Shown: positions 1 through 64,000 of the stretch, piece after piece
How positions within the stretch are numbered: the stretch's first letter is position 1
Layout of the letters: each line of letters opens with the position of its first letter
Source: an uncultured Caldimonas sp.
GTDB taxonomy: Bacteria > Pseudomonadota > Gammaproteobacteria > Burkholderiales > Burkholderiaceae
NCBI RefSeq assembly: GCF_946480305.1
Contig: NZ_CAMLJQ010000020.1
Location: 8,201 to 72,200, forward strand
Length of the DNA stretch: 64,000 nucleotides
Direction of reading: 5' to 3'
Position numbers and translations under genes: made by a program
The notes under the pieces: generated by a model
What the model saw: only the letters and a program-made list of their open reading frames with translations
The model's database searches: none
Told to the model about the DNA's origin: nothing

Positions 1-85
1 GCGCGACCACCCCAACCTGGCTCGGCTGCACGACAAGCTGTCGCAGCGGCCCAGCTTCGCCGACACGTTGCCGCCGCAAGCCTGA
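1..85 (+). CDS. Glutathione S-transferase family protein, C-terminal end only
   Basis: The window opens inside a reading frame that begins at base 2 and stops at TGA 83-85. Its last 27 residues contain HPNLARLHDKLSQRPSF. This resembles the final helix of bacterial glutathione S-transferases, where a conserved phrase of the form L-x-x-RPS-x follows the all-helical C-terminal domain. The N-terminal thioredoxin-fold domain lies outside the window, so substrate and subfamily cannot be judged. The next gene is convergent and starts 37 bases further on. Confidence 0.5.
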   Translation, partial: RDHPNLARLHDKLSQRPSFADTLPPQA

Positions 86-122
86 CGCTGGCGGCCGTCG
101 CCGGATTCGGGCTTTCAGGCCT

Positions 123-2021
123 TCAAGCGGCGTCCTGCCGGACCTGTTCGCGCGCCGGCAGCGGCGCGGCAAAACTCAGGCGCACCGACCAGCCTTCCGG
201 ATGCGGGCCGATCTCGATGTCCGCTCCCAGGTTCTTCGCGCGCTGGCGCATGTTGGCCAGTCCGCGCTTGCCGCTCGGCATGGCGGGCAGGCGGGAGGTG
301 CCCGGCATCGAGCGCTGCAACAGGCCGTTGTCCAGCACGGTGAGCTCGATGCGATCCCCCACGCGGGCCAGGGTCAGCCACACGACGGTCGCCTGCGCGT
401 GCTTGATCACGTTGGTGAAGGCTTCGCGCACGATGCGCAGCACCTGCAGCGTCGCGCCGGGGGCCAGCTCCGCGTCGACAGCGTCGTCGTCGACGTTCCA
501 GACCAGCCGCACGCCCGCGGCGCGCAATGAGGGCTCCACGCGGAAGCGCATTTCGGCCAGCGCCTCGCCGATGCTGCGCTGATCGGTTTCGAGCGAGTCG
601 AGCGACAGGCGCAACTCGACCAGGCAGTCGTCGAGCGCCTGCCGCAGTTCGTGCAGCGTGGCAGGGTCCACGGTGTTGCTCGAGGCCGGCGTGAGTTGTT
701 GCGACAGCGCGATCGCGCCGACCAGCCGTCCGCCCAGCCCGTCGTGCATTTCGCGCAGGATGCGGTCGCGCTCGGCCGCCGCCGCCTGGTGCCGTTCCAC
801 CTCGCGGCGCCCTTCGAACACCTGTTCGATCTCGCGTTGCTTGCGCTCCACGGCTTCCTGCAGGTCGCGATTGGTGTGGCGCAGGCGGTTCAGCGTCTCG
901 GCGTAGTCCTCGACCAGCCGCCACGCCATCACGAACAGCAGGAACACGATGGCATAACGCGACCAGGTGTAGGCGTCGTAGTCGTGCAGCAGGCGAAACA
1001 CGATCCAGTCGCGCGCACCGAACACGGCGCCCACCAACGCGCACAGGCACAGCAGGGCACCGGTGCGCGAACGCTCGCGCACCGTGTAGTGCGCGAGGAA
1101 GAGGGTCATGCCGACGGTCAGGGCCAGGATCAGCAGCAAATGCACGGTGCGCAACTGCGGCAGGTTGAACACCGCATTGCCGAGCGAGAGCAGCACCGCC
1201 AGGCCCGCGAACCCGGCCATGATCCGGCGTGCGAGTGCGGTGTCGCGGTGCACCACGATCAGCAGCGACATCGAGATCGACGCGACGAAGATGCTGTAGG
1301 TGACCTCGTAGGCCCAGTGCAAGGCGTTGGCCCAGATGCCTGGCTGGTGCACGCTGAGCGCGCCGACGCGCCACGCCCACACCAGGTTGGCGAGTGCAAA
1401 CCAGCCGTACATGGACTGGCGCGTGCGCCACGCGACGAGCACGCCCAGCAGGCCCATCACCAGGCTGGCGCTGACGACGAACCAGCTGCCCCGCACCTGT
1501 GCGTTCATCGCGTGCTCGTACAGCGGTTCGAGCTCGGTGTCGTTGCCCGCCCACACTGTCGAGAGGCCGGCTTCGCGCCTGGGTTGCCCGATCACCTGGA
1601 TGACGACGACGTTTCCGTGCGGGCGCACCAGCGCGGGAGGCAGCCGCACCAGCAGCGGCTCGTTGCTGTAGTTGGGCAGCGGCAGCGTTTCGCCACCGAC
1701 TTCCAGCACGGACTCGCCGTTGAAATGGATGCGAAACGCATTGCCGATGCGCCGCATGAACAGTGCGGGCCGATCCACCTTGAGGGCGGCATCGGGCAGA
1801 TCGAGCCGGTAGCTGGCGCGCCCGTTGCGGCCGGGGGCCGTGTGCTCCCATGCGTCGGGCAGCGGGACCATGCGCTCGGCGGATTCCGGCACGGTGTGAT
1901 CGGTCAGCCAGGCGGTCTGCACGCGCACCGGCTCGGCGCCGGCCAGCGGCGCCCAGAGGCCGAGCACGACCGCCAGGAGCAGCCCGCCGAGCAGGCGGGC
2001 CATGCGCACGAAGCCGGTCAT
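123..2021 (-). CDS. 7TM-DISM sensor histidine kinase (NarL/DegS type)
   Basis: This 632-residue membrane kinase has a signal peptide (residues 1-29) and a periplasmic beta-rich sensing region (about 30-170). Seven hydrophobic segments follow between about 178 and 372, the 7TM-DISM layout. After a coiled coil (372-418) comes a HisKA_3 dimerisation domain with phospho-acceptor His426 in REMHDGLGGRLVG. A GHKL ATPase domain has its N-box at REAFTNVIKHA (532-542), DNG at 564-566 and GLANM at 587-591. It is translationally coupled to the regulator gene before it: TGATG, the regulator's TGA sharing its A with this ATG. It probably phosphorylates that regulator. The ligand is unknown; family members often sense carbohydrates or other small molecules. 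Confidence 0.88.
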   Translation of the reverse strand: MTGFVRMARLLGGLLLAVVLGLWAPLAGAEPVRVQTAWLTDHTVPESAERMVPLPDAWEHTAPGRNGRASYRLDLPDAALKVDRPALFMRRIGNAFRIHFNGESVLEVGGETLPLPNYSNEPLLVRLPPALVRPHGNVVVIQVIGQPRREAGLSTVWAGNDTELEPLYEHAMNAQVRGSWFVVSASLVMGLLGVLVAWRTRQSMYGWFALANLVWAWRVGALSVHQPGIWANALHWAYEVTYSIFVASISMSLLIVVHRDTALARRIMAGFAGLAVLLSLGNAVFNLPQLRTVHLLLILALTVGMTLFLAHYTVRERSRTGALLCLCALVGAVFGARDWIVFRLLHDYDAYTWSRYAIVFLLFVMAWRLVEDYAETLNRLRHTNRDLQEAVERKQREIEQVFEGRREVERHQAAAAERDRILREMHDGLGGRLVGAIALSQQLTPASSNTVDPATLHELRQALDDCLVELRLSLDSLETDQRSIGEALAEMRFRVEPSLRAAGVRLVWNVDDDAVDAELAPGATLQVLRIVREAFTNVIKHAQATVVWLTLARVGDRIELTVLDNGLLQRSMPGTSRLPAMPSGKRGLANMRQRAKNLGADIEIGPHPEGWSVRLSFAAPLPAREQVRQDAA

Positions 2022-2677
2022 CAGCCGGCCAGTCGCATCTCGGCCGGGCGGTGTCGGATCTGCAGCTTGGCGTAGATGCCGCGCACGTGGGTGGCCACTG
2101 CGTGCGCCGTCATCATCAAGCGTTCACCCACCTCTTCCGGCACGTAGCCCTGGGCCACGAGCTTCAGCACGGCATGCTCGGCGCCCGACAGCTGGTCGGC
2201 CGTGGGCATGGCGCCGTCGAAGCGTTTGAGCAGGTAGCGCGCGATGGCCGGCGAGATGGGCGACTCGCCGTGCGCTGCACGCTGCACGGCCTGGACCAGC
2301 TCGCGGTCCGGGCAGCCTTTCAGGAAGTAGCCGTCGGCACCGGCCTCGATCGCGTGGATCACGCGACTTTCGTCGCCGAACACCGAGAACACCAGGATGT
2401 GCGGGTGCCAGCCGCCCTGCTGCGCGTTCAGCTCGCGGATCAACTCGGTGGCGTCGCCGTCCGGCAGGCCGAGGTCGGACAGCAGGACGTCGGGCTGGCA
2501 CTGGGGCAGCTCGGCGCGCGCCTTCGAGAGGCGGTCGGCGTGGCCGACGCAGCGGATGCCCTGCGCGCCGTTGAGCGCGTCGAGCACGTGACGAGCCAGC
2601 AGAGGATCGTCTTCGACCAGGTAAACCGAAAGCACGGGAGGGCCGCCCAGAGGTTGGTTTTGTAACGTGGGAGGCAT
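2021..2677 (-). CDS. LuxR/NarL-family response regulator
   Basis: The receiver domain has the acidic pair in YLVEDD and phospho-acceptor Asp in LLSDLGLPDGD, 68 residues from this start. It is followed by a LuxR-type helix-turn-helix near the C-terminus (VPEEVGERLMMTAHAVATHVRGIYAKL). The ATG at 2677 gives 218 residues. An upstream ATG at 2710 and a GTG at 2635, just before SVYLVEDD, are also possible. The gene precedes and overlaps the 7TM kinase gene by one base, so the two form a classical pair. The recognition helix reads TAHAVATHV, where most family members have S-x-x-TV-x-x-H, which is a mild deviation. Targets are unknown. Confidence 0.88.
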   Translation of the reverse strand: MPPTLQNQPLGGPPVLSVYLVEDDPLLARHVLDALNGAQGIRCVGHADRLSKARAELPQCQPDVLLSDLGLPDGDATELIRELNAQQGGWHPHILVFSVFGDESRVIHAIEAGADGYFLKGCPDRELVQAVQRAAHGESPISPAIARYLLKRFDGAMPTADQLSGAEHAVLKLVAQGYVPEEVGERLMMTAHAVATHVRGIYAKLQIRHRPAEMRLAG

Positions 2678-2737
2678 CGTAAACAAGCAGGCCCTCCCCG
2701 GCATCCCCACGGATTGGGGGATCGCCCCCGGGATTTC

Positions 2738-4369
2738 CTACAGCCGCGCGATCGGCTGGAACGAGCCGGCCTGTGCCAGGGGCCAGTAGCGGGTGAACAC
2801 CTGGTGCGGCAGTTCGCCGGCCAGCAGCGCGCCGGGCGCGACGAACGGCAGCAGCGTGGCGAGTAGCTTCACCTCGTGCCGCGCGGTGCGGTGCACGATG
2901 TGCGACGCGGTGATCTCGTTCGGATGGGCCAGGCCGGCCGCCTGCACCAGCTCCTTGAGCGCGATCAAGGTGTTCTGGTGGTAGCGGTAGACGCGTTCGG
3001 CCTTGTCCGGCACCACCAGCGCACGCTGCCGCCACGGGTCCTGCGTGGTGACGCCGGTGGGGCAATGGCCCGTGTGGCAGGCCTGCGCCTGGATGCAGCC
3101 GAGTGAGAACATGAAGCCGCGCGCCGAATTGCACCAGTCGGCGCCGAGCGCCATCATCCGCGCGATGTCGAATGCGCTGATCACCTTGCCGGCGCAGCCG
3201 ACGCGCACCTGCTGGCGCAGGTTCAGGCCCACCAGCGTGTTGTGCACCAGCAGCAGTCCTTCCTGCAACGGCGCGCCGACGTGGTCGGTGAATTCCAAGG
3301 GTGCCGCCCCGGTGCCGCCTTCGGCGCCATCGACCACGATGAAGTCCGGCACGATCCGGGTCTCGACCATCGCCTTGGCGATCGCGAACCATTCCCATGG
3401 GTGGCCGATGCACAGCTTGAAGCCGGTGGGCTTGCCGCCCGACAGCGAGCGCAGCTGCTCGACGAACTGCAGCAGCTCGATCGGCGTGGAGAACGCGCTG
3501 TGCATCGGCGGCGAAATGCAGTCGACGCCGACCGCCACGCCGCGGGCCGCGGCGATCTCCGGGGTCACCTTGGCGCCCGGCAGCACGCCGCCGTGGCCGG
3601 GCTTGGCGCCCTGGCTCAGCTTGATCTCGATCATCTTGACCTGCGGTTCGCACGCGGCCTGCGTGAACTTCTCGGCGCTGAAGCTGCCGTCTTCGTCGCG
3701 GCAGCCGAAGTAGCCGGAGCCGATCTCCCAGATCAGGTCGCCGCCGTTCTCGCGGTGCCAGCGGCTGATCGAGCCTTCGCCGGTGTCGTGCGCGAACTTG
3801 CCGCGGCGCGCGCCGGCGTTGAGTGCCAGCACGGCGTTGGCACTGATCGAGCCGAAGCTCATCGCCGAGATGTTGAAGACACTCGCCGAGTAGGGCTGCG
3901 CCCGGTCCGGGCCGATCGTGATGCGGAAGTCGTGCGAGGTGAGCCGCGTGGGCGCCACCGAGTGGTTGATCCACTCGTAGCCGTCGGCGCCCACGTCGCG
4001 CTGGGTGCCGAACGGGCGCTTGTCGGGTTCGCCCTTGGCGCGCTGGTAGACGAGCGAGCGCTGCTGGCGCGAGAAGGGCGCGGCCTCGTTGTCGCTCTCG
4101 ATGAAGTACTGGCGCATCTCGGGGCGCACGAACTCGAGCAGAAAGCGCAGATGGCCGATGACCGGGTAGTTGCGCAGCACCGAGTGGCGGCTCTGCCGCA
4201 CGTCGTGGACACCCGTGGCCACGAGCACGGCGAACAGCAGCACCCACCACCCTGCCATGCCGAATCCGACCCAGACGAAAGCGGTGAGCAGCAGTCCGAC
4301 GGCGCTGAGCAGCCAGGCAAGGTAGCGGATCGGGAAATGCCGGTCGAGGGCGAGCAGCCAGTGCGGCAT
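2738..4369 (-). CDS. FMN-binding glutamate synthase family protein
   Basis: This protein of 543 residues has two hydrophobic segments near the N-terminus (about residues 15-55), then a glutamate-synthase FMN/iron-sulfur domain. Visible hallmarks are the phosphate and flavin-binding GGTGAAP in the barrel and the cysteine cluster CIQAQACHTGHCPTGV, which matches the 3Fe-4S-binding segment of GltB. The amidotransferase (Gln-hydrolysing) domain of true GltB is absent. It is therefore probably a membrane-associated flavin oxidoreductase rather than an assimilatory glutamate synthase, and its substrate is unknown. Start chosen at MPHWLL, since the 11 residues upstream look non-coding. It lies alone between the two-component system and a divergent gene. 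Confidence 0.85.
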   Translation of the reverse strand: MPHWLLALDRHFPIRYLAWLLSAVGLLLTAFVWVGFGMAGWWVLLFAVLVATGVHDVRQSRHSVLRNYPVIGHLRFLLEFVRPEMRQYFIESDNEAAPFSRQQRSLVYQRAKGEPDKRPFGTQRDVGADGYEWINHSVAPTRLTSHDFRITIGPDRAQPYSASVFNISAMSFGSISANAVLALNAGARRGKFAHDTGEGSISRWHRENGGDLIWEIGSGYFGCRDEDGSFSAEKFTQAACEPQVKMIEIKLSQGAKPGHGGVLPGAKVTPEIAAARGVAVGVDCISPPMHSAFSTPIELLQFVEQLRSLSGGKPTGFKLCIGHPWEWFAIAKAMVETRIVPDFIVVDGAEGGTGAAPLEFTDHVGAPLQEGLLLVHNTLVGLNLRQQVRVGCAGKVISAFDIARMMALGADWCNSARGFMFSLGCIQAQACHTGHCPTGVTTQDPWRQRALVVPDKAERVYRYHQNTLIALKELVQAAGLAHPNEITASHIVHRTARHEVKLLATLLPFVAPGALLAGELPHQVFTRYWPLAQAGSFQPIARL

Positions 4370-4498
4370 GAGGTGGGCTCCAGTCGTCGCGGGCCGCGGC
4401 ATCGTGTGTCGGCGGCATGAAAATCAGTCCAGGGGACGGGGCGAAGCGTTTCCGGGCGTGGCAACTGAGACAATCCGGGATTGCCCGCTGGACACGCC

Positions 4499-5248
<750 letters not shown>

Positions 5249-5279
5249 CGAACGGTAACCCGGCAGCTATACTGCTGCC

Positions 5280-5334
5280 TCAGCGCCGATTTGTTCCGGC
5301 TTGCGGGCGCTCAACAAATGCAGCTAAAGGGGGG
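5280..5334 (+). promoter_or_regulatory. SAM-II riboswitch aptamer upstream of metX
   Basis: Stem P1 pairs AGCGCC (5282-5287) with GGCGCT (5306-5311). The enclosed loop carries ATTTG (5289-5293), which can pair with CAAAT (5315-5319) to form the H-type pseudoknot. This is followed by GCAGCTAAAGG, very close to the AUGUAGCUAAA signature of SAM-II aptamers (the metA/metX class first described in alphaproteobacteria). S-adenosylmethionine binding should lower metX-metW expression. Identification rests on motif recall and the pairings listed. Confidence 0.85.
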
Positions 5335-5340
5335 CAAGCG

Positions 5341-5375
5341 AACCCGGCCTCACCTTCAGTGGCGCCGGGTTTTTG
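5341..5375 (+). terminator. Intrinsic terminator between SAM-II aptamer and metX
   Basis: AACCCGGC (5341-5348) pairs with GCCGGGTT (5364-5371), and the 3' arm runs into a U tract. It lies 7 bases after the aptamer and 10 before the metX ATG. The arrangement suggests the riboswitch works by transcription termination rather than only by hiding a ribosome-binding site. No competing antiterminator pairing was worked out. Confidence 0.75.
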
Positions 5376-5384
5376 TTTGCTGTC

Positions 5385-6524
5385 ATGAGCTCCTCCATCG
5401 GCCACGTCACCCCTCAGTCGATGCGCTTCGACGAGCCGCTGCCGCTGCGCAGCGGCGCCTCCCTGCGCGACTACACCCTCGTCTACGAAACCTACGGCAC
5501 CCTCAACGCCGACAAGAGCAATGCCGTGCTGGTGTGCCACGCGCTGAACGCGTCGCACCATGTTGCCGGCACCTACGAAGGCCAGCCCAAGAGCGAAGGC
5601 TGGTGGGACAACCTCGTCGGCCCCGGCAAACCGCTGGACACCGACAAGTTCTTCGTCATCGGTGTCAACAACCCCGGCTCCTGTTTCGGCTCCACCGGGC
5701 CCATGCACGTGAACCCGGCCACCGGCCAGCCGTACGGTGCGGACTTTCCCGTCGTGACGGTCGAAGACTGGGTGCTGGCGCAGTCCCGGCTGCTCGACAA
5801 GCTGGGCATCACGCAGCTGGCCGCCGTGATCGGGGGCAGCCTGGGCGGCATGCAGGCGCTGAGCTGGACGCTGCAGTTCCCCGAGCGCGTGCGGCACTGC
5901 GTGGCCGTTGCCACCGCGCCCAACCTGTCGGCCCAGAACATCGCCTTCAACGAGGTGGCGCGCCGCGCGATCGTGACCGATCCCGACTTCCATGGCGGCC
6001 ACTACCAGGCGCATGGCGCGATACCGAAGCGCGGCCTGCGCGTGGCGCGCATGATCGGCCACATCACCTACTTGAGCGACGACGTGATGGAGCAGAAGTT
6101 CGGCCGCGAACTGCGCGCCGCCGAGCTGGGCTACAGCACGCAGGAGATCGAGTTCCAGATCGAGAGCTACCTGCGCTACCAGGCCGACAAGTTCAGCGAA
6201 TACTTCGACGCCAACACCTATTTGCTGATCACGCGCGCGCTCGACTACTTCGACCCGGCCGGCCAGCACGGCGGCGACCTGGCGCGCGCGATGTCGGTCG
6301 CCACGGCCAAGTTCCTCGTCGTCAGCTTCACGACCGACTGGCGTTTCTCGCCGGCCCGCTCGCGCGAGATCGTCAAGGCGTTGCTCGACAACCGTCGCGA
6401 CGTCAGCTATGCCGAGATCGATGCCCCGCACGGGCACGATGCTTTCCTGCTCGACGATGCGCGCTATCACAACGTGGTGAGAGCGTATTTCGATCGGATC
6501 GCGAAAGAGGAAGTTCAGGCATGA
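5385..6524 (+). CDS. metX: Homoserine O-acyltransferase (acetyl- or succinyl-)
   Basis: MetX acylates homoserine, the first dedicated step of methionine biosynthesis. The protein (379 residues) is an alpha/beta-hydrolase with nucleophile Ser in [10 protein letters not shown], the oxyanion/substrate segment [11 protein letters not shown], and the C-terminal catalytic Asp and His (TTDWRFSP and APHGHDAFL). Whether acetyl- or succinyl-CoA is used cannot be told from a quick reading. The ATG at 5385 follows the SAM-II riboswitch and terminator, tying expression to SAM level. The stop overlaps the metW start (ATGA), giving the standard metXW operon of betaproteobacteria. Confidence 0.95.
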
Positions 6525-7105
6525 GCGAACGCAAGGACATGGAGCTGATCGCTCAACTGGTGCCGGCGGGATCTCGGGTGCTCGACCTCGGCTGTGGCCG
6601 CGGTGAACTGCTGGCCCACCTGCGCCAGCACAAGGGCTGCACCGGCTACGGCATCGAGATCGACGATGCGAACGTGCTGGCCTGCACCGAGCGCGGCGTC
6701 AACGTGATCCAGCTGAACCTCGAGGAGGGGCTGGCGATCTTCGGCGACCAGAGCTTCGACGTGGTGCTGCAACTCGACACGCTGCAGCACCTGCGCAACA
6801 CCGAATCGATGCTGCGGGAGACGGCGCGCGTCGGGCGCATCGGCATCGTCAGCTTCCCCAACTTCGCGCACTGGCCCAACCGCTTCCGCGTGCTGTCGGG
6901 CCGCATGCCGGTGACGCGAGCGCTGCCCTACGAGTGGTACGACACGCCCAACATCCGGGTCGGCACGTATGCCGATTTCGAGGTGCTTGCGCGCAAGAAC
7001 GGGCTGCAGGTGCTGGATTCGTTCGGCATCCAGCGGGGCCGCCCGGTGAGGCTGCGGCCCAACCTGCTGGCAAGCGTGGCCGTGTTCAAGTTCGCGCGGG
7101 GTTGA
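6521..7105 (+). CDS. metW: Methionine biosynthesis protein MetW
   Basis: This 194-residue protein has a class-I methyltransferase fold: SAM-binding motif [12 protein letters not shown] near residue 20, then an acidic residue at the end of strand 2 (YGIEIDD). MetW is the constant partner of MetX, and together they form the active homoserine acyltransferase in several proteobacteria. Its own methyltransferase activity is not established. It is translationally coupled to metX by the ATGA overlap and shares the riboswitch control. The downstream gene is convergent, 28 bases away. Confidence 0.93.
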
Positions 7106-7133
7106 AGCTGGTTCCGCGGGAGCCCCGGCGCCT

Positions 7134-7838
7134 TCAGAACCGGGCTTGCCAGTAGGCAGCCACCTTGTGGCGCCGGACCTTGAGCACCATGCGCGACTGG
7201 TCGTCGAACTTCACGCGCAGCCCGCCGTGCGCGATGCCGAACCGCGAACCCTTGAACGGCGCCCACTCGAACCCCAGCCGCGCGCGGCGCAGGGGCACGA
7301 GGCGGCCGTCGTTGAACCCATGCAGCGACGCCGCGCTGGCATAGAAGCTCGAATGCATCGACAACTCGTGCCGCCAGTCGAGCTGCAGCGTCGGCATGAC
7401 GACCGTCGGATCTGACGTGCCGGCCTCACGTGCTGCTGGCGCCAGGTGGTATCCGGTCGCACCGACCGAGAGGCTGAGGCTGTCGCTGCCACGCCGCAGC
7501 GTCCAGCCGTAACCCACGAATCGGGGCTGCAGGTCCAGCGATGGGGCGACAGCGGGAGCCGGCGGCGTCTCGGGTGGCAGCAGGTCGACGACCACCGCGG
7601 CGTGCGTCCAGCCGGAAGCAGCCCGCGCCTCCTCGATTTCGTCTGGCGTCGCGGGCACAGGTGCGACCAGCGTCTGCGGTTGTTGCGCGGCGAGAGGCTC
7701 GGAGGCGAGCAACGCGCGCCACGCGCACAACACCAGCGCGCCCACGAGCTGTCGCGCGCAGCGGCGCCCCCCTGCGCGGTGTGTGCGCACACCAATGGCG
7801 TCGCTGGGGTCTTTGCACGACGAAGCCGGCCTGCTCAT
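7134..7838 (-). CDS. Uncharacterised exported protein, possibly outer-membrane-associated
   Basis: The 234-residue product is not recognised. An N-terminal hydrophobic segment (about residues 30-50) precedes a proline/alanine-rich linker. The C-terminal half is rich in alternating polar/aromatic strands and ends in an aromatic residue (WQARF), as outer-membrane beta-barrels often do. The ATG at 7838 was chosen because GGAGG lies six bases upstream; an in-frame ATG two codons earlier touches that site. It is divergent from the GGDEF gene. Between them a 7-bp inverted repeat, CCTCGGT (7963-7969) and ACCGAGG (7989-7995), could be an operator. Confidence 0.5.
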   Translation of the reverse strand: MSRPASSCKDPSDAIGVRTHRAGGRRCARQLVGALVLCAWRALLASEPLAAQQPQTLVAPVPATPDEIEEARAASGWTHAAVVVDLLPPETPPAPAVAPSLDLQPRFVGYGWTLRRGSDSLSLSVGATGYHLAPAAREAGTSDPTVVMPTLQLDWRHELSMHSSFYASAASLHGFNDGRLVPLRRARLGFEWAPFKGSRFGIAHGGLRVKFDDQSRMVLKVRRHKVAAYWQARF

Positions 7839-8062
7839 GTCCATCCTCCACGGCTGCAGCCTGCCCGGCAAGCGTCATGCCTCCTGGCGCCCGCGTCTGT
7901 CGGAGCGCCGGTGCCGGCGCTGCGGGAGTCGGCGAAGCGTGGTTCGCGTGCGGTATGCGGCACCTCGGTGGAAGTCTCGACAAGACATACCGAGGAACTG
8001 GGCACAATCGAAGGCCGCTTGCCCTCCACACCGTGTCTCCGCTCGCCCTCTCACTGTTCGCA

Positions 8063-9748
8063 ATGCTCTTGCGCCGGCTCGCCGCCGTGGTGCTGCTCGC
8101 GGCTTTGAGCGCGTCGGCGGCGACCCATCTGCCGACGACTTCGAATGCGGTACCCGGCGTCCGGCTCGACTTGATGGAAAGCGGCCGCCTGTACGCCGCG
8201 GGTGACAGCGATGCCTTTGCCGCGGACCCCGCGCTGCGCAAGGAGCGGCTGGCGGCCCTGGACGGGCCGGTGCAGGTCGACCTGTTCGGCGGCGCCTACT
8301 GGTTGCATGCGCATGTGCGGCAGGATCTGGCACCGAAGCAATGGGTGCTCGACCCGAACAACACGCTGATCGAGTACGTCGAGGCGCGGTTGTATGGCAG
8401 CGACGGCAGCGTGCAGGTCCTGCGCAGCGGCTACCGCGAGCCACGCGAATATGCGTTGCACTACGGCAAGGAGGTCGTGCTCTCGCCCGGCGTGCAGTAC
8501 GAGGTGCTGGTGCGTTTCGAGAGCCCGTACTTCGCGTCCGTCCCCCGCTTCGAGGTGCTGACGGAGAACGACTACCAGCGCCAGGTGCTGCGCGAGAACG
8601 TCGTCATCATCGGCTCGCTCGGGGCTATGGTGGCGCTGGCGCTGTTCAACCTGTTCGTGTTTGCGCTCACTCGCATTCGCAGCCACCTGTACTACTTCGC
8701 GCAACTGGTGATGTCATGCATCGCCTGGGCGCTCGTGTTCCAGTTGCCTGCCGAGCTGTTCGGCTGGCATGACCTGCGCGTGCATTACGTGCCGTTCTTC
8801 CTGTTGCCGGCGATCAGCGCGCTGTTCTGCATCGACTTCCTCGAACTGCCTGCCCGCCACCCCCGACTGCACCGCTGCCTGCGGGCGCTGATCGCCGCGT
8901 CGCTGTTGCTGACGCCGGTGGCGGTGTTCGCCGTGCCTTACGCGCACGCGACGGCCACGCTGCTGATCAGCATATGGCTGGTGCTCATGGTCACGAGCGG
9001 CGTCATCTCGTGGTGGGGCGGCTACCGCCCGGCGCGGTTCTTTGCGCTGGCGTTCGCGGCGATGTTCGTGCCGGCGCTCATCATCCTGCCCGGCAACATT
9101 GGGCTGATTCCCGACCTCGTCGACAACGCCGAGATGCTGACCTTGCTCGGCGGCGCGGTCGAGGCCTTGCTGCAGGCGTTCGCGCTGGCCGACCGCATCC
9201 GCATGCTGAACCGCGAGAAGGACAGCTACGCCGAGCAACTCGGGCAGGCACTGGAGGTGGCTCACACCGACGCGATGACGGGCATAGGCAACCGGTATGC
9301 CTTCGAACAGGCCCTCGGGACTCGCGGCGACGGCCTGGTCGAGAGTGCGACGCCGCACATGCTGTTGCTGATCGACCTGGACGGGCTGAAGCAGATCAAC
9401 GACCGGCACGGCCACAGCCGGGGCGACGAACTGCTGAAGGCGGTGGCCCGCGGCCTGCGGACGCTGACCCAGGGACGCGGCTCGTGCTTCAGGCTGGGCG
9501 GCGACGAATTCGCGATCCTCGCGCCGCACCACCTCGAGCACGACCTGGAGCACAGCCTGGCGCTGCTCGAGGCCGACTTGATCGCTCAAGGGTTCAACGA
9601 CGCCGGCATCAGCTATGGCATTGCGCACTGGACCGCCAACGCGCGCGCACTCGACCTGATCAACCTGGCCGACCAGAACATGTACCAGCACAAGGCGCGC
9701 CGCAAGCGGGCCCGCGCCGACACGGTGAGCGACGCGGCGACGCTGTAG
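8063..9748 (+). CDS. 7TM-DISM sensor diguanylate cyclase (GGDEF)
   Basis: This protein of 561 residues has a signal peptide, then a periplasmic 7TMR-DISMED2-like beta domain (about 25-165). Seven transmembrane helices (about 180-380) and a short coiled coil lead to a GGDEF domain with the active-site motif RLGGDEF (GGDEF at about 479-483). It should make cyclic di-GMP. The usual inhibitory I-site RxxD just before the motif is not visible (the segment reads TQGRGSCFRLGGDEF), so product feedback may be weak. The ATG at 8063 fits the signal peptide; a GTG slightly upstream is an alternative. No EAL domain. Confidence 0.87.
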   Translation: MLLRRLAAVVLLAALSASAATHLPTTSNAVPGVRLDLMESGRLYAAGDSDAFAADPALRKERLAALDGPVQVDLFGGAYWLHAHVRQDLAPKQWVLDPNNTLIEYVEARLYGSDGSVQVLRSGYREPREYALHYGKEVVLSPGVQYEVLVRFESPYFASVPRFEVLTENDYQRQVLRENVVIIGSLGAMVALALFNLFVFALTRIRSHLYYFAQLVMSCIAWALVFQLPAELFGWHDLRVHYVPFFLLPAISALFCIDFLELPARHPRLHRCLRALIAASLLLTPVAVFAVPYAHATATLLISIWLVLMVTSGVISWWGGYRPARFFALAFAAMFVPALIILPGNIGLIPDLVDNAEMLTLLGGAVEALLQAFALADRIRMLNREKDSYAEQLGQALEVAHTDAMTGIGNRYAFEQALGTRGDGLVESATPHMLLLIDLDGLKQINDRHGHSRGDELLKAVARGLRTLTQGRGSCFRLGGDEFAILAPHHLEHDLEHSLALLEADLIAQGFNDAGISYGIAHWTANARALDLINLADQNMYQHKARRKRARADTVSDAATL

Positions 9749-9763
9749 CGGCGCGCGGCAGCG

Positions 9764-12700
9764 CTACAGGTCCTGCTCGCCGCGGATCACCACCGGCCAG
9801 CCGCTGATCGCGCGCGAGGCCTGCATCCCACCCATCACCGCGCATTCGACGCAACCCGCGTTCAAGCCGGTGCGCAGCCAGTCGCCGGCCAGATAGAGGT
9901 TGGCGAAGCCGGAGCCGTCCGACGGGAGCCGGGCCGCGGTGCTGTTGACGACCGACAGCACGTAGCGCTCGGACGGATCGATGTTGGCGCGCCAGTACTG
10001 TGCGTCGAAGCGCTGCTCGCCGCTGCGCCCCTGCGGGTCGACCAGCACCTGCCAGTCGAAGCTGACCGCCGTGGCGACTGACGGCCATAGCCAGTGCACC
10101 TGCTGCGTGAGCTGGTTCATCGCACCTTGCTTGACGGTCGCGTCGCAGCGATCCGGGAATTGATGGTCCGACGGCGGCGGATAGTTCACCATCGGCAGCG
10201 CGCTGCAGAAGTACGAGACGTTCTTCGGGATGAACGGCGGCTGCCAGTCCTCGCGCACCAGCAATTGGTCCATCGCGGCCCAGGTGTCGAACGGCTCGCT
10301 GAATGCGCTGACGACCGGCACTTCGCCGTCGCTGGCGTAGCTGGTCCAGCCGATCTGGTGCACGTCCTGGTTCAGCCACACCTGGTAGGCCTGCGTGGCG
10401 ACCGTCTTCACGGTCGTGGTCATCGTCTGCAGTGCAGGGCTGCGGGCCACCAGTTGCGGGCACAGCTGCCGCACGCCTTCGACCGAGATGCCGAACACGA
10501 CGAGATCGAAATCGCGGCGGCGTTGCAGCGTGACCTGGGGCAGCGGCTGGCCGAAGGCCTGTTCGTACAGCTCGGGCCAATTGGTCCAGTTCGACTCCAG
10601 GTTCACGTTGCCCGATTGCAGCAGGGCCGCCTGCTCGGCCACGATCTGCCCGTAGTTCGGCGTGCTGGGCCAGCAGGCCAGCCCCTTCACGTCGACCAGC
10701 GGGTCGTAGTGGTCGGCGCCGCGCGTCACGTCGACCTGGCGCGTGAGCCGGATGGCGTCGACCGACATCGAGCCGTCGTCCGCCGGCAGCAGCTCCTCCA
10801 CCTTGTGGAAGAACTTGAACGTGACGCCGCGCGCCTTGAGCACCTGGTACAGCGGCGTGAACACCGTGTCGCCCATGCCGGCCTGCATCTTCCACATGAT
10901 GCCGCCGTGGTAGGCGAAGGCCACCTTCATCATCCCGCGCAGCATGGTGCCGGCCTCGATGTTGGGCCGGTCGAAGTCGCCGTCCTCGTAAGCGAAGACC
11001 AGGTCGTAGAAGCCGCGCACCGGTGCCGAGTGCACGGTGTAGCGCACGTTCGCGCCGTGCTTGGTCAGCCAGGCATAGAAGTCGATGTCGTTGATGACGT
11101 CGAAGCCGTGGACGAACACGCCGTCCTCGATCATGCCGATCAGCGAGGTGGCCGCGAGGTCGATGCAGATGTAGAGACGGCGCAGCGTGTCGTTGCCCTC
11201 GAGCTTCTGCAGCACCGCATCCCACAGCCACGAGCGCAGGCCGCGCAGCGTGGATCGCATCAGGTCGCGGTGTGCCTCGTCGTGCTGGCTCAGGTCTTCC
11301 GGGAGCGATGCGACGAAGTCGTGCAGTGCCTGCGCCACGTGCTTCGCATCGGCGGCGAGGTGCTCGACGTCCTGCTCCACCTCGGCGGCCAGCCGGTGCA
11401 ACCAGTCCGGGTGCGCCCCGCTGGACACCGGTGGAGCCGGCAACGCGGCGTCGTCGATCGCGTGGCGCAGGTCGTCGAGCCACATGCGGATCCACGCGAA
11501 GGCGGTGGTGGCCATCGCCCACAGACCGATGCTCTCGTTGCCGTGGCCCGGCTCGCCCGGCTTGATGGGCGTGTCGATCGGCCAGGTCTTCCACTGCCCG
11601 TTGACGAGTTCCATCAGGGTGACGAAGTGCTGCGGCTTGAAGGCGTCCTGCCAGGTGGCGAGCGGTGCGCCCGGCGGGCGGTTGAGCTCGCCATAGGCCT
11701 TTTGCATCACCGAGAACGCGTTGTCGTAGAAGCCGAACCAGATGTGCAGGCCGTGCTCCTCGATGCGCTCGCCGTAGTCGGCATTGCGGCCGCTCGCGCC
11801 CTTGCCCCCCAGGCGCCAGCCCATCTGGTAGACGGTGATCTCGAACCGGTTGCGCCAGCCGGGTTGCTCGGTGAGGCAGAAGGCAGCCGTCATCGCGCCC
11901 ACACCGCCACCGAGGATCGCCACCTTCTTCGGCCGCACCTGCGAGTTGTCGACCAGCTCCGTGCCGGGCGGCACTTCGAAGTCCATGTCGACGTGAAAGC
12001 CCAGCAGCGCCGGCTGGTCGCCAAGCGGCAGGCCGAGCGTGCGGTTCAGCGGAAAGCTGTCGTACGGATGCAGCGTGGCCTGGTACGCCGGGCCGAGCAG
12101 TTGCACGCTGCGCACCGACTTCACGACCGCGGGCGCCGCGACGATGGCCTGGTACACGGCCTTTTCGCCCGCGGCATCCGGAAACTGCTTCAGGAAGATC
12201 TGGTCGACCTGCGGCGAGACGAAGGTCTCGATCACCTGCTCCCAGCCGGCGAGGTCGAGATCGAGCGCATCGGCGTCGCTGGCGAGCACTTGCGCGATCT
12301 GCTTCACGAGCGATGCGATGTCGGCGAGCGGTGTGGCTGTTGCGCCGTTCTGGTTCTGCACCTCCAGCAATGGGTGCATCGCCAATTGCGTCTGCGGCGA
12401 GTACGGCTGGAAGCCTTTGGTCGCCAGCATGAAGCGCAGTGCCGGCTCGCCGGGCGCGGGCATCGTGTACTCGCAGCTGTACTTGGGGTAGCCGTACAGC
12501 TCGCGCCCGTTGATCAGCGCCATCGTGTCGTCGACCCAGATGTGCACCGGGTACGAGAAGATCCGGCTGATGCGTGTTTCGCCCGGCAGGATCTGGCCGA
12601 CCATCACCCACGTGACGATGTCCGTCTCTTCGCCCCAGCCCTTGGCTGCATCGGGCGGGTAGGTGGAATTGGCATGCTGCACCTGCGTGAAGGTCAGCAT

Positions 12701-12898
12701 CACGTAGGGCGACAGCACCTTGAAGCGCATCGCGCCGGCAGCGGGCGCGTTCAGTGTCGTGTCGACTGTCTGCTGCAACTGCTCGCGGCTTCCCTTCAGG
12801 AAGAAGCCGTACATCCGGGAGCTGCCGAGCCGCAAGGGCGGACGCATCAGCACATTGCCGCCGGAATAGATGTAGTCGGGCCGCTGGAGTCCGGTCAT
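9764..12898 (-). CDS. Fusion of acetoacetate-decarboxylase-like domain and FAD-dependent amine-oxidase-like domain
   Basis: A single frame of 1044 residues. The N-terminal part (about 30-310) resembles the acetoacetate decarboxylase superfamily: YPVHIWVDD, then GRELYGYPKYSCEY at 131-144, where Lys139 sits where the Schiff-base lysine lies in GRE-x-x-x-PKK motifs. The second lysine is replaced by Tyr. From residue 324 a Rossmann FAD site begins (KKVAILGGGVGAM), followed by GWRLGGKGASGRN (360-371), typical of flavin amine oxidase/desaturase-like enzymes, and a C-terminal FAD segment NLYLAGDWLRTGLNAGCVECAV. Substrate is unknown. It follows rtcR on the same strand by 60 bases and may be co-transcribed with it. 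Confidence 0.8.
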   Translation of the reverse strand: MTGLQRPDYIYSGGNVLMRPPLRLGSSRMYGFFLKGSREQLQQTVDTTLNAPAAGAMRFKVLSPYVMLTFTQVQHANSTYPPDAAKGWGEETDIVTWVMVGQILPGETRISRIFSYPVHIWVDDTMALINGRELYGYPKYSCEYTMPAPGEPALRFMLATKGFQPYSPQTQLAMHPLLEVQNQNGATATPLADIASLVKQIAQVLASDADALDLDLAGWEQVIETFVSPQVDQIFLKQFPDAAGEKAVYQAIVAAPAVVKSVRSVQLLGPAYQATLHPYDSFPLNRTLGLPLGDQPALLGFHVDMDFEVPPGTELVDNSQVRPKKVAILGGGVGAMTAAFCLTEQPGWRNRFEITVYQMGWRLGGKGASGRNADYGERIEEHGLHIWFGFYDNAFSVMQKAYGELNRPPGAPLATWQDAFKPQHFVTLMELVNGQWKTWPIDTPIKPGEPGHGNESIGLWAMATTAFAWIRMWLDDLRHAIDDAALPAPPVSSGAHPDWLHRLAAEVEQDVEHLAADAKHVAQALHDFVASLPEDLSQHDEAHRDLMRSTLRGLRSWLWDAVLQKLEGNDTLRRLYICIDLAATSLIGMIEDGVFVHGFDVINDIDFYAWLTKHGANVRYTVHSAPVRGFYDLVFAYEDGDFDRPNIEAGTMLRGMMKVAFAYHGGIMWKMQAGMGDTVFTPLYQVLKARGVTFKFFHKVEELLPADDGSMSVDAIRLTRQVDVTRGADHYDPLVDVKGLACWPSTPNYGQIVAEQAALLQSGNVNLESNWTNWPELYEQAFGQPLPQVTLQRRRDFDLVVFGISVEGVRQLCPQLVARSPALQTMTTTVKTVATQAYQVWLNQDVHQIGWTSYASDGEVPVVSAFSEPFDTWAAMDQLLVREDWQPPFIPKNVSYFCSALPMVNYPPPSDHQFPDRCDATVKQGAMNQLTQQVHWLWPSVATAVSFDWQVLVDPQGRSGEQRFDAQYWRANIDPSERYVLSVVNSTAARLPSDGSGFANLYLAGDWLRTGLNAGCVECAVMGGMQASRAISGWPVVIRGEQDL

Positions 12899-12958
12899 CG
12901 ACGCCCCTCACGCATGTTGTTGTTGGGGGGCGATGCTAAGGGCGCCTTTCGATTTGCG

Positions 12959-14560
12959 CTAGCGGGTGATCCCTTCGAAGTTCAGGCCGTAGCGTGCCAG
13001 GTACTTGCGCAGCCGGTCCGCATCGTTGACCACCGCGCGTTGCTGGCGCGATACCTCGAACAACTTGCGGCCGGCATCCGACAGCGTGCGAGATTGACGA
13101 CACACACGCACCACCCCTTCGAGCTGCAGGCGCTCGAACAGGTCGAGCGACGCAACAGTCTCTTGCTCGAGCAGGGCATCGAGATTCACTTCTGGCGCCG
13201 AGGAATCCGGCACGCTGCGCTGCCACAGCCATCGCAGGCGCGTGATTTCGGCATCGACCAGCGCTTCGCCGATGCGGCCTCCGTCGGCCAGCGTTGCCAG
13301 CCGCGTCACCGAGGCCGCCAGGTCGCGGAAATTGCCGCTCCACAGCGCCTCGTCCGATTGTGCAAAGCGAAGGTAGCGCGCCTTCGCCTCGGCGTTGAAA
13401 CGTACCTGGCGCCCCACATCGCGCGCCGCCTCGGTGAGCAGGTAATCGACGTTGGGCTCGATGTCTTCCGGCCGCTGTGCCAGGCCCGGCAGCTCGTAGC
13501 TCCAGAGGTTGATCCGCGCGAACAGATCGTCGCGGAAACGGCCTTGGGCGACCGCCTCGCGCAGGTCGCGGTTGGTGCCGGCGATCAGCTGGAAGTCGCT
13601 CGCCACTTCGCGGTCGGCGCCGACGGGATAAAAGCGCTTCTCCTCGATGGCCTTCAGCAGCATCGCCTGTTCGTCCAGGCCCAGTTCGCCGATCTCGTCG
13701 AGGAACAACACGCCCTGGTCGGCGCTGCGCAGCAGCCCGGCCCGTTCGGAGGCTGCACCGGTGAAGGCGCCGCGCTTGTGGCCGAACAGCGCCGAGGCCG
13801 CGCCATCGCCATGCAACGTGGCGCAGTTCACTTCGACGAAGGGGCCGGTGACCTGGTGGCGGGCCTTCTTCAGCTCGTACATGCGGCGCGCGAGGAAGGA
13901 CTTGCCGGCACCGGTGGGGCCGGTCACGAGGATGGGTGCGCGTGAACGCACGGCCACGCGCTCGATCTCGTCGATCAGCGTGTTGAAGCGCGCGTTGCGC
14001 GTGGCGATGCCGGACTTCAGGAACTGCACCGCGTCGCGCTGCTCGCGCTCGAAGCGCTGTGCGAGCGCGTCGTAGCGCGACAGGTCCAGGTCGATCAGCG
14101 TGTAGCTGCCGGGGTCGCCGGCGCGTTGCCGCTTGGGGGGTGCCGTCTGCAGCAGCACGCCCGGAATGAAGCGTGCCTCCACCAGCAGGAACAGGCAGAT
14201 CTGCGCGACGTGGGTGCCGGTCGTGATGTGGGCCCAGTATTCCTCGTGCTCCGGATCGAAGGCATGGCCGCGCGACCAGTCGTACAGCGCGCCATAGACC
14301 TCACCGAAGTCCCACGGGTCGGCCAGGTCCAGCGAGACGAGGCGGGTGGTGGTTTCCGGCGACACGGTGGCGATGTCGCCAGCCACCCGTTCGGCCAGTT
14401 CGGCGTGCCGCGGCGTGTAGAGCAGCTCGAGCCGGTCGACGACCAAGTCGTCGTGCTGCACCAGCGAGAGGGTGGGGCGCCACTTCTCCCAGCGGCCGGC
14501 ACCGTTGCCGCCGTCGAGCTGGGTGCCGAGGAAACCGATGACAACGCGGCGTTTGGGCAT
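12959..14560 (-). CDS. rtcR: RtcR, CARF-domain sigma54-dependent activator of the RNA repair operon
   Basis: At 533 residues it matches the length of E. coli RtcR. The N-terminal CARF-type sensor domain (about 1-185) begins MPKRRVVIGFLGTQLDGG. The AAA+ domain has Walker A GPTGAGKS (214-221), the sigma54-contact loop GAFTGA (264-269) and Walker B VLFLDEIGE (284-292). The C-terminal region ends in a Fis-like helix-turn-helix. RtcR is known to switch on rtcBA when its CARF domain senses RNA ends or fragments. The gene is divergent from slipin-rtcBA, and sigma54-type promoters lie between them. Confidence 0.95.
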   Translation of the reverse strand: MPKRRVVIGFLGTQLDGGNGAGRWEKWRPTLSLVQHDDLVVDRLELLYTPRHAELAERVAGDIATVSPETTTRLVSLDLADPWDFGEVYGALYDWSRGHAFDPEHEEYWAHITTGTHVAQICLFLLVEARFIPGVLLQTAPPKRQRAGDPGSYTLIDLDLSRYDALAQRFEREQRDAVQFLKSGIATRNARFNTLIDEIERVAVRSRAPILVTGPTGAGKSFLARRMYELKKARHQVTGPFVEVNCATLHGDGAASALFGHKRGAFTGAASERAGLLRSADQGVLFLDEIGELGLDEQAMLLKAIEEKRFYPVGADREVASDFQLIAGTNRDLREAVAQGRFRDDLFARINLWSYELPGLAQRPEDIEPNVDYLLTEAARDVGRQVRFNAEAKARYLRFAQSDEALWSGNFRDLAASVTRLATLADGGRIGEALVDAEITRLRWLWQRSVPDSSAPEVNLDALLEQETVASLDLFERLQLEGVVRVCRQSRTLSDAGRKLFEVSRQQRAVVNDADRLRKYLARYGLNFEGITR

Positions 14561-14645
14561 AAGGATTGGATAAAAGACTAGCTGGGATTCTAGGGTTTCC
14601 GTGCATCAAGAATCTCGCAAGGATTGCGCCGCCGGCAAAAACTCC

Positions 14646-14661
14646 TGGCAGGACAAGGGCT
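14646..14661 (+). promoter_or_regulatory. Possible distal sigma54 promoter of the rtc operon
   Basis: TGGCAGGACAAGGGCT keeps the essential GG-N10-GC spacing (GG 14647-14648, GC 14659-14660). It is a weaker match to TGGCACG-N4-TTGCW than the site 46 bases downstream. It may be a secondary promoter or a chance match. Confidence 0.35.
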
Positions 14662-14691
14662 TAACGCTGCTCGGCCGCGAGGTGCATCGGC

Positions 14692-14707
14692 TGGCACGGG
14701 CCATGCA
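14692..14707 (+). promoter_or_regulatory. Sigma54 (-24/-12) promoter of slipin-rtcBA
   Basis: TGGCACGGGCCATGCA matches the sigma54 consensus TGGCACG-N4-TTGCW closely, with GG at 14693-14694 and GC at 14705-14706. Predicted transcription start is near 14718. It lies downstream of the rtcR start, in the direction of slipin-rtcBA, as expected for an RtcR-activated promoter. About 550 nt of leader separate it from the slipin ATG. Confidence 0.75.
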
Positions 14708-14824
14708 ATCCATCACTTCGTCCACCGAGGAAAGGTGAGCGCTGACAGGCCAGGGGTTCCCACAGCCCCGCCGGTGCGCAGGTCCCGGGCGTTGCCCGTT
14801 GGTTCCCGCGTATGCCGCGCCGCC

Positions 14825-14900
14825 CGGAAGCGATGGGCTCGGAGTTCAAGTGGTTTGCAGCGCAAGTGCGCTGCCGGGTTCGACTCCCGGGGTTCCGCCA
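14825..14900 (+). ncRNA. tRNA-like element 1 in the rtc leader (Y-RNA/YrlA-like?), ends in CCA
   Basis: The 76-nt segment closes with CGGAA (14825-14829) pairing TTCCG (14893-14897), directly followed by CCA (14898-14900). It has a canonical T arm: stem CCGGG/CCCGG around the loop TTCGACT (14879-14885). The anticodon position is taken by a tight hairpin, CAGCGC-AAGT-GCGCTG (14858-14873), with no variable loop before the T stem. No normal 4-bp D stem is evident. It is therefore a tRNA mimic rather than a tRNA. Enterobacterial rtc operons carry YrlA, a Y RNA with a tRNA-like module, at a comparable position. Confidence 0.6.
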
Positions 14901-14974
14901 TGTTCTGTAGCTCAGACGGTAGAGCAGCGGACGATGAATCCGCCTGTCGCAGGTTCGACTCCTGCCGAACAAGC
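14901..14974 (+). ncRNA. tRNA-like element 2 in the rtc leader (degenerate tRNA-Asn-like)
   Basis: It starts at the base after the CCA of element 1 and follows standard tRNA numbering (position n is base 14900+n). The D stem is GCTC/GAGC, the anticodon stem GCGGA/TCCGC, and the T arm GCAGG-TTCGACT-CCTGC. The body resembles bacterial tRNA-Asn. However, the anticodon loop reads CGATGAA, with G where U33 is nearly universal. The acceptor stem pairs only as TGTTC/GAACA with a one-base offset, and no CCA is encoded. It is unlikely to serve translation. Confidence 0.6.
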
Positions 14975-15000
14975 TGACGTCCTCACACGACGTATTTGAG

Positions 15001-15240
15001 AAACCGAGCCGAAAGGCTCATGCCGAACGCGGGGCGCGGGCGGCGCGGCGAGAGGTGCGGGAGGCACCGATCGTCGCCGGCCGGTGCCTCGTCAGCGCAG
15101 ACAGCTCTGCGCCCGGGAAGGGCGCCGTGCGCGGCGCCGGCCAGCCGAAGACCTCCGGGTCCGACGCGCACCGGCGGCCCTGCACGGTGGCCCCCCGAGC
15201 CCGCCGCCTGCGCTGTAACGGCTCCCCGCGAGGGGATCGC
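15001..15240 (+). other. Structured distal leader of the slipin-rtcBA mRNA
   Basis: There is no convincing reading frame here. Clear hairpins are GAGCC-GAAA-GGCTC (15006-15019, GNRA loop), the 9-bp stem GAGGCACCG (15061-15069) with CGGTGCCTC (15082-15090), and CCCC-GCGA-GGGG (15224-15235, GNRA loop). Two GNRA-capped stems and a long stem in 240 nt suggest a folded RNA. It may act as a regulatory leader or as a further processed ncRNA. Confidence 0.4.
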
Positions 15241-15267
15241 ATGACAACAACGAATCGGAGAAATGAA

Positions 15268-16407
15268 ATGCTGGGTATGAAGCGCTATACGGTGAAGAAG
15301 AACGAGCGTGGCCTGTTGCTGCGCAATGGCGACTTCGAGCGCGTGCTGCCGCCGGGCAGCCACTGGATCTTCAAGGGCATGGACGCCGTGCGGGTCGAGA
15401 CCTTCGCGCTGGAGCAGCCGGCCTTCGCGCACTCGCTGGCCGACTACTTCCTGGCCAAGGAGCCGGAGCTGGTCGATCGCGAGTTCGTGCGGGTCGAGTT
15501 GACCGACACCCAGGTCGGTCTGCGGTACGAGAACGGCGTGCTGGCCGAAGTGCTGGCGCCCGCGACCCGCAAGCTGTACTGGAAGGGCCTGGTCGACACG
15601 CGGGTCGAGGTGGTCGACATCGATGCCGACGCGCAGGTGCCGCCTGCCATCGTGTCGCGGCTGACGCAGACGCAACTGCGGCAGCGCGCGGTGGTGGGCC
15701 TGGGTGGTGTGCTGCAGGGCCAGGTGGCCGAGCATCATGTCGGCCTGCTGTGGATCGACGGCAAGGTGGCCGAACTGCTGCAGCCGGGTCCGTACGCATA
15801 CTGGCGCTTCAACCGTGTCGTGATGGTTGAGCCGGTGGATCTGCGCTTGCAGGTGATGGAGGTCACGGGCCAGGAGATCCTGACCAAGGACAAGGTCGCA
15901 CTGCGGCTGAACCTGGCCGCGACCTGGCGCTACACCGACGTGCTGCAGGCCTACCGCCAGCTCACCAAGCCGGGCGAGCACCTGTACCGCGAGCTGCAGT
16001 TCGGCCTGCGCGCTGCAGTGGGTACCCGTACGCTGGACGAGCTGCTGGAGAACAAGTCCGTGATCGACGAGGTCGTGATCGCGCATGTGCGCCAGAAGCT
16101 GGAAGGCTACGGCCTGGAGCTGGAAGGCGCCGGCGTGAAGGACATCGTGCTGCCCGGCGAGATGAAGACCTTGCTGGCGCAGGTGGTCGAGGCCGAGAAG
16201 GCCGCGCAGGCCAATGTGATCCGCCGCCGCGAGGAGACCGCGGCGACCCGGTCGCTGTTGAACACCGCGAAGGTGATGGAAGACAACCCGACGGCCTTGC
16301 GCCTGAAGGAACTCGAGACGCTGGAGCGGGTGGCCGAACGGATCGACAAGATCTCGGTGTTCGGTGGCCTGGACTCGGTGCTCAACGGGCTGGTGAAGCT
16401 GCGTTGA
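15268..16407 (+). CDS. Slipin/band-7 (SPFH) family protein of the rtc operon
   Basis: The protein (379 residues) begins MLGMKRYTVKKNERGLLL and has an SPFH/band-7 domain (about 180-320, including RLNLAATWRYTD and the oligomerisation helix with VVEAEKAAQANVIRRREETAATRS). It lacks a clear N-terminal membrane hairpin. Slipins are recurrent partners of RtcB-type ligases in bacteria, possibly scaffolding the repair enzymes; the mechanism is unknown. The start at 15268 has GGAG at 15257-15260. An in-frame ATG at 15241 would add nine residues. It is first of three co-directional genes: slipin, rtcB, rtcA. Confidence 0.85.
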   Translation: MLGMKRYTVKKNERGLLLRNGDFERVLPPGSHWIFKGMDAVRVETFALEQPAFAHSLADYFLAKEPELVDREFVRVELTDTQVGLRYENGVLAEVLAPATRKLYWKGLVDTRVEVVDIDADAQVPPAIVSRLTQTQLRQRAVVGLGGVLQGQVAEHHVGLLWIDGKVAELLQPGPYAYWRFNRVVMVEPVDLRLQVMEVTGQEILTKDKVALRLNLAATWRYTDVLQAYRQLTKPGEHLYRELQFGLRAAVGTRTLDELLENKSVIDEVVIAHVRQKLEGYGLELEGAGVKDIVLPGEMKTLLAQVVEAEKAAQANVIRRREETAATRSLLNTAKVMEDNPTALRLKELETLERVAERIDKISVFGGLDSVLNGLVKLR

Positions 16408-16465
16408 CGATGTGAAGGAAGGCCGCGATGCCCGCAAGGGCGCGCGGCTTCTCAGGAGTGAAGAA

Positions 16466-17683
16466 ATGGAACAGAACTACCACCTCGAAGAAGTCCCCGG
16501 CGGCGTGCCGGTGAAGATGTGGACCCAGGGCGTACCCGTGGAAGACGAGGCCAAGCGCCAGCTCGCCAACGCGGCCCGCCTGCCGATCGTGTTCAAGCAC
16601 ATCGCGGCGATGCCCGACGTGCATCTGGGCATCGGTGCCACCGTCGGCTCGGTGATCCCGACCGTGAAGGCGATCATCCCGGCTGCGGTGGGCGTGGACA
16701 TCGGCTGCGGCATGATCGCCGCCAAGACCACGCTGCGCGCCGAAGACCTGCCGGACAACCTGGCACCGCTGCGCAGCGCGATCGAACGTGCGGTGCCGCA
16801 TGGCCGTGCACCGGGTGCACGCGACCCGGGCGCCTGGGGCAAGATCCCCGGCGTGGTGGATACCGCGTGGGAACAGTTGGCGCCCGAGTTCACCGAACTC
16901 TGCCGCGACTACCCCAAGCTGGAAAAGACCAACCACCGCAACCACCTGGGCACGCTCGGCACCGGCAACCACTTCATCGAGGTCTGCCTGGACGAAGATG
17001 GCTTCGTGTGGTTCATGCTGCACTCCGGTTCGCGCGGCGTCGGCAACGCGATCGGCACGATGTTCATCGAGCTGGCCAAGCAGGACGCGATGCGCCATGA
17101 GGCCAACCTGCCGGACCGCGACCTCGCGTACTTCGAGGAAGGCTCGCGCTACTTCGGCGACTACGTGCGTGCCGTGAGCTGGGCGCAGAAGTTCGCCAAG
17201 CTGAACCGCGAGGTGATGATGCGCCGCGTGATCGAGGCCGCCAAGACGGTGATCCGCAAGAACTTCCAGAGCCACGTGGAAGCGGTGAACTGCCATCACA
17301 ACTACGTGCAGCAGGAGCGCCACTTCGGGCAGGACGTCTACGTGACCCGCAAGGGTGCGGTGAGCGCGAAGAAGGGCGAGCTGGGCATCATCCCGGGCAG
17401 CATGGGTGCGCGCAGCTACATCGTGCGCGGCCTCGGCAACCCGGAGAGCTTCGAGTCGTGCTCGCACGGCGCGGGGCGCACGATGAGCCGCGGCGAGGCC
17501 AAGCGCCGCTTCACGCTGGCCGATCACCGCGCGGCGACCGAAGGCGTGGAGTGCCGCAAGGACAAGGACGTCATCGACGAGATCCCGATGGCCTACAAGG
17601 ACATCGACGCGGTGATGGAAGCGCAGCGCGACCTGGTGGAGGTGGTGCATACCTTGAAGCAGGTGGTCTGCGTCAAGGGTTGA
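16466..17683 (+). CDS. rtcB: RNA-splicing ligase RtcB
   Basis: RtcB joins RNA ends bearing 2',3'-cyclic phosphate or 3'-phosphate to 5'-OH ends using GTP and Mn2+. The 405-residue protein matches the E. coli form. Manganese ligands and active-site residues are visible in VGVDIGCGM (Asp78, Cys81), NHRNHLGTLGTGNHF and LHSGSRGVG. The guanylated histidine is in SCSHGAGR (His334, equivalent to E. coli His337). The ATG at 16466 has AGGAG at 16454-16458. Gaps of 58 bases after slipin and 49 before rtcA indicate one operon under RtcR/sigma54. Confidence 0.97.
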   Translation: MEQNYHLEEVPGGVPVKMWTQGVPVEDEAKRQLANAARLPIVFKHIAAMPDVHLGIGATVGSVIPTVKAIIPAAVGVDIGCGMIAAKTTLRAEDLPDNLAPLRSAIERAVPHGRAPGARDPGAWGKIPGVVDTAWEQLAPEFTELCRDYPKLEKTNHRNHLGTLGTGNHFIEVCLDEDGFVWFMLHSGSRGVGNAIGTMFIELAKQDAMRHEANLPDRDLAYFEEGSRYFGDYVRAVSWAQKFAKLNREVMMRRVIEAAKTVIRKNFQSHVEAVNCHHNYVQQERHFGQDVYVTRKGAVSAKKGELGIIPGSMGARSYIVRGLGNPESFESCSHGAGRTMSRGEAKRRFTLADHRAATEGVECRKDKDVIDEIPMAYKDIDAVMEAQRDLVEVVHTLKQVVCVKG

Positions 17684-17732
17684 TGCGCAGGTGACGCAGG
17701 GGCGGCGACGCCCCTGCCGGGAGACAACAACA

Positions 17733-18758
17733 ATGATTCATCTCGATGGTTCCCATGGCGAGGGCGGCGGCCAGATCCTGCGCACCTCGCTCGCGTTGTC
17801 GGTGCTGACCGGCCGGCCGATCCGCATCGACAACATCCGCGCGCGCCGGCCCAAGCCGGGTTTGATGCGCCAGCACCTCGTGTGCGTGCAGGCCGCGGCC
17901 GAGATCAGCGGGGCACGCACCGAGGGCGCCGAGCTGCACTCGACCTCGCTGACGTTCGAGCCGCAGGCCGTGCGTGCCGGGCGCTACCGCTTTGCCGTGT
18001 CCAGCGCGGGCAGCTGCACGTTGGTGCTGCAGACCGTGCTGCCGCCGCTGCTGCATGCCGCCGAAGCGAGCACCATCGAGCTGGCCGGCGGCACGCACAA
18101 TCCGATGGCACCGCCGTACCACTTTCTGGAACGGGCGTACGCGCCGCTCGTGCGCCGTCTCGGCGGCGACCTGCGCCTGAGCCTCAAGCGCCACGGCTTC
18201 TACCCGGCTGGTGGTGGCGAGGTCGAGGCCATCATTCACCCGGTGCCCGCTGGAGACTGGCAGCATCTGGCGCTCGAATCGCGCGGCGCATTGGTCGAGG
18301 CCTATGCCGAGGCGCTGGTCGCCGGCGTGCCGCGTACCGTGGCGCAACGCGAGCTGGACACGCTCGGTGCCGCGCTGGGCTGGAGCGGCGATCAGCTGCG
18401 CACGGCGCCGTTGCGCCAGAACGAGGGACCCGGCAATGCGTTGCTGGCGACGCTCGCGTACGAGCATGTGACCGAGGTGTTCACAGAGTTCGGTGACCGC
18501 CAGGTGTCGGCCGAGCAGGTGGCGCATCGGCTGGCGAAGGAGGTTCGCGCGTACCAGGCGAGCGAGGCCGCAGTCGGCCCGCACCTGTGCGACCAGTTGG
18601 CGCTGCTGATCGCACTCGCCGGCAAAGGCTCGTTCACCGCGAGCGAGATCACTGAGCACGCACGTACGAATTTCCTGGTGATTCAGAAGTTCTTGCCGGT
18701 GCGCTTCGACGTCGAGCCATCGCCAGCGGGCTGGCGGGTCACGGTGACGGGCTTGTGA
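17733..18758 (+). CDS. rtcA: RNA 3'-terminal phosphate cyclase RtcA
   Basis: RtcA converts RNA 3'-phosphates (or 2'-phosphates) to 2',3'-cyclic phosphates using ATP, making ends that RtcB can use. The 341-residue protein opens with the family hallmark DGSHGEGGGQILRTSLALS. Other family segments are FAVSSAGSCTLVLQT and the adenylylated histidine context VGPHLCDQLALL (His about 284; His309 in E. coli). It is the last gene of the operon. No U-tract terminator is visible on this strand downstream; the strong hairpin at 18869-18928 is oriented as a terminator for the opposite strand. Confidence 0.96.
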   Translation: MIHLDGSHGEGGGQILRTSLALSVLTGRPIRIDNIRARRPKPGLMRQHLVCVQAAAEISGARTEGAELHSTSLTFEPQAVRAGRYRFAVSSAGSCTLVLQTVLPPLLHAAEASTIELAGGTHNPMAPPYHFLERAYAPLVRRLGGDLRLSLKRHGFYPAGGGEVEAIIHPVPAGDWQHLALESRGALVEAYAEALVAGVPRTVAQRELDTLGAALGWSGDQLRTAPLRQNEGPGNALLATLAYEHVTEVFTEFGDRQVSAEQVAHRLAKEVRAYQASEAAVGPHLCDQLALLIALAGKGSFTASEITEHARTNFLVIQKFLPVRFDVEPSPAGWRVTVTGL

Positions 18759-18859
18759 CGCTCGATGGCGGGTTGCTCGAAGCGTCCCTTGGATGAGACG
18801 TGAGACATCTCATGCGCTCGCTCGGGCCCTGAAAAACGGCCCACGTGCGGTTGGCAGAC

Positions 18860-18928
18860 AAAAAGAAAGCAGCTCCCGGTAAATGTTGCCGGCGGTACTG
18901 AAAGAACCGCCGCGCAACCGGGAGCTGC
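18860..18928 (-). terminator. Strong intrinsic terminator reading leftward
   Basis: A 12-bp stem pairs 18869-18880 with 18917-18928, and a 6-bp inner stem (GGCGGT 18891-18896, ACCGCC 18906-18911) caps it. On the minus strand the stem is followed by CTTTCTTTTTG. On the plus strand there is no U tract after it. It marks the end of a minus-strand transcript, not of rtcA. Confidence 0.7.
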
Positions 18929-19030
18929 GTTGTACAAAAGGCACCCCGAACCGATACGCCCAAGCTAGGTGAGGGAGGGTCGGAGAGGGAGGAGCGAACC
19001 GGTGTTAGCTCGGGGCGCCGTAAACCACTG
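18860..19030 (-). ncRNA. Predicted sigma54-dependent small RNA downstream of rtcA
   Basis: The predicted start (19030) is 12 nt past a sigma54-type promoter, and the end is the U tract of the terminator, giving about 171 nt. GGCGCCCCGA near the 5' end (19019-19010) pairs over 10 bp, with one G-U, with UCGGGGUGCC (18949-18940). The enclosed region contains CUCCUCCCUCUCC and CCCUCCCUC (between 18994 and 18971), which are anti-Shine-Dalgarno-like tracts. No open frame of note exists. Function is unknown; targeting of ribosome-binding sites is an inference. Confidence 0.45.
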
Positions 19031-19040
19031 AACTACCTAA

Positions 19041-19056
19041 AGCAACCCCTGTGCCT
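19041..19056 (-). promoter_or_regulatory. Sigma54 (-24/-12) promoter, leftward, between rtcA and hyi
   Basis: On the minus strand the sequence is AGGCACAGGGGTTGCT. It has GG at 19055-19054 and GC at 19043-19042 with ten bases between, and TTGCT in the -12 element. It differs from TGGCACG-N4-TTGCW at only two specified positions. It points at the predicted small RNA and its terminator. Confidence 0.55.
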
Positions 19057-19126
19057 ACTTTTGCCAGGGGGCGGACGGGACATGCAGTACGCTGCCGGCT
19101 GATTCAAGAACCGCTCGACGATCCAC

Positions 19127-19921
19127 ATGCCTCGCTTTGCTGCCAACCTGTCGATGCTCTATGCGGAGCACGAGTTCCTCGACCGTTTTGCTGCTGCGGC
19201 GCGAGATGATTTTCGCGCGGTGGAGTTTCTTTTCCCCTACGAGTATTCGGTGTCGTTGTTGCGCGACCGGCTCACGGCCCACGGCTTGACGCAGGTGTTG
19301 TTCAATGCGCCGCCGGGCGATTGGGCTGCCGGCGAACGGGGCCTGGCCTGCCTGCCGGGGCGCGAGGCGGAATTCCGCGCGGGCATCGAGCGGGCGCTCG
19401 ACTATGCGCACGGGCTGCAGTGCGAGCGCGTGCACGTGATGGCCGGCATCGTGCCGGCGGGGTGCGAGCGCGCCGAGGTTCAATCGCTGTACGTCGACAA
19501 CCTCGCATGGGCGGCGGCCCATGCGCAAACGGCGAACGTGCAGATCACGATCGAGCCGATCAACCTGCGCGACATGCCGGGATACTTCCTGAACCGGCAG
19601 GACCATGCGCACGAGATCCTCGACCTGGTCGGCGCGCCGAACCTGAAGGTGCAGATGGACCTGTACCACTGCCAGATCGTGGAGGGGGACGTGGCGATGA
19701 AGCTGCGGCGCTACCTGCCGACCGGACGCGTCGCGCACCTGCAGATCGCGGGGGTGCCGCAGCGGCATGAGCCGGACGTGGGTGAGCTGCACTACCCCTA
19801 TCTGTTCGATGTGATCGACGAATTGGGCTACGACGGGTGGGTGGGGTGCGAGTACCGGCCGGCGCGAGGGGGCGAGCCGGGGGGGACGAGCGTTGGTTTG
19901 AGGTGGCGGGCGGGACGGTAG
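19127..19921 (+). CDS. hyi: Hydroxypyruvate isomerase
   Basis: Hyi interconverts hydroxypyruvate and tartronate semialdehyde in glyoxylate metabolism. This 264-residue TIM barrel starts [21 protein letters not shown]. It carries metal and substrate residues in ITIEPIN (Glu), QMDLYHCQ (Asp, His) and [10 protein letters not shown] (Glu). The final 20 residues are unusually Arg/Gly-rich (GGEPGG insertion) compared with the usual tail, so the very C-terminus may be altered. It is monocistronic here, not in a gcl-hyi-glxR cluster. A long perfect inverted repeat lies just downstream. Confidence 0.9.
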
Positions 19922-19944
19922 GGCATCGTGGCATCGGCGCGGGC

Positions 19945-20041
19945 GGACGGCAGGGCGCGCAGTCGCAGGACTGTCCCCCGGCGCCGGCCGGGCGGCCGCC
20001 GCCTCCTCCTTTACGTCCTGCGACTGCGCGCCCTGCCGTCC
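19945..20041. repeat. Perfect 27-bp inverted repeat with 43-nt spacer
   Basis: The left arm 19945-19971 (beginning GGACGGCAGGG) is the exact reverse complement of the right arm 20015-20041. The spacer is a very GC-rich stretch containing GGCGCCGGCC. It lies between hyi and the lipase gene, both rightward. No U tract follows on either side, so it is not a typical intrinsic terminator. It could be a cruciform, an mRNA-stabilising hairpin, or a palindromic mobile remnant. Confidence 0.9.
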
Positions 20042-20106
20042 TTGGTGACCGTGGTTAGGGTGGAACCCCTGGTTCCGTACGGTCGTGCTCTCTACACTGC
20101 GCGCTC

Positions 20107-20970
20107 ATGAATCCGCTCGCCGTCACACCTGACTCCACGCTTGGCCAGCTCACGGTGGCCGATGGGACGCAACTCACGCTGCGGCTCTGGCCGGCACCTG
20201 AAGGACCAACGCGTGCGACAGTGCTGATCGTGCATGGGCTGGGAGAGCACAGCGGTCGTTATGAGCATGTCGCGCAGCGACTGCGACAGTGGGGCTTCGC
20301 GGTGGCGAGCTACGACCATCGAGGCCACGGGCGCTCGCAAGGCGCGCGCGGGGCGCTGAATCAGCCGGACGATCTGCTCACCGACCTCGCGGCGGTGATC
20401 GACCACCTGCGGGCGCAGGGCGCCGGGCCGCTGGTGCTGCTCGGGCACAGCATGGGCGGGCTGGTGGTGGGCCGTTTCGTGGCCGAGGCGCTGCGCGCGG
20501 TCGACGCACTGGCGATGTCGTCGCCGGCACTCGATGCGGGGTTGTCGACCCTCAACCGCGGCCTGCTGGCCGCTTCGCACGCGCTGGCGCCCAACCTGCA
20601 GGTGCCCAACGGGCTGAACCCGAAGTTCGTCTCGCACGACGAGGCGGTGGTGCAGGCCTATGTGGCCGATCCGCTGGTACACGACAAGGTCACCGCGAAG
20701 CTCGTTCGCTTCATCGTCGACGGTGGGTTGTACGTGCGCGAGCGCGCGGCGCAATGGACCGTGCCGACGTTGCTGATGTGGGCCGGCGACGACCGGCTCG
20801 TCGCGCCGGCCGGCAGCGCGGAGTTTGCCGAGCGGGCGCCGAAGGAGGTGGCCCATTGCCACCGCTTCGGCCACATGTTCCACGAGATCTTCAACGAGCC
20901 CGACAACGAAGCCGTGTTCGACGTGCTGCAGCCCTGGCTCGACCAGCGCTTTGCGCGTCAGGCGCACTGA
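20107..20970 (+). CDS. Alpha/beta hydrolase, monoacylglycerol lipase/lysophospholipase type
   Basis: This 287-residue hydrolase belongs to the serine aminopeptidase S33/monoglyceride lipase group. It has HGLGEHSGRYEH (oxyanion loop), YDHRGHGRS, and the nucleophile elbow GHSMGG (Ser about 120). The acid residue is in WAGDDRLV, and the histidine is in the FGHMFHEIFNE segment. No signal peptide, so it is probably cytosolic. It starts a co-directional set with an M20 peptidase (84 bases downstream) and an FAH-family enzyme. The natural ester substrate is not evident. Confidence 0.85.
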   Translation: MNPLAVTPDSTLGQLTVADGTQLTLRLWPAPEGPTRATVLIVHGLGEHSGRYEHVAQRLRQWGFAVASYDHRGHGRSQGARGALNQPDDLLTDLAAVIDHLRAQGAGPLVLLGHSMGGLVVGRFVAEALRAVDALAMSSPALDAGLSTLNRGLLAASHALAPNLQVPNGLNPKFVSHDEAVVQAYVADPLVHDKVTAKLVRFIVDGGLYVRERAAQWTVPTLLMWAGDDRLVAPAGSAEFAERAPKEVAHCHRFGHMFHEIFNEPDNEAVFDVLQPWLDQRFARQAH

Positions 20971-21054
20971 CGACGCGGCCTTGGCGCCACCTGGCGCGCA
21001 CGCTGTCGGGCGGCGGCCTACACTCGTTGCTCCCCCTCCTGCCAGGAGCACGCC

Positions 21055-22530
<1,476 letters not shown>

Positions 22531-22537
22531 CGACCGC

Positions 22538-23422
22538 ATGAAGCTGCTGCGCTACGGCCCTCGCGGCCAGGAACGACCCGCATTGATCGACGACGCCGGC
22601 AGGCTGCGCGACCTCACCGGCGTGATCGCCGACATCACGCCGGAGACGCTGACACCCCGCGGCCTGGACGCCCTGCGTGCGCTCGACACGGCCTACCTGC
22701 CGCTGGTGGGCGAGCCGGGCCGCATCGCGCCACCGTGGAGCGGCATGGGCAAGTTCGTCTGCGTGGGCCTGAACTACGCCGACCATGCGGCCGAAGCGGG
22801 GCTGGCGGTGCCGAAGGAGCCGGTGCTGTTCATGAAGGCTACCAGCGCGGTGATCGGCGCGAACGATCCGGTCGTGCTGCCGCAAGGCTCGGTGAAGGGC
22901 GACTGGGAGGTCGAGCTGGGCGTGGTGATCGGCCAGCGGGCGCGCTACGTGAGTGAGGCCGAGGCGCTGCAGCATGTGGCCGGCTATTGCGTCGTCAATG
23001 ACGTCTCGGAGCGCGAGTTCCAGATCGAGCGCGGCGGCCAGTGGGACAAGGGCAAGGGCTGCGACACCTTCGGACCGGTGGGTCCGTGGCTGGTGACGGC
23101 CGACGAGGTGCCCGACCCGCAGGCGCTGGCGCTGTGGCTGGACCTCAACGGCGAACGCCGGCAAAGCGGCAGCACGCGCACGATGGTGTTCGGCGTGGCG
23201 CAGCTGGTGAGCTACATCAGCCGCTTCATGACGCTGTACCCCGGCGACCTCATCAGCACCGGCACGCCGCCCGGCGTGGGCATGGGCTGCAAGCCGCAGC
23301 CGCGCTACCTGCGGCCGGGCGACGTGATGCGCCTGGGGATCGCCGGCCTCGGCGAGCAGCTCCAGCGTGTGTCCGCGTGGGACCCGCAGCTGATCGACGA
23401 GCCGCCGGTGCGGCCCTGGTGA
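22538..23422 (+). CDS. Fumarylacetoacetate hydrolase family protein
   Basis: This protein of 294 residues has an N-terminal cap (1-70) and a C-terminal FAH domain. Family motifs include FVCVGLNYADHAAEAG, KGDWEVELGVVIG (metal-binding Glu), NDVSEREFQ and KGCDTFGPVGPWLV, and the substrate loop ISTGTPPGVGMG. Members hydrolyse, decarboxylate or hydrate 2-oxo acids from aromatic or sugar-acid breakdown; the exact reaction cannot be assigned. It follows the M20 peptidase by 7 bases. The next gene (MFS) is convergent. Confidence 0.88.
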   Translation: MKLLRYGPRGQERPALIDDAGRLRDLTGVIADITPETLTPRGLDALRALDTAYLPLVGEPGRIAPPWSGMGKFVCVGLNYADHAAEAGLAVPKEPVLFMKATSAVIGANDPVVLPQGSVKGDWEVELGVVIGQRARYVSEAEALQHVAGYCVVNDVSEREFQIERGGQWDKGKGCDTFGPVGPWLVTADEVPDPQALALWLDLNGERRQSGSTRTMVFGVAQLVSYISRFMTLYPGDLISTGTPPGVGMGCKPQPRYLRPGDVMRLGIAGLGEQLQRVSAWDPQLIDEPPVRPW

Positions 23423-23440
23423 GCCGGGCCGCGCAGGGCC

Positions 23441-24613
23441 TCACACCGCGACCGGTGTGCGGCGTCGCTGCACCGCGAGCCAAGCGATCGCGGCGGTGAT
23501 CAGCGCGATCGGCAGCAGCGACCCCCAGTTCAGCAACTCCCAACCCTGCGTCGTGATCAACGCGCCGGAGGCAAACGAGGTCACCGCAGTGGTCGTATAG
23601 ACCCAGAAGTCCATTGCCGCCTGCGCGGTGGTCTTTTCCTCCGGCCGGTAGGCCTCGGTCAGCAGCGTGGTGCCGCCCACGTAGAGAAAATTCCAACCCA
23701 CGCCGAGCAGCAGCAGCGCGGCCAGGAACTGCATCAGATCCACGCCCGACAGCGCCACCGCGATGCAGGCGAGGTTGAGCACCACACCGGCCGCCATCAC
23801 CGGCAGCACGCCGAAGCGCTTGATCAGGTGCCCGGTGAAGAAGCTGGGCACGAACATGCCGAGCACATGCCATTCGATGACCAGTGCGGTGCTCTCGAAC
23901 GGGTGCTTGCATTGCGCCATCGCGATCGGCGTGGCCGACATCAGCAGGTTCATCACGCCGAAGCCGAGCGCGGCGGCGGCCACCGCGACGATGAACACCG
24001 GCTGCCGCACGATTTCGCGCAGCGGCCGGCCGGGGTGGGCCGGATCGGGCTTGGGCAGCGCGGGGAACTCGATGAAGCTCAGCACCGCGAGCGACAGCAG
24101 CGCGACGACCGCCAGCGCCGCGTAGGCGCCGGCGAAGGGCACCGCCAGCCAGTCCTTGGTGCGGGTGGCGAGGTTGGGCCCGACCACCGCGCCGAGGATG
24201 CCGCCGGCCAGCACGAGCGAGATGGCCTTTTCCTTGAACGACGGCGCCACGAGTTCGACGGCCGCGAAGCGGTAGAGCGCCGCGTTGGCGTTGTAGTAGC
24301 CGGCCAGCGCCGTGGCACCCACCAGCAGCCAGAAGTTGCTGGCTGCCGCGGCAGTGGCGCACAACGCGGCGGTCAGCACGGCCACCACCAGGCCGAGCTG
24401 GAACGAGCGCTTGCGGCCCCAGGCGCGCTGCGTGCGCGCGACGAGCCCGGTGGCGAGTGCACTGCCGACCACATAGCCGGTGACCGGCAGCGTGGCCATC
24501 CACATCGTCGGGGCCAGGGCCAGTCCCACCAGCCCGTTGATGGCGATGAAGGTGACGTTGTTCGTCATGAAAAGGCCGCTGCACAGAGTCAGCAGCCAGA
24601 CGTTGCGGTTCAT
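23441..24613 (-). CDS. Major facilitator superfamily transporter
   Basis: The 390-residue inner-membrane protein has about 12 hydrophobic helices. Its MFS motif-A-like loop after helix 2 reads TGLVARTQRAWGRKRS. Start chosen at MNRNVWLLTLCSGLFMTNN (ATG 24613) with a GGAGG-like site upstream; 12 upstream residues of the longer frame do not look coding. Substrate is unknown. The cytoplasmic centre is short, so it is probably a drug/metabolite exporter or sugar-type carrier. It is convergent with the FAH gene, and rsmE lies upstream on the same strand. Confidence 0.85.
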   Translation of the reverse strand: MNRNVWLLTLCSGLFMTNNVTFIAINGLVGLALAPTMWMATLPVTGYVVGSALATGLVARTQRAWGRKRSFQLGLVVAVLTAALCATAAAASNFWLLVGATALAGYYNANAALYRFAAVELVAPSFKEKAISLVLAGGILGAVVGPNLATRTKDWLAVPFAGAYAALAVVALLSLAVLSFIEFPALPKPDPAHPGRPLREIVRQPVFIVAVAAAALGFGVMNLLMSATPIAMAQCKHPFESTALVIEWHVLGMFVPSFFTGHLIKRFGVLPVMAAGVVLNLACIAVALSGVDLMQFLAALLLLGVGWNFLYVGGTTLLTEAYRPEEKTTAQAAMDFWVYTTTAVTSFASGALITTQGWELLNWGSLLPIALITAAIAWLAVQRRRTPVAV

Positions 24614-24664
24614 GCTCGCCTCCCGGATGAGGCATGCAGTGTGGCGCAAGTAGTCAGGTCGTGC

Positions 24665-25390
24665 TCAGCGCAGGCCAAGCAGTGCAAGCGCCGCCAGCGG
24701 AGCGGTCTCGGCACGCAGCACCCGGGGCCCCAGGCTCGCGGCGTGGAAGCCGGCCTGCCGCGCGAGCGCTTCTTCGGCCTCCGACAAACCACCTTCCGGC
24801 CCGCTGAGGAAGATCGCCTCGCCGGCGACGGGCAGCGAGGCGAGGGGTAGGGCGTCCTGAAGGCTCAGCACCGCACGCAGGCCAGTGCCGGCGGGCAGGC
24901 TGCTGCACCAGTCGCGCAGTGCGCGCACGGGTGCGACCGCCGGCACCCGCGTGCGCCCGCTCTGCTCGCTGGCAGCGATGGCCACGCCCGCCCAGTGCGC
25001 CACCTTCTTGTCGGCCCGCTCTCCGGCCAGTCGCAGCACCGAGCGCTCGCAGACCAGCGGCTGGATCGTCGCGACGCCCAGCTCGGTGGCTTTCTCGACC
25101 AGCCAGTCCATCCGCTCATTGGCCGGCATGCCGACGGCGAGCGTGACCGCGACAGGCAATTCGCGATCGACCGGCTCATGCTGCAGCACTTCGACGTCGA
25201 CCTCGCTGCGGCCCATGCGGGACACGCGCGCGCTCCACTGGCCGCCGTCGCCGTTGAACAGCGTCACCGCGTCGCCAGGCTGCAGGCGCAGCACCTGCGC
25301 ATGGCGCGAAGGCCCCGGTGGCAGGGTCATCGTATGGCTGGCAGCCAGGGGAGCGGGGACGTACAGGCGAGGGGCGGATCGGGTCGACAT
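24665..25390 (-). CDS. rsmE: 16S rRNA (uracil-1498-N3)-methyltransferase
   Basis: RsmE methylates U1498 of 16S rRNA in the 30S decoding region using SAM. The 241-residue protein has the N-terminal PUA-like domain (RHAQVLRLQPGDAVTLFNGDGG). Its C-terminal SPOUT knot contains MDWLVEKATELGV, the KVAHWAGVAIAASEQSGR segment and FLSGPEGGLSEAEE. The final knot is in LGPRVLRAETAPLAALALL. It is divergent from the HEAT-repeat glycosylase gene. Confidence 0.95.
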   Translation of the reverse strand: MSTRSAPRLYVPAPLAASHTMTLPPGPSRHAQVLRLQPGDAVTLFNGDGGQWSARVSRMGRSEVDVEVLQHEPVDRELPVAVTLAVGMPANERMDWLVEKATELGVATIQPLVCERSVLRLAGERADKKVAHWAGVAIAASEQSGRTRVPAVAPVRALRDWCSSLPAGTGLRAVLSLQDALPLASLPVAGEAIFLSGPEGGLSEAEEALARQAGFHAASLGPRVLRAETAPLAALALLGLR

Positions 25391-25517
25391 GGCGCGAGTG
25401 TGCCTCAGCCCCAGGGGCGTTCGCAGCGGTTGGGCACCCTGCCGGCCCCCTCCTTCCTGACGTGCGCTGTCAGGAGCGCTGCGCTACGCTGCCGGCATTT
25501 CCCACTTGCCAGGCCCC

Positions 25518-26651
25518 ATGAGCGACACCCCTGCCGCGCCCTTGCTGAAAGACGGCTTCAATGCTGCCACCGTGCGTTGGATCGCAGCTGGCGTCGGGGC
25601 CGCGCTCCCCCGCTTCGCAGGTGAGCGCTTCGTCGCGCAATGCCTCGAAGGCTTCGACGCCTTGAGCCTGATGGAGCGGGTGGCGCGCGTCTCGCAGGTC
25701 CTGTGCGCGCACTTGCCGGCATCGTTCGAGCAGGCCGTGTCGGTGCTGCTGCGGGCGATGGGCGAGCCAGGAGCGCCCTCGCGTGACGTGCAGGGTATCG
25801 CGGTGTTCCGATATGCGCCGTTTCTGCAGTTCGTTGCCGACGCCGGCATCGAGCAACCGGAGCGCGCGCTCGATGCGCTCGAATGGATGACCCGTCACTT
25901 CAGCGGCGAGTTTGCGATCCGGCCCTTTTTGCAGCGCCATCCGCAACTCACGCTCGAGCGCATGCAGCGCTGGTGCACCCATCCCGATGCGCGCGTGCGA
26001 CGCCTGGCGAGCGAAGGGGCGCGGCCGCTGCTGCCGTGGGCGCGGCGCGTGTCGCATCTCGTCGACGACCCCGCGCTCACGGTGCCGTTGATCGACGCGC
26101 TGGCGGGCGATGCCGACGAGGTGGTGCGCCGATCGGCGGCGAATCACCTGAACGACCTCAGCCGGCTCGACCCGGCGTTGGCCATCGAGGTGGCGCGGCG
26201 ATGGTTGGCCCGGGGGTTGATCGACGGCGAGCGCACCGTGAACCGCGGCTTGCGCACGCTGATCAAGCAAGGGCATGAGGAGGCGATGGCCATGCTCGGC
26301 TTCGCGGCCGACGCGGCCTTCGTGCTGCAGGGGCTCAAGCTGGACCGCAAGCGGGTGCCGATCGGCGGCAAGCTGGCGGTCCGTTTCGCGCTGCGCCGCG
26401 ATGACGGGCGAGGTGCCGCAGCCTGCGTCGATTACGCGGTCTGTTATGCCAGCGCCAACGGCCGCCCTCGACGCAAGGTGTTCAAGGGCGAAGTGCGGCA
26501 GGTGCAGCCGGGCCGCGTGGAGGCGTTCGAGCTGGTGCGCGACTTTGTCGTGCGCACCACGCGCCGGCTGTACCCGGGAGCGCACCGGGTGGAGATCCTC
26601 GTCAACGGCCGCGTGCTGGGTGGGGCCGACTTTCAGTTGACGGAGAGATAG
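25518..26651 (+). CDS. AlkC-like DNA alkylation repair protein (HEAT-like repeats plus C-terminal Ig-like domain)
   Basis: The protein (377 residues) is built of helical HEAT-like repeats to about residue 265 (for example HPDARVRRLASEGARPLLPW and DADEVVRRSAANHLNDLSR). A beta-rich C-terminal domain with an immunoglobulin-like look follows (KLAVRFALRR to GADFQLTER). This two-part layout is that of AlkC, a glycosylase for 3-methyl- or 3-ethyladenine/cytosine lesions. AlkD lacks the C-terminal domain. Substrate choice cannot be proven here. Its 3' end overlaps that of the convergent GH13 gene by 19 bases. Confidence 0.8.
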   Translation: MSDTPAAPLLKDGFNAATVRWIAAGVGAALPRFAGERFVAQCLEGFDALSLMERVARVSQVLCAHLPASFEQAVSVLLRAMGEPGAPSRDVQGIAVFRYAPFLQFVADAGIEQPERALDALEWMTRHFSGEFAIRPFLQRHPQLTLERMQRWCTHPDARVRRLASEGARPLLPWARRVSHLVDDPALTVPLIDALAGDADEVVRRSAANHLNDLSRLDPALAIEVARRWLARGLIDGERTVNRGLRTLIKQGHEEAMAMLGFAADAAFVLQGLKLDRKRVPIGGKLAVRFALRRDDGRGAAACVDYAVCYASANGRPRRKVFKGEVRQVQPGRVEAFELVRDFVVRTTRRLYPGAHRVEILVNGRVLGGADFQLTER

Positions 26652-28393
26652 ACCGCCGACGAGCACGCGGGCAAGTGCAGCGTCGTCATGGCCCCGGCGT
26701 CGATGCCCTGCCCGCTGCCGTGTTCCCGCCAGCGTGCATGGCTGACCGGCAGCTTGCCGAGGTCGAGCGTGACGTCGGCCGCTGCACCACGGTTGACGAA
26801 CACCAGCGTGGCATGTGAAGCGTCATAGCGTGCGTAGCCGAACACATCGCCCTCGCAGACCAGCAGCTGATAGTCGCCCCGAGCCCATTCGCGTCGCTCC
26901 CCGCGCAGGTGCACGAGAGCCCGGTAGTGCTCGAACAGCGCCGTGTTCCAGCCCGCCCGATCCCACTCGAAGCAGCGGCGGCAGTCGGGGTCGGGGCCGC
27001 CTTCGAGACCGATCTCGTCGCCGTAGTAGATGCACGGCACGCCCGGATAGCTCATCAACAGCGTCACGGCGAGTTTCATCGCGGCGGTGTCGCCTCGCAG
27101 CAGCGTGAGCAGGCGTGGGGTGTCATGGCTGTCGAGCAGGTTCAGCTGCGCGAGCTGGTTGGCATACGGGATGGCGGCGCGCGCGCGGGAGAGCCATTGC
27201 TCGAATTCTTGCGTGGCGAGCGGCAGTGGCTGACCGTGACCGTCGACGCCTGCAACCCAGGCCCACACCGGGTGCGCGAAGCCGTAGTAGTTCATCGCGC
27301 CATCCTCCTGGTCGCCCTGCAGCCAGGGCGTGGCCTCGAAGAAGTGCTCGCCGATTAGGCACGCCTGGGGCACGAGCTGCTTCACCGCGGCGCGCATCTC
27401 CCGCATGTAGTGGGCGTTGTTCCATGAGCCGCGGCCTTCGCCGAGCATGTGCACGGCGTCGAGGCGCCAGCCGTCGATCGCATAGGGCGGTTTCAGCCAG
27501 TGCTGCAGCACCGAATCAGGTGCTGCATACATCGCCTGGCGTACGGCGGGTTGGGCGTAGTCGAGCACCGGCAACGTCGGGTAGCCCTTCCAGCCGCGCA
27601 CGCTGCCGTCGTCGTTGTAGGCATACCAATCGGGGTGCCGGTGGAACCAGGGGTGCTCGGCGCCGGTGTGGTTGACGACCGCGTCGAGCACGATCTTCAT
27701 GTGGCGCTCGTGCAGCGCCTCGCACAGCTGCTGCAGCGCAGCGTCGCCGCCCAGCGTGGGCTCGACGCGGAAGTAGTCGGCCGTGTCGTAGCGGTGATTG
27801 CTGGGCGAGGCAAACACCGGGTTCAGGTACAGCGCACTCACGCCGAGCTCGTGCTGCAGGTAGTCGAGCGCGGCCGTCACACCGGGCAGGTCGCCGCCGT
27901 AGAACACGTTGGTGGGGTGCTCGCGCGGCACCGGTTCGCCCCAGGCTTTCAGGATGGCGCCAGAGGCAAAGTCGACCGCTTGCGGCGGTGCGGGATCGGC
28001 GCGCCGGAAACGATCGGGGAAGACCTGATAGAACACCTGCTCGTACAACCACGCAGGCGGTGCGTCGTGCGGGTGGATGCGAAAGTGCACCCCTTCAGGC
28101 GGGACGTGCGGGTGCTGGCCGTCTCCCGCCAGCCACCGTTGACCGCGCGGCGTGGCCACCTTGAAGCAATAGCGGGTGACGCGGTTGCCGATGTCCCAGG
28201 GGAGCCACGCTTCGTGCACGGCATGGCCGCCGTCCATGCCTGCAGGTGTCATCCGGATCAGTTCTTCCTCGTTGTCCGGCAGCGTGCGCAGGTAGGCGGT
28301 CACGGGCGCATCACTGCGAACGAACAGGCGCACGCGGCAGCCGTGGGCGGAGGGTTCGAGCCAGGGGGCGATCTGGGGGTGCAGCAGGTCCAT
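26633..28393 (-). CDS. GH13 alpha-amylase family enzyme (maltodextrin glucosidase/neopullulanase type)
   Basis: The 586-residue enzyme has an N-terminal beta-sandwich (about 1-120), then a catalytic barrel. Conserved GH13 regions are visible: DAVVNHTG (region I), GWRLDAVHML (region II, nucleophile Asp), GEHFFEAT (region III, acid/base Glu) and LLDSHDTPR (region IV). The order and the N-terminal domain fit MalZ-like enzymes that trim maltodextrins. No signal peptide, so it acts in the cytoplasm. It lies 17 bases after the tetR gene, so it is probably regulated with it. Start ATG 28393 begins MDLLHPQIAPWL. Confidence 0.9.
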   Translation of the reverse strand: MDLLHPQIAPWLEPSAHGCRVRLFVRSDAPVTAYLRTLPDNEEELIRMTPAGMDGGHAVHEAWLPWDIGNRVTRYCFKVATPRGQRWLAGDGQHPHVPPEGVHFRIHPHDAPPAWLYEQVFYQVFPDRFRRADPAPPQAVDFASGAILKAWGEPVPREHPTNVFYGGDLPGVTAALDYLQHELGVSALYLNPVFASPSNHRYDTADYFRVEPTLGGDAALQQLCEALHERHMKIVLDAVVNHTGAEHPWFHRHPDWYAYNDDGSVRGWKGYPTLPVLDYAQPAVRQAMYAAPDSVLQHWLKPPYAIDGWRLDAVHMLGEGRGSWNNAHYMREMRAAVKQLVPQACLIGEHFFEATPWLQGDQEDGAMNYYGFAHPVWAWVAGVDGHGQPLPLATQEFEQWLSRARAAIPYANQLAQLNLLDSHDTPRLLTLLRGDTAAMKLAVTLLMSYPGVPCIYYGDEIGLEGGPDPDCRRCFEWDRAGWNTALFEHYRALVHLRGERREWARGDYQLLVCEGDVFGYARYDASHATLVFVNRGAAADVTLDLGKLPVSHARWREHGSGQGIDAGAMTTLHLPACSSAVYLSVN

Positions 28394-28410
28394 GGTGGGT
28401 CTGTGGGCAG

Positions 28411-28971
28411 TCAGTGGGCGAGCAGGCGATCGGGCAGCGCGCGCACGACGGCGCGGAACAGTTTCATGTCGTCGAGGGTGCGGGCCAGCACCATGGCACC
28501 CTCGATCTGGATGTAGGCGTCCAACGCGCGGGCCGCGGCCGTGCGCTTGTCGATGCCGCAGGCTTCGAGCAGCGTCGCCAGCTCGGTGAGCCCGGCGCGC
28601 ACACGTGCGGCGATCTGCGGGCCGAACACCCGGCGTGCGGCACCGTAGGTGAAGACGTTCATCAGCGTGAGCTGGTGCGTGCGGGTGTGCACCTCGTCGA
28701 TCGCCGCGAACATGCCGCGGATCTTTTCCTCGGGAGGCAGCTCGCGTTCGAGCAGTGCACCGATGTGTTCTGCGCCCCACCGGTCGGAGTGCTGCAGCAC
28801 GGCCTCGGCCATCTGCTCCTTGCCGCCGGGGAAGTGGTGATACAGGCTGGCCTTGCCCAGCCCGGTGGCCGCCGAGATGACCGCGAGCGTCGCGCCGTCG
28901 TAACCGTATTCATAGAACACGTCGACGAGCTTCTCGATCATTTCTTCTCGGCTGAGCAGGGCGCGGCTCAT
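28411..28971 (-). CDS. TetR family transcriptional regulator
   Basis: This 186-residue regulator has an N-terminal TetR helix-turn-helix (EMIEKLVDVFYEYGYDGATLAVISAATGLGKASLYHHFPGGKEQM). A helical ligand-binding domain follows, resembling the group with a TetR_C LmrA/YxaF-type fold. It is divergent from the exported protein at 29061, and a good dyad operator sits between them. It probably represses itself, the GH13 gene behind it and possibly the divergent gene. The effector is unknown. Confidence 0.9.
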   Translation of the reverse strand: MSRALLSREEMIEKLVDVFYEYGYDGATLAVISAATGLGKASLYHHFPGGKEQMAEAVLQHSDRWGAEHIGALLERELPPEEKIRGMFAAIDEVHTRTHQLTLMNVFTYGAARRVFGPQIAARVRAGLTELATLLEACGIDKRTAAARALDAYIQIEGAMVLARTLDDMKLFRAVVRALPDRLLAH

Positions 28972-29016
28972 GGGGCAGGTCTTTCACGCGGTTGACGTCC
29001 GCGACTCGGTGGAAAT

Positions 29017-29040
29017 ACTATACCGAACGATCGGTACAGT
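29017..29040. promoter_or_regulatory. Dyad operator between tetR and the divergent gene
   Basis: The symmetric pattern ACT-N-TACCG-N6-CGGTA-N-AGT is centred at 29028.5. The TACCG arm is 29021-29025 and CGGTA is 29032-29036. TACCGA-N-CGATCGGTA-type dyads are typical of TetR-family autoregulatory sites. It lies 46 bases before the tetR start and 21 before the divergent ATG. Confidence 0.6.
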
Positions 29041-29060
29041 CATTCCCTGTTGGAGATTTC

Positions 29061-30503
29061 ATGTTGCGACGACACATCACCACGGCCCTCGTTGCCTTGG
29101 CCGTGCTGCTGCCGGCCGTGGTGCCTGCCCGCGATGCCCCGGCCTCGTTGATCACCGCGGAGCAATGGGTGCAACACGCCCGGCAAGACCTGTTGCCCTG
29201 GTGGCTGCACCCGGCGGCGCTGGGCGAGCCATATGGCCGCTTCCCGACCTTCCGCTGTCTCGATGGACGGGCCTACGACGTGGCGGCCCCGTGCCCGGAG
29301 CTGACCGGAGCGCCGCAATGGGTGCGTTCGGAGCTGGGCCGGCAGTACGTGCGCATGCAGGCACGACAGGTGTTCGCGTATGCCGTCGGCTTTCATTTGA
29401 CGGGCGACGTCGCCCTGTTGCGCCATGCGAAGGCGGGCGTCGACGACATCCGCACGCGAGCGCTCGATGCGCGCAGCGGTAGCGCTGCGACCTACTTCGA
29501 TGTCGAAGGCCGTCCGCAGCCGCGCGTCGGCGAACGCACGGCGCAAGACCTCGCCTATGCCGGCATTGCGCTGGCGTCGTACCACTACCTCACCCGCGAT
29601 GCCGCTGTGCTGGACGACCTGGACCGCCTGCATCGCCACGTGATGAGTCACTTCGACGAGCAACAGGGCCACATGCGCTGGACGCTCACCGGTGAGCAGC
29701 GCGGCGAGCTGGTGGCCCAACTCGACCCGCTCAACGCCTACATGGTGCTGACGCTGCCGACGTTGTCCGGCGAACGGCGTGCGCGATGGTCGGCCGACAT
29801 GCGCAGGCTCGTGCAAGCCATCCGTACCCGCTACTGCGCACAACCCGAGCCGCGCTGCCTCGGCACCCTGGAAGCGGGTGGAGAGCGGCCGGGCGCGCGC
29901 CACAACGACTTCGGCCACAGCGGCAAGGCCTACTGGATGGTGATGCTGGCCGGTCGGCAGCTGGGCGACGCGGAGATGACCGCGTGGGCGCGTCGTCAGG
30001 GGGCGGCCTTGCTGGATCAGGCGTATGTGTCGGAAGACGGCACCTGGGCTTCCGCATGGACAGCCGATGGGCTGGACGAAAGCCGCAGCTGGTGGATTCA
30101 CGCCGAGCTGGACCAGCTCGCCGCGACGCTCGCACTCGAGCAGCCTGCACTCAAGGCACGGTTCGCTCGCACCACGCGCTATTGGCTTGAGCGCTTCGTG
30201 GACCGCGAGCGCGGCGAGGTGCACGGTGGGCTGTCATCTGAAGGCTTGCCGCCGCCTGTGAGCCTGAAGCAGCACCACTGGAAGAACGGCTACCACTCCC
30301 TGGAGCACGCGTTGATCGGCTACATCGCAACGCAGGCCCTGCAGGGCCGGCCAGCGACGCTGCATTTCGCCGTCGACGACCGCCGGGCACCGCTGACGCC
30401 CTATCTGTTCGACGGGCGCGTGATCGAGCGCGAAGGGGTGCAGCGACCCGGCGAACCCACCGTGTGGCGGGTGCGGTTCGATATCGGCTCACACGGTCGA
30501 TAG
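29061..30503 (+). CDS. Exported protein, possible alpha/alpha-barrel carbohydrate-active enzyme
   Basis: The 480-residue product has a clear signal peptide (MLRRHITTALVALAVLLPAVVPARDA). Its helical, aromatic-rich body has paired motifs such as DLAYAGIALASYHYLT, HNDFGHSGKAYWMVML, DESRSWWIHAELDQLAATLAL and HHWKNGYHSLEHALIGYIA. The spacing of these helices suggests an (alpha/alpha)6 barrel of the N-acylglucosamine 2-epimerase or glycosidase type, but no family is firmly recognised. It acts in the periplasm or outside. Its promoter region contains the TetR dyad. A bidirectional terminator follows. Confidence 0.6.
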   Translation: MLRRHITTALVALAVLLPAVVPARDAPASLITAEQWVQHARQDLLPWWLHPAALGEPYGRFPTFRCLDGRAYDVAAPCPELTGAPQWVRSELGRQYVRMQARQVFAYAVGFHLTGDVALLRHAKAGVDDIRTRALDARSGSAATYFDVEGRPQPRVGERTAQDLAYAGIALASYHYLTRDAAVLDDLDRLHRHVMSHFDEQQGHMRWTLTGEQRGELVAQLDPLNAYMVLTLPTLSGERRARWSADMRRLVQAIRTRYCAQPEPRCLGTLEAGGERPGARHNDFGHSGKAYWMVMLAGRQLGDAEMTAWARRQGAALLDQAYVSEDGTWASAWTADGLDESRSWWIHAELDQLAATLALEQPALKARFARTTRYWLERFVDRERGEVHGGLSSEGLPPPVSLKQHHWKNGYHSLEHALIGYIATQALQGRPATLHFAVDDRRAPLTPYLFDGRVIEREGVQRPGEPTVWRVRFDIGSHGR

Positions 30504-30520
30504 CCACCCTCACACGGACA

Positions 30521-30543
30521 AAACCCGCCTCGAAGGCGGGTTT
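30521..30543. terminator. Bidirectional intrinsic terminator
   Basis: AAACCCGCCT (30521-30530) and AGGCGGGTTT (30534-30543) form a 10-bp stem with a three-base loop, A/U-flanked on both sides. It lies between the rightward exported-protein gene and the leftward DUF4148 gene, so it can serve both. Confidence 0.8.
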
Positions 30544-30584
30544 GCTTCATCTTGGCCGGCCCTTGTCGGCCAGCGAGCGGTGTG

Positions 30585-30905
30585 TCAGCCGCCGAAGTTG
30601 GTCTCGTCTGCGGCCGAGAAACGGTTCTGGCGCAGGTAGCTGATGGTTTCCTTGCGCACGTCCTCGCGGCTGCGCGCCACGCCGGTGGTGCGCTCGTTCG
30701 GGAACACGCTCAATTCGCCGCTGAAGACCGGCAGGTTGCCTTGCTCACGAGCGGCGGCCAGTTCGGCCTTGACTTCGTCGCGGGTCTTGCCCGAGGTGGT
30801 CTTCGCGGGGAAGGCGAGGTCGTCAGCCGACACTTCCTGGGCGAATGCGCCAGCAGCGGCAAAGGCGGAGAGGGCAGCGACGATGAGGGACTTCTTGACG
30901 TTCAT
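30585..30905 (-). CDS. DUF4148 domain-containing exported protein
   Basis: A small protein of 106 residues with a signal peptide (MNVKKSLIVAALSAFAAAGAFA). The mature part holds the DUF4148 pattern KTRDEVKAELAAAREQGNLP and a second R-D-V-R-K segment. Proteins of this kind are common and multi-copy in Burkholderiales; their function is unknown. The codon bias matches its neighbours. A purine-rich AAAGACTGG-type leader and an AT-richer region upstream (30906-31094) hold the promoter for this gene and the divergent lysR gene. Confidence 0.85.
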   Translation of the reverse strand: MNVKKSLIVAALSAFAAAGAFAQEVSADDLAFPAKTTSGKTRDEVKAELAAAREQGNLPVFSGELSVFPNERTTGVARSREDVRKETISYLRQNRFSAADETNFGG

Positions 30906-31094
30906 TTGTAAGCTCCAAAGACTGGGTTGACGGGGCCGGGAAGGAGGTCGTGCCGCCTGCCCGCGTCGGTGAGTCGCATCGCTTGTTTCGTTGGGCTCAT
31001 CGATGGGCTCAACTTTAGGTAGTAACCCTAGGCAGATAAACGGTCTTTCCTTCAATGAATAATTGCCGAATCTGCAACAAACACCGAGGGCGAG

Positions 31095-32096
31095 ATGGAC
31101 CGGCTGCATTCGATGCGTGTGTTCGCGAAGGTCATCGACGAGGGCAGCTTCGCCGCCGCGGCGCGCTCGCTGGACCTGTCCGCCGCGGTCGTTACCCGCC
31201 TCGTCGCCGACCTGGAAGCACATCTCGGCGCCCGGTTGATCCAGCGCACCACGCGACGCCTGGCCCTCACGGAAGTGGGCGAGACCTACCTCGAGCGCGT
31301 ACGGCAGATCCTGGGCGAGGTCGACGAGGCGGAAGCGCTGGCCAGTGCGGCGGTGGCGGAGCCGAAAGGTCATCTGCGCGTGCTCGTTCCCGGCGCCTTC
31401 GCGGTGCACCAACTGGCCAAGCACCTGCCGAAGTTTCGCGACCAGTGCCCCAAGGTCACGGTCGACTTGACGGCCGGTGGGCCCGTGGAGGCGGCCGACG
31501 AGGCCTACGACGTGTCCGTCCTGATCGTTGGCCCGCGGCCGCTGAACGGTGATTTCGTGGCACGCAAGCTGGCGCGGACCGAGGTCGTCGCCTGCGCTGC
31601 CCCGCAATACCTGGACCGCTATGGCCGGCCCAACCACCCGAGCGAGCTGGGTGGCCACGAGTGCCTGGTGGCCAACCTGCCGAACGTGCCGCGCACCTGG
31701 CGCTTCGAGAACTGCCCGTTCGGCATGCCGGCCGCGGGCGGCGTCGAGATCGAGCCCCGTGCCGCGCTGACCACCCATCACATCGACACGCTCTACGCTG
31801 CGGCACTGGCCGGCCTGGGCATCGTCGGGCTGCCGTCCTTCATGGTCGAGGACGCCCTGCTGGAACACGCGCTGGAGCGCGTGCTGCCCGAATGGCGGAT
31901 CATGAGCTATTCCATCTATGCCGCCATGCCGAGCCGCAAGTACGTGCCGGCTCGCACGCGCGCGTTCATGGACTTCCTCGTCAGCACCTTCGGTTCGGAA
32001 GACCGCGACCCCTGGCTCGCGGCCGCGGGATGCGAGACGACCGTGCAGGAGCCCGACACCTTCGAGATCCGGCCCGAACCCGCGCTGGTGCCCTGA
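31095..32096 (+). CDS. LysR family transcriptional regulator
   Basis: The 333-residue regulator has the N-terminal winged helix-turn-helix (MDRLHSMRVFAKVIDEGSFAAAARSLDLSAAVVTRLVADLE with LTEVGETYLER). A type-2 periplasmic-binding-like effector domain follows (about 95-300). It belongs to the MDR-x-x-x-M-x-x-F group of transcriptional regulators close to DmlR/AaeR-like proteins. The tail after about residue 305 is slightly long. The neighbour it most plausibly controls is the divergent DUF4148 gene; targets are otherwise unknown. Confidence 0.92.
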   Translation: MDRLHSMRVFAKVIDEGSFAAAARSLDLSAAVVTRLVADLEAHLGARLIQRTTRRLALTEVGETYLERVRQILGEVDEAEALASAAVAEPKGHLRVLVPGAFAVHQLAKHLPKFRDQCPKVTVDLTAGGPVEAADEAYDVSVLIVGPRPLNGDFVARKLARTEVVACAAPQYLDRYGRPNHPSELGGHECLVANLPNVPRTWRFENCPFGMPAAGGVEIEPRAALTTHHIDTLYAAALAGLGIVGLPSFMVEDALLEHALERVLPEWRIMSYSIYAAMPSRKYVPARTRAFMDFLVSTFGSEDRDPWLAAAGCETTVQEPDTFEIRPEPALVP

Positions 32097-32315
32097 AGCT
32101 GTCCGAGTTGTCACACCGGCCGGCAGGTGCTTGCCCGAAGGCAGGGAAAGCGTGACCAAAGTCCGTGTGCGCACATCGCGCATCACCTAACCTGTCAGCG
32201 CCCTGTCAATGTTTGCAGGGTCGTACCGAAAACAGACAAAACGCGGCCACATTCGTCTGCAGAACCCGCGCGGGGAGTTTCCTGTTCAGGGCCTTGAGCT
32301 CGGATGAGGTGTTCC

Positions 32316-34092
32316 ATGCGCAACTTGAAGATTTCGACCCGCCTGTTCCTGATGGTCGGGTTGCTGGTGAGCCTGCTGCTGTTCGTCGGCGGCCTGGGGT
32401 TGCTGGGCATCGTGAAGACCGACGGCAGCCTGCAGCGCGTCTATGAGCGCAACACCGTGCCGATCACCCAGATCGCCGACATCCAGGAACGGCTGCTCGT
32501 CAACAGGCTCGCCGTTGCGGTGTCGCTGGTCACGCCGACGCCGGAAGTCATCGACCCCTCGATCGAACTGATCGAGTCCAACATCGCAGAGATCACCAAG
32601 ATCTGGAACGCCTACGCGCAAACGCTGGACGGCGGCGAGGAGGAACAGCTCGCCCGTGAGTTCGCCGAACACCGGGGGCGGTTCGTCCAGCAGGGCTTGC
32701 TTCCCACCGTGGCGGCGCTGCGCGCGAACGACGTCGAGCAGGCGCGACGCCTGACGGAAACGGCGGTCCGGCCTCTGTACGAACCGGTGGGCAAGGGGAT
32801 CGGCGACCTGATGGCGTTGCAGCTGCGTTCGGCCCATCACGAGTACGAGGCCGCGGTCGCGTTGTACGAGCAGGTGCGCAATGCCACGGTGGGCGCGGTG
32901 CTGCTGGGGGCCGTGTTCGCGGTGGTGTTCAGCATGGCGCTGGTCCGGGGCGTGGTTCGGTCGCTGGCGCAGGCGGTTCAGGTGGCCGAATCCGTCGCCG
33001 CGGGCGACCTGACGCGGCAGGTTGCCGCCGAGGGTCGTGACGAGGTGGCGACGTTGATGAAGTCGCTCGCGTCGATGCGAGAGGGCCTGGTCCGGGTGGT
33101 CGGCGGCGTGCGCGGCAGCGCCCAGAGCGTCGCCACGGCCTGTACGCAGATTGCGCAGGGCAACAGTGACCTGTCGTCGCGTACCGAGGAGCAGGCTTCC
33201 GCGCTGGAACAGACGGCGGCGTCGATGGAGGAACTCCGGTGCAGCGTGAAGCAGAACGCCGACAACGCGCAGCAGGCCGACCAACTGGCGCGCGGGGCCA
33301 GCGAGGTCGCGGCGCAGGGCGGCCAGGTGGTCGCGCAGGTGGTCCACACGATGAAGGGCATCAACGAGAGTTCGTCGAAGATCGCCGAGATCATCGGGGT
33401 GATCGACGGGATTGCGTTCCAGACCAACATCCTCGCGCTGAACGCCGCCGTCGAGGCTGCGCGGGCCGGCGAACAGGGACGCGGGTTCGCCGTGGTGGCC
33501 GCCGAAGTGCGCAACCTCGCGCAACGCAGTGCGCAGGCGGCGCGCGAGATCAAGACACTCATCGGCGCCAGCGTGGAACGCGTCGAGCAGGGCTCCGAGC
33601 TGGTCGACAAGGCCGGCCGGGCGATGACGGAGATCGTGACGGCCGTCACGCGTCGAGCAGGGCTCCGAGCTGGTCGACAAGGCCGGCCGGGCGATGACGG
33701 AGATCGTGACGGCCGTCAAGCGCGTGAGCGACGTCGTGGCCGAGATCAGCGCGGCCAGTGTCGAGCAAAGCTCGGGTGTGTCGCAGATCGGCGAGGCCGT
33801 GGTGCAGATGGATCAGGCAACGCAGCAGAACGCGGCCCTGGTCGAGGAAAGCGCTGCGGCGGCGGAAAGCCTGAAGCAGCAGGCCCGGCAACTGGTCGAG
33901 GCGGTCGCCGTGTTCAGGCTCGCGCAAGACGAGTCGCGGGACGATGCGGCACTGGCCGTGAAACACGTGCAGCCGTCTGCGCCGGCGCACCGGGCTGCCG
34001 CCGTGCCGCTGGCGCCTGCGGGGCCACGTACGCCCGCACCTGCGCCAGCGAGGCCTGTTGCAGCCGTCGAGGAGGAGTGGGCGACGTTCTAG
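32316..34092 (+). pseudogene. Methyl-accepting chemotaxis protein, frameshifted by a 70-bp tandem duplication
   Basis: The first frame encodes TM1 (about 9-31), a periplasmic four-helix-bundle sensor, TM2 (about 192-216), HAMP, and the MCP signalling domain through [33 protein letters not shown]. After TEIVTAV the frame shifts and runs into unrelated sequence to 34481. The correct continuation is in the next frame: [20 protein letters not shown] up to EEEWATF at 34092. Removing one copy of the 70-bp repeat restores one intact receptor. The lost tail includes a W-x-x-F pentapeptide resembling the CheR/CheB tether NWETF. This may be a real mutation, a reversible switch, or an assembly artefact. 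Confidence 0.85.
33579..33718 (+). repeat. Exact 70-bp tandem duplication inside the MCP gene
   Basis: Bases 33579-33648 and 33649-33718 are identical, each starting CGCGTCGAGCAGGGCTCCG and ending GACGGCCGTCA. Seventy is not a multiple of three, so the second copy shifts the frame by one. Natural flanks on both sides (GGAA before, AGCGCGTGAGC after) join correctly if one copy is removed. Confidence 0.97.
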
Positions 34093-34236
34093 TCCGCTGC
34101 GTCACGGGAATGGCACCCCCGCCGGATTGTTCCCGCCCGGCTGCGCGCTGCGCCTGTCATGCAGCCGTTTTCGCCGGAACTTCGCTTTGCACTGCCTGCG
34201 CTCGACACTTGTTCTACGAACTCGCGGGACAGCACG

Positions 34237-35277
34237 CTAGAACGTGTAGCCGGCCTTGCGGTCCTCGCCGGCCAGCCGCTCGAGCAGCTGCGCCAGCGGC
34301 GTCAGCACGCTGTAGCGCGTGGTCACGCGGTGCGCGTAGCGCCACACCAGCGGCAGGTCTTTCAGGTAGCCGTCCTTGCCGTCGCGGTGGTACAGCCGGC
34401 AGAAGATGCCGAGCACCTTCAGGTGGCGTTGCAGGCCCATCCACTCGAAGTCGCGCCAGAACTCGCCGAAGTCGGCGCTGACCGGCACGCCGGCCTTGCG
34501 CGCCTTCTCCCAGTAGCGCACTGCCCAGTCGATCTGCTGCTCTTCTTCCCATTCGATGTAGGCGTCGCGCAGCAGCGAAACGAGGTCATAGGTGACCGGG
34601 CCCCACACGGCGTCCTGGAAGTCGATGATGCCGGGGTTGTCGGGCTGGCCCAGCGCGCCGCAGACCATCAGGTTGCGCGAGTGGTAATCGCGGTGCACCA
34701 GCACGCGCGGCTGCGCGAGGTTGTTGCGCAGGATCAGCTCGAAGCTGCGTTCGAGCTGGATGCGTTCGTTGTCCGTCAGTGTGACGCCACCGTGGCGGGC
34801 GATGTACCAGTCGGGGAACAGCTGCAGCTCGCGCGTGAGCAGCTCGCGGTCGTAGGTCGGCACCTCGTGCTCGGCGGCGATGCCTTGCATGCGCACCAGC
34901 GCCGTCGTCGCGTCGTCGTAAAGCGCAGGCGCGCTGCCCGCGTCCAACTGCGCCAGGTAGGTGGTCGAGCCGAGGTCGGAGAGCAGCATGAAGCCTTCCG
35001 CCTCGTTCCATTCGAGGATCTGCGGCGCGTTCAACCCGGCGGCCCGCAGCAGCCGCGCGACCTTGACGAAAGGCCGGCAGTCTTCATGCGACGGCGGCGC
35101 ATCCATCACGATCAGGCTGCCGTGCGCGGCGTCCACCCGGAAATAGCGCCGGAAGCTCGCATCGGCGCTCGCGCTGCGCACGGACGAGGCATCGATGCCA
35201 TGGCGGCCCAGGCTTGCAAGCCATAGTTCGAAAGCGGCGCGGCGTTGCTCGTCGGCCCAGGTGATCGCAGGCGTCAT
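34237..35277 (-). CDS. amgK: Phosphotransferase of the APH fold, AmgK-like anomeric sugar kinase
   Basis: This 346-residue kinase has the aminoglycoside-phosphotransferase fold. It shows the catalytic loop [14 protein letters not shown] (Asp in HRDYHSRN), the metal-binding [11 protein letters not shown] and the substrate segment [12 protein letters not shown]. Its position divergent from lptD matches the gene called amgK, which phosphorylates N-acetylmuramate/N-acetylglucosamine at C1 in peptidoglycan recycling. The usual downstream partner murU is not adjacent; the broken chemoreceptor gene lies there, convergent. Start is [20 protein letters not shown]. Confidence 0.8.
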
Positions 35278-35434
35278 CTTGTCGAGGGAGGCAGGGAGAT
35301 CAGGGGGATCACATCGCGCTACAACCGCGCACGGCAGGACGCGGCGGCGACGCGAGAGGCTCATGGAATAATCGACGATTCTACAAACCCGCCTCGCAGG
35401 CGGCCTCCCATCCCCTATACGCTGTTGCCGCCTC

Positions 35435-37672
35435 TTGGTCCGCCTGCCTCCTGCCTTGCCTGTCGTTCGCCTGCGGCCCGTGGCCGCTGCCTGTGTCCTG
35501 GCGTTTGCGTCCGGTGCGTGGGCGCAGGCCGCACCCCCGGGCACCGATGAAGAGCAACTGCCCGTGACGGTGGAGGCCCGCGAGCTGAAGGGGCGCCCCG
35601 ACATCGAGACCATCGCCGAGGGCGAGGTGCTGCTGAAGCGCGGGCCCACGAACCTCGAAGCGGACCGCGTGGAATACACGCATGCGGACGGCATCGCCAA
35701 GGCGCGGGGCAACGTGCGGGTCACGCGCGACGGCAACATCTTCACCGGCCCGGCGCTGCAGCTCCAGCTCGACACCTACGAGGGCTTCTTCACGGAGCCG
35801 ACGTACTTCTTCTCGCTGACCCAGGCGGGCGGCAAGGCCGAACGCATCGATTTCCTTGGTCGCCAGCGCCTCGCGGCCATCCGCGCAACCTATTCCAGCT
35901 GCACCCCGGACGAGGAAGGCGACTACGCCTGGCTGCTCACGGCCTCCAAGGTCACGCTGGATTTCGAGAACAACGAAGGCACGGCGGAAGGCGGCGTGCT
36001 GAAGTTCTACGGCGTGCCGATCTTCGGGATGCCGTACCTCACGTTTCCGATCTCCGACCAGCGCAAGTCCGGGTGGCTGCCGCCCTCCTTCGGCCTGGAC
36101 AGCAAGAGCGGCTTCGAGCTGGCGGTGCCGTATTACTGGAACATCGCGCCCAACTACGACCTGACGCTCACGCCGTCGATCATCACCAAGCGGGGCGTGG
36201 CGCTGGGCACCGAGTTCCGGTACCTGCAGCCGAGCTACCAGGGCGAGTTGACCTTCCACGTGCTGCCCGACGACCGCGTGAAAGGCGAGACCCGGCACTC
36301 GACGCGTGTTGAGCACTCCGGTGTACTTCCTGCTGAGGCCAGGTACCGCATCGAAGTCCAGCGCGTGTCGGACAACGAATACTGGAAGGATTTCGAGCGC
36401 AACATCCCCGGGCTGGCCGACCGCCTGTTACCCGGCGATCTTCGGGCCGACAAGTGGCACCATGACTGGCTGCTATACGCACGAATACAGCGTTGGCAGG
36501 TGTTGCAGGATGTTGATTCGCCGATCGAATCACCGTACTCACGCGAACCGCAGTTCGGGGTGCGGCGTGTGCACCGGTTCGAATCGGGGCTCCGGCTCTC
36601 CGTGGAAGCGGAAGTCAACAAGTTTTCGCAGCACGACGTTGGCGTGCTTGAGCGCAAGCCTGATGCGACACGCGCGCACGCGCTCGGTAGCGCCAGTTGG
36701 TCGTTGATCGATACCCCTGGGTGGTTTCTGACGCCGCGCGTCGCCATTAATGCCGCAAGCTATGACATTGACCGTGATGACGGTCCGCGGCGCCGGTCCC
36801 GTGTCATTCCGACCCTTAGCGTCGACAACGGCTGGATCTTCGAACGCCCCTCGAAGTGGTTCGGACGCCGGTACGTGCAGACCTTCGAGCCGAGGCTGTT
36901 GTATGTGAACACACCGTTCAGGGAGCAGGAGGACATTCCCAGTTTTGACTCCGCGCCCAAAGACTTCAACTTCACATCGCTGTTCTCGCCGAACCCGTTC
37001 TCGGGCGTGGATCGGGTGGCTGACGCGCACCAGTTGACGGCAGGGGCTTACATGCGCTTCATCGACGAGGCCCTTGGTACCGAGGCGCTGCGGCTCGGCT
37101 TGGCACAGCGCTACCTGTTCCGGAAGCAGGCGATCACACCGGAGGGGGTGCCATCCGACGAACGGTTCAGCAATGTGCTGCTGCTCGGCTCCACGAGCGT
37201 CATCCCGAACTGGTCGATCGGGGCGTCCTCGCAGTACAACCCTGACATCCGCCGAACCGTCCGGTCCACACTTTCGGCGCGCTATGCGCCGGGCTCGTTC
37301 CGTACCTTCGGGGTGGGCTACAGCTTCACGCGCAATTCCAGCGAACAGATCGACCTGGGCTGGCAATGGCCGGTCTATCAGGGCGACCGCTCCAAGCAGG
37401 GCGCCTGTGCCGGATCGCTCTACAGTGTCGGTCGCCTTAACTATAGCCTGCGGGACAGTCGCCTGACGGACACGCTGCTTGGCCTCGAATACGACGCCGG
37501 CTGCTGGATCGGCCGCTTCGTGGTGGAGCGGCGCTCCACCAGCCTCACGGAAGCCACCACGCGGTTCATGTTCCAACTCGAATTCGTCGGCCTGTCCCGT
37601 CTCGGTTCCAGCCCGCTCAGGGCCTTGAGGGACAATATTCCGGGCTACCAATTGCTGCGCGAAGAGCGTTAG
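35435..37672 (+). CDS. lptD: LPS-assembly protein LptD
   Basis: LptD is the outer-membrane barrel that inserts lipopolysaccharide, working with lipoprotein LptE (encoded at 50788-51276). The 745-residue protein has a signal peptide, an N-terminal OstA/jelly-roll domain (about 40-170) and a long C-terminal barrel. The start is a TTG at 35435, the only plausible one in an open frame. Cysteines are present early (SSCTPDEEG) and late (QGACAGSLY, YDAGCWIG), consistent with LptD disulfides. Third-position G/C falls clearly after about 36300. It is followed by surA after 19 bases. Confidence 0.95.
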   Translation: MVRLPPALPVVRLRPVAAACVLAFASGAWAQAAPPGTDEEQLPVTVEARELKGRPDIETIAEGEVLLKRGPTNLEADRVEYTHADGIAKARGNVRVTRDGNIFTGPALQLQLDTYEGFFTEPTYFFSLTQAGGKAERIDFLGRQRLAAIRATYSSCTPDEEGDYAWLLTASKVTLDFENNEGTAEGGVLKFYGVPIFGMPYLTFPISDQRKSGWLPPSFGLDSKSGFELAVPYYWNIAPNYDLTLTPSIITKRGVALGTEFRYLQPSYQGELTFHVLPDDRVKGETRHSTRVEHSGVLPAEARYRIEVQRVSDNEYWKDFERNIPGLADRLLPGDLRADKWHHDWLLYARIQRWQVLQDVDSPIESPYSREPQFGVRRVHRFESGLRLSVEAEVNKFSQHDVGVLERKPDATRAHALGSASWSLIDTPGWFLTPRVAINAASYDIDRDDGPRRRSRVIPTLSVDNGWIFERPSKWFGRRYVQTFEPRLLYVNTPFREQEDIPSFDSAPKDFNFTSLFSPNPFSGVDRVADAHQLTAGAYMRFIDEALGTEALRLGLAQRYLFRKQAITPEGVPSDERFSNVLLLGSTSVIPNWSIGASSQYNPDIRRTVRSTLSARYAPGSFRTFGVGYSFTRNSSEQIDLGWQWPVYQGDRSKQGACAGSLYSVGRLNYSLRDSRLTDTLLGLEYDAGCWIGRFVVERRSTSLTEATTRFMFQLEFVGLSRLGSSPLRALRDNIPGYQLLREER

Positions 37673-37691
37673 CAACCGTGAGATCGCACCC

Positions 37692-39023
37692 ATGACCCGT
37701 CTTCTTTCCCTCTGGCGCCGTGTTCCGCACGGTGCTGCCGTCGTCCTGTCGCTGGCGCTCGTGCTGCCCTTGCCCCTGCAGGCGCAAGGCAGTTCGGCGC
37801 GAGGCGGCGACTACATCATCGCCGTCGTGAACCAGGAGCTGGTCACCAACAGCGAAGTGCAACAGCGCATCGCACGCATCGAGCAGGAGGCGGCACGCGG
37901 CGGTGGCCGGCTGCCGCCGCGCGACCAACTGCGGCGGCAGGTCATCGACGCGCTGATCGACGACCGCGCGCAGCTCTCGCATGCCAAGCTGATCGGCATG
38001 CGCATCGACGAGGCCGAGATCGACCGCGCGGTGGCGAACGTGGCTGCGCAGAACCAGCTGACACCGGCCCAGTTGCGCGAACGGCTGCGCGAGCAGGGCA
38101 TGGACTTCGCGCGGTTCCGCAACAACGTCCGCGACGAGCTGATGCTCGCGCGTCTGCGCGAGCGCGAGGTGCAGTCGCGCATCAAGGTGACCGACGCGGA
38201 GATCGAGGCCTACCTGCGTGAAATGGCGGGCCAGCGCGGTGGCGCCGCCGAGTACGACATCGCCCAGGTGCTGGTGGCGGTGCCGGAGGGCGCGACGCCC
38301 CAGCAGGAGGCCGAGCGCCGCGCGAAGGCGCAGTCCGTGCTCGAGCAGGCCCGCGCCGGCACGCCGTTCGAGCAACTCGTGCGCGACCACTCCGAAGGCG
38401 CCAACAAGGAGCAGGGTGGCCGCCTGGGCATGCGCCCGGCCGACCGCCTGCCCGACCTCTTCGTCCAGGCCGTCGCCGACCTCAAGGCCGGCGAGGTGGC
38501 TCCTCAGCTGTTGCGTTCCGGCGCGGGATTCCACGTGCTCAAGCTGGTCGACCGCAAGGACCGCCAGGGCCTCGCCATCACGCAGACGCGTGCGCGCCAC
38601 ATCCTGTTGCGCGTTTCGCCGCAGCTGACCCAGCAGGTGGCCTTGCGCCGTCTGGCGGACTACAGGCAGCGCATCGAAAGCGGGCAAGCCAGCTTTGCCC
38701 AGGTCGCCCGCGAGTTCTCCGAGGACGGCAGCGCCGCTCAGGGCGGCGACCTCGGCTGGGCCAACCCCGGGCAGTTCGTGCCCGAGTTCGAGCAGGTGAT
38801 GAACCAGTTGCCGGTGGGGGGCATCTCGGAGCCCTTTTTGTCGCGTTTCGGCGCCCATCTCGTGCAGGTGACCGAACGCCGTGACGCGGAGCTGGATGCG
38901 CGCCAGCAGCGCGAACTGGCGGTCAACGCACTGCGCGAGCGCAAATTCGACCAGGCGTATGACGAATGGGCGCGCGAGATCCGTGCCCAGGCCTACGTCG
39001 AGATGCGCGAACCGCCCCAGTGA
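37692..39023 (+). CDS. surA: Peptidyl-prolyl isomerase/chaperone SurA
   Basis: SurA escorts outer-membrane proteins such as LptD through the periplasm. The 443-residue protein has a signal peptide, the N-terminal chaperone domain ([19 protein letters not shown] to the [12 protein letters not shown] region), and two parvulin domains. The first includes [16 protein letters not shown] and [16 protein letters not shown]. The second has [10 protein letters not shown] and [18 protein letters not shown]. It lies between lptD and rsmA, the standard order. Its stop overlaps the rsmA GTG start (GTGA). Confidence 0.95.
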
Positions 39024-39796
39024 AGCATCTCCCGCGCAAACGTTTCGGCCAGCACTTCCTGACGGACACGTCGGTCCTCGATGCCATCGTGCGGGCGATC
39101 GATCCGCGGCCCGGTGAAGTGCTCATCGAGATCGGCCCGGGGCTCGGGGCGCTGACCAACCCGCTGGTCGAGCATTGCGGCCGGCTCACGGTCATCGAAC
39201 TCGACCGGGACCTGGCCGCACGCTTGCGCAAGCGGGCCGAGCTGACGGTCATTGAGTCCGATGTGCTGCAGGTGGACTTCCGTGCGTTGGCGGGCGAGGC
39301 CGGTCGCAAGCTGCGAGTCGTCGGCAACCTGCCGTACAACATTTCGTCGCCGATCGCATTTCACCTGCTCGCGCAGGTCGATGCCATCGAGGACCAGCAT
39401 TTCATGCTGCAAAAGGAAGTGGTCGACCGCATGGCCGCCGAGCCGGGGCACAAGGACTACGGCCGGCTCAGCGTGATGCTGCAGTGGCGGTACGACATCG
39501 AATCGTTGTTCGAAGTGCCGCCGGAGGCCTTCGATCCACCGCCGCGGGTCGATTCGGCGGTGGTGCGCATGGTGCCTTTGCGCGAACCGGTGGTCCTCGA
39601 CGCCCGGCTGCTCGAGGAAATGATGGCGGTGGCGTTCTCGCAGCGCCGCAAGCTGCTGCGGCACACCCTGGGGCGCTGGCTCGAGGCCAAGGGCGCTGGC
39701 GCGGGGTTCGACGTCCAGCGTCGCGCCGAGGAAGTGCCGGTGGCCGAATACCTGGAGCTGGCGCGCCAGGTGGGTGCTGCCGCGACACCGCGCTGA
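39020..39796 (+). CDS. rsmA: 16S rRNA dimethyladenosine transferase RsmA/KsgA
   Basis: RsmA dimethylates A1518 and A1519 of 16S rRNA. The 258-residue protein begins at GTG 39020 ([20 protein letters not shown]). It shows the SAM-binding motif [10 protein letters not shown], the acidic ERD at strand 2 (VIELDRDLA), and the catalytic [10 protein letters not shown]. The C-terminal helical domain is present ([16 protein letters not shown]). The gene is translationally coupled to surA and followed by a perfect terminator stem. Confidence 0.95.
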
Positions 39797-39803
39797 AAGA
39801 ACA

Positions 39804-39825
39804 AAGGCGACCCGCGGGTCGCCTT
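39804..39825 (+). terminator. Terminator hairpin after rsmA
   Basis: AAGGCGACCCG and CGGGTCGCCTT form a perfect 11-bp palindrome 7 bases after the rsmA stop, followed by GTTGTG. The U tract is poor, but position and strength fit the end of the lptD-surA-rsmA operon. Confidence 0.6.
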
Positions 39826-39850
39826 GTTGTGCTGCCGGGCGGGCGCCGCT

Positions 39851-40057
39851 TCAGGCGGCGGCGAGCCAGCAGGCCGTGTCGAACGCGCTGCTCATCAGCG
39901 GCATGTTCATGCCGAACGAGGGATTCGTGCCGTTCTTCGAGGGCTTGGTCGCTGCGCTCGTCTTGCCGGCGTTGATCTCGCTGTTCTGGGCCACTTCGTT
40001 GGCCCGCTCCCATGACCCGATTTCCTGGGAGCGGGCTACAGAAAAGAATAAAAACAC
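39851..40057 (-). CDS. Short uncharacterised open frame or gene remnant next to barstar
   Basis: The open frame is 68 codons long. From codon 16 (WERANEVAQNSEINAGKTS through ACWLAAA) nearly every codon ends in G or C, as in real genes of this chromosome. The first 15 codons are A/T-rich and overlap the barstar stop and a hairpin. This suggests the 3' end of a former gene whose start has been lost, or a small gene with a later start. No family is recognised. Confidence 0.3.
   Translation of the reverse strand: MFLFFSVARSQEIGSWERANEVAQNSEINAGKTSAATKPSKNGTNPSFGMNMPLMSSAFDTACWLAAA
40002..40036 (-). terminator. Hairpin at the end of the barstar gene
   Basis: GCCCGCTCCCA (40002-40012) pairs with TGGGAGCGGGC (40026-40036), an 11-bp stem with a 13-base loop abutting the barstar stop codon. 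No U tract follows on the minus strand, so termination is uncertain. It could protect the RNA 3' end or mark a junction. Confidence 0.4.
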
Positions 40058-40431
40058 CTGAACGGTATCTTGCGGTCGGCCCAGTAGTCGGCGGCGTCTC
40101 GGAAGACATCGAGCAGTTGCTCGCGCGCTTCGCGGTCGAAGCGCGGGTTGTCGGGGATCTGCTCGAGCACGACGATGAAGCCCGGTTGCGGACCGGCCTT
40201 GTGAACCAGGTCGGTCATGCAGTCGTAGAGGGCGTCGAAGTTCTTGCCGAAATGAGGCGGGAACAGGAACGACTGCGCAATGCTCTCCAGCACCTCCTGC
40301 TTGGTCTGGGCGTTGCCCAGGTTCGCATACAGGAAATGCTGACCGGTGTCTTGCGCGGTCTGCATCAGGTCTTCCACGCGGAACGCGCGGATCGACTGGA
40401 CGATGTTCGGACGGACGGTCTGCAAAAGCAT
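40036..40431 (-). CDS. Barstar family ribonuclease inhibitor
   Basis: This 131-residue protein contains the barstar signature: FGKNFDALYDCMTDL, with acidic residues on the RNase-binding helix, then a C-terminal strand-helix ending FRCFYSFL. Barstar plugs the active site of barnase-type RNases in the cytoplasm, protecting the producing cell. The ATG at 40431 has GAGGGG nine bases upstream; a GTG at 40455 is an alternative. It is directly downstream of the secreted RNase gene, the usual toxin-immunity order. Confidence 0.93.
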   Translation of the reverse strand: MLLQTVRPNIVQSIRAFRVEDLMQTAQDTGQHFLYANLGNAQTKQEVLESIAQSFLFPPHFGKNFDALYDCMTDLVHKAGPQPGFIVVLEQIPDNPRFDREAREQLLDVFRDAADYWADRKIPFRCFYSFL

Positions 40432-40458
40432 GGTCACGATCCCCTCTTTAGTCACGAT

Positions 40459-40884
40459 TCATTCGACGATCCGGCGAAAACTCGCGTAGTGGTCGTCGGT
40501 GTAGTAGCAGTTGTCAGGGGCTCGAGGCACCTTACCGCCGCACACGATCCGCCGGGCGCCGCGGTGTCGCACGCCGGGCGTCTTGACCGTGTACTCGCGG
40601 TAGTAGCCGCGCGGGTGGGCTGGCAGCAACCGCTCGCGGTTGAAGAAGACCGTTCCGTCTTTTTCGTAAGGGAAGGGGCCTCCCTCGCGAATGAGCCGGT
40701 GGGTTTCCTGCGCCTGCCCAGGCAAGCTCGCCAGCGCAACGACTTGCGCACCGGCTGCGGCGTCCGGGGCTTCACCCTTTGCGGGGGCAATGCCCGGTGC
40801 CAGTGCTACCAGGAACGCTGCGGTGGTAGTGACTCCTAACTTTTGGAGTGACTGCCACCGAAGTGACCGAGCAGCGGATGCCAC
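40459..40884 (-). CDS. Secreted guanyl-specific ribonuclease (barnase/RNase Sa family)
   Basis: The 141-residue protein has an N-terminal hydrophobic export segment (about 14-36, ending APAKG) and a microbial RNase domain. Barnase-family active-site elements are all present: RGYYREYTVKTPG (catalytic Glu), RGARRIVCGG (Arg) and YYTDDHYASFRRI (catalytic His132). It should cleave RNA after G by way of 2',3'-cyclic phosphates. The GTG start at 40884 follows an AGGGA. Paired with barstar just downstream, it is probably a secreted nuclease used for nutrient gain or competition. Confidence 0.92.
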   Translation of the reverse strand: MASAARSLRWQSLQKLGVTTTAAFLVALAPGIAPAKGEAPDAAAGAQVVALASLPGQAQETHRLIREGGPFPYEKDGTVFFNRERLLPAHPRGYYREYTVKTPGVRHRGARRIVCGGKVPRAPDNCYYTDDHYASFRRIVE

Positions 40885-41101
40885 GGGTTTTCCCTGAAAA
40901 CTGAAGGCGAGATGGTACCGGTTCGGGGCTTAAACCACAAGGTCGTGCCTCAAATTGCAGCAGTCTCCGACGGGCGTGCGGGGCCTTTTTGTGAGTGGTT
41001 GCTATCGTTTGGTGTCCATGTCTGGGCCGAACGAAACCGGTGTCACCAGGCTGAAAACTGCAGCGCCGAGGCCCCGGCGGGTGGGGGGCCCCGGCCACCG
41101 T

Positions 41102-43396
41102 TCAACGTGCGGCGTTGACGTCGGCCACGGTCAGTGCGGTCATGTTGACGATGCGACGAACGGTCGCTGAAGGCGTCAGGATGTGGACCGGCTTGGCGGC
41201 ACCGAGCAGCACCGGCCCGATGGCGATGCCGCCGCCGGCGGCGGTTTTCAGCAGGTTGTAGCTGATGTTGGCGGCATCGATGTTCGGCAGCACCAGCAGG
41301 TTCGCTTCGCCGGTCAGCGTGCTGTTGGGCATCAGTTCGTGCCGGTGCTTGGCATCGATCGCCACATCGCCGTGCATTTCGCCGTCCACTTCCAGCCACG
41401 GCGCACGCTGGCGCACCAGGTCCAGGGCGTGGCGCATCTTCAATGCGGAGGGCTGGTTGCTCGACCCGAAGTTGGAGTGCGACAGCAGTGCCGCCTTGGG
41501 GTGCAGGCCGAAGCGCATCATCTCTTCGGCCGCCAGCACGGTGATCTCGGCCAGCTGCTCGGCGCTGGGGTCGTAGTTGATGTGGGTGTCGACAAGCATC
41601 ACCTGCCGGGTGGGCAGGATCAGCATGTTCATGCACGCATAGACGTTCACGCCCTCACGCCGGCCGATCACCTGGTCGATGTAGGGCAGGTGCATCGCCG
41701 CGGTGCCCCAGGTTCCGCACAGCATGCCGTCCACTTCGCCCTTGTGCAGCAGCATGGCGCCGATCAGCGTCAGGCGGCGACGCATCTCGATCTTGGCGAG
41801 CTGGGCGGTGACGCCCTTGCGCTCGGTCATCCGGTGGTAGGTCTGCCAGTAGTCGCGGTAGCGGTGGTCGAACTCGGTGTTGACGACGTCGTAGTCGCGG
41901 CCTTCCTGCAGACGCAGGCCGAAGCGTTCGGCGCGTTGCTGGATGATCTCGGGTCGGCCGATGAGCGTCGGCCGCGCCAGGCCTTCATCGACCACCACCT
42001 GCACGGCACGCAGCACGCGTTCTTCCTCGCCTTCGCAGTAGACGACGCGCTTGTGCTCCGCACGCTTGGCCACTGCGAAGATGGGCTTCATCGTCGTACC
42101 GGAGGCATAGACGAAGCTCTGCAGCTTCTCGCGATAGGCGTCCATGTCGGGGATCGGACGCTGCGCGACGCCGGAATCGATGGCTGCCTGCGCGACGGCC
42201 GGCGCGATGCGCATCATCAGCCGCGGGTCGAACGGTTTGGGGATCAGGTATTCAGGACCGAAGCTCAGCGTGGCGCCGGCATAGGCGGCGGCGACCACTT
42301 CGCTCTGCTCCGCCTGCGCCAGCTCGGCGATTGCATGCACCGCGGCCACCTCCATCTCGTCGGTGATCGTGGTGGCGCCGGAATCGAGCGCGCCGCGGAA
42401 GATGTACGGGAAGCACAGGACGTTGTTGACCTGGTTCGGGTAGTCGGTGCGGCCCGTTGCCATGATCGCGTCGTCACGCACGGCCTTCACTTCCTCGGGG
42501 AGGATCTCGGGCGTGGGGTTGGCCAGCGCGAAGATCAACGGCTTGGCTGCCATGCGCTGCACCATCGCCGGCTTCAGCACACCGCCGGCCGACAGGCCGA
42601 GGAAGATGTCCGCGCCTTCGATCACGTCCATCAGGCTGCGCTTGTCGGTCGGCTGCGCGAACTGGGCCTTGTCCGGGTCCATCAGTTCGGTGCGGCCTTC
42701 ATAGACGACGCCGGCGAGGTCGGTCAGCCAGATGTTCTCGCGCGGCAGGCCCAGCTTGACGAGCAGGTTGACGCAGGCGAGCGCCGCGGCGCCGGCGCCC
42801 GACGTGACCAGCTTCACGTTCCTGATGTCCTTGCCGACCACCTTCAGGCCGTTCAAGGCCGCCGCACCCACCACGATGGCGGTGCCGTGCTGGTCGTCGT
42901 GGAAGACGGGGATCTTCATCCGCTCGCGCAGCTTGCGCTCGACGTAGAAGCAGTCCGGCGCCTTGATGTCTTCGAGGTTGATGCCGCCGAAGGTGGGCTC
43001 CAGTGCGGCAATCACCTCGACGAGCTTGTCGACGTCCTTCTCGTTGATCTCGATGTCGAACACGTCGATGCCGGCGAACTTCTTGAACAGCACGCCCTTG
43101 CCTTCCATCACCGGCTTCGCTGCGAGCGGGCCGATGTCGCCCAGGCCCAGCACGGCCGTGCCGTTGGTCACGACGGCGACGAGGTTGCCGCGCGAGGTGT
43201 AGCGGAAGGCGTTGGTCGGGTTGTCGACGATCTCTTCGCATGCTGCCGCCACGCCAGGCGAGTAGGCCAGCGCGAGGTCACGTTGGTTGACCAGCGACTT
43301 GGTCGCCGCGATGGCGACCTTGCCCGGGGTGGGGAACTCGTGATATTCGAGCGCGGCACGGCGCAGCTCGGCACGTTTTTCTTCGGCGGTGGGCAT
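41102..43396 (-). CDS. maeB: NADP-dependent malic enzyme with C-terminal phosphotransacetylase-like domain
   Basis: MaeB decarboxylates malate to pyruvate, making NADPH. The 764-residue protein has the malic enzyme half (about 1-430): [38 protein letters not shown] and the NADP fold [15 protein letters not shown]. The second half resembles phosphate acetyltransferase ([20 protein letters not shown] and later) and probably acts as an acetyl-CoA-responsive regulatory domain. Start is [21 protein letters not shown]; upstream residues in the open frame look non-coding. It is divergent from a C4-dicarboxylate-type two-component pair. Confidence 0.95.
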
Positions 43397-43639
43397 GAGG
43401 ATCCTTCGCGGTGGAAACGGAAACAGCAGCAATGCCGCACCCATCGCGTCGACAGCAGATTGAAAGCTGAAGGCAGCGCCGGGCGCAAAGCGGGGGAACG
43501 ATTGTAGGAGTGCGCCGCCGGCTTGCGACATCGTGTGTACGCCGTCCGCGACATGGCGCCATGTGCGGTGTGCATGGGCCCGGGCGTCGGTCTCCTCGCG
43601 GTGCCGGACAGTGTGTCAAAGCCGGCGCCGGCACGACAT

Positions 43640-43666
43640 GCGCAAAAGTGCGTATGAGCTTTGCGC
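43640..43666. promoter_or_regulatory. Inverted repeat in the maeB-kinase intergenic region, possible operator
   Basis: GCGCAAA (43640-43646) and TTTGCGC (43660-43666) form a 7-bp dyad with 13 bases between. It sits in the 332-base gap between divergent maeB and the sensor kinase. It could bind the FixJ-type regulator or another factor. The rest of the gap (43397-43639) shows no gene. Confidence 0.35.
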
Positions 43667-43688
43667 CTGGGTTGGCAATAGTGGGGAT

Positions 43689-43715
43689 CGCGGTCGCCAC
43701 ATGCCGGCGACCGCG
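43689..43715. promoter_or_regulatory. 10-bp hairpin just upstream of the sensor kinase start
   Basis: CGCGGTCGCC (43689-43698) pairs with GGCGACCGCG (43706-43715) around the loop ACATGCC. It ends 13 bases before the ATG, so in the mRNA it would sit over the ribosome landing zone. It may equally be a DNA dyad bound by a protein. Confidence 0.45.
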
Positions 43716-43728
43716 CCACAATCCCGTG

Positions 43729-45813
43729 ATGCCCGCCGAACCGATGCCCACCCGCAAGCCGCAGAGCCTGCGCCGCGCCCTGCCATGGGTGGCGCTGGTG
43801 GGCCTGCTCGCCGTCGCGCAGACGGCGCTGGTGCGGCTGACGCTCGACTACGAGTCGTCCCAGGCGCAGGACCAGGTGGAACGCACGGCGGCGGCGGCCG
43901 CCGCCGAGATCAAGCAGAGCCTCGGGCGCGACCTGCAGAGCCTGCAGGCGCTGTTGTGGAACGAGCCGCCCTTGCCGCAATGGCGCTCGGATGCCGCGGA
44001 CCTGTTGCGCTCGCGCCGCGAGATGGTGCGCATCGAGCGCCGCGGACTTGACTTCGAGATGCTGAGCGCCGTCGACACGCCTTACCGCTCACCCGTCTTC
44101 ACGCAATTGCCGCGCGAAGACATTGATGTCGACGCCGAGGTCGCATGCACCACGGCCAAGCGATTGTCCGGACCGGCCTATTCGCGCAGCTATTTCGTGC
44201 CGCTCGCCGGCGGGCTGGGCGTCGAGCTGCTGGACGTCTGCCTGCCGGTGCTCGAGCGCGGCAGCCTGAGCGGCTACATGGTGGCCTCGTACTCGCTGCA
44301 GAGCGTCCTGACCGAGGCGACCACCGCCGAGAACCGCAAGGGCCATGAGCTGGCCTTCGTCGAAGGCGACGGCACGCGGCTGGCGCGGTCCGGCAGCATC
44401 GAGCGCGGGCGCGGCGTGTTCGTCGCGCAGCGCATCATCGACCTGCCCGGCATCTCGCTGCAACTGCGGCTCGACAGCGCCACCGGCGAGCCGGATCTCA
44501 TTCCCAACCTCGCCACGGCGCTGGTGCTGGGCCTGTCGCTCGCGTTGAGCGCGGTCGTGCTGCTGCTGGTGCGCGACGTGCGCAAACGTGCGGAGGCCGA
44601 GCGCGGGTTGGCCGAAGCGCTGGCCTTCCGCAAGGCGATGGAAGACTCGCTCGTCACCGGCTTGCGCGCCCGCGACCTCGAAGGCCGCATCACCTACGTC
44701 AACCCGGCGTTCTGCGAGATGGTTGGCTTCACCGCGCAGGAGCTGATCGGCAAGATGACCGCGCAGGACCCGCCACCTTACTGGCCGCCGGAAATGGTGG
44801 CCGAGTACACCCGCCGGCAGCAGGTGCGCCTGGCCGGCCAGGCGCCGCCCCGCGAAGGCTACGAGACCGTGTTCATGCGGCGCAGCGGCGAGCGCTTCCC
44901 GGTGATGGTGTTCGAAGCGCCGCTGGTCGACGGCCACGGCAAGCACACCGGGTGGATGGGCGCGATGCTCGACATCAGCGCACAACGCCGCGTGGAGGAA
45001 CTCTCGCGCCAGCAGCATGAAAAGCTGCAGGCCACCGCGCGCCTGGCCACGGTCGGCGAGATGGCCTCGATGCTGAGCCACGAGCTGAACCAGCCGCTGG
45101 CCGCCATCTCCAGCTATGCAACCGGCTCCATCAACCTGATGCAGGACGGCAGCGTCGACGCTGACACGCAGCGCATGATCCGACAGGCGATCGAACGCAT
45201 CGCCGAGCAGGCCGAGCGCGCGGGCCGGGTCATCAAGAGCGTGCACGACTTCGTGCGCCGCCGCGAGCACCTGCGCGAATCGATCCGTGCGGACCATTTG
45301 ATCGAGGCGGTGATGCCGCTGGTCGGTCTGCAGGCCCGCAAGAGCGGCACGCGCATCGAGATCGACGTGCCGCGGGCGCCGGCCGCGATGCCGCGCGTCG
45401 TCTGCGATCGCACGATGGTCGAACAGGTGCTGCTCAACCTCGCGCGCAACGGCATCCAGGCCATGGAGGAGGTGCCCCTCGACCGGCGGGTGCTGCGCTT
45501 CCAGGTGCGCCAGCCGCATGCACGCTGGGTCGAGTTCAGCGTGATCGACCAGGGCGGCGGCATCCCGCCCGAGGTGGCCGAGCGCCTGTTCACGCCCTTC
45601 TTCACGACCAAGAGCGAGGGCATGGGCCTGGGCCTGAGCCTGTGCCGGACGGTGATCGAGCAGCACGGCGGGGCGCTCGTGTTCGAGAACCTGCCGGAAA
45701 CCCAGGGGGGCGGGACGCAATTTAGGTTTACGCTTGCCGCCGAAGCGCACAGCGCGGCCAGCCGCGAGGCCGCGGCTGCCAGCGCCGTCCCGGCGCACCC
45801 GGTCAGCCCATGA
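43729..45813 (+). CDS. PAS-containing sensor histidine kinase, DctS/FixL-like
   Basis: The 694-residue kinase has TM1 (about 19-36), a periplasmic sensor domain (37-258) and TM2 (261-282). A cytoplasmic PAS domain (about 300-420) is followed by HisKA with His451 in MASMLSHELNQPLAAI. The ATPase domain has an N-box LLNLARNGIQAME, then DQGGGIP and EGMGLGLSLC. The layout matches DctS, the C4-dicarboxylate sensor. Its position divergent from malic enzyme supports a dicarboxylate signal, but this is inference. The ATG at 43729 follows a strong hairpin. The partner regulator is 57 bases downstream. Confidence 0.9.
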   Translation: MPAEPMPTRKPQSLRRALPWVALVGLLAVAQTALVRLTLDYESSQAQDQVERTAAAAAAEIKQSLGRDLQSLQALLWNEPPLPQWRSDAADLLRSRREMVRIERRGLDFEMLSAVDTPYRSPVFTQLPREDIDVDAEVACTTAKRLSGPAYSRSYFVPLAGGLGVELLDVCLPVLERGSLSGYMVASYSLQSVLTEATTAENRKGHELAFVEGDGTRLARSGSIERGRGVFVAQRIIDLPGISLQLRLDSATGEPDLIPNLATALVLGLSLALSAVVLLLVRDVRKRAEAERGLAEALAFRKAMEDSLVTGLRARDLEGRITYVNPAFCEMVGFTAQELIGKMTAQDPPPYWPPEMVAEYTRRQQVRLAGQAPPREGYETVFMRRSGERFPVMVFEAPLVDGHGKHTGWMGAMLDISAQRRVEELSRQQHEKLQATARLATVGEMASMLSHELNQPLAAISSYATGSINLMQDGSVDADTQRMIRQAIERIAEQAERAGRVIKSVHDFVRRREHLRESIRADHLIEAVMPLVGLQARKSGTRIEIDVPRAPAAMPRVVCDRTMVEQVLLNLARNGIQAMEEVPLDRRVLRFQVRQPHARWVEFSVIDQGGGIPPEVAERLFTPFFTTKSEGMGLGLSLCRTVIEQHGGALVFENLPETQGGGTQFRFTLAAEAHSAASREAAAASAVPAHPVSP

Positions 45814-45870
45814 ACGACATGCGCCCGCGGGACAAGGCCCGCATTGCGCGTACAGCACGGAGGTGATTCA

Positions 45871-46524
45871 TTGAGCAACGCGTCACACGCCATCCCGACC
45901 GTCTATCTCGTCGACGACGAGGACGTGCTGCGCGACGCGCTGGCCTGGCTGCTGCGGTCGCGGCGGCTGCTGTCCGAAGGGTATGCCTCGGCCGAAGCAT
46001 TCGAGGCCATGCTGGAGCAGCGCAGTGCGCACGGCCCCTACATGCCGCGCGACCCGTGCTGCCTGCTGCTCGACGTGCGCATGCCCGGCATGAGCGGCCT
46101 GGCACTGTTCGACCGCCTCATCGAGCGAGGGTTGACCGAGGTGATGCCGGTGATCTTCCTGACCGGGCATGCCGATGTGCCGACCGCCGTGGCGGCCGTC
46201 AAGCGCGGCGCGTTCGATTTCGTCGAGAAGCCGTTCTCCGACAACGCGCTGGTCGATCGCGTGGAGCAGGCGCTGGCCCGCAGTGCCGAGGTGATCGGAC
46301 AGCGGCACGAGGCCCAGAACGTGCAACGCAAGCTTGCCGAGCTGACCGACCGCGAGCGCGACGTGATGCGGCTCGTGATCGCGGGCCGCCCCAACAAGCT
46401 GATCGCCGACGACCTCGACATCAGCGTGCGCACGGTCGAGGTGCACCGTGCCCGCGTATTCGAGAAGATGGACGTCAAGTCGGCCGTGGAGCTCGCCAAC
46501 CTGCTGCGCGACGCCAGGTTGTGA
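45871..46524 (+). CDS. FixJ/DctR-family response regulator
   Basis: The receiver domain has the acidic pair VDDED and Asp68 in CCLLLDVRMPGMSG. A LuxR-type DNA-binding domain follows (LTDRERDVMRLVIAGRPNKLIADDLDISVRTVEVHRARVFEKM, about 152-196). Start is TTG 45871, preceded by CGGAGGT at seven bases, a strong site that decides the start; no ATG or GTG lies suitably near. The length is 217 residues. It pairs with the upstream kinase; targets may include dicarboxylate uptake genes elsewhere and divergent maeB. Confidence 0.92.
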   Translation: MSNASHAIPTVYLVDDEDVLRDALAWLLRSRRLLSEGYASAEAFEAMLEQRSAHGPYMPRDPCCLLLDVRMPGMSGLALFDRLIERGLTEVMPVIFLTGHADVPTAVAAVKRGAFDFVEKPFSDNALVDRVEQALARSAEVIGQRHEAQNVQRKLAELTDRERDVMRLVIAGRPNKLIADDLDISVRTVEVHRARVFEKMDVKSAVELANLLRDARL

Positions 46525-46556
46525 GGCCGGGCCCGGGCCGGCGCGACAATGCCGTC

Positions 46557-47516
46557 ATGGCTCTTGGCGAATTTGAACTGATCCAACGCTATTTCACGCG
46601 CCCCGTGCGGCGTGCGGTGCTCGGCGTGGGCGACGACTGCGCGCTGCTGCAGCCGAGGCCTGGCATGCAGCTCGCCACCTCGACCGACCTGCTGATCGAG
46701 GGCCGGCATTTCCTCTCCACCGTGGCGCCCGAGCGGCTCGGGCACAAGGCGCTGGCGGTGAACCTGTCCGACCTGGCGGCGTGCGGCGCGGAGCCGCTGG
46801 CCTTCACGCTCAGCCTGGCGCTGCCCGGCGCCGATGCGGTGTGGCTCGAGCGCTTTGCCCACGGTCTGCTGAGCCTGGCCGATGCGCACGGGTGCGAGCT
46901 GGTGGGCGGCGACACGACGCGCGGCCCGCTGGCCATCAACGTGTCGATCTTCGGCGAGGTGCCGGTGGGTCAGGCGCTGCTGCGCAGCGGTGCGCAGGCA
47001 GGCGACGACCTGTACGTGAGCGGCACGCTGGGCGATGCACGGTTGGCGCTGGAAGCGTTTCGCGGCACCGTGGCGCTTGCCGGCGAGGCTTTCGAGCGTG
47101 TGCGCCAGGCGCTGGAGCAGCCGCAGCCGCGCGTGGCCCTGGGGGTGGCGTTGCGAGGCGTGGCGAGCAGTGCCATCGACCTCTCCGACGGCCTGGTGGG
47201 CGACCTTGCACACGTGCTGCAACGCTCCGGTGTCGGCGCCACGGTGAACGTCGACGCGCTGCCCCGCAGCGAGATCCTGGCGGCGCAGCCCGAACCGTGG
47301 CAACAACAGTGCACGCTGGCGGGCGGCGACGACTACGAACTGCTGTTCACGGCCGCGCCCGCCATGCGCGAGGCCGTGCAGGCTGCCGGCCGGGCGGCGG
47401 GCGTCGAGGTCACCCGTGTCGGCCGCATCGATGCCGACCCGGGCCTGCGCACCGTCGATGCGCGCGGGCGACCCGTCGACCTGCGCTTCGCCGGCTTTGA
47501 TCATTTCCGCACATGA
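46557..47516 (+). CDS. thiL: Thiamine-monophosphate kinase
   Basis: ThiL phosphorylates thiamine monophosphate to the active diphosphate. The 319-residue protein starts MALGEFELIQRYF. It has the AIR-synthase-like fold motifs GVGDDCALL, STDLLIEGRHF, the magnesium/ATP segment LVGGDTTRGP, SGTLGDARLAL, IDLSDGLVGDL and LAGGDDYELLF. It lies 32 bases after the regulator and overlaps pgpA by four bases (ATGA). No TPP riboswitch is present. Confidence 0.95.
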   Translation: MALGEFELIQRYFTRPVRRAVLGVGDDCALLQPRPGMQLATSTDLLIEGRHFLSTVAPERLGHKALAVNLSDLAACGAEPLAFTLSLALPGADAVWLERFAHGLLSLADAHGCELVGGDTTRGPLAINVSIFGEVPVGQALLRSGAQAGDDLYVSGTLGDARLALEAFRGTVALAGEAFERVRQALEQPQPRVALGVALRGVASSAIDLSDGLVGDLAHVLQRSGVGATVNVDALPRSEILAAQPEPWQQQCTLAGGDDYELLFTAAPAMREAVQAAGRAAGVEVTRVGRIDADPGLRTVDARGRPVDLRFAGFDHFRT

Positions 47517-48073
47517 ACACGTCCGTCAGCGAGATCGTTTCCGAGCCTCCCATCCGCGCGCGCTTGCCCGACGTGCGCTTCATGCTGTCGCACCCCGCGC
47601 ATTGGCTCGCGCTCGGCTTCGGCAGCGGGTTGAGCCCGGTGGCTCCCGGCACCGTGGGCACGTTGTGGGCCTGGCTCAGCTTCGCCGTGCTCGACGTGTG
47701 GCTGGGCGACCTGCAATGGGCCCTGCTGCTGGCGGCCTCGCTGCTGGTCGGCTGGTGGGCCTGCACGCTGACGGCCCGGCACCTGCGGCAGGCCGACCCG
47801 GGCAGCATCGTGTGGGACGAGATCGTCTGCTTCTGGGCCGTGCTGTGGCTCGTCACCCCTTCGGGCGGCGCTGGCGGCTGGTCGGTCCTCTGGACGCAGC
47901 TCGCCGCGTTCGGGTGGTTCCGCTTCTTCGATGCCGCCAAGCCGGGGCCGGTGGCCTGGGCCGATGCCCGATTCAAGGGGGGAGGCTGGCGCGGGGGTTT
48001 CGGTATCCTGTTCGACGACCTGGTCGCCGCGTTCTGCACGTTGATGGTGTTCGCGCTCTGGCGCGTCTGGTAG
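47513..48073 (+). CDS. pgpA: Phosphatidylglycerophosphatase A
   Basis: PgpA removes phosphate from phosphatidylglycerol phosphate in phospholipid synthesis at the inner membrane. The 186-residue protein has four hydrophobic segments and family motifs GFGSGLSPVAPGTVGTL, IVWDEIVCFWAV, RFFDAAKPGPVAWAD and GFGILFDDLVAA. It overlaps thiL (ATGA), a common thiL-pgpA pairing, and cinA follows 30 bases later. Confidence 0.95.
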   Translation: MNTSVSEIVSEPPIRARLPDVRFMLSHPAHWLALGFGSGLSPVAPGTVGTLWAWLSFAVLDVWLGDLQWALLLAASLLVGWWACTLTARHLRQADPGSIVWDEIVCFWAVLWLVTPSGGAGGWSVLWTQLAAFGWFRFFDAAKPGPVAWADARFKGGGWRGGFGILFDDLVAAFCTLMVFALWRVW

Positions 48074-48103
48074 CAGCGCCTCCGGGTCGGCAGGAGAACA
48101 CAC

Positions 48104-48625
48104 ATGGGCAGCCTCGGACTCGATCGTCTGGTGGAAGTGCAGGCGCTGGACACGCTGTTGACGCAGCTCGGCCTGGCGCTGAGCGCGCGTGGCCTCATGC
48201 TGGTCACGGCGGAGTCGTGCACCGGCGGGCTGATCGCCGGCACCTGCACGTCGATCGCCGGCTCCAGCGACTGGTTCGAGCGCGGCTACGTCACCTACTC
48301 CAACGAGTCCAAGACCGAGCTGCTGGGCGTGCCGGCCGAGATGATCGAGCGTCACGGCGCGGTGAGCCGGGAGGTCGCGATGGCGATGGCCCTCGGGGCT
48401 TTGCAGCACTCCCGCGCCCAGGTGAGCGTGGCGGTCACCGGCATTGCAGGACCAGGCGGGGGCTCCGAGGCCAAGCCTGTCGGCACCGTGTGGTTCGGGT
48501 TCGCCCGGGGGCAGGACTTCGTGCAGACCGAAGTCATGCTGTTCAAGGGGGACCGCACCAAGGTGCGCTTCGGCGCCGTGAAGCACGCGCTGGTGCGCGT
48601 GCTCTCGCTGGTCGGCAAGGACTGA
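48104..48625 (+). CDS. pncC: CinA-family nicotinamide-nucleotide amidohydrolase
   Basis: This 173-residue stand-alone CinA C-terminal domain deamidates nicotinamide mononucleotide to nicotinate mononucleotide, salvaging the pyridine ring. Conserved segments are TAESCTGGLIAGTCTSIAGSS (active-site Ser/Thr region), GYVTYSNESKTELLGV, HGAVSREVAMAMA and VSVAVTGIAGPGGGSEAKPVGTVWFG. The N-terminal MoCF/COG1058 domain of full CinA is absent, as in most proteobacterial versions. It is in line with pgpA and ghrA. Confidence 0.94.
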   Translation: MGSLGLDRLVEVQALDTLLTQLGLALSARGLMLVTAESCTGGLIAGTCTSIAGSSDWFERGYVTYSNESKTELLGVPAEMIERHGAVSREVAMAMALGALQHSRAQVSVAVTGIAGPGGGSEAKPVGTVWFGFARGQDFVQTEVMLFKGDRTKVRFGAVKHALVRVLSLVGKD

Positions 48626-48644
48626 TCGCGCGTTCGTGCGGGCC

Positions 48645-49589
48645 ATGTGCATTCTTCTGGCGGGCCGCTTCGATCCGACCGAGCTGGCGCAGTGGCAGTT
48701 CGAGTTGCAGCGCGTGCTGCCGCGCGAACGGTGGGTCGTGTGGCAGCCGGGGTTGCCGGCCGAGGTGCGCGACTCGATCGAGATTGCCGTGGTTGCGAAC
48801 CCGCCCGAGGGCAGCCTCGCCGGGCTGCGCAACCTGCGGCTGATCCAGTCGCTGTGGGCAGGCGTGGAACGCCTGCTGGCGGACCCCTCCTTGCCCGCAG
48901 GCGTGCCGCTGGCGCGCATGGTGGACCCCGCGATGAGCGAGGCGATGGCCGAGACCGCACTGTGGGCCGTGCTGTCGCTCCACCGTGGCTGGTTCGACTG
49001 CGCTGCCGCGCAGCAGGCCGGGCATTGGATGCGGCCCGTGCAGCGGCGCGCCGACGAGGTGGTCGTCGGTGTGCTCGGCCTGGGGGCGTTGGGCCGCACT
49101 GTCGCGCTGCGCTTGCAGACCAACGGGTACGACGTGGTCGGCTGGAGCCGCCGCCCCGCAGCGATCGGGGGCCTGCGCACCGTGCATGGCGACGACGGGC
49201 GTGTTGCGCTGCTGGCGCAGGCAGAGATCGTCATCAACCTGCTGCCGCTGACCGCATCGACGCGCGACTTCTTCGACGCCGACACGTTCGCAGGCATGCG
49301 ACCCGGTGCCAGCCTCGTGAACCTGGCGCGCGGCGCGCACGTCGTCGACGACGCACTGCTCGAGGCGCTGGATTCGGGCCACCTGCATCGCGCGGTGCTC
49401 GACGTGTTCCGCACCGAGCCGCTGCCAGCCGGGCATCGCTTCTGGGCGCATCCGCGTGTCACGGTACTGCCGCATGCTGCGGCCCAGACCGATGCACGCA
49501 CTGCTGCCGCGGTCGTGGCCGAGAACGTGCACGCGCTGCGCGAGGGGCGCGCAGTGCGTCATCTGGTGGACCGCGGCGCGGGCTACTGA
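48645..49589 (+). CDS. ghrA: Glyoxylate/hydroxypyruvate reductase A-like dehydrogenase
   Basis: GhrA reduces glyoxylate and hydroxypyruvate with NADPH. The 314-residue D-2-hydroxyacid dehydrogenase has substrate-domain segment LIQSLWAGVERLL. The nucleotide-binding motif is VGVLGLGALGRTVA, then WSRRP. Catalytic residues appear in NLARGAHVVD (Arg), DVFRTEPLP (Glu) and the His of VTVLPHAAAQTD. ATG 48645 is preferred over GTG 48636. It is the last gene of the rightward run; holA is convergent 107 bases away. Confidence 0.9.
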   Translation: MCILLAGRFDPTELAQWQFELQRVLPRERWVVWQPGLPAEVRDSIEIAVVANPPEGSLAGLRNLRLIQSLWAGVERLLADPSLPAGVPLARMVDPAMSEAMAETALWAVLSLHRGWFDCAAAQQAGHWMRPVQRRADEVVVGVLGLGALGRTVALRLQTNGYDVVGWSRRPAAIGGLRTVHGDDGRVALLAQAEIVINLLPLTASTRDFFDADTFAGMRPGASLVNLARGAHVVDDALLEALDSGHLHRAVLDVFRTEPLPAGHRFWAHPRVTVLPHAAAQTDARTAAAVVAENVHALREGRAVRHLVDRGAGY

Positions 49590-49695
49590 GCGCCGCCAGA
49601 CCTGCCGCCACGCGGCAAGCTGCTGAAGGGGCAAGCAGCCTTGGGGGCTGGCGTTTCCCTGGGAGCCAGGCCGATGCCGGGTGGCATGGCAGCTC

Positions 49696-50784
49696 TCAGG
49701 CGCGCAGCGCCAGCCAGCGTGACGAGGTGGCGGCACCAGGCGGGGTGGCCACGGCATCGACCACCATCAGTGCCAACCGACGCAGCGCGCTCCACGCATC
49801 GTGTGGCCAGTCGGGGTGGCGCAGGCCCTTGACGAGTCCGTCGCAGATGGCGGCGGCGTCGAGCAGCGCATAAAGGCTTGTATCGCTCAACCGGGGCAGG
49901 GCACGCTCGAACAGCTTTTCCTTGACGCCCCACACGCGTTGCTCTCGCAGCGCCATCGGCAGCGGCCGGCCCGCAGCCATCGCATCCTTCACGCGCTTGA
50001 GCGCGCGAATGTCTTCGGCCAAGGTCCAGTGCACCAGCACGGCCGCCTCGCCTTCGGCTTCCAGTCCGTCGAGCATGCGCAGCACGCGGGCCGTCTGCCC
50101 GGCCAGCACGGCCTCGGCGAACTTGAAGACGTCGTAGCGGGCGACGTTGAGCACGGCGGCCTCCACCTGCTCGAAGCTCAGTTCGCCAGCGGGGTAGAGC
50201 AGAGCGAGCTTCTGGATCTCCTGGTGCGCCGCCAGCAGGTTCCCTTCGACCCGGTCGGCAAAGAAGCCGAGCGTCTGCTGCCCGGCCTCGCCGGCCTGCA
50301 CGCGCTGGTTCTGTGCCGCGAGCCGTTGCGCGATCCACTGCGGCAGCGCCTTGCGTTCGATCGGGTCGACCCGCAACGTCACGCCTACGCCATCGAGCGC
50401 CGTGAACCAGCCACTCGATTGCGTGGCCTTGTCGAGCCGAGGCAGGGTTACGATGGTGACGACGTCGTCACCCAGGGCGTCGCAATAACGCTGCAGCGCC
50501 TCCGAGCCCTCCTTGCCCGGCTTGCCGCCCGGGATGCGGATCTCGATCAGGCGCTTGTCGGCGAACAGGCTCAGCGCCGTGGCGGCCCCAAGCAGTTCGC
50601 CCCAATCGAAATGAGCGCCGGCCACCGTGTAGACGGTCCGCTCGGTGTGACCGGCACTGCGCGCGGCGTCGCGGACGGCGTCGCAGGCCTCCTGCGACAA
50701 CAGTGCTTCGTCGCCGTGGATCGTATAGAGCGGGCGCAGGTCGCGCTGCAAGTGCGCGGCGAGCTGGTCCAGGCGCACCTGCAT
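49696..50784 (-). CDS. holA: DNA polymerase III subunit delta
   Basis: HolA is the clamp-loader wrench that opens the beta sliding clamp. The 362-residue protein begins MQVRLDQLAAHLQRDLRPLYTIHGDEALLSQEACDAVR, with the typical LYTIHGDE-x-L segment. It has the three-domain delta layout, with YRLDPIERKALPQWIAQRLA and GNLLAAHQEIQKLALLYP. It follows lptE by 3 bases at the end of the bamE-to-holA leftward run, the standard lptE-holA pairing. Confidence 0.95.
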   Translation of the reverse strand: MQVRLDQLAAHLQRDLRPLYTIHGDEALLSQEACDAVRDAARSAGHTERTVYTVAGAHFDWGELLGAATALSLFADKRLIEIRIPGGKPGKEGSEALQRYCDALGDDVVTIVTLPRLDKATQSSGWFTALDGVGVTLRVDPIERKALPQWIAQRLAAQNQRVQAGEAGQQTLGFFADRVEGNLLAAHQEIQKLALLYPAGELSFEQVEAAVLNVARYDVFKFAEAVLAGQTARVLRMLDGLEAEGEAAVLVHWTLAEDIRALKRVKDAMAAGRPLPMALREQRVWGVKEKLFERALPRLSDTSLYALLDAAAICDGLVKGLRHPDWPHDAWSALRRLALMVVDAVATPPGAATSSRWLALRA

Positions 50785-50787
50785 GGG

Positions 50788-51276
50788 TTACAGCTTCACG
50801 GCGGCCAGCCGCCGCATCAGTTGCATGACGAGGTCGGCGCGCAGATCCTGCAGTACCTCGGCCTCTTCGCTCTCCTTGCCGAGCGCGTAGGTCTCGTTGT
50901 AGCTGATGGCCTGGCTCGCACCGAGCTGCGTGGCACCGATCAGTTCGCGGCCCGCAGGCGTGCGCAACCGGAAGTGCAATCGTGCATGCACGCCGATTTC
51001 GCGCACCTGGCCGGCCGCGGTGCTGGCACTGGCAGTGCGCGACACCGAGTCCTCCAGGATCTCCAGCACCACCTGCGCGTCTTTCTCGGCCTCGACCACC
51101 TGCATGCCAGGCGTGGCAACGAGCTGGCGTCGCACCTCGTTGCCGATCTCCGAACGGCGGCCAAAGCCGAGCCGGATGCTGCTGAAGTCGAACTGGTGCG
51201 CGCCACGCAGGCGGAAACCGCAGCCCGCCAACAGCAGGGCCGGTGTGGCGAGAAGCAGGTTGCGTCGCGTGGTCAT
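50788..51276 (-). CDS. lptE: LPS-assembly lipoprotein LptE
   Basis: LptE plugs the LptD barrel in the outer membrane. The 162-residue protein has a lipoprotein signal with lipobox LLAGC (Cys19) followed by GFRLRGAHQFDFSSI. The rest is a small alpha/beta fold (GNEVRRQLVATPGMQVVEAEKDAQVVLEI). It lies between leuS, four bases upstream, and holA, three bases downstream, the conserved proteobacterial arrangement. Its partner lptD is about 14 kb away in this window. Confidence 0.94.
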   Translation of the reverse strand: MTTRRNLLLATPALLLAGCGFRLRGAHQFDFSSIRLGFGRRSEIGNEVRRQLVATPGMQVVEAEKDAQVVLEILEDSVSRTASASTAAGQVREIGVHARLHFRLRTPAGRELIGATQLGASQAISYNETYALGKESEEAEVLQDLRADLVMQLMRRLAAVKL

Positions 51277-51280
51277 CGGC

Positions 51281-54010
<2,730 letters not shown>

Positions 54011-54054
54011 TTATAGAAACCAGGGGGTGCAGCGGCCACCCTGGCGGCGGGCGC

Positions 54055-54483
<429 letters not shown>

Positions 54484-54484
54484 G

Positions 54485-55150
54485 TCAGGCCACCTCGGTG
54501 TGGTGTGCGGGGCCGGCGACCATTTCGCGCAGGTCGTGCGCAAAGCCTTCCAGTTCGGCTTCGCAGCCCGCCACCAGCTTGCTGAACACGTTGTAGGCCA
54601 GCACGGCCGGGATCGCGACGGCCAGGCCGGCCGCCGTCATGATGAGCGCTTCGCCCACCGGCCCGGCGATCTTCTCGATCGTGATCTGGCCCTCGGACGA
54701 GATCGTCACGAGCGCGTGATAGATCCCCCATACGGTGCCGAACAGCCCGATGAACGGGGCCGTGCTGCCAATCGAGGCCAGCAGCACCTGACCGAACTGC
54801 AGCTGGCGCAGGCTGCCGTGCAGCGCATCGCGCAGCCGCCGCGTCAACTGCGATTCGATGTGCCCCGCCGATTCCAGCGTGCCGGCCGGGGGCTTGTGCA
54901 GCGCGGCATCGAGCAGCGGGCCGACCAGGCCTTCGCGGTCGAAGCCGGCCAGGCGCTGGCGACCGTCCTCCACCGAACCCGCCGCCCAGAAAGCCGGCAC
55001 CGCGCGTTCGATGTCGACCCGCGCGCGGCGCAGCAGCCAGCCCTTCCAGAAGATCACGACCCACGCGCTCACCGACATCGCGAGCAGCAGCAGGGCCACG
55101 CCTTTGGTGATCGCGTCTCCCTCGACCCAGAAATGTTCGAAGCCGTTCAT
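54485..55150 (-). CDS. MotA/TolQ/ExbB family proton channel protein
   Basis: The 221-residue inner-membrane protein has three hydrophobic segments (about 15-35, 128-150, 168-192). The signature SIGSTAPFIGLFGTVWGIYHA and GPVGEALIMTAAGLAVAIPAVLAYN matches the TolQ/ExbB channel. It forms a stator with the ExbD/TolR protein encoded next. Between dapB and leuS this pair is probably the Burkholderiales TolQR or an ExbBD set; the genes alone do not decide. Confidence 0.9.
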   Translation of the reverse strand: MNGFEHFWVEGDAITKGVALLLLAMSVSAWVVIFWKGWLLRRARVDIERAVPAFWAAGSVEDGRQRLAGFDREGLVGPLLDAALHKPPAGTLESAGHIESQLTRRLRDALHGSLRQLQFGQVLLASIGSTAPFIGLFGTVWGIYHALVTISSEGQITIEKIAGPVGEALIMTAAGLAVAIPAVLAYNVFSKLVAGCEAELEGFAHDLREMVAGPAHHTEVA

Positions 55151-55185
55151 TCTTGTGTTCCCGGTCGTTCGCGAGTGAAGCAGGG

Positions 55186-55989
55186 TCAGCCCATGCCGAG
55201 CACGTCGGCCATGTTGTACAGGCCGGAGGTCTTGTCCGCGAGGAAGCGCACCGCGCGCAGGCTGCCTTGCGCATAGCCGGCGCGGCTGGACGACTTGTGG
55301 CTGATCTCGATGCGCTCGCCGGTGCCGGCGAACAGCACGGTGTGATCGCCGATGATGTCGCCGCCGCGCACGGTGGCGAAACCGATGGTCGACGGGTCGC
55401 GCTCGCCGGTCACGCCTTCACGGCCGTACACCGCACATTCCTTCAGGTCGCGCCCCAGTGCCGCGGCCACCACCTCGCCCATCTTCAGCGCCGTGCCGCT
55501 CGGGGCGTCGACCTTGTGGCGGTGGTGGGCCTCGATGATCTCGATGTCGTAGCCCTGGTTCAGTGCGCGCGCCGCCATGTCGAGCAGCTTGAGCACGACG
55601 TTCACGCCGACGCTCATGTTGGGCGCCATCACGATCGCGATGTCGCGCGCGATCTTGGCGATCTCCGCCTTTTGCGACTCGGTGAAGCCGGTGGTGCCGA
55701 TGACGGCTTTCACGCCCAGCTCGCGGCATACCTTGAGGTGGGCCAGGGTGCCTTCGGGCCGCGTGAAGTCGATCAGGCAGCCGGCCTGCGCGAGAGAGGC
55801 CTGCAGGTCGGCGGCAATGGCCACACCCGTGGTCTGCCCGAGAAAGCCGCCGGCGTCCTGGCCGAGCGTCGGGCTTCCGGGCTGGTCGAGCGCCGCGGTC
55901 AGCTGGCAGTCGTCTGCCGCGAGCACGGCTTCGATCAGCATGCGGCCCATGCGGCCGGAGCTTCCGGCGATGGCAATGCGATGGTTCAT
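55186..55989 (-). CDS. dapB: 4-hydroxy-tetrahydrodipicolinate reductase
   Basis: DapB makes tetrahydrodipicolinate for lysine and peptidoglycan. The 267-residue protein starts [22 protein letters not shown] with its NAD(P)H fold. Catalytic His and Lys residues lie in [20 protein letters not shown], and it has the loop [11 protein letters not shown] and a C-terminal [15 protein letters not shown]. It follows bamE by 41 bases on the same strand. Confidence 0.96.
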
Positions 55990-56030
55990 GGACAAGTGGC
56001 TCCTGGCGGCAGGCACCGGGCGGTTGTGGG

Positions 56031-56570
56031 TCAGCGGCCGGCGGGTTCGAGCGGGGGGTAGGTGCGTGCGGGTGCCTCGGGTGGTGCTTCCTCGGCGGAC
56101 CGCGCGGGCGGCGCGGGCAGGGCCTTCAGCTGTGCTTCGGTGAGCTGGAGGGTGGGCGGATCGCCGCGGCGCTTGAAGGTGTCGATCGAGTCGACGAATT
56201 CCTGCTCGGTCGGCAACTCGTCTGCCTCGATGCGCGCGAGACGCTCCCCGTCGAAATACGCCGTGACGCGCCGTTGCTGCGGTGCCGTGCCCTGGCGTCG
56301 GATCGTGAACATGTAGTCCCAGCGGTCCGTGTGGAAGATGTCCGTCAGCAGCGGCGAGCCGAGGATGTCGCGCACCTGCGTCCGGCTCATGCCCGGGCGC
56401 ACGGCGGCGGCCATCTCGCGCGTGACGACATTGCCTTGCACGACCTCGATGCGATAGGGCGTGATCACGCCCAGGAAGTTGTCGCTCGAATCCAGCGAAC
56501 TGCAGGCTGCAAGCGCACCGAAGACCGCGACCAGGCCGGCACGGCGGCCCCAACGGATGATGAGGGACAT
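56031..56570 (-). CDS. bamE: Outer membrane assembly lipoprotein BamE
   Basis: BamE is an accessory lipoprotein of the BAM barrel-insertion machine. The 179-residue protein has lipobox LAACSS (Cys about 23), then [50 protein letters not shown], the OmlA/SmpA core. A Pro/Ala-rich tail after about residue 145 is longer than in E. coli. It is divergent from fur, a conserved neighbourhood, with 111 bases between starts. Confidence 0.95.
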
Positions 56571-56681
56571 AGGGATATGTGAGCGGGAAGCGCGGGCGGC
56601 GCCCGCAACCTCGATATGATTGCCGGATTCTACCGGGTGGGCCTTCACTGGCAGCCCATGGCCGCGGATGGAGCCGCCCCC

Positions 56682-57134
56682 ATGACCAACGTCGACGAAC
56701 TCAAGAGCAGCGGCTTGAAGGCCACGCTGCCCCGACTCAAGATCCTCGAAGTCTTCCAGAGCGCGAAACAGCGCCACATGACCGCCGAAGACGTCTACAA
56801 GGCGTTGCTGGCGGAAGGGTCGGATATCGGCCTCGCGACCGTCTACCGCGTGTTGATGCAGTTCGAGCAGGCCGGCCTGCTGTCGCGCAACCACTTCGAA
56901 GCCGGCAAGGCCGTGTTCGAGCTCAACGAAGGCAAGCACCACGACCATCTTGTGTGCGTGGTGTGCGGCCGCGTCGAGGAGTTCTACGACGCCGAGATCG
57001 AGCGCCGCCAGCAGGAGATCGCGAAAGAGCGCGGCTACGAACTGCAGGACCACTCCCTCTCGCTCTATGTCGTCTGCGACAACTGCAAGGGCAAGGCGGG
57101 CGTCGGGCACCACCATCACCCGATGGAGCGCTAG
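56682..57134 (+). CDS. fur: Ferric uptake regulator
   Basis: Fur represses iron-uptake genes when loaded with iron. The 150-residue protein has the winged helix with [10 protein letters not shown] and [18 protein letters not shown]. Metal sites are [16 protein letters not shown] and the C-terminal [16 protein letters not shown], with two Cys pairs for structural zinc. The ATG at 56682 ([13 protein letters not shown]) is preferred over one 22 codons upstream. It is divergent from bamE and converges with hprK. Confidence 0.95.
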
Positions 57135-58085
57135 TCACTCCCCCCGCAGCATCGCCTGCTGGTGACGCTCGATGAATTCCTTGTAGGTGTCGATGCCGCG
57201 CAGTTGCAGGATGGTGTTGCGCACGGCGGCTTCCACCAGCACCGCCAGGTTGCGGCCGGCGTCGACGGCGATCACCACCTTGCGCACCGGCACGCCGAGG
57301 ATCTCTTCGTACAGCGGTTCATAGGGAAGCCGCTCGAAGTCCCGCTCCAGCGTTTCCTTGCGCACGAGGTGCACGATCAGCTTCAGCCGCATCTTCCGGC
57401 GCACAGCCGTCTCGCCGAAGATCGCCTTGATGTCGAGCAGGCCGATGCCGCGGACTTCCAGCAGGTTCATCAGCAGTTCGGGGCAGCGGCCCTCGATCGC
57501 GCTCTGCGAGACGCGGTACAGATCGACCGCATCGTCCGCCACCAGCCCGTTGCCGCGCGAGATCAGCTCGAGTCCGAGTTCACTCTTGCCCAGGCCCGAC
57601 TCACCGGTGAGCAACACACCCAGGCCGAGGATGTCCATGAACACGCCGTGGCGCGTGGTGCGCTCGGCGAAGTGCATCGACAGATAGCTGCGCATCACGT
57701 CGATCACGAAGCCGGCCGACTCCTGCGTGACGAACAGCGGGATCTCGGCACGCTCGCACATCGCCACCAGTTGGTCGGGCGGTGTCTGTCCGTCTGCCAC
57801 CACGAGGACAGGCGGCTCCAGCGTCACGATGCGGGAAATGCGGCGGGCCTGGTCTTCGGCGTTGGCGTCGGCAAGGTACTCCACTTCGCGCCGGCCGACG
57901 ATCTGAACCCGATAGGGGTGGATGTAGTTGAGGTAGCCGACGAGATCAGCTGCCGACTGCGCATCGCGCACGGCAACTTCGTCAAACCGGCGTTCGGGAT
58001 GGGCGTGGCCGGCGATCCATTGCCACTTCAGCGTCGCCCGCTGGGCTTCGAACAGGGCCTCGGCGCTGATGACGGTGGGTTTCAA
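57135..58085 (-). CDS. hprK: HPr kinase/phosphorylase
   Basis: HprK phosphorylates or dephosphorylates HPr on serine, linking carbon and nitrogen PTS signalling. The 316-residue protein has an N-terminal domain and a C-terminal P-loop domain with GESGLGKS (161-168), His146 in RHGVFMD and the capping [13 protein letters not shown]. Its stop is directly next to the fur stop (convergent). It is in line with ptsN 33 bases upstream, a standard proteobacterial hprK-ptsN set. Confidence 0.95.
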
Positions 58086-58118
58086 GCGGCGCGGGCGGGC
58101 TGGCAGTGAAGCGGGGCG

Positions 58119-58589
58119 TCAGGCCACCGACTTCAGCGGCTCCCAGGAAGAGATCATTTCGTGGACCTTGGCGGCGTCCGGCTCGGTCTTGAGGCGCTCG
58201 CGCAGTTCACGGTCGGACAGCAGTTCGGCGATCTCGGAGAGGATCTCGAGATGGCGCTGCGTGGCGGCCTCCGGCACCAGCAGGAAGATCAGCAGGTTGA
58301 CCGGTTCGTCGTCGGGTGCATCGAACGGGATGGGCTGCTGAACACGCAGCACGGCGGCTTGCGGATTCTTCAGGCCCTTGATCCGCCCATGCGGGATGGC
58401 CACCCCGTGACCCAGCCCGGTGGAACCGAGCCGCTCCCGGGCGAACAGGTTGTCGGTCACGGTCGCGCGCGCAATGGCGTGGTGGTTCTCGAACAGCAGC
58501 CCAGCGTGCTCGAAGGCCCGCTTCTTGCTGGTGGCGTCCACATTCACCAGCACGTTGCTGGAGGGCAGGATGGCGGCGAGACGGTTCAT
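58119..58589 (-). CDS. ptsN: PTS IIA nitrogen-regulatory protein
   Basis: PtsN (EIIA-Ntr) is a phosphate acceptor that regulates potassium transport and other processes rather than moving sugar. The 156-residue protein has the active histidine His67 in GVAIPHGRIKGL and the EIIA fold (VNLLIFLLVPEAATQRHLEILSEIAELLSD). It is followed by hprK. Upstream, 237 bases with two hairpins separate it from hpf. Confidence 0.95.
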   Translation of the reverse strand: MNRLAAILPSSNVLVNVDATSKKRAFEHAGLLFENHHAIARATVTDNLFARERLGSTGLGHGVAIPHGRIKGLKNPQAAVLRVQQPIPFDAPDDEPVNLLIFLLVPEAATQRHLEILSEIAELLSDRELRERLKTEPDAAKVHEMISSWEPLKSVA

Positions 58590-58732
58590 CTGGGGTCCTG
58601 GCGCGGGCCTTCAGCCTGCCGAAGCGGCTGGGGTGGGCGCTGGGTCGGTGACAAAGCGTTGCATTATAGAAAGCTTAAAAGTGCACTCCATCGGGTAGAG
58701 AGCAGCCTCCATGACTTGGTTCCGATTGTGCT

Positions 58733-58757
58733 CCGCTTGCTGCGATGCAGCAAGCGG
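58733..58757. repeat. 11-bp inverted repeat between hpf and ptsN
   Basis: CCGCTTGCTGC and GCAGCAAGCGG are separated by GAT. It forms a tight hairpin on either strand and lies 143 bases upstream of the ptsN start. No U tract follows. Role unknown. Confidence 0.5.
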
Positions 58758-58784
58758 GCGATGTGGCAACTGTCACAAATGACA

Positions 58785-58802
58785 AGCGGCCCGTAGGCCG
58801 CT
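58785..58802 (-). terminator. Weak terminator-like hairpin after hpf
   Basis: On the minus strand AGCGGCC and GGCCGCT pair around TACG, 25 bases after the hpf stop, followed by TGTCATTTGT. The U content is low, so termination is uncertain. Confidence 0.4.
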
Positions 58803-58826
58803 CGTCGTGAAAAGCGTGTTCGAACC

Positions 58827-59180
58827 TTACTGCGGCGTCTCGCCCGCTGCTCCGTTCATGCGCTTGGGCGACTCATGATGATGGTCTTGCAATCGGCCCT
58901 TGTGCTTGACGACCTGCCGGTCGAGCTTGTCCATCAGCTGGTCGATGGCCGCGTAGAGGTCTTCGTGAGACGTTTCACAGAAGATGTCCTTGCCCTTCAC
59001 ATGGACGTTGACCTCGGCCTTCTGCCGACGCTCCTTTTCCTTCAGCTTCTCAACGCTCAACAGCACGTTGATATCCACCACCTGATCGAAATGCCGGGTG
59101 ACGCGATCCAGCTTTGTGAGCACATACTCTCGCAGTGCGGGAGTAACTTCCAGGTGATGACCGCTGATTGTCAGGTTCAT
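58827..59180 (-). CDS. hpf: Ribosome hibernation promoting factor
   Basis: HPF binds the 30S decoding centre and stalls ribosomes in stationary phase. The 117-residue protein has the beta-alpha-beta-beta-beta-alpha fold ([37 protein letters not shown], then [24 protein letters not shown]). It lacks the long C-terminal domain, so it is the short type, with a 20-residue tail. rpoN, the usual upstream neighbour, is not present here. Promoter lies in 59181-59365. Confidence 0.93.
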
Positions 59181-59365
59181 AAATCCTCCTTTCGGAAGGT
59201 TGAGGAAAGCCCCACAGGGTTCGGACCAGTGTGCCGTCAGCTCCCGGACATGACAAGCCGATGACGGGAATACCCGAAATAGGCTTGTTCCCGATCAACA
59301 GGATCACTCGTTTGGTTCATCATGCCGGGTGATGTCGAGTGCGCACTGGAATGCGCTCCGGTGGA

Positions 59366-59956
59366 TCACCGAGGTGCGTTGGCTCGCTCTGCAACCGTCT
59401 TTGCAAGCGCATGCAGGAATTCGGAGATGGCCAGGGCGTGGCCCTGCGGGGTGTCCGCTTGCACGGGGATGCGGGCATCGAGATGCCCGCTGTAGGGTGC
59501 GGACGTCATGCTCGCAGGGCTCAGGGACCAGCGCGCACCAGCCTGCAGAGCCTTGTCGGCGCGGACGAAATCGAGCGGGCGGACATCGACTTGCAGGCTC
59601 AGTTCGGCGTGGCCACTCGCGCACGTGCCTTCGCAGATCGTCCAGCCGGGCAGCGCGCGCCGCAAAGCGGCTGCGAATTCGCGCGTGACGCCCACCTCCA
59701 GGCGTTCTGCCCAAGAGACCTCAGGCCAAGCCTGCAGCGTGCTGGCGTCGGCGCGGTAGCGGACGCGGCGGCTCTGCAGGTATTCGGGAACCGTCACTCG
59801 GCGCACGACCAGCGTGCCGCTCGTCGCTGAGGGCGCGGGGGCGGGCGTCGGGCTCGTGCCAGCAGGCAACGTCAGCAGCACAGGCGGCGGGCCATTGCTT
59901 GCGCATGCCCCGAGCGACAAAGCAAGGAGGGCGACGAGGGCCGGGGAACGGGTCAT
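59366..59956 (-). CDS. MCE transporter-associated lipoprotein (PqiC/DUF330-like)
   Basis: The 196-residue lipoprotein has lipobox LGACAS (Cys about 17) and a domain with VVRRVTVPEYLQSRRVRYRAD, ADASTLQAWPEVSWAERL and LSLQVDVRPLDF, like the ABC-type transport auxiliary lipoprotein family. It is anchored in the outer membrane and helps MCE proteins move lipids. It is coupled by ATGA overlap to the MCE gene before it, completing an mlaE-mlaF-mlaD-pqiC type operon. Confidence 0.85.
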   Translation of the reverse strand: MTRSPALVALLALSLGACASNGPPPVLLTLPAGTSPTPAPAPSATSGTLVVRRVTVPEYLQSRRVRYRADASTLQAWPEVSWAERLEVGVTREFAAALRRALPGWTICEGTCASGHAELSLQVDVRPLDFVRADKALQAGARWSLSPASMTSAPYSGHLDARIPVQADTPQGHALAISEFLHALAKTVAERANAPR

Positions 59957-60918
59957 GGTCGGTCTCTGCCGAAGATCACGGCGTTGGGTTTCTCTTCCAG
60001 CACCTCGCTCCACTCGCGCAGCCCGCGGGCTGCGAGGGCGAGGTCGCGAACGGCCGAATCGAGGTCGGCTCGCAGCGGGGTGCCGGGCGCCGTGAGTTCG
60101 GCCACCCGCTGCATCGCGAGTTCGGCACTGTCGGCCGCGCGGCGCGCGCTCGCAAGTGTCTGCTGAAGATCGGGGCCGGCGGTCGCGACTGCGGTGCGTG
60201 CGCTGTCTGCAAGCCGGGTGACCGACTGCAGGGTGGTCGTCGTCTGCCCTTCCATTCGCTGCAGTGCGGCGGTGGCCCCGACCAGCGTCTTGCGGGCCTC
60301 GGCGGCCGTTCCCGCCAGCTCCTGCCCGGCGATGTCGAGCGTGGCGTTGGTCTTGGCGAGCGTCTTCTGCAGTTGCTGCAGCGTGGCCCGGAAGTCCTGC
60401 ACCGTCTCGCGCAGCGGCAGGTCGGCCACCTGGTCGATCAAGGCGCCGAAGCGGTCGGCCAGGGCAGGGATCTCCGGCTCGCGGCCGGAGCCGGAGAAGA
60501 CCGCCGGTGTGTCGGGGACGAAATCGAGCTCGATGTACTTCTGCCCGGTGACGAAACTCTGCGCCAGCAGTCGGGCCCTCAGGCCGCGCTGCACCAGGGT
60601 CGGCAGATCCAGCGGCACGCTTTCACCCGGGCTGGAGAAGCGCACGGCGTCGGTGCGGATCGACACCCGCACCGGAATGCGTGCATCGAGGGTGTCGCCG
60701 TCGACCTCGATGCCGATCTCCTCGACGCGCCCGACCGGCACGCCACGGAAGGTCACCGGTGCGCCGACGTACAGGCCGTTGACGCTGCCCTGGAAGTAGA
60801 TCGCGGCACGCAGCTCCTGGCGGAACAGCGAACTGCCGCTGAGCCAGATGATCCCGATGACCAGCAGCACCATGGCGCCGATGACGAAGCTGCCGACGAG
60901 CAGGGCGTGACGTTTCAT
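59953..60918 (-). CDS. mlaD: MCE domain protein (MlaD-like), long form
   Basis: The 321-residue protein has an N-terminal transmembrane helix (about 5-27) and one MCE domain (about 38-115, with FQGSVNGLYVGAPVTFRGVPVGRVEEI). A long helical, Thr/Ala-rich C-terminal part follows (about 140-320). E. coli MlaD is about 183 residues. The long helical tail resembles needle-forming MCE proteins and may span the periplasm. It overlaps both neighbours by four bases. Confidence 0.88.
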   Translation of the reverse strand: MKRHALLVGSFVIGAMVLLVIGIIWLSGSSLFRQELRAAIYFQGSVNGLYVGAPVTFRGVPVGRVEEIGIEVDGDTLDARIPVRVSIRTDAVRFSSPGESVPLDLPTLVQRGLRARLLAQSFVTGQKYIELDFVPDTPAVFSGSGREPEIPALADRFGALIDQVADLPLRETVQDFRATLQQLQKTLAKTNATLDIAGQELAGTAAEARKTLVGATAALQRMEGQTTTTLQSVTRLADSARTAVATAGPDLQQTLASARRAADSAELAMQRVAELTAPGTPLRADLDSAVRDLALAARGLREWSEVLEEKPNAVIFGRDRP

Positions 60919-61673
60919 GGCGTGACAGCGGTCTCCGGTTCTTCTCGGTGCAGGAAGGCCCGCACGGTGGGGTGCTGCGCATGATCGCGCAATTCCCGCG
61001 GGCTGCCGCGGGCGATCGGGTGCCGGCTGTCGGCGTCGAGGAAGATGCCGTCATCGGCCACCGCGAGCAGGCTGGGCAGTTCGTGGCTCACCATGACCAC
61101 CGCCGCGCCGGTGCGCTGGCGCACGTCGAGGATCAGGTCGTCGAGCCGCTTCGAGCTGATGGGGTCGAGCCCCGCGGAGGGCTCGTCCAGAAACAGCAGT
61201 TGCGGTTCGGTGGCGAGCGCCCGCGCGAGGCCGGCGCGCTTTTTCATGCCGCCGCTGATGTCGGCGGGGCGGTAGTCGGCAAACTTCTCGAGGCCGACCC
61301 ACTCGAGCACCTCGCGCGCGCGGGTTTCACGCTGCCGTGCGTCGAGCGTGGTGTGCTGCTCCAGCGGCAGACAGACGTTTTCGAGCAGGGTCATCGAAGA
61401 CCACAACGCGCCGCTCTGGAACAGCATGCCGAAGGTGGTGCGGATGCGCGAGCGTGCCGCGTCATCGGCACTCCAGAAGTCGACACCGTCGTATTCCACG
61501 CGGCCCGAGGCCGGCTGCAGCAGGCCGACGAGATGCTTCAGCAACGTGCTCTTGCCGCAGCCGCTGCCGCCCATCACCGCGAAGATCGTGCCGCGCTCCA
61601 CCTCGAACGACACGTCGCGCTGGATCAGCCGCTCGCCGAAGCGCATTTCGAGGTCGCGCACCGCCAGCAGCAT
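60915..61673 (-). CDS. mlaF: MlaF-like ABC transporter ATPase
   Basis: The 252-residue ATPase has Walker A GGSGCGKST (35-43), Q-loop GMLFQSGALWSSMTLLENV, signature SGGMKKRAGLARAL (GGMKKR variant usual for MlaF) and Walker B LLFLDEPSAGLDP. It powers lipid transport with the MlaE permease and MCE protein. It starts two bases after mlaE and overlaps mlaD. Confidence 0.93.
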   Translation of the reverse strand: MLLAVRDLEMRFGERLIQRDVSFEVERGTIFAVMGGSGCGKSTLLKHLVGLLQPASGRVEYDGVDFWSADDAARSRIRTTFGMLFQSGALWSSMTLLENVCLPLEQHTTLDARQRETRAREVLEWVGLEKFADYRPADISGGMKKRAGLARALATEPQLLFLDEPSAGLDPISSKRLDDLILDVRQRTGAAVVMVSHELPSLLAVADDGIFLDADSRHPIARGSPRELRDHAQHPTVRAFLHREEPETAVTP

Positions 61674-61675
61674 GC

Positions 61676-62455
61676 TCACACCCCCAACGCGTTGGCGCAC
61701 ACGGCGAACACCGCGTCGAGCGCGATGATGCCGACGATGCTGACGACGACCGCCTGCGTCGTCGCCAACCCGACGCCCGCCGCGTTGCGCTGTGCATACA
61801 GGCCGTAGTAGCAGCCGGTCATCGCGACCAATGCGCCGAAGACGAAGGACTTGACCAGCCCGAGCCCGACGTGCTCCCACGACAGTGCCTGGAAGGTGCG
61901 GTCGAAATAGGCCGCGGGCGCGAGGTCGAGCATGCCGACGCCGACCAGCATGCCGCCCAGCAGGCCGGTGGCACAACCGTAGACGAACAGCAGCGGCATC
62001 AGCAACAGCAACGCCACGACACGGGACACCACCAGGTAGTCCACCGCGTGCAGCCCCAGCACCTCGAGTGCGTCGATTTCCTCGTTGGTTTGCATTGTTG
62101 CCAGCTCGGCAGCAAAAGACGCACCCGTGCGCCCGGCCATCACCACCGCGGTGATCACGGCGGCCATCTCCCGCGAGACGGCGATGCCGACGAGATCGGC
62201 CACGTAGATACCGGCGCCGAACTTCACCAGCTGCACCGCCCCGACGAAGGCCAGGATGGCGCCGACCAGCACGTTGACGACGGTCACGATCGGCAGCGCC
62301 CGCGCGCTGCAGTCGGCGCTGATGCGGCTCAGGTCGCGTGCCGGGAAGCGCCAGCCGCGGCGCAGTCCGGCCACCGTGGCGAGCAGCACCTGGCCGAGAA
62401 ACGACACCGCGCGCAACGGCAGCAGCGGGGCGAATGCGGCAAGCGTGGATCGCAT
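61676..62455 (-). CDS. mlaE: MlaE-like ABC transporter permease
   Basis: The 259-residue inner-membrane permease has five to six hydrophobic segments. Family motifs are AVITAVVMAGRTGASFAAELATMQTNEEIDALEVLG and GCYYGLYAQRNAAGVGLATTQAVV. It is the first gene of the leftward MCE operon. The ATG at 62455 is preferred, since the longer frame overlaps the serA promoter region. Confidence 0.92.
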   Translation of the reverse strand: MRSTLAAFAPLLPLRAVSFLGQVLLATVAGLRRGWRFPARDLSRISADCSARALPIVTVVNVLVGAILAFVGAVQLVKFGAGIYVADLVGIAVSREMAAVITAVVMAGRTGASFAAELATMQTNEEIDALEVLGLHAVDYLVVSRVVALLLLMPLLFVYGCATGLLGGMLVGVGMLDLAPAAYFDRTFQALSWEHVGLGLVKSFVFGALVAMTGCYYGLYAQRNAAGVGLATTQAVVVSIVGIIALDAVFAVCANALGV

Positions 62456-62631
62456 GGGCTCGGATTGTGCGGGCTTTTGGTCATTTCGCGATGGGGCGGG
62501 GCACGGCGGAATGTCTCGGTGCACATGCTGGCGGCAGGGGCGGCCAAGGGCTGCGTGGCCTGATCGCCCAAAGCCCGGCACACTGTGTGCCTGCTTTTTT
62601 CGTCACACACACAAACAAGGAGTGCCTGCGC

Positions 62632-63858
62632 ATGCGTCTGTCGGTCGAGAAGGACAAGCTGAAGTTCGTGCTGCTGGAGGGCATCCATCCCTCCGCGGTG
62701 GAGGCCTTGAACCGCGACGGGTACTCCCAGGTCGTCTCCTACCCCAAGGCGCTGACGGATGACGCATTGATCGAGGCGATCGGGGACGCGCATTTCGTCG
62801 GCATCCGTTCTCGCACCCACTTGACGGAAGAGGTGATGGCGCGGGCGCCCAAGCTGGTGGCGGTCGGCGCGTTCTGTATCGGCACCAACCAGATCGACCT
62901 GGCGGCCGCCGCCAAACGGGGCGTACCGGTGTTCAACGCGCCGTTCTCCAACACGCGCAGCGTGGCCGAACTGGTGCTGGCCGAGATCGTGATGCTGATG
63001 CGGGGCATCCCGCACAAGAACGCCGTGCTGCACCGCGGCGGCTGGATCAAGAGCGCGGCCAACTCCTACGAGGTGCGCGGCAAGACGCTCGGCATCGTCG
63101 GCTACGGCCACATCGGCACGCAGATCGGCGTGCTGGCCGAGCACCTGGGCATGCGCGTGGTGTTCCACGACATCGAGGCGAAGTTGCCGCTCGGCAACGC
63201 GCGGCAGCTGGCCTCGCTCGACGAGTTGCTCGAAGCATCCGACGTGGTCAGCCTGCACGTACCGGAGACGCCGTCCACGCAGAACATGATCGCCGGCCCT
63301 CAGCTGGCGAAGATGAAGCCTGGCAGCTACCTGATCAATGCATCGCGCGGCACGGTGGTCGACATCGACGCGCTGGTCGATGCGCTCGACCGCGAGCACC
63401 TGCTGGGCGCCGCGATTGACGTCTTTCCCGTGGAGCCCCAGGGCAACGACGCGGCCTTCGTGTCGCCGCTCACGCGCTTCGAGAACGTGATCCTGACGCC
63501 GCACATCGGCGGCTCCACCTCCGAAGCGCAGGAGAGCATCGGGCGCGAGGTCGCGGCGAAATTGATCCGCTACAGCAACAACGGATCGACCGTGTCGGCG
63601 GTCAATTTCCCGGAGGTGTCATTGCCCGAGCACACCGGCAAGTGCCGGCTGCTGCACGTGCATCACAACGTGCCGGGGGTGATGGCACGGGTGAACGAGC
63701 GGTTCTCCGCGGCCGGGATCAATATTGCCGCGCAGTATCTGCAGACCAACGAGCATGTGGGGTATGTCGTGGTCGACGTGGATGCGTCGGCGAGTCAGAT
63801 TGCGCTGAGTGAGCTGTGCTCGGTGGAGGGGACGATACGCTGTCGGATCTTGTATTGA
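62632..63858 (+). CDS. serA: D-3-phosphoglycerate dehydrogenase
   Basis: SerA oxidises 3-phosphoglycerate in serine biosynthesis. The 408-residue protein (E. coli 410) has the catalytic motif VGYGHIGTQIG, Arg in NASRGTVVDID, Glu in DVFPVEPQGN and His in LTPHIGGSTSEAQ. A C-terminal ACT domain (about 335-408, KCRLLHVHHNVPGVMARVNE) allows serine feedback. The start at 62632 has AAGGAG at 62617-62622. It is divergent from the MCE operon. Confidence 0.96.
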   Translation: MRLSVEKDKLKFVLLEGIHPSAVEALNRDGYSQVVSYPKALTDDALIEAIGDAHFVGIRSRTHLTEEVMARAPKLVAVGAFCIGTNQIDLAAAAKRGVPVFNAPFSNTRSVAELVLAEIVMLMRGIPHKNAVLHRGGWIKSAANSYEVRGKTLGIVGYGHIGTQIGVLAEHLGMRVVFHDIEAKLPLGNARQLASLDELLEASDVVSLHVPETPSTQNMIAGPQLAKMKPGSYLINASRGTVVDIDALVDALDREHLLGAAIDVFPVEPQGNDAAFVSPLTRFENVILTPHIGGSTSEAQESIGREVAAKLIRYSNNGSTVSAVNFPEVSLPEHTGKCRLLHVHHNVPGVMARVNERFSAAGINIAAQYLQTNEHVGYVVVDVDASASQIALSELCSVEGTIRCRILY

Positions 63859-63874
63859 CGCTGCGCGTCGGGCT

Positions 63875-63908
63875 GCTTGCTTGCTTGCATGCATGCATGC
63901 TGCTGCTG
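63875..63908. repeat. Short tandem repeat after serA
   Basis: A run of TGCT, TGCA and TGC units forms an imperfect tetranucleotide array ending near 63908. The remaining bases to 64000 hold no clear gene. GGGTAACTTTCTTCTG near the end resembles a short interspersed motif seen in Burkholderiales genomes. Confidence 0.5.
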
Positions 63909-64000
63909 CCCGCTGGCGCGGGGGGTGAGCGCTGCGCAAGCCTGATCTTTCGCGCCGGGAGTCCGCCCCGGCGGGCGGGTAACTTTCTTCTGCTGGCTCA

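Follow-up and report, generated by a model that had tools for sequence, protein, structure and literature searches.

The leader RNA of the slipin-rtcB-rtcA operon in an uncultured Caldimonas sp. was found to belong to a structured-RNA family that is widespread and lies directly upstream of slipin genes, on the same strand. Members of this family follow slipin rather than RtcR, RtcB, RtcA, or Ro60. The operon examined here is a slipin-rtcBA operon of the RtcR type, in which a sigma54-type promoter is followed by two adjacent and different tRNA mimics, one of them ending in CCA, as the original prediction held.

The window, the whole stretch of 64,000 nucleotides that was analyzed, was searched with NCBIfam and Pfam profiles. 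Slipin, rtcB, and rtcA were located on the forward strand, with rtcR divergent. The rtcR gene (12959-14560, reverse strand) encodes a sigma54 activator with a CARF domain (NF038308, 831.5 bits against a cutoff of 650; PF06956). It is separated by 707 bases from the gene encoding slipin (15268-16407; SPFH/Band_7, PF01145, 108 bits), and this is followed by the genes for the RNA ligase RtcB (16457-17683; PF01139, 430 bits) and the RNA 3′-phosphate cyclase RtcA (17736-18758; TIGR03399, 361 bits, above cutoff). A sigma54-type -24/-12 element, TGGCACGGGCCATGCA, is found on the forward strand at 14692-14707 and matches the consensus at 11 of 12 positions; the transcript is therefore expected to start near 14717. 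The divergent RtcR, the sigma54-type promoter, and rtcBA mark the locus as an RtcR-type RNA-repair operon whose control by RtcR is predicted. The leader of approximately 550 nt (14718-15267) is composed of a 5′ junction domain, the tRNA mimics TLS1 and TLS2, and a 3′ domain with GNRA hairpins, and runs into slipin-rtcB-rtcA. When the proteins of the window were searched with PADLOC, RtcR was the sole match, and slipin, RtcB, and RtcA were unmatched. SPFH proteins form rings. The AlphaFold2 model of the slipin (mean pLDDT 81.6) has two N-terminal beta domains and gave fold matches to stomatin, HflK, and MVP, and no transmembrane segment was seen by eye in the protein; the slipin of the RNA-repair operon is probably ring-forming.

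ARAGORN called only two tRNAs in the 64-kb window, adjacent to one another and both in the leader, at 14825-14899 (as "Cys") and at 14900-14974 (as "His"). TLS1 (14841-14900, forward strand) was analyzed by hand and has an acceptor stem of GGAGTT and GGTTCC with three G-U pairs, no D-arm, and a hairpin occupying the anticodon position. Its T-arm, CCGGG-TTCGACT-CCCGG, is followed by G and then by CCA at 14898-14900. TLS1 fails the Rfam tRNA model (RF00005) and gave sub-threshold matches to mascRNA (20.1 bits) and tRNA-Sec (17.6 bits). TLS2 (14901-14971, forward strand), assigned by ARAGORN, RF00005, and the comparison of the family, is the only one of the two to pass RF00005, with 45.7 bits against a gathering threshold of 29. 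It has D-, anticodon-, and T-arms, an imperfect and bulged acceptor, and no CCA, and its 7-nt loop, CGATGAA, has G instead of U at position 33.

Single-sequence folding failed as evidence for cloverleaves. The TLS pair folded alone was not more stable than its shuffles (z -0.63), of which 53 of 200 equaled or exceeded its stability, and the structure of minimum energy was not the double cloverleaf. The whole leader folded with z -2.84, and none of 100 shuffles was equally stable. The folding energy of the pair alone does not set it apart from chance; the case for tRNA mimics rests on comparison.

A public collection was scanned with the slipin protein, and 80 loci were kept from 272 relatives, giving 81 sources with the window included. 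A pair of T-loops spaced by 64-83 nt precedes slipin in 74 of the 81. The other seven are two cut contigs (L012, L076) and five loci with a single T-loop at the usual place (L017, L018, L024, L028, L048). Under a strict T-arm test, 78 of the 79 long leaders have at least one T-arm and 70 have the tandem pair. Dinucleotide shuffles passed the same test for a single T-arm in 2 of 1580 cases and for a pair in 0 of 1580, and the reverse strands in 0 of 79 for either. The acceptor of TLS1 covaries across 43 representative loci, with a mean own-partner score of 8.21 versus 6.68 for permuted partners and 0 of 2000 permutations as high; examples are GGTGATG/CATCACC, CGGCAAG/CTTGCCG, and GGCGCGG/CCGCGCC. 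Not every TLS1 acceptor is settled, since in L005, L023, L034, L059, and L074 the 5′ strand that pairs best is too far upstream to be plausible. The Pseudomonas loci have a TLS1 with a D-arm and without CCA. Over the family, CCA follows TLS1 in 54 of 74 and TLS2 in 12 of 79, compared to 4.2% of random leader positions.

The D- and T-arms of TLS2 are near-invariant across the family, the D-arm being recognized in 79 of 79 leaders by a relaxed pattern and in 78 by a strict one. The anticodon loop, taken to be 7 nt long whenever it is closed by a stem of 5 bp, is of that length in 39 of the 79; these comprise 24 different loops with 19 anticodons, and 29 of the 39 have U33. Tetraloops replace it in 29 others (14 GAAA, 11 GCAA, and 4 of other sequence; 25 are GNRA), and the remaining 11 have other loops. 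Because the loops vary widely or are tetraloops, it is the fold that is kept, not decoding. A functional tRNA pair is ruled out by these loops together with the G33, bulged acceptor, and missing CCA of TLS2.

The mimics are flanked by two further structured domains. The 5′ domain (14734-14826, forward strand) is a helix junction with the conserved sequences GCUCACAGG, CCGGUGC, and GYAUGCCGC. In an alignment of 38 loci it has 19 predicted pairs, 14 of which show compensatory changes on both sides. These 38 rows, the window among them, were used to train a covariance model of the domain, R1, which scores 65.1 bits in the window. A search with a new model of this kind had been proposed with the original prediction, and R1 recovered the domain at the expected place in 79 of the 81 sources, including 41 of the 43 outside its training set; the two misses are contigs ending 389 and 319 nt upstream. 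Matches were weak in L039 (E 0.0014) and in L053, where E was 0.1 and thus weaker than the best off-site match (E 0.04 in 811,649 bases).

The 3′ domain (15004-15236, forward strand) was delimited by the conserved blocks and consensus fold of a 36-leader alignment. The GNRA-capped hairpins expected after the mimics were found in it, as GAGCC-GAAA-GGCTC at 15006-15019, which is followed by a long G+C-rich region, and as the GCGA hairpin CCCC-GCGA-GGGG at 15224-15235, seen in the sequence and fold of the window. The structured region reaches the conserved GCTGTAACGGC (15212-15222), at which the final helix shared by relatives ends. As the conserved helices stop approximately 45 nt ahead of the slipin start codon and no terminator-like site was found in 14600-15400, no classic expression platform is visible, and a classic attenuator was rejected on the absence of the terminator. 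In the leaders of the window and of L010, Rfam models at relaxed limits did not cover the 5′ or 3′ domain and gave only chance-level matches outside the mimics; nor did they cover them at curated limits in 14 plus 9 further loci. T-box models found nothing in window positions 14000-16000 with E values up to 5.

We then compared the linkage of the leader to slipin with its linkage to RtcR. Forty-eight loci and the window, 49 sources in all, have a divergent RtcR, and in 49 of 49 a sigma54-type element with 9-12 of 12 matches lies 37-42 nt before the 5′ domain. Among RtcR-less sources with the 5′ domain, such an element was found there in 1 of 30, L063, whose genome has a partial RtcR; in L011 a sigma54-like match (9 of 12) lies 44 nt from the 5′ domain. 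The RtcR-less loci keep the leader. Twenty-seven genomes of unstated completeness, behind 28 of the 32 RtcR-less loci, were checked, and RtcR exceeded the cutoff of 650 bits in one and not in the other 26, one of which has a strong partial match (442 bits) where its contig ends. Among the remaining RtcR-model matches listed, none exceeded 371 bits; a few of them span most of the model, and they were taken as other sigma54 activators. An HNH gene occurs in 23 loci, many of them RtcR-less and one of them (L005) also with RtcR, and up to 19 tRNA genes (L060) lie upstream of the leader in RtcR-less loci. Among the RtcR-less loci with large tRNA arrays, five, L001, L002, L041, L060, and L062, have 10-19 tRNAs of many isotypes upstream of the leader, with the HNH gene in between. 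On a slipin tree of 79 rows, the RtcR label needs four changes, at least three of them forced by well-supported branches, a count that is partly due to truncated loci being scored as "unknown."

R1 was also run over 299 genomes of the family and gave 24 matches, one per genome, 11 of which are contigs already in the first locus set. Slipin adjoins 23 of these matches, RtcR 11, and HNH 13. The slipin-less match, L098, is a decayed remnant in which the 5′ domain is kept, the T-arms and slipin are unrecognizable, and HNH is split between frames. A class-wide search with R1 returned the query genome only (1 of 369), among the best 11 candidates per genome, and was insensitive because only those 11 were scored. 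Since the genome scans with R1 scored the best 11-14 candidates per genome, separate copies of the leader could be missed.

At the level of the phylum, slipin was found in 23 of 398 genomes, with identities from 79 down to 39%; three of these genomes had been encountered before. In the 22 loci with more than 800 nt upstream, a strict T-arm was present in 22, the pair in 18 by the strict test, and the pair in 21 by regular expression, with no pair in 440 shuffles. Conservation of the arms in related leaders, on which the original prediction had staked itself, thus holds both here and in the 74 of 81 sources above. One locus, L121, has only one T-arm. Ten loci were opened to approximately 17 kb, and six of these (L141-L146) have the tandem pair and slipin with no rtcB or RtcR within approximately 8 kb; these six have no tRNA array, and single tRNAs were called in two. 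In L149, rtcR and rtcB occur together, and the mimic pair is located between rtcB and slipin, away from the RtcR promoter. Three tandem tRNA mimics precede slipin-rtcB-rtcA-rlaP in L150 (7669-7883). No slipin match was found in the INPHARED phages, and the one slipin relative in IMG/VR has 165 nt of upstream sequence, with no T-arm therein.

As controls we used 13 RtcR loci from 12 of 369 genomes, together with E. coli K-12, examining 0.8-1.5 kb upstream, and more in K-12. None of the 12 RtcR loci without slipin nearby has the pair; 11 have no T-arm, and L151 has a single one. One of these 12, L160, represents the rtcR-rtcB end of locus L149. The two control loci with slipin each have at least two T-arms, and both are in genomes already seen. 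The T-arm of L151 lies 286 nt from the start of rtcR and approximately 110 nt before the start of a divergent neighbor, whose 368-residue product is TROVE-like by eye. The RtcR-less loci and the slipin-less RtcR controls without the pair lead us to reject an RtcR-specific element. Of the original description of an RtcR-controlled operon, the RtcR-type operon in the window stands, but the emphasis on RtcR does not, as the leader persists where RtcR is lacking.

More distant slipin loci were also examined. Two Burkholderia slipin loci gave 58 and 54 bits with R1 and, at the corresponding position, have T-loop pairs or a called tRNA. In Burkholderia stagnalis (L112:4539-6113), two overlapping tblastn slipin matches were seen, perhaps a frameshift or partial duplication. 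In the 22 distant slipin loci L118-L140, R1 reached E 0.001 in seven, plus L121 at 0.0007, the others being weak or without a match. A 23-leader alignment that includes distant leaders, its rows hand-picked for a visible motif and leaving out L127, L131, L132, L137, L138, L139, and L112-L116, kept 14 pairs of the 5′ domain, 11 of them with compensatory changes. Two ad hoc scans in which 28 distant leaders were searched for the 5′ helix were badly framed; they gave 8 of 28 versus 17 of 560 shuffles, and 2 of 28 versus 6 of 1400. The Photobacterium locus (39% identity) has two mimics with D-arms, and in a Clostridia record (36% identity) two T-arms are present and a 5′ motif of similar kind can be seen by eye; R1 matched neither.

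In Citrobacter, beside rtcR, and in E. coli, slipin is followed by RlaP (L113:5995-7913 and L114:5998-7922; E. coli RlaP, PF10127, 323 bits). The leader is reduced in both, with one T-arm and a sigma54-like box seen by eye. R1 gave a weak match in Citrobacter (18.7 bits, E 0.13) and none in E. coli, whose leader had no Rfam match at E up to 1. The leader-slipin-rlaP stretch of E. coli was matched in 1650 of 5426 complete genomes, in 1617 of them over at least 80% of its length.

Other neighboring genes were recorded in the course of this survey. A protease-like gene lies between slipin and rtcB in L001 (where it is ClpP-like, SDH-type), L006, L018, L040, and L045, an arrangement reminiscent of slipin-NfeD pairs. 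An RNase P RNA gene (190.5 bits) was found near rtcR in Acidovorax radicis (L021:1686-2126, reverse strand). In Albitalea (L005), a divergent Ro60-like gene (5667-7262; vWA_Ro60, E 1.3e-19) and a true YrlA (7627-7759; 81.1 bits) are both located between slipin and rtcB.

YrlA (RF02553) is described in the available text of PMC7790460 as having a tRNA-like module in RtcR-controlled rtcBA operons, and the slipin leader resembles it in both respects. The leader nonetheless differs in scoring 19.7 bits in the window and 24.2 bits in L010 against a threshold of 69, in combining two tRNA-shaped domains with a 5′ and a 3′ domain, and in coexisting with a true YrlA in the L005 operon. A TROVE search gave 0 of 43 slipin genomes (43 of the 80 loci) but missed the divergent Ro60-like gene of L005's own genome; a search with the L005 Ro60-like protein, of limited sensitivity, found 1 of 43, itself. 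The scores, the separate YrlA, and the latter search leave a Y RNA in disguise, and with it a kinship to YrlA, unsupported.

TLS1 of L010 matches the ends of the tmRNA model (RF00023) through its acceptor and T-arm without a D-arm, but at 31.4 bits, below the gathering threshold of 47, and ARAGORN lists no tmRNA in the window. The mascRNA-menRNA family (RF01684) is also a D-arm-less tRNA shape within a longer transcript, yet it is eukaryotic and the scores (34 bits in L010, 20.1 in the window) are below its gathering threshold of 42.5, and the likeness is taken as one of shape. The thrS leader of E. coli carries tandem tRNA-arm mimics that are bound by the gene's own product, and its anticodon arms abut the ribosome-binding site. 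The slipin leader, in contrast, has whole tRNA folds approximately 300 nt upstream, and their anticodon is not conserved. In Anabaena, a tRNA array, HNH, slipin, and RtcB rise together in the absence of TrcR (PMC10272220, available text), and the same gene set is physically linked in the RtcR-less loci described here; the Anabaena genes differ in occupying separate loci under an RHH repressor, and that text mentions no tRNA-mimic leader. A literature search of partial coverage, made by title and the start of abstracts, returned no description of the leader, and a prior mention is possible. While tRNA mimicry as such is already known, the slipin leader is apparently an undescribed leader-RNA family.

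The reading we prefer, though tentatively, is that the leader works in cis, as an operator made of tRNA mimics or as a site on which slipin and its repair partners assemble. A cis role is favored because the leader lies directly 5′ of slipin in every intact locus examined and because the scans, within their limits, found one copy per genome and none apart from slipin. A conserved shape with a free anticodon loop speaks for the tRNA elbow as the feature recognized. We infer that the two tRNA-shaped domains would present the elbow, the contact of D-loop and T-loop, within the slipin mRNA, and that slipin, or an RNA-repair partner gathered by it (RtcB, RtcA, or RlaP), would bind damaged tRNA and leader alike. 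When damaged tRNA is scarce, the protein would occupy its own leader and limit output or park the complex; when damaged tRNA accumulates, it would compete the protein off the leader. The logic would be that of autogenous control by tRNA mimicry. With its CCA end, TLS1 may in addition be a substrate for trimming by tRNA-processing enzymes, in which case the maturation of tRNA and the processing of the leader would be linked. Against this reading, the approximately 300 nt between TLS2 and the start codon is a long distance for an operator to block ribosome entry, and E. coli, Citrobacter, and L121 have a single T-arm.

Much the same picture would be expected of an RNA that is processed from the mRNA and acts in trans. 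Once freed, such an RNA would scaffold or guide a slipin ring together with RtcB, RtcA, or RlaP, as a functional counterpart of Y RNA with Ro60 or of vault RNA with MVP; we consider this possible, and less probable than a cis-acting site. A bolder variant, which we regard as rather unlikely, sees in the leader the RNA component of a vault-like particle for RNA repair in bacteria. In it, a soluble SPFH ring would nucleate on its own mRNA leader, the tandem mimics would dock RtcB, RtcA, or RlaP, and RtcR, tRNA arrays, and other promoters would be interchangeable switches. It is doubtful that the mimics are a processing signal, at which cuts by RNase P and 3′ tRNA maturation enzymes would determine where the slipin mRNA begins and how stable it is. 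The frequent CCA after TLS1 and the tRNA genes upstream of the leader in tRNA-array loci are as this would have it, but the conserved 5′ and 3′ domains and the need for two different mimics are left unexplained, and CCA is infrequent after TLS2.

Roles of the kind first proposed for the mimics, as decoys or sensors of anticodon nucleases or as a source of RtcR ligand after cleavage, now appear improbable. The RtcR CARF domain binds 5′ tRNA halves with a 2′,3′-cyclic phosphate (PMC7790460, available text), and the 19 anticodons among the 7-nt loops of TLS2 would be expected under nuclease-driven diversification. The decoy is nevertheless weakened by the tetraloops that replace the anticodon loop in 29 of 79 TLS2, and the same text reports that fragments of the tRNA-like YrlA were undetected in Salmonella. 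A ligand for RtcR cannot be the general role, because the leader occurs in genomes without an RtcR match above the cutoff and in the six loci with neither rtcB nor RtcR within approximately 8 kb, and because the 12 RtcR loci without slipin lack the pair. Both are thus disfavored as general roles. Least probable is that the mimics are decayed, functionless tRNA genes. TLS2 does lack the features of a working tRNA, and the single sequence does not fold as a cloverleaf, but this reading is already contradicted by the covariation, the compensatory changes, the wide conservation, and the absence of pairs among 1580 shuffles.

An RNA with two tRNA shapes that is kept with slipin in a sample spanning the phylum, with a similar arrangement seen by eye in a Clostridia record and a reduced form in E. 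coli, provides a concrete and testable link between slipin and tRNA. It presents the RtcR-slipin-rtcBA operons and the loci with tRNA array, HNH, slipin, and rtcB as two versions of one system, and it suggests that RNA repair has an RNA partner or a control switch yet to be described.
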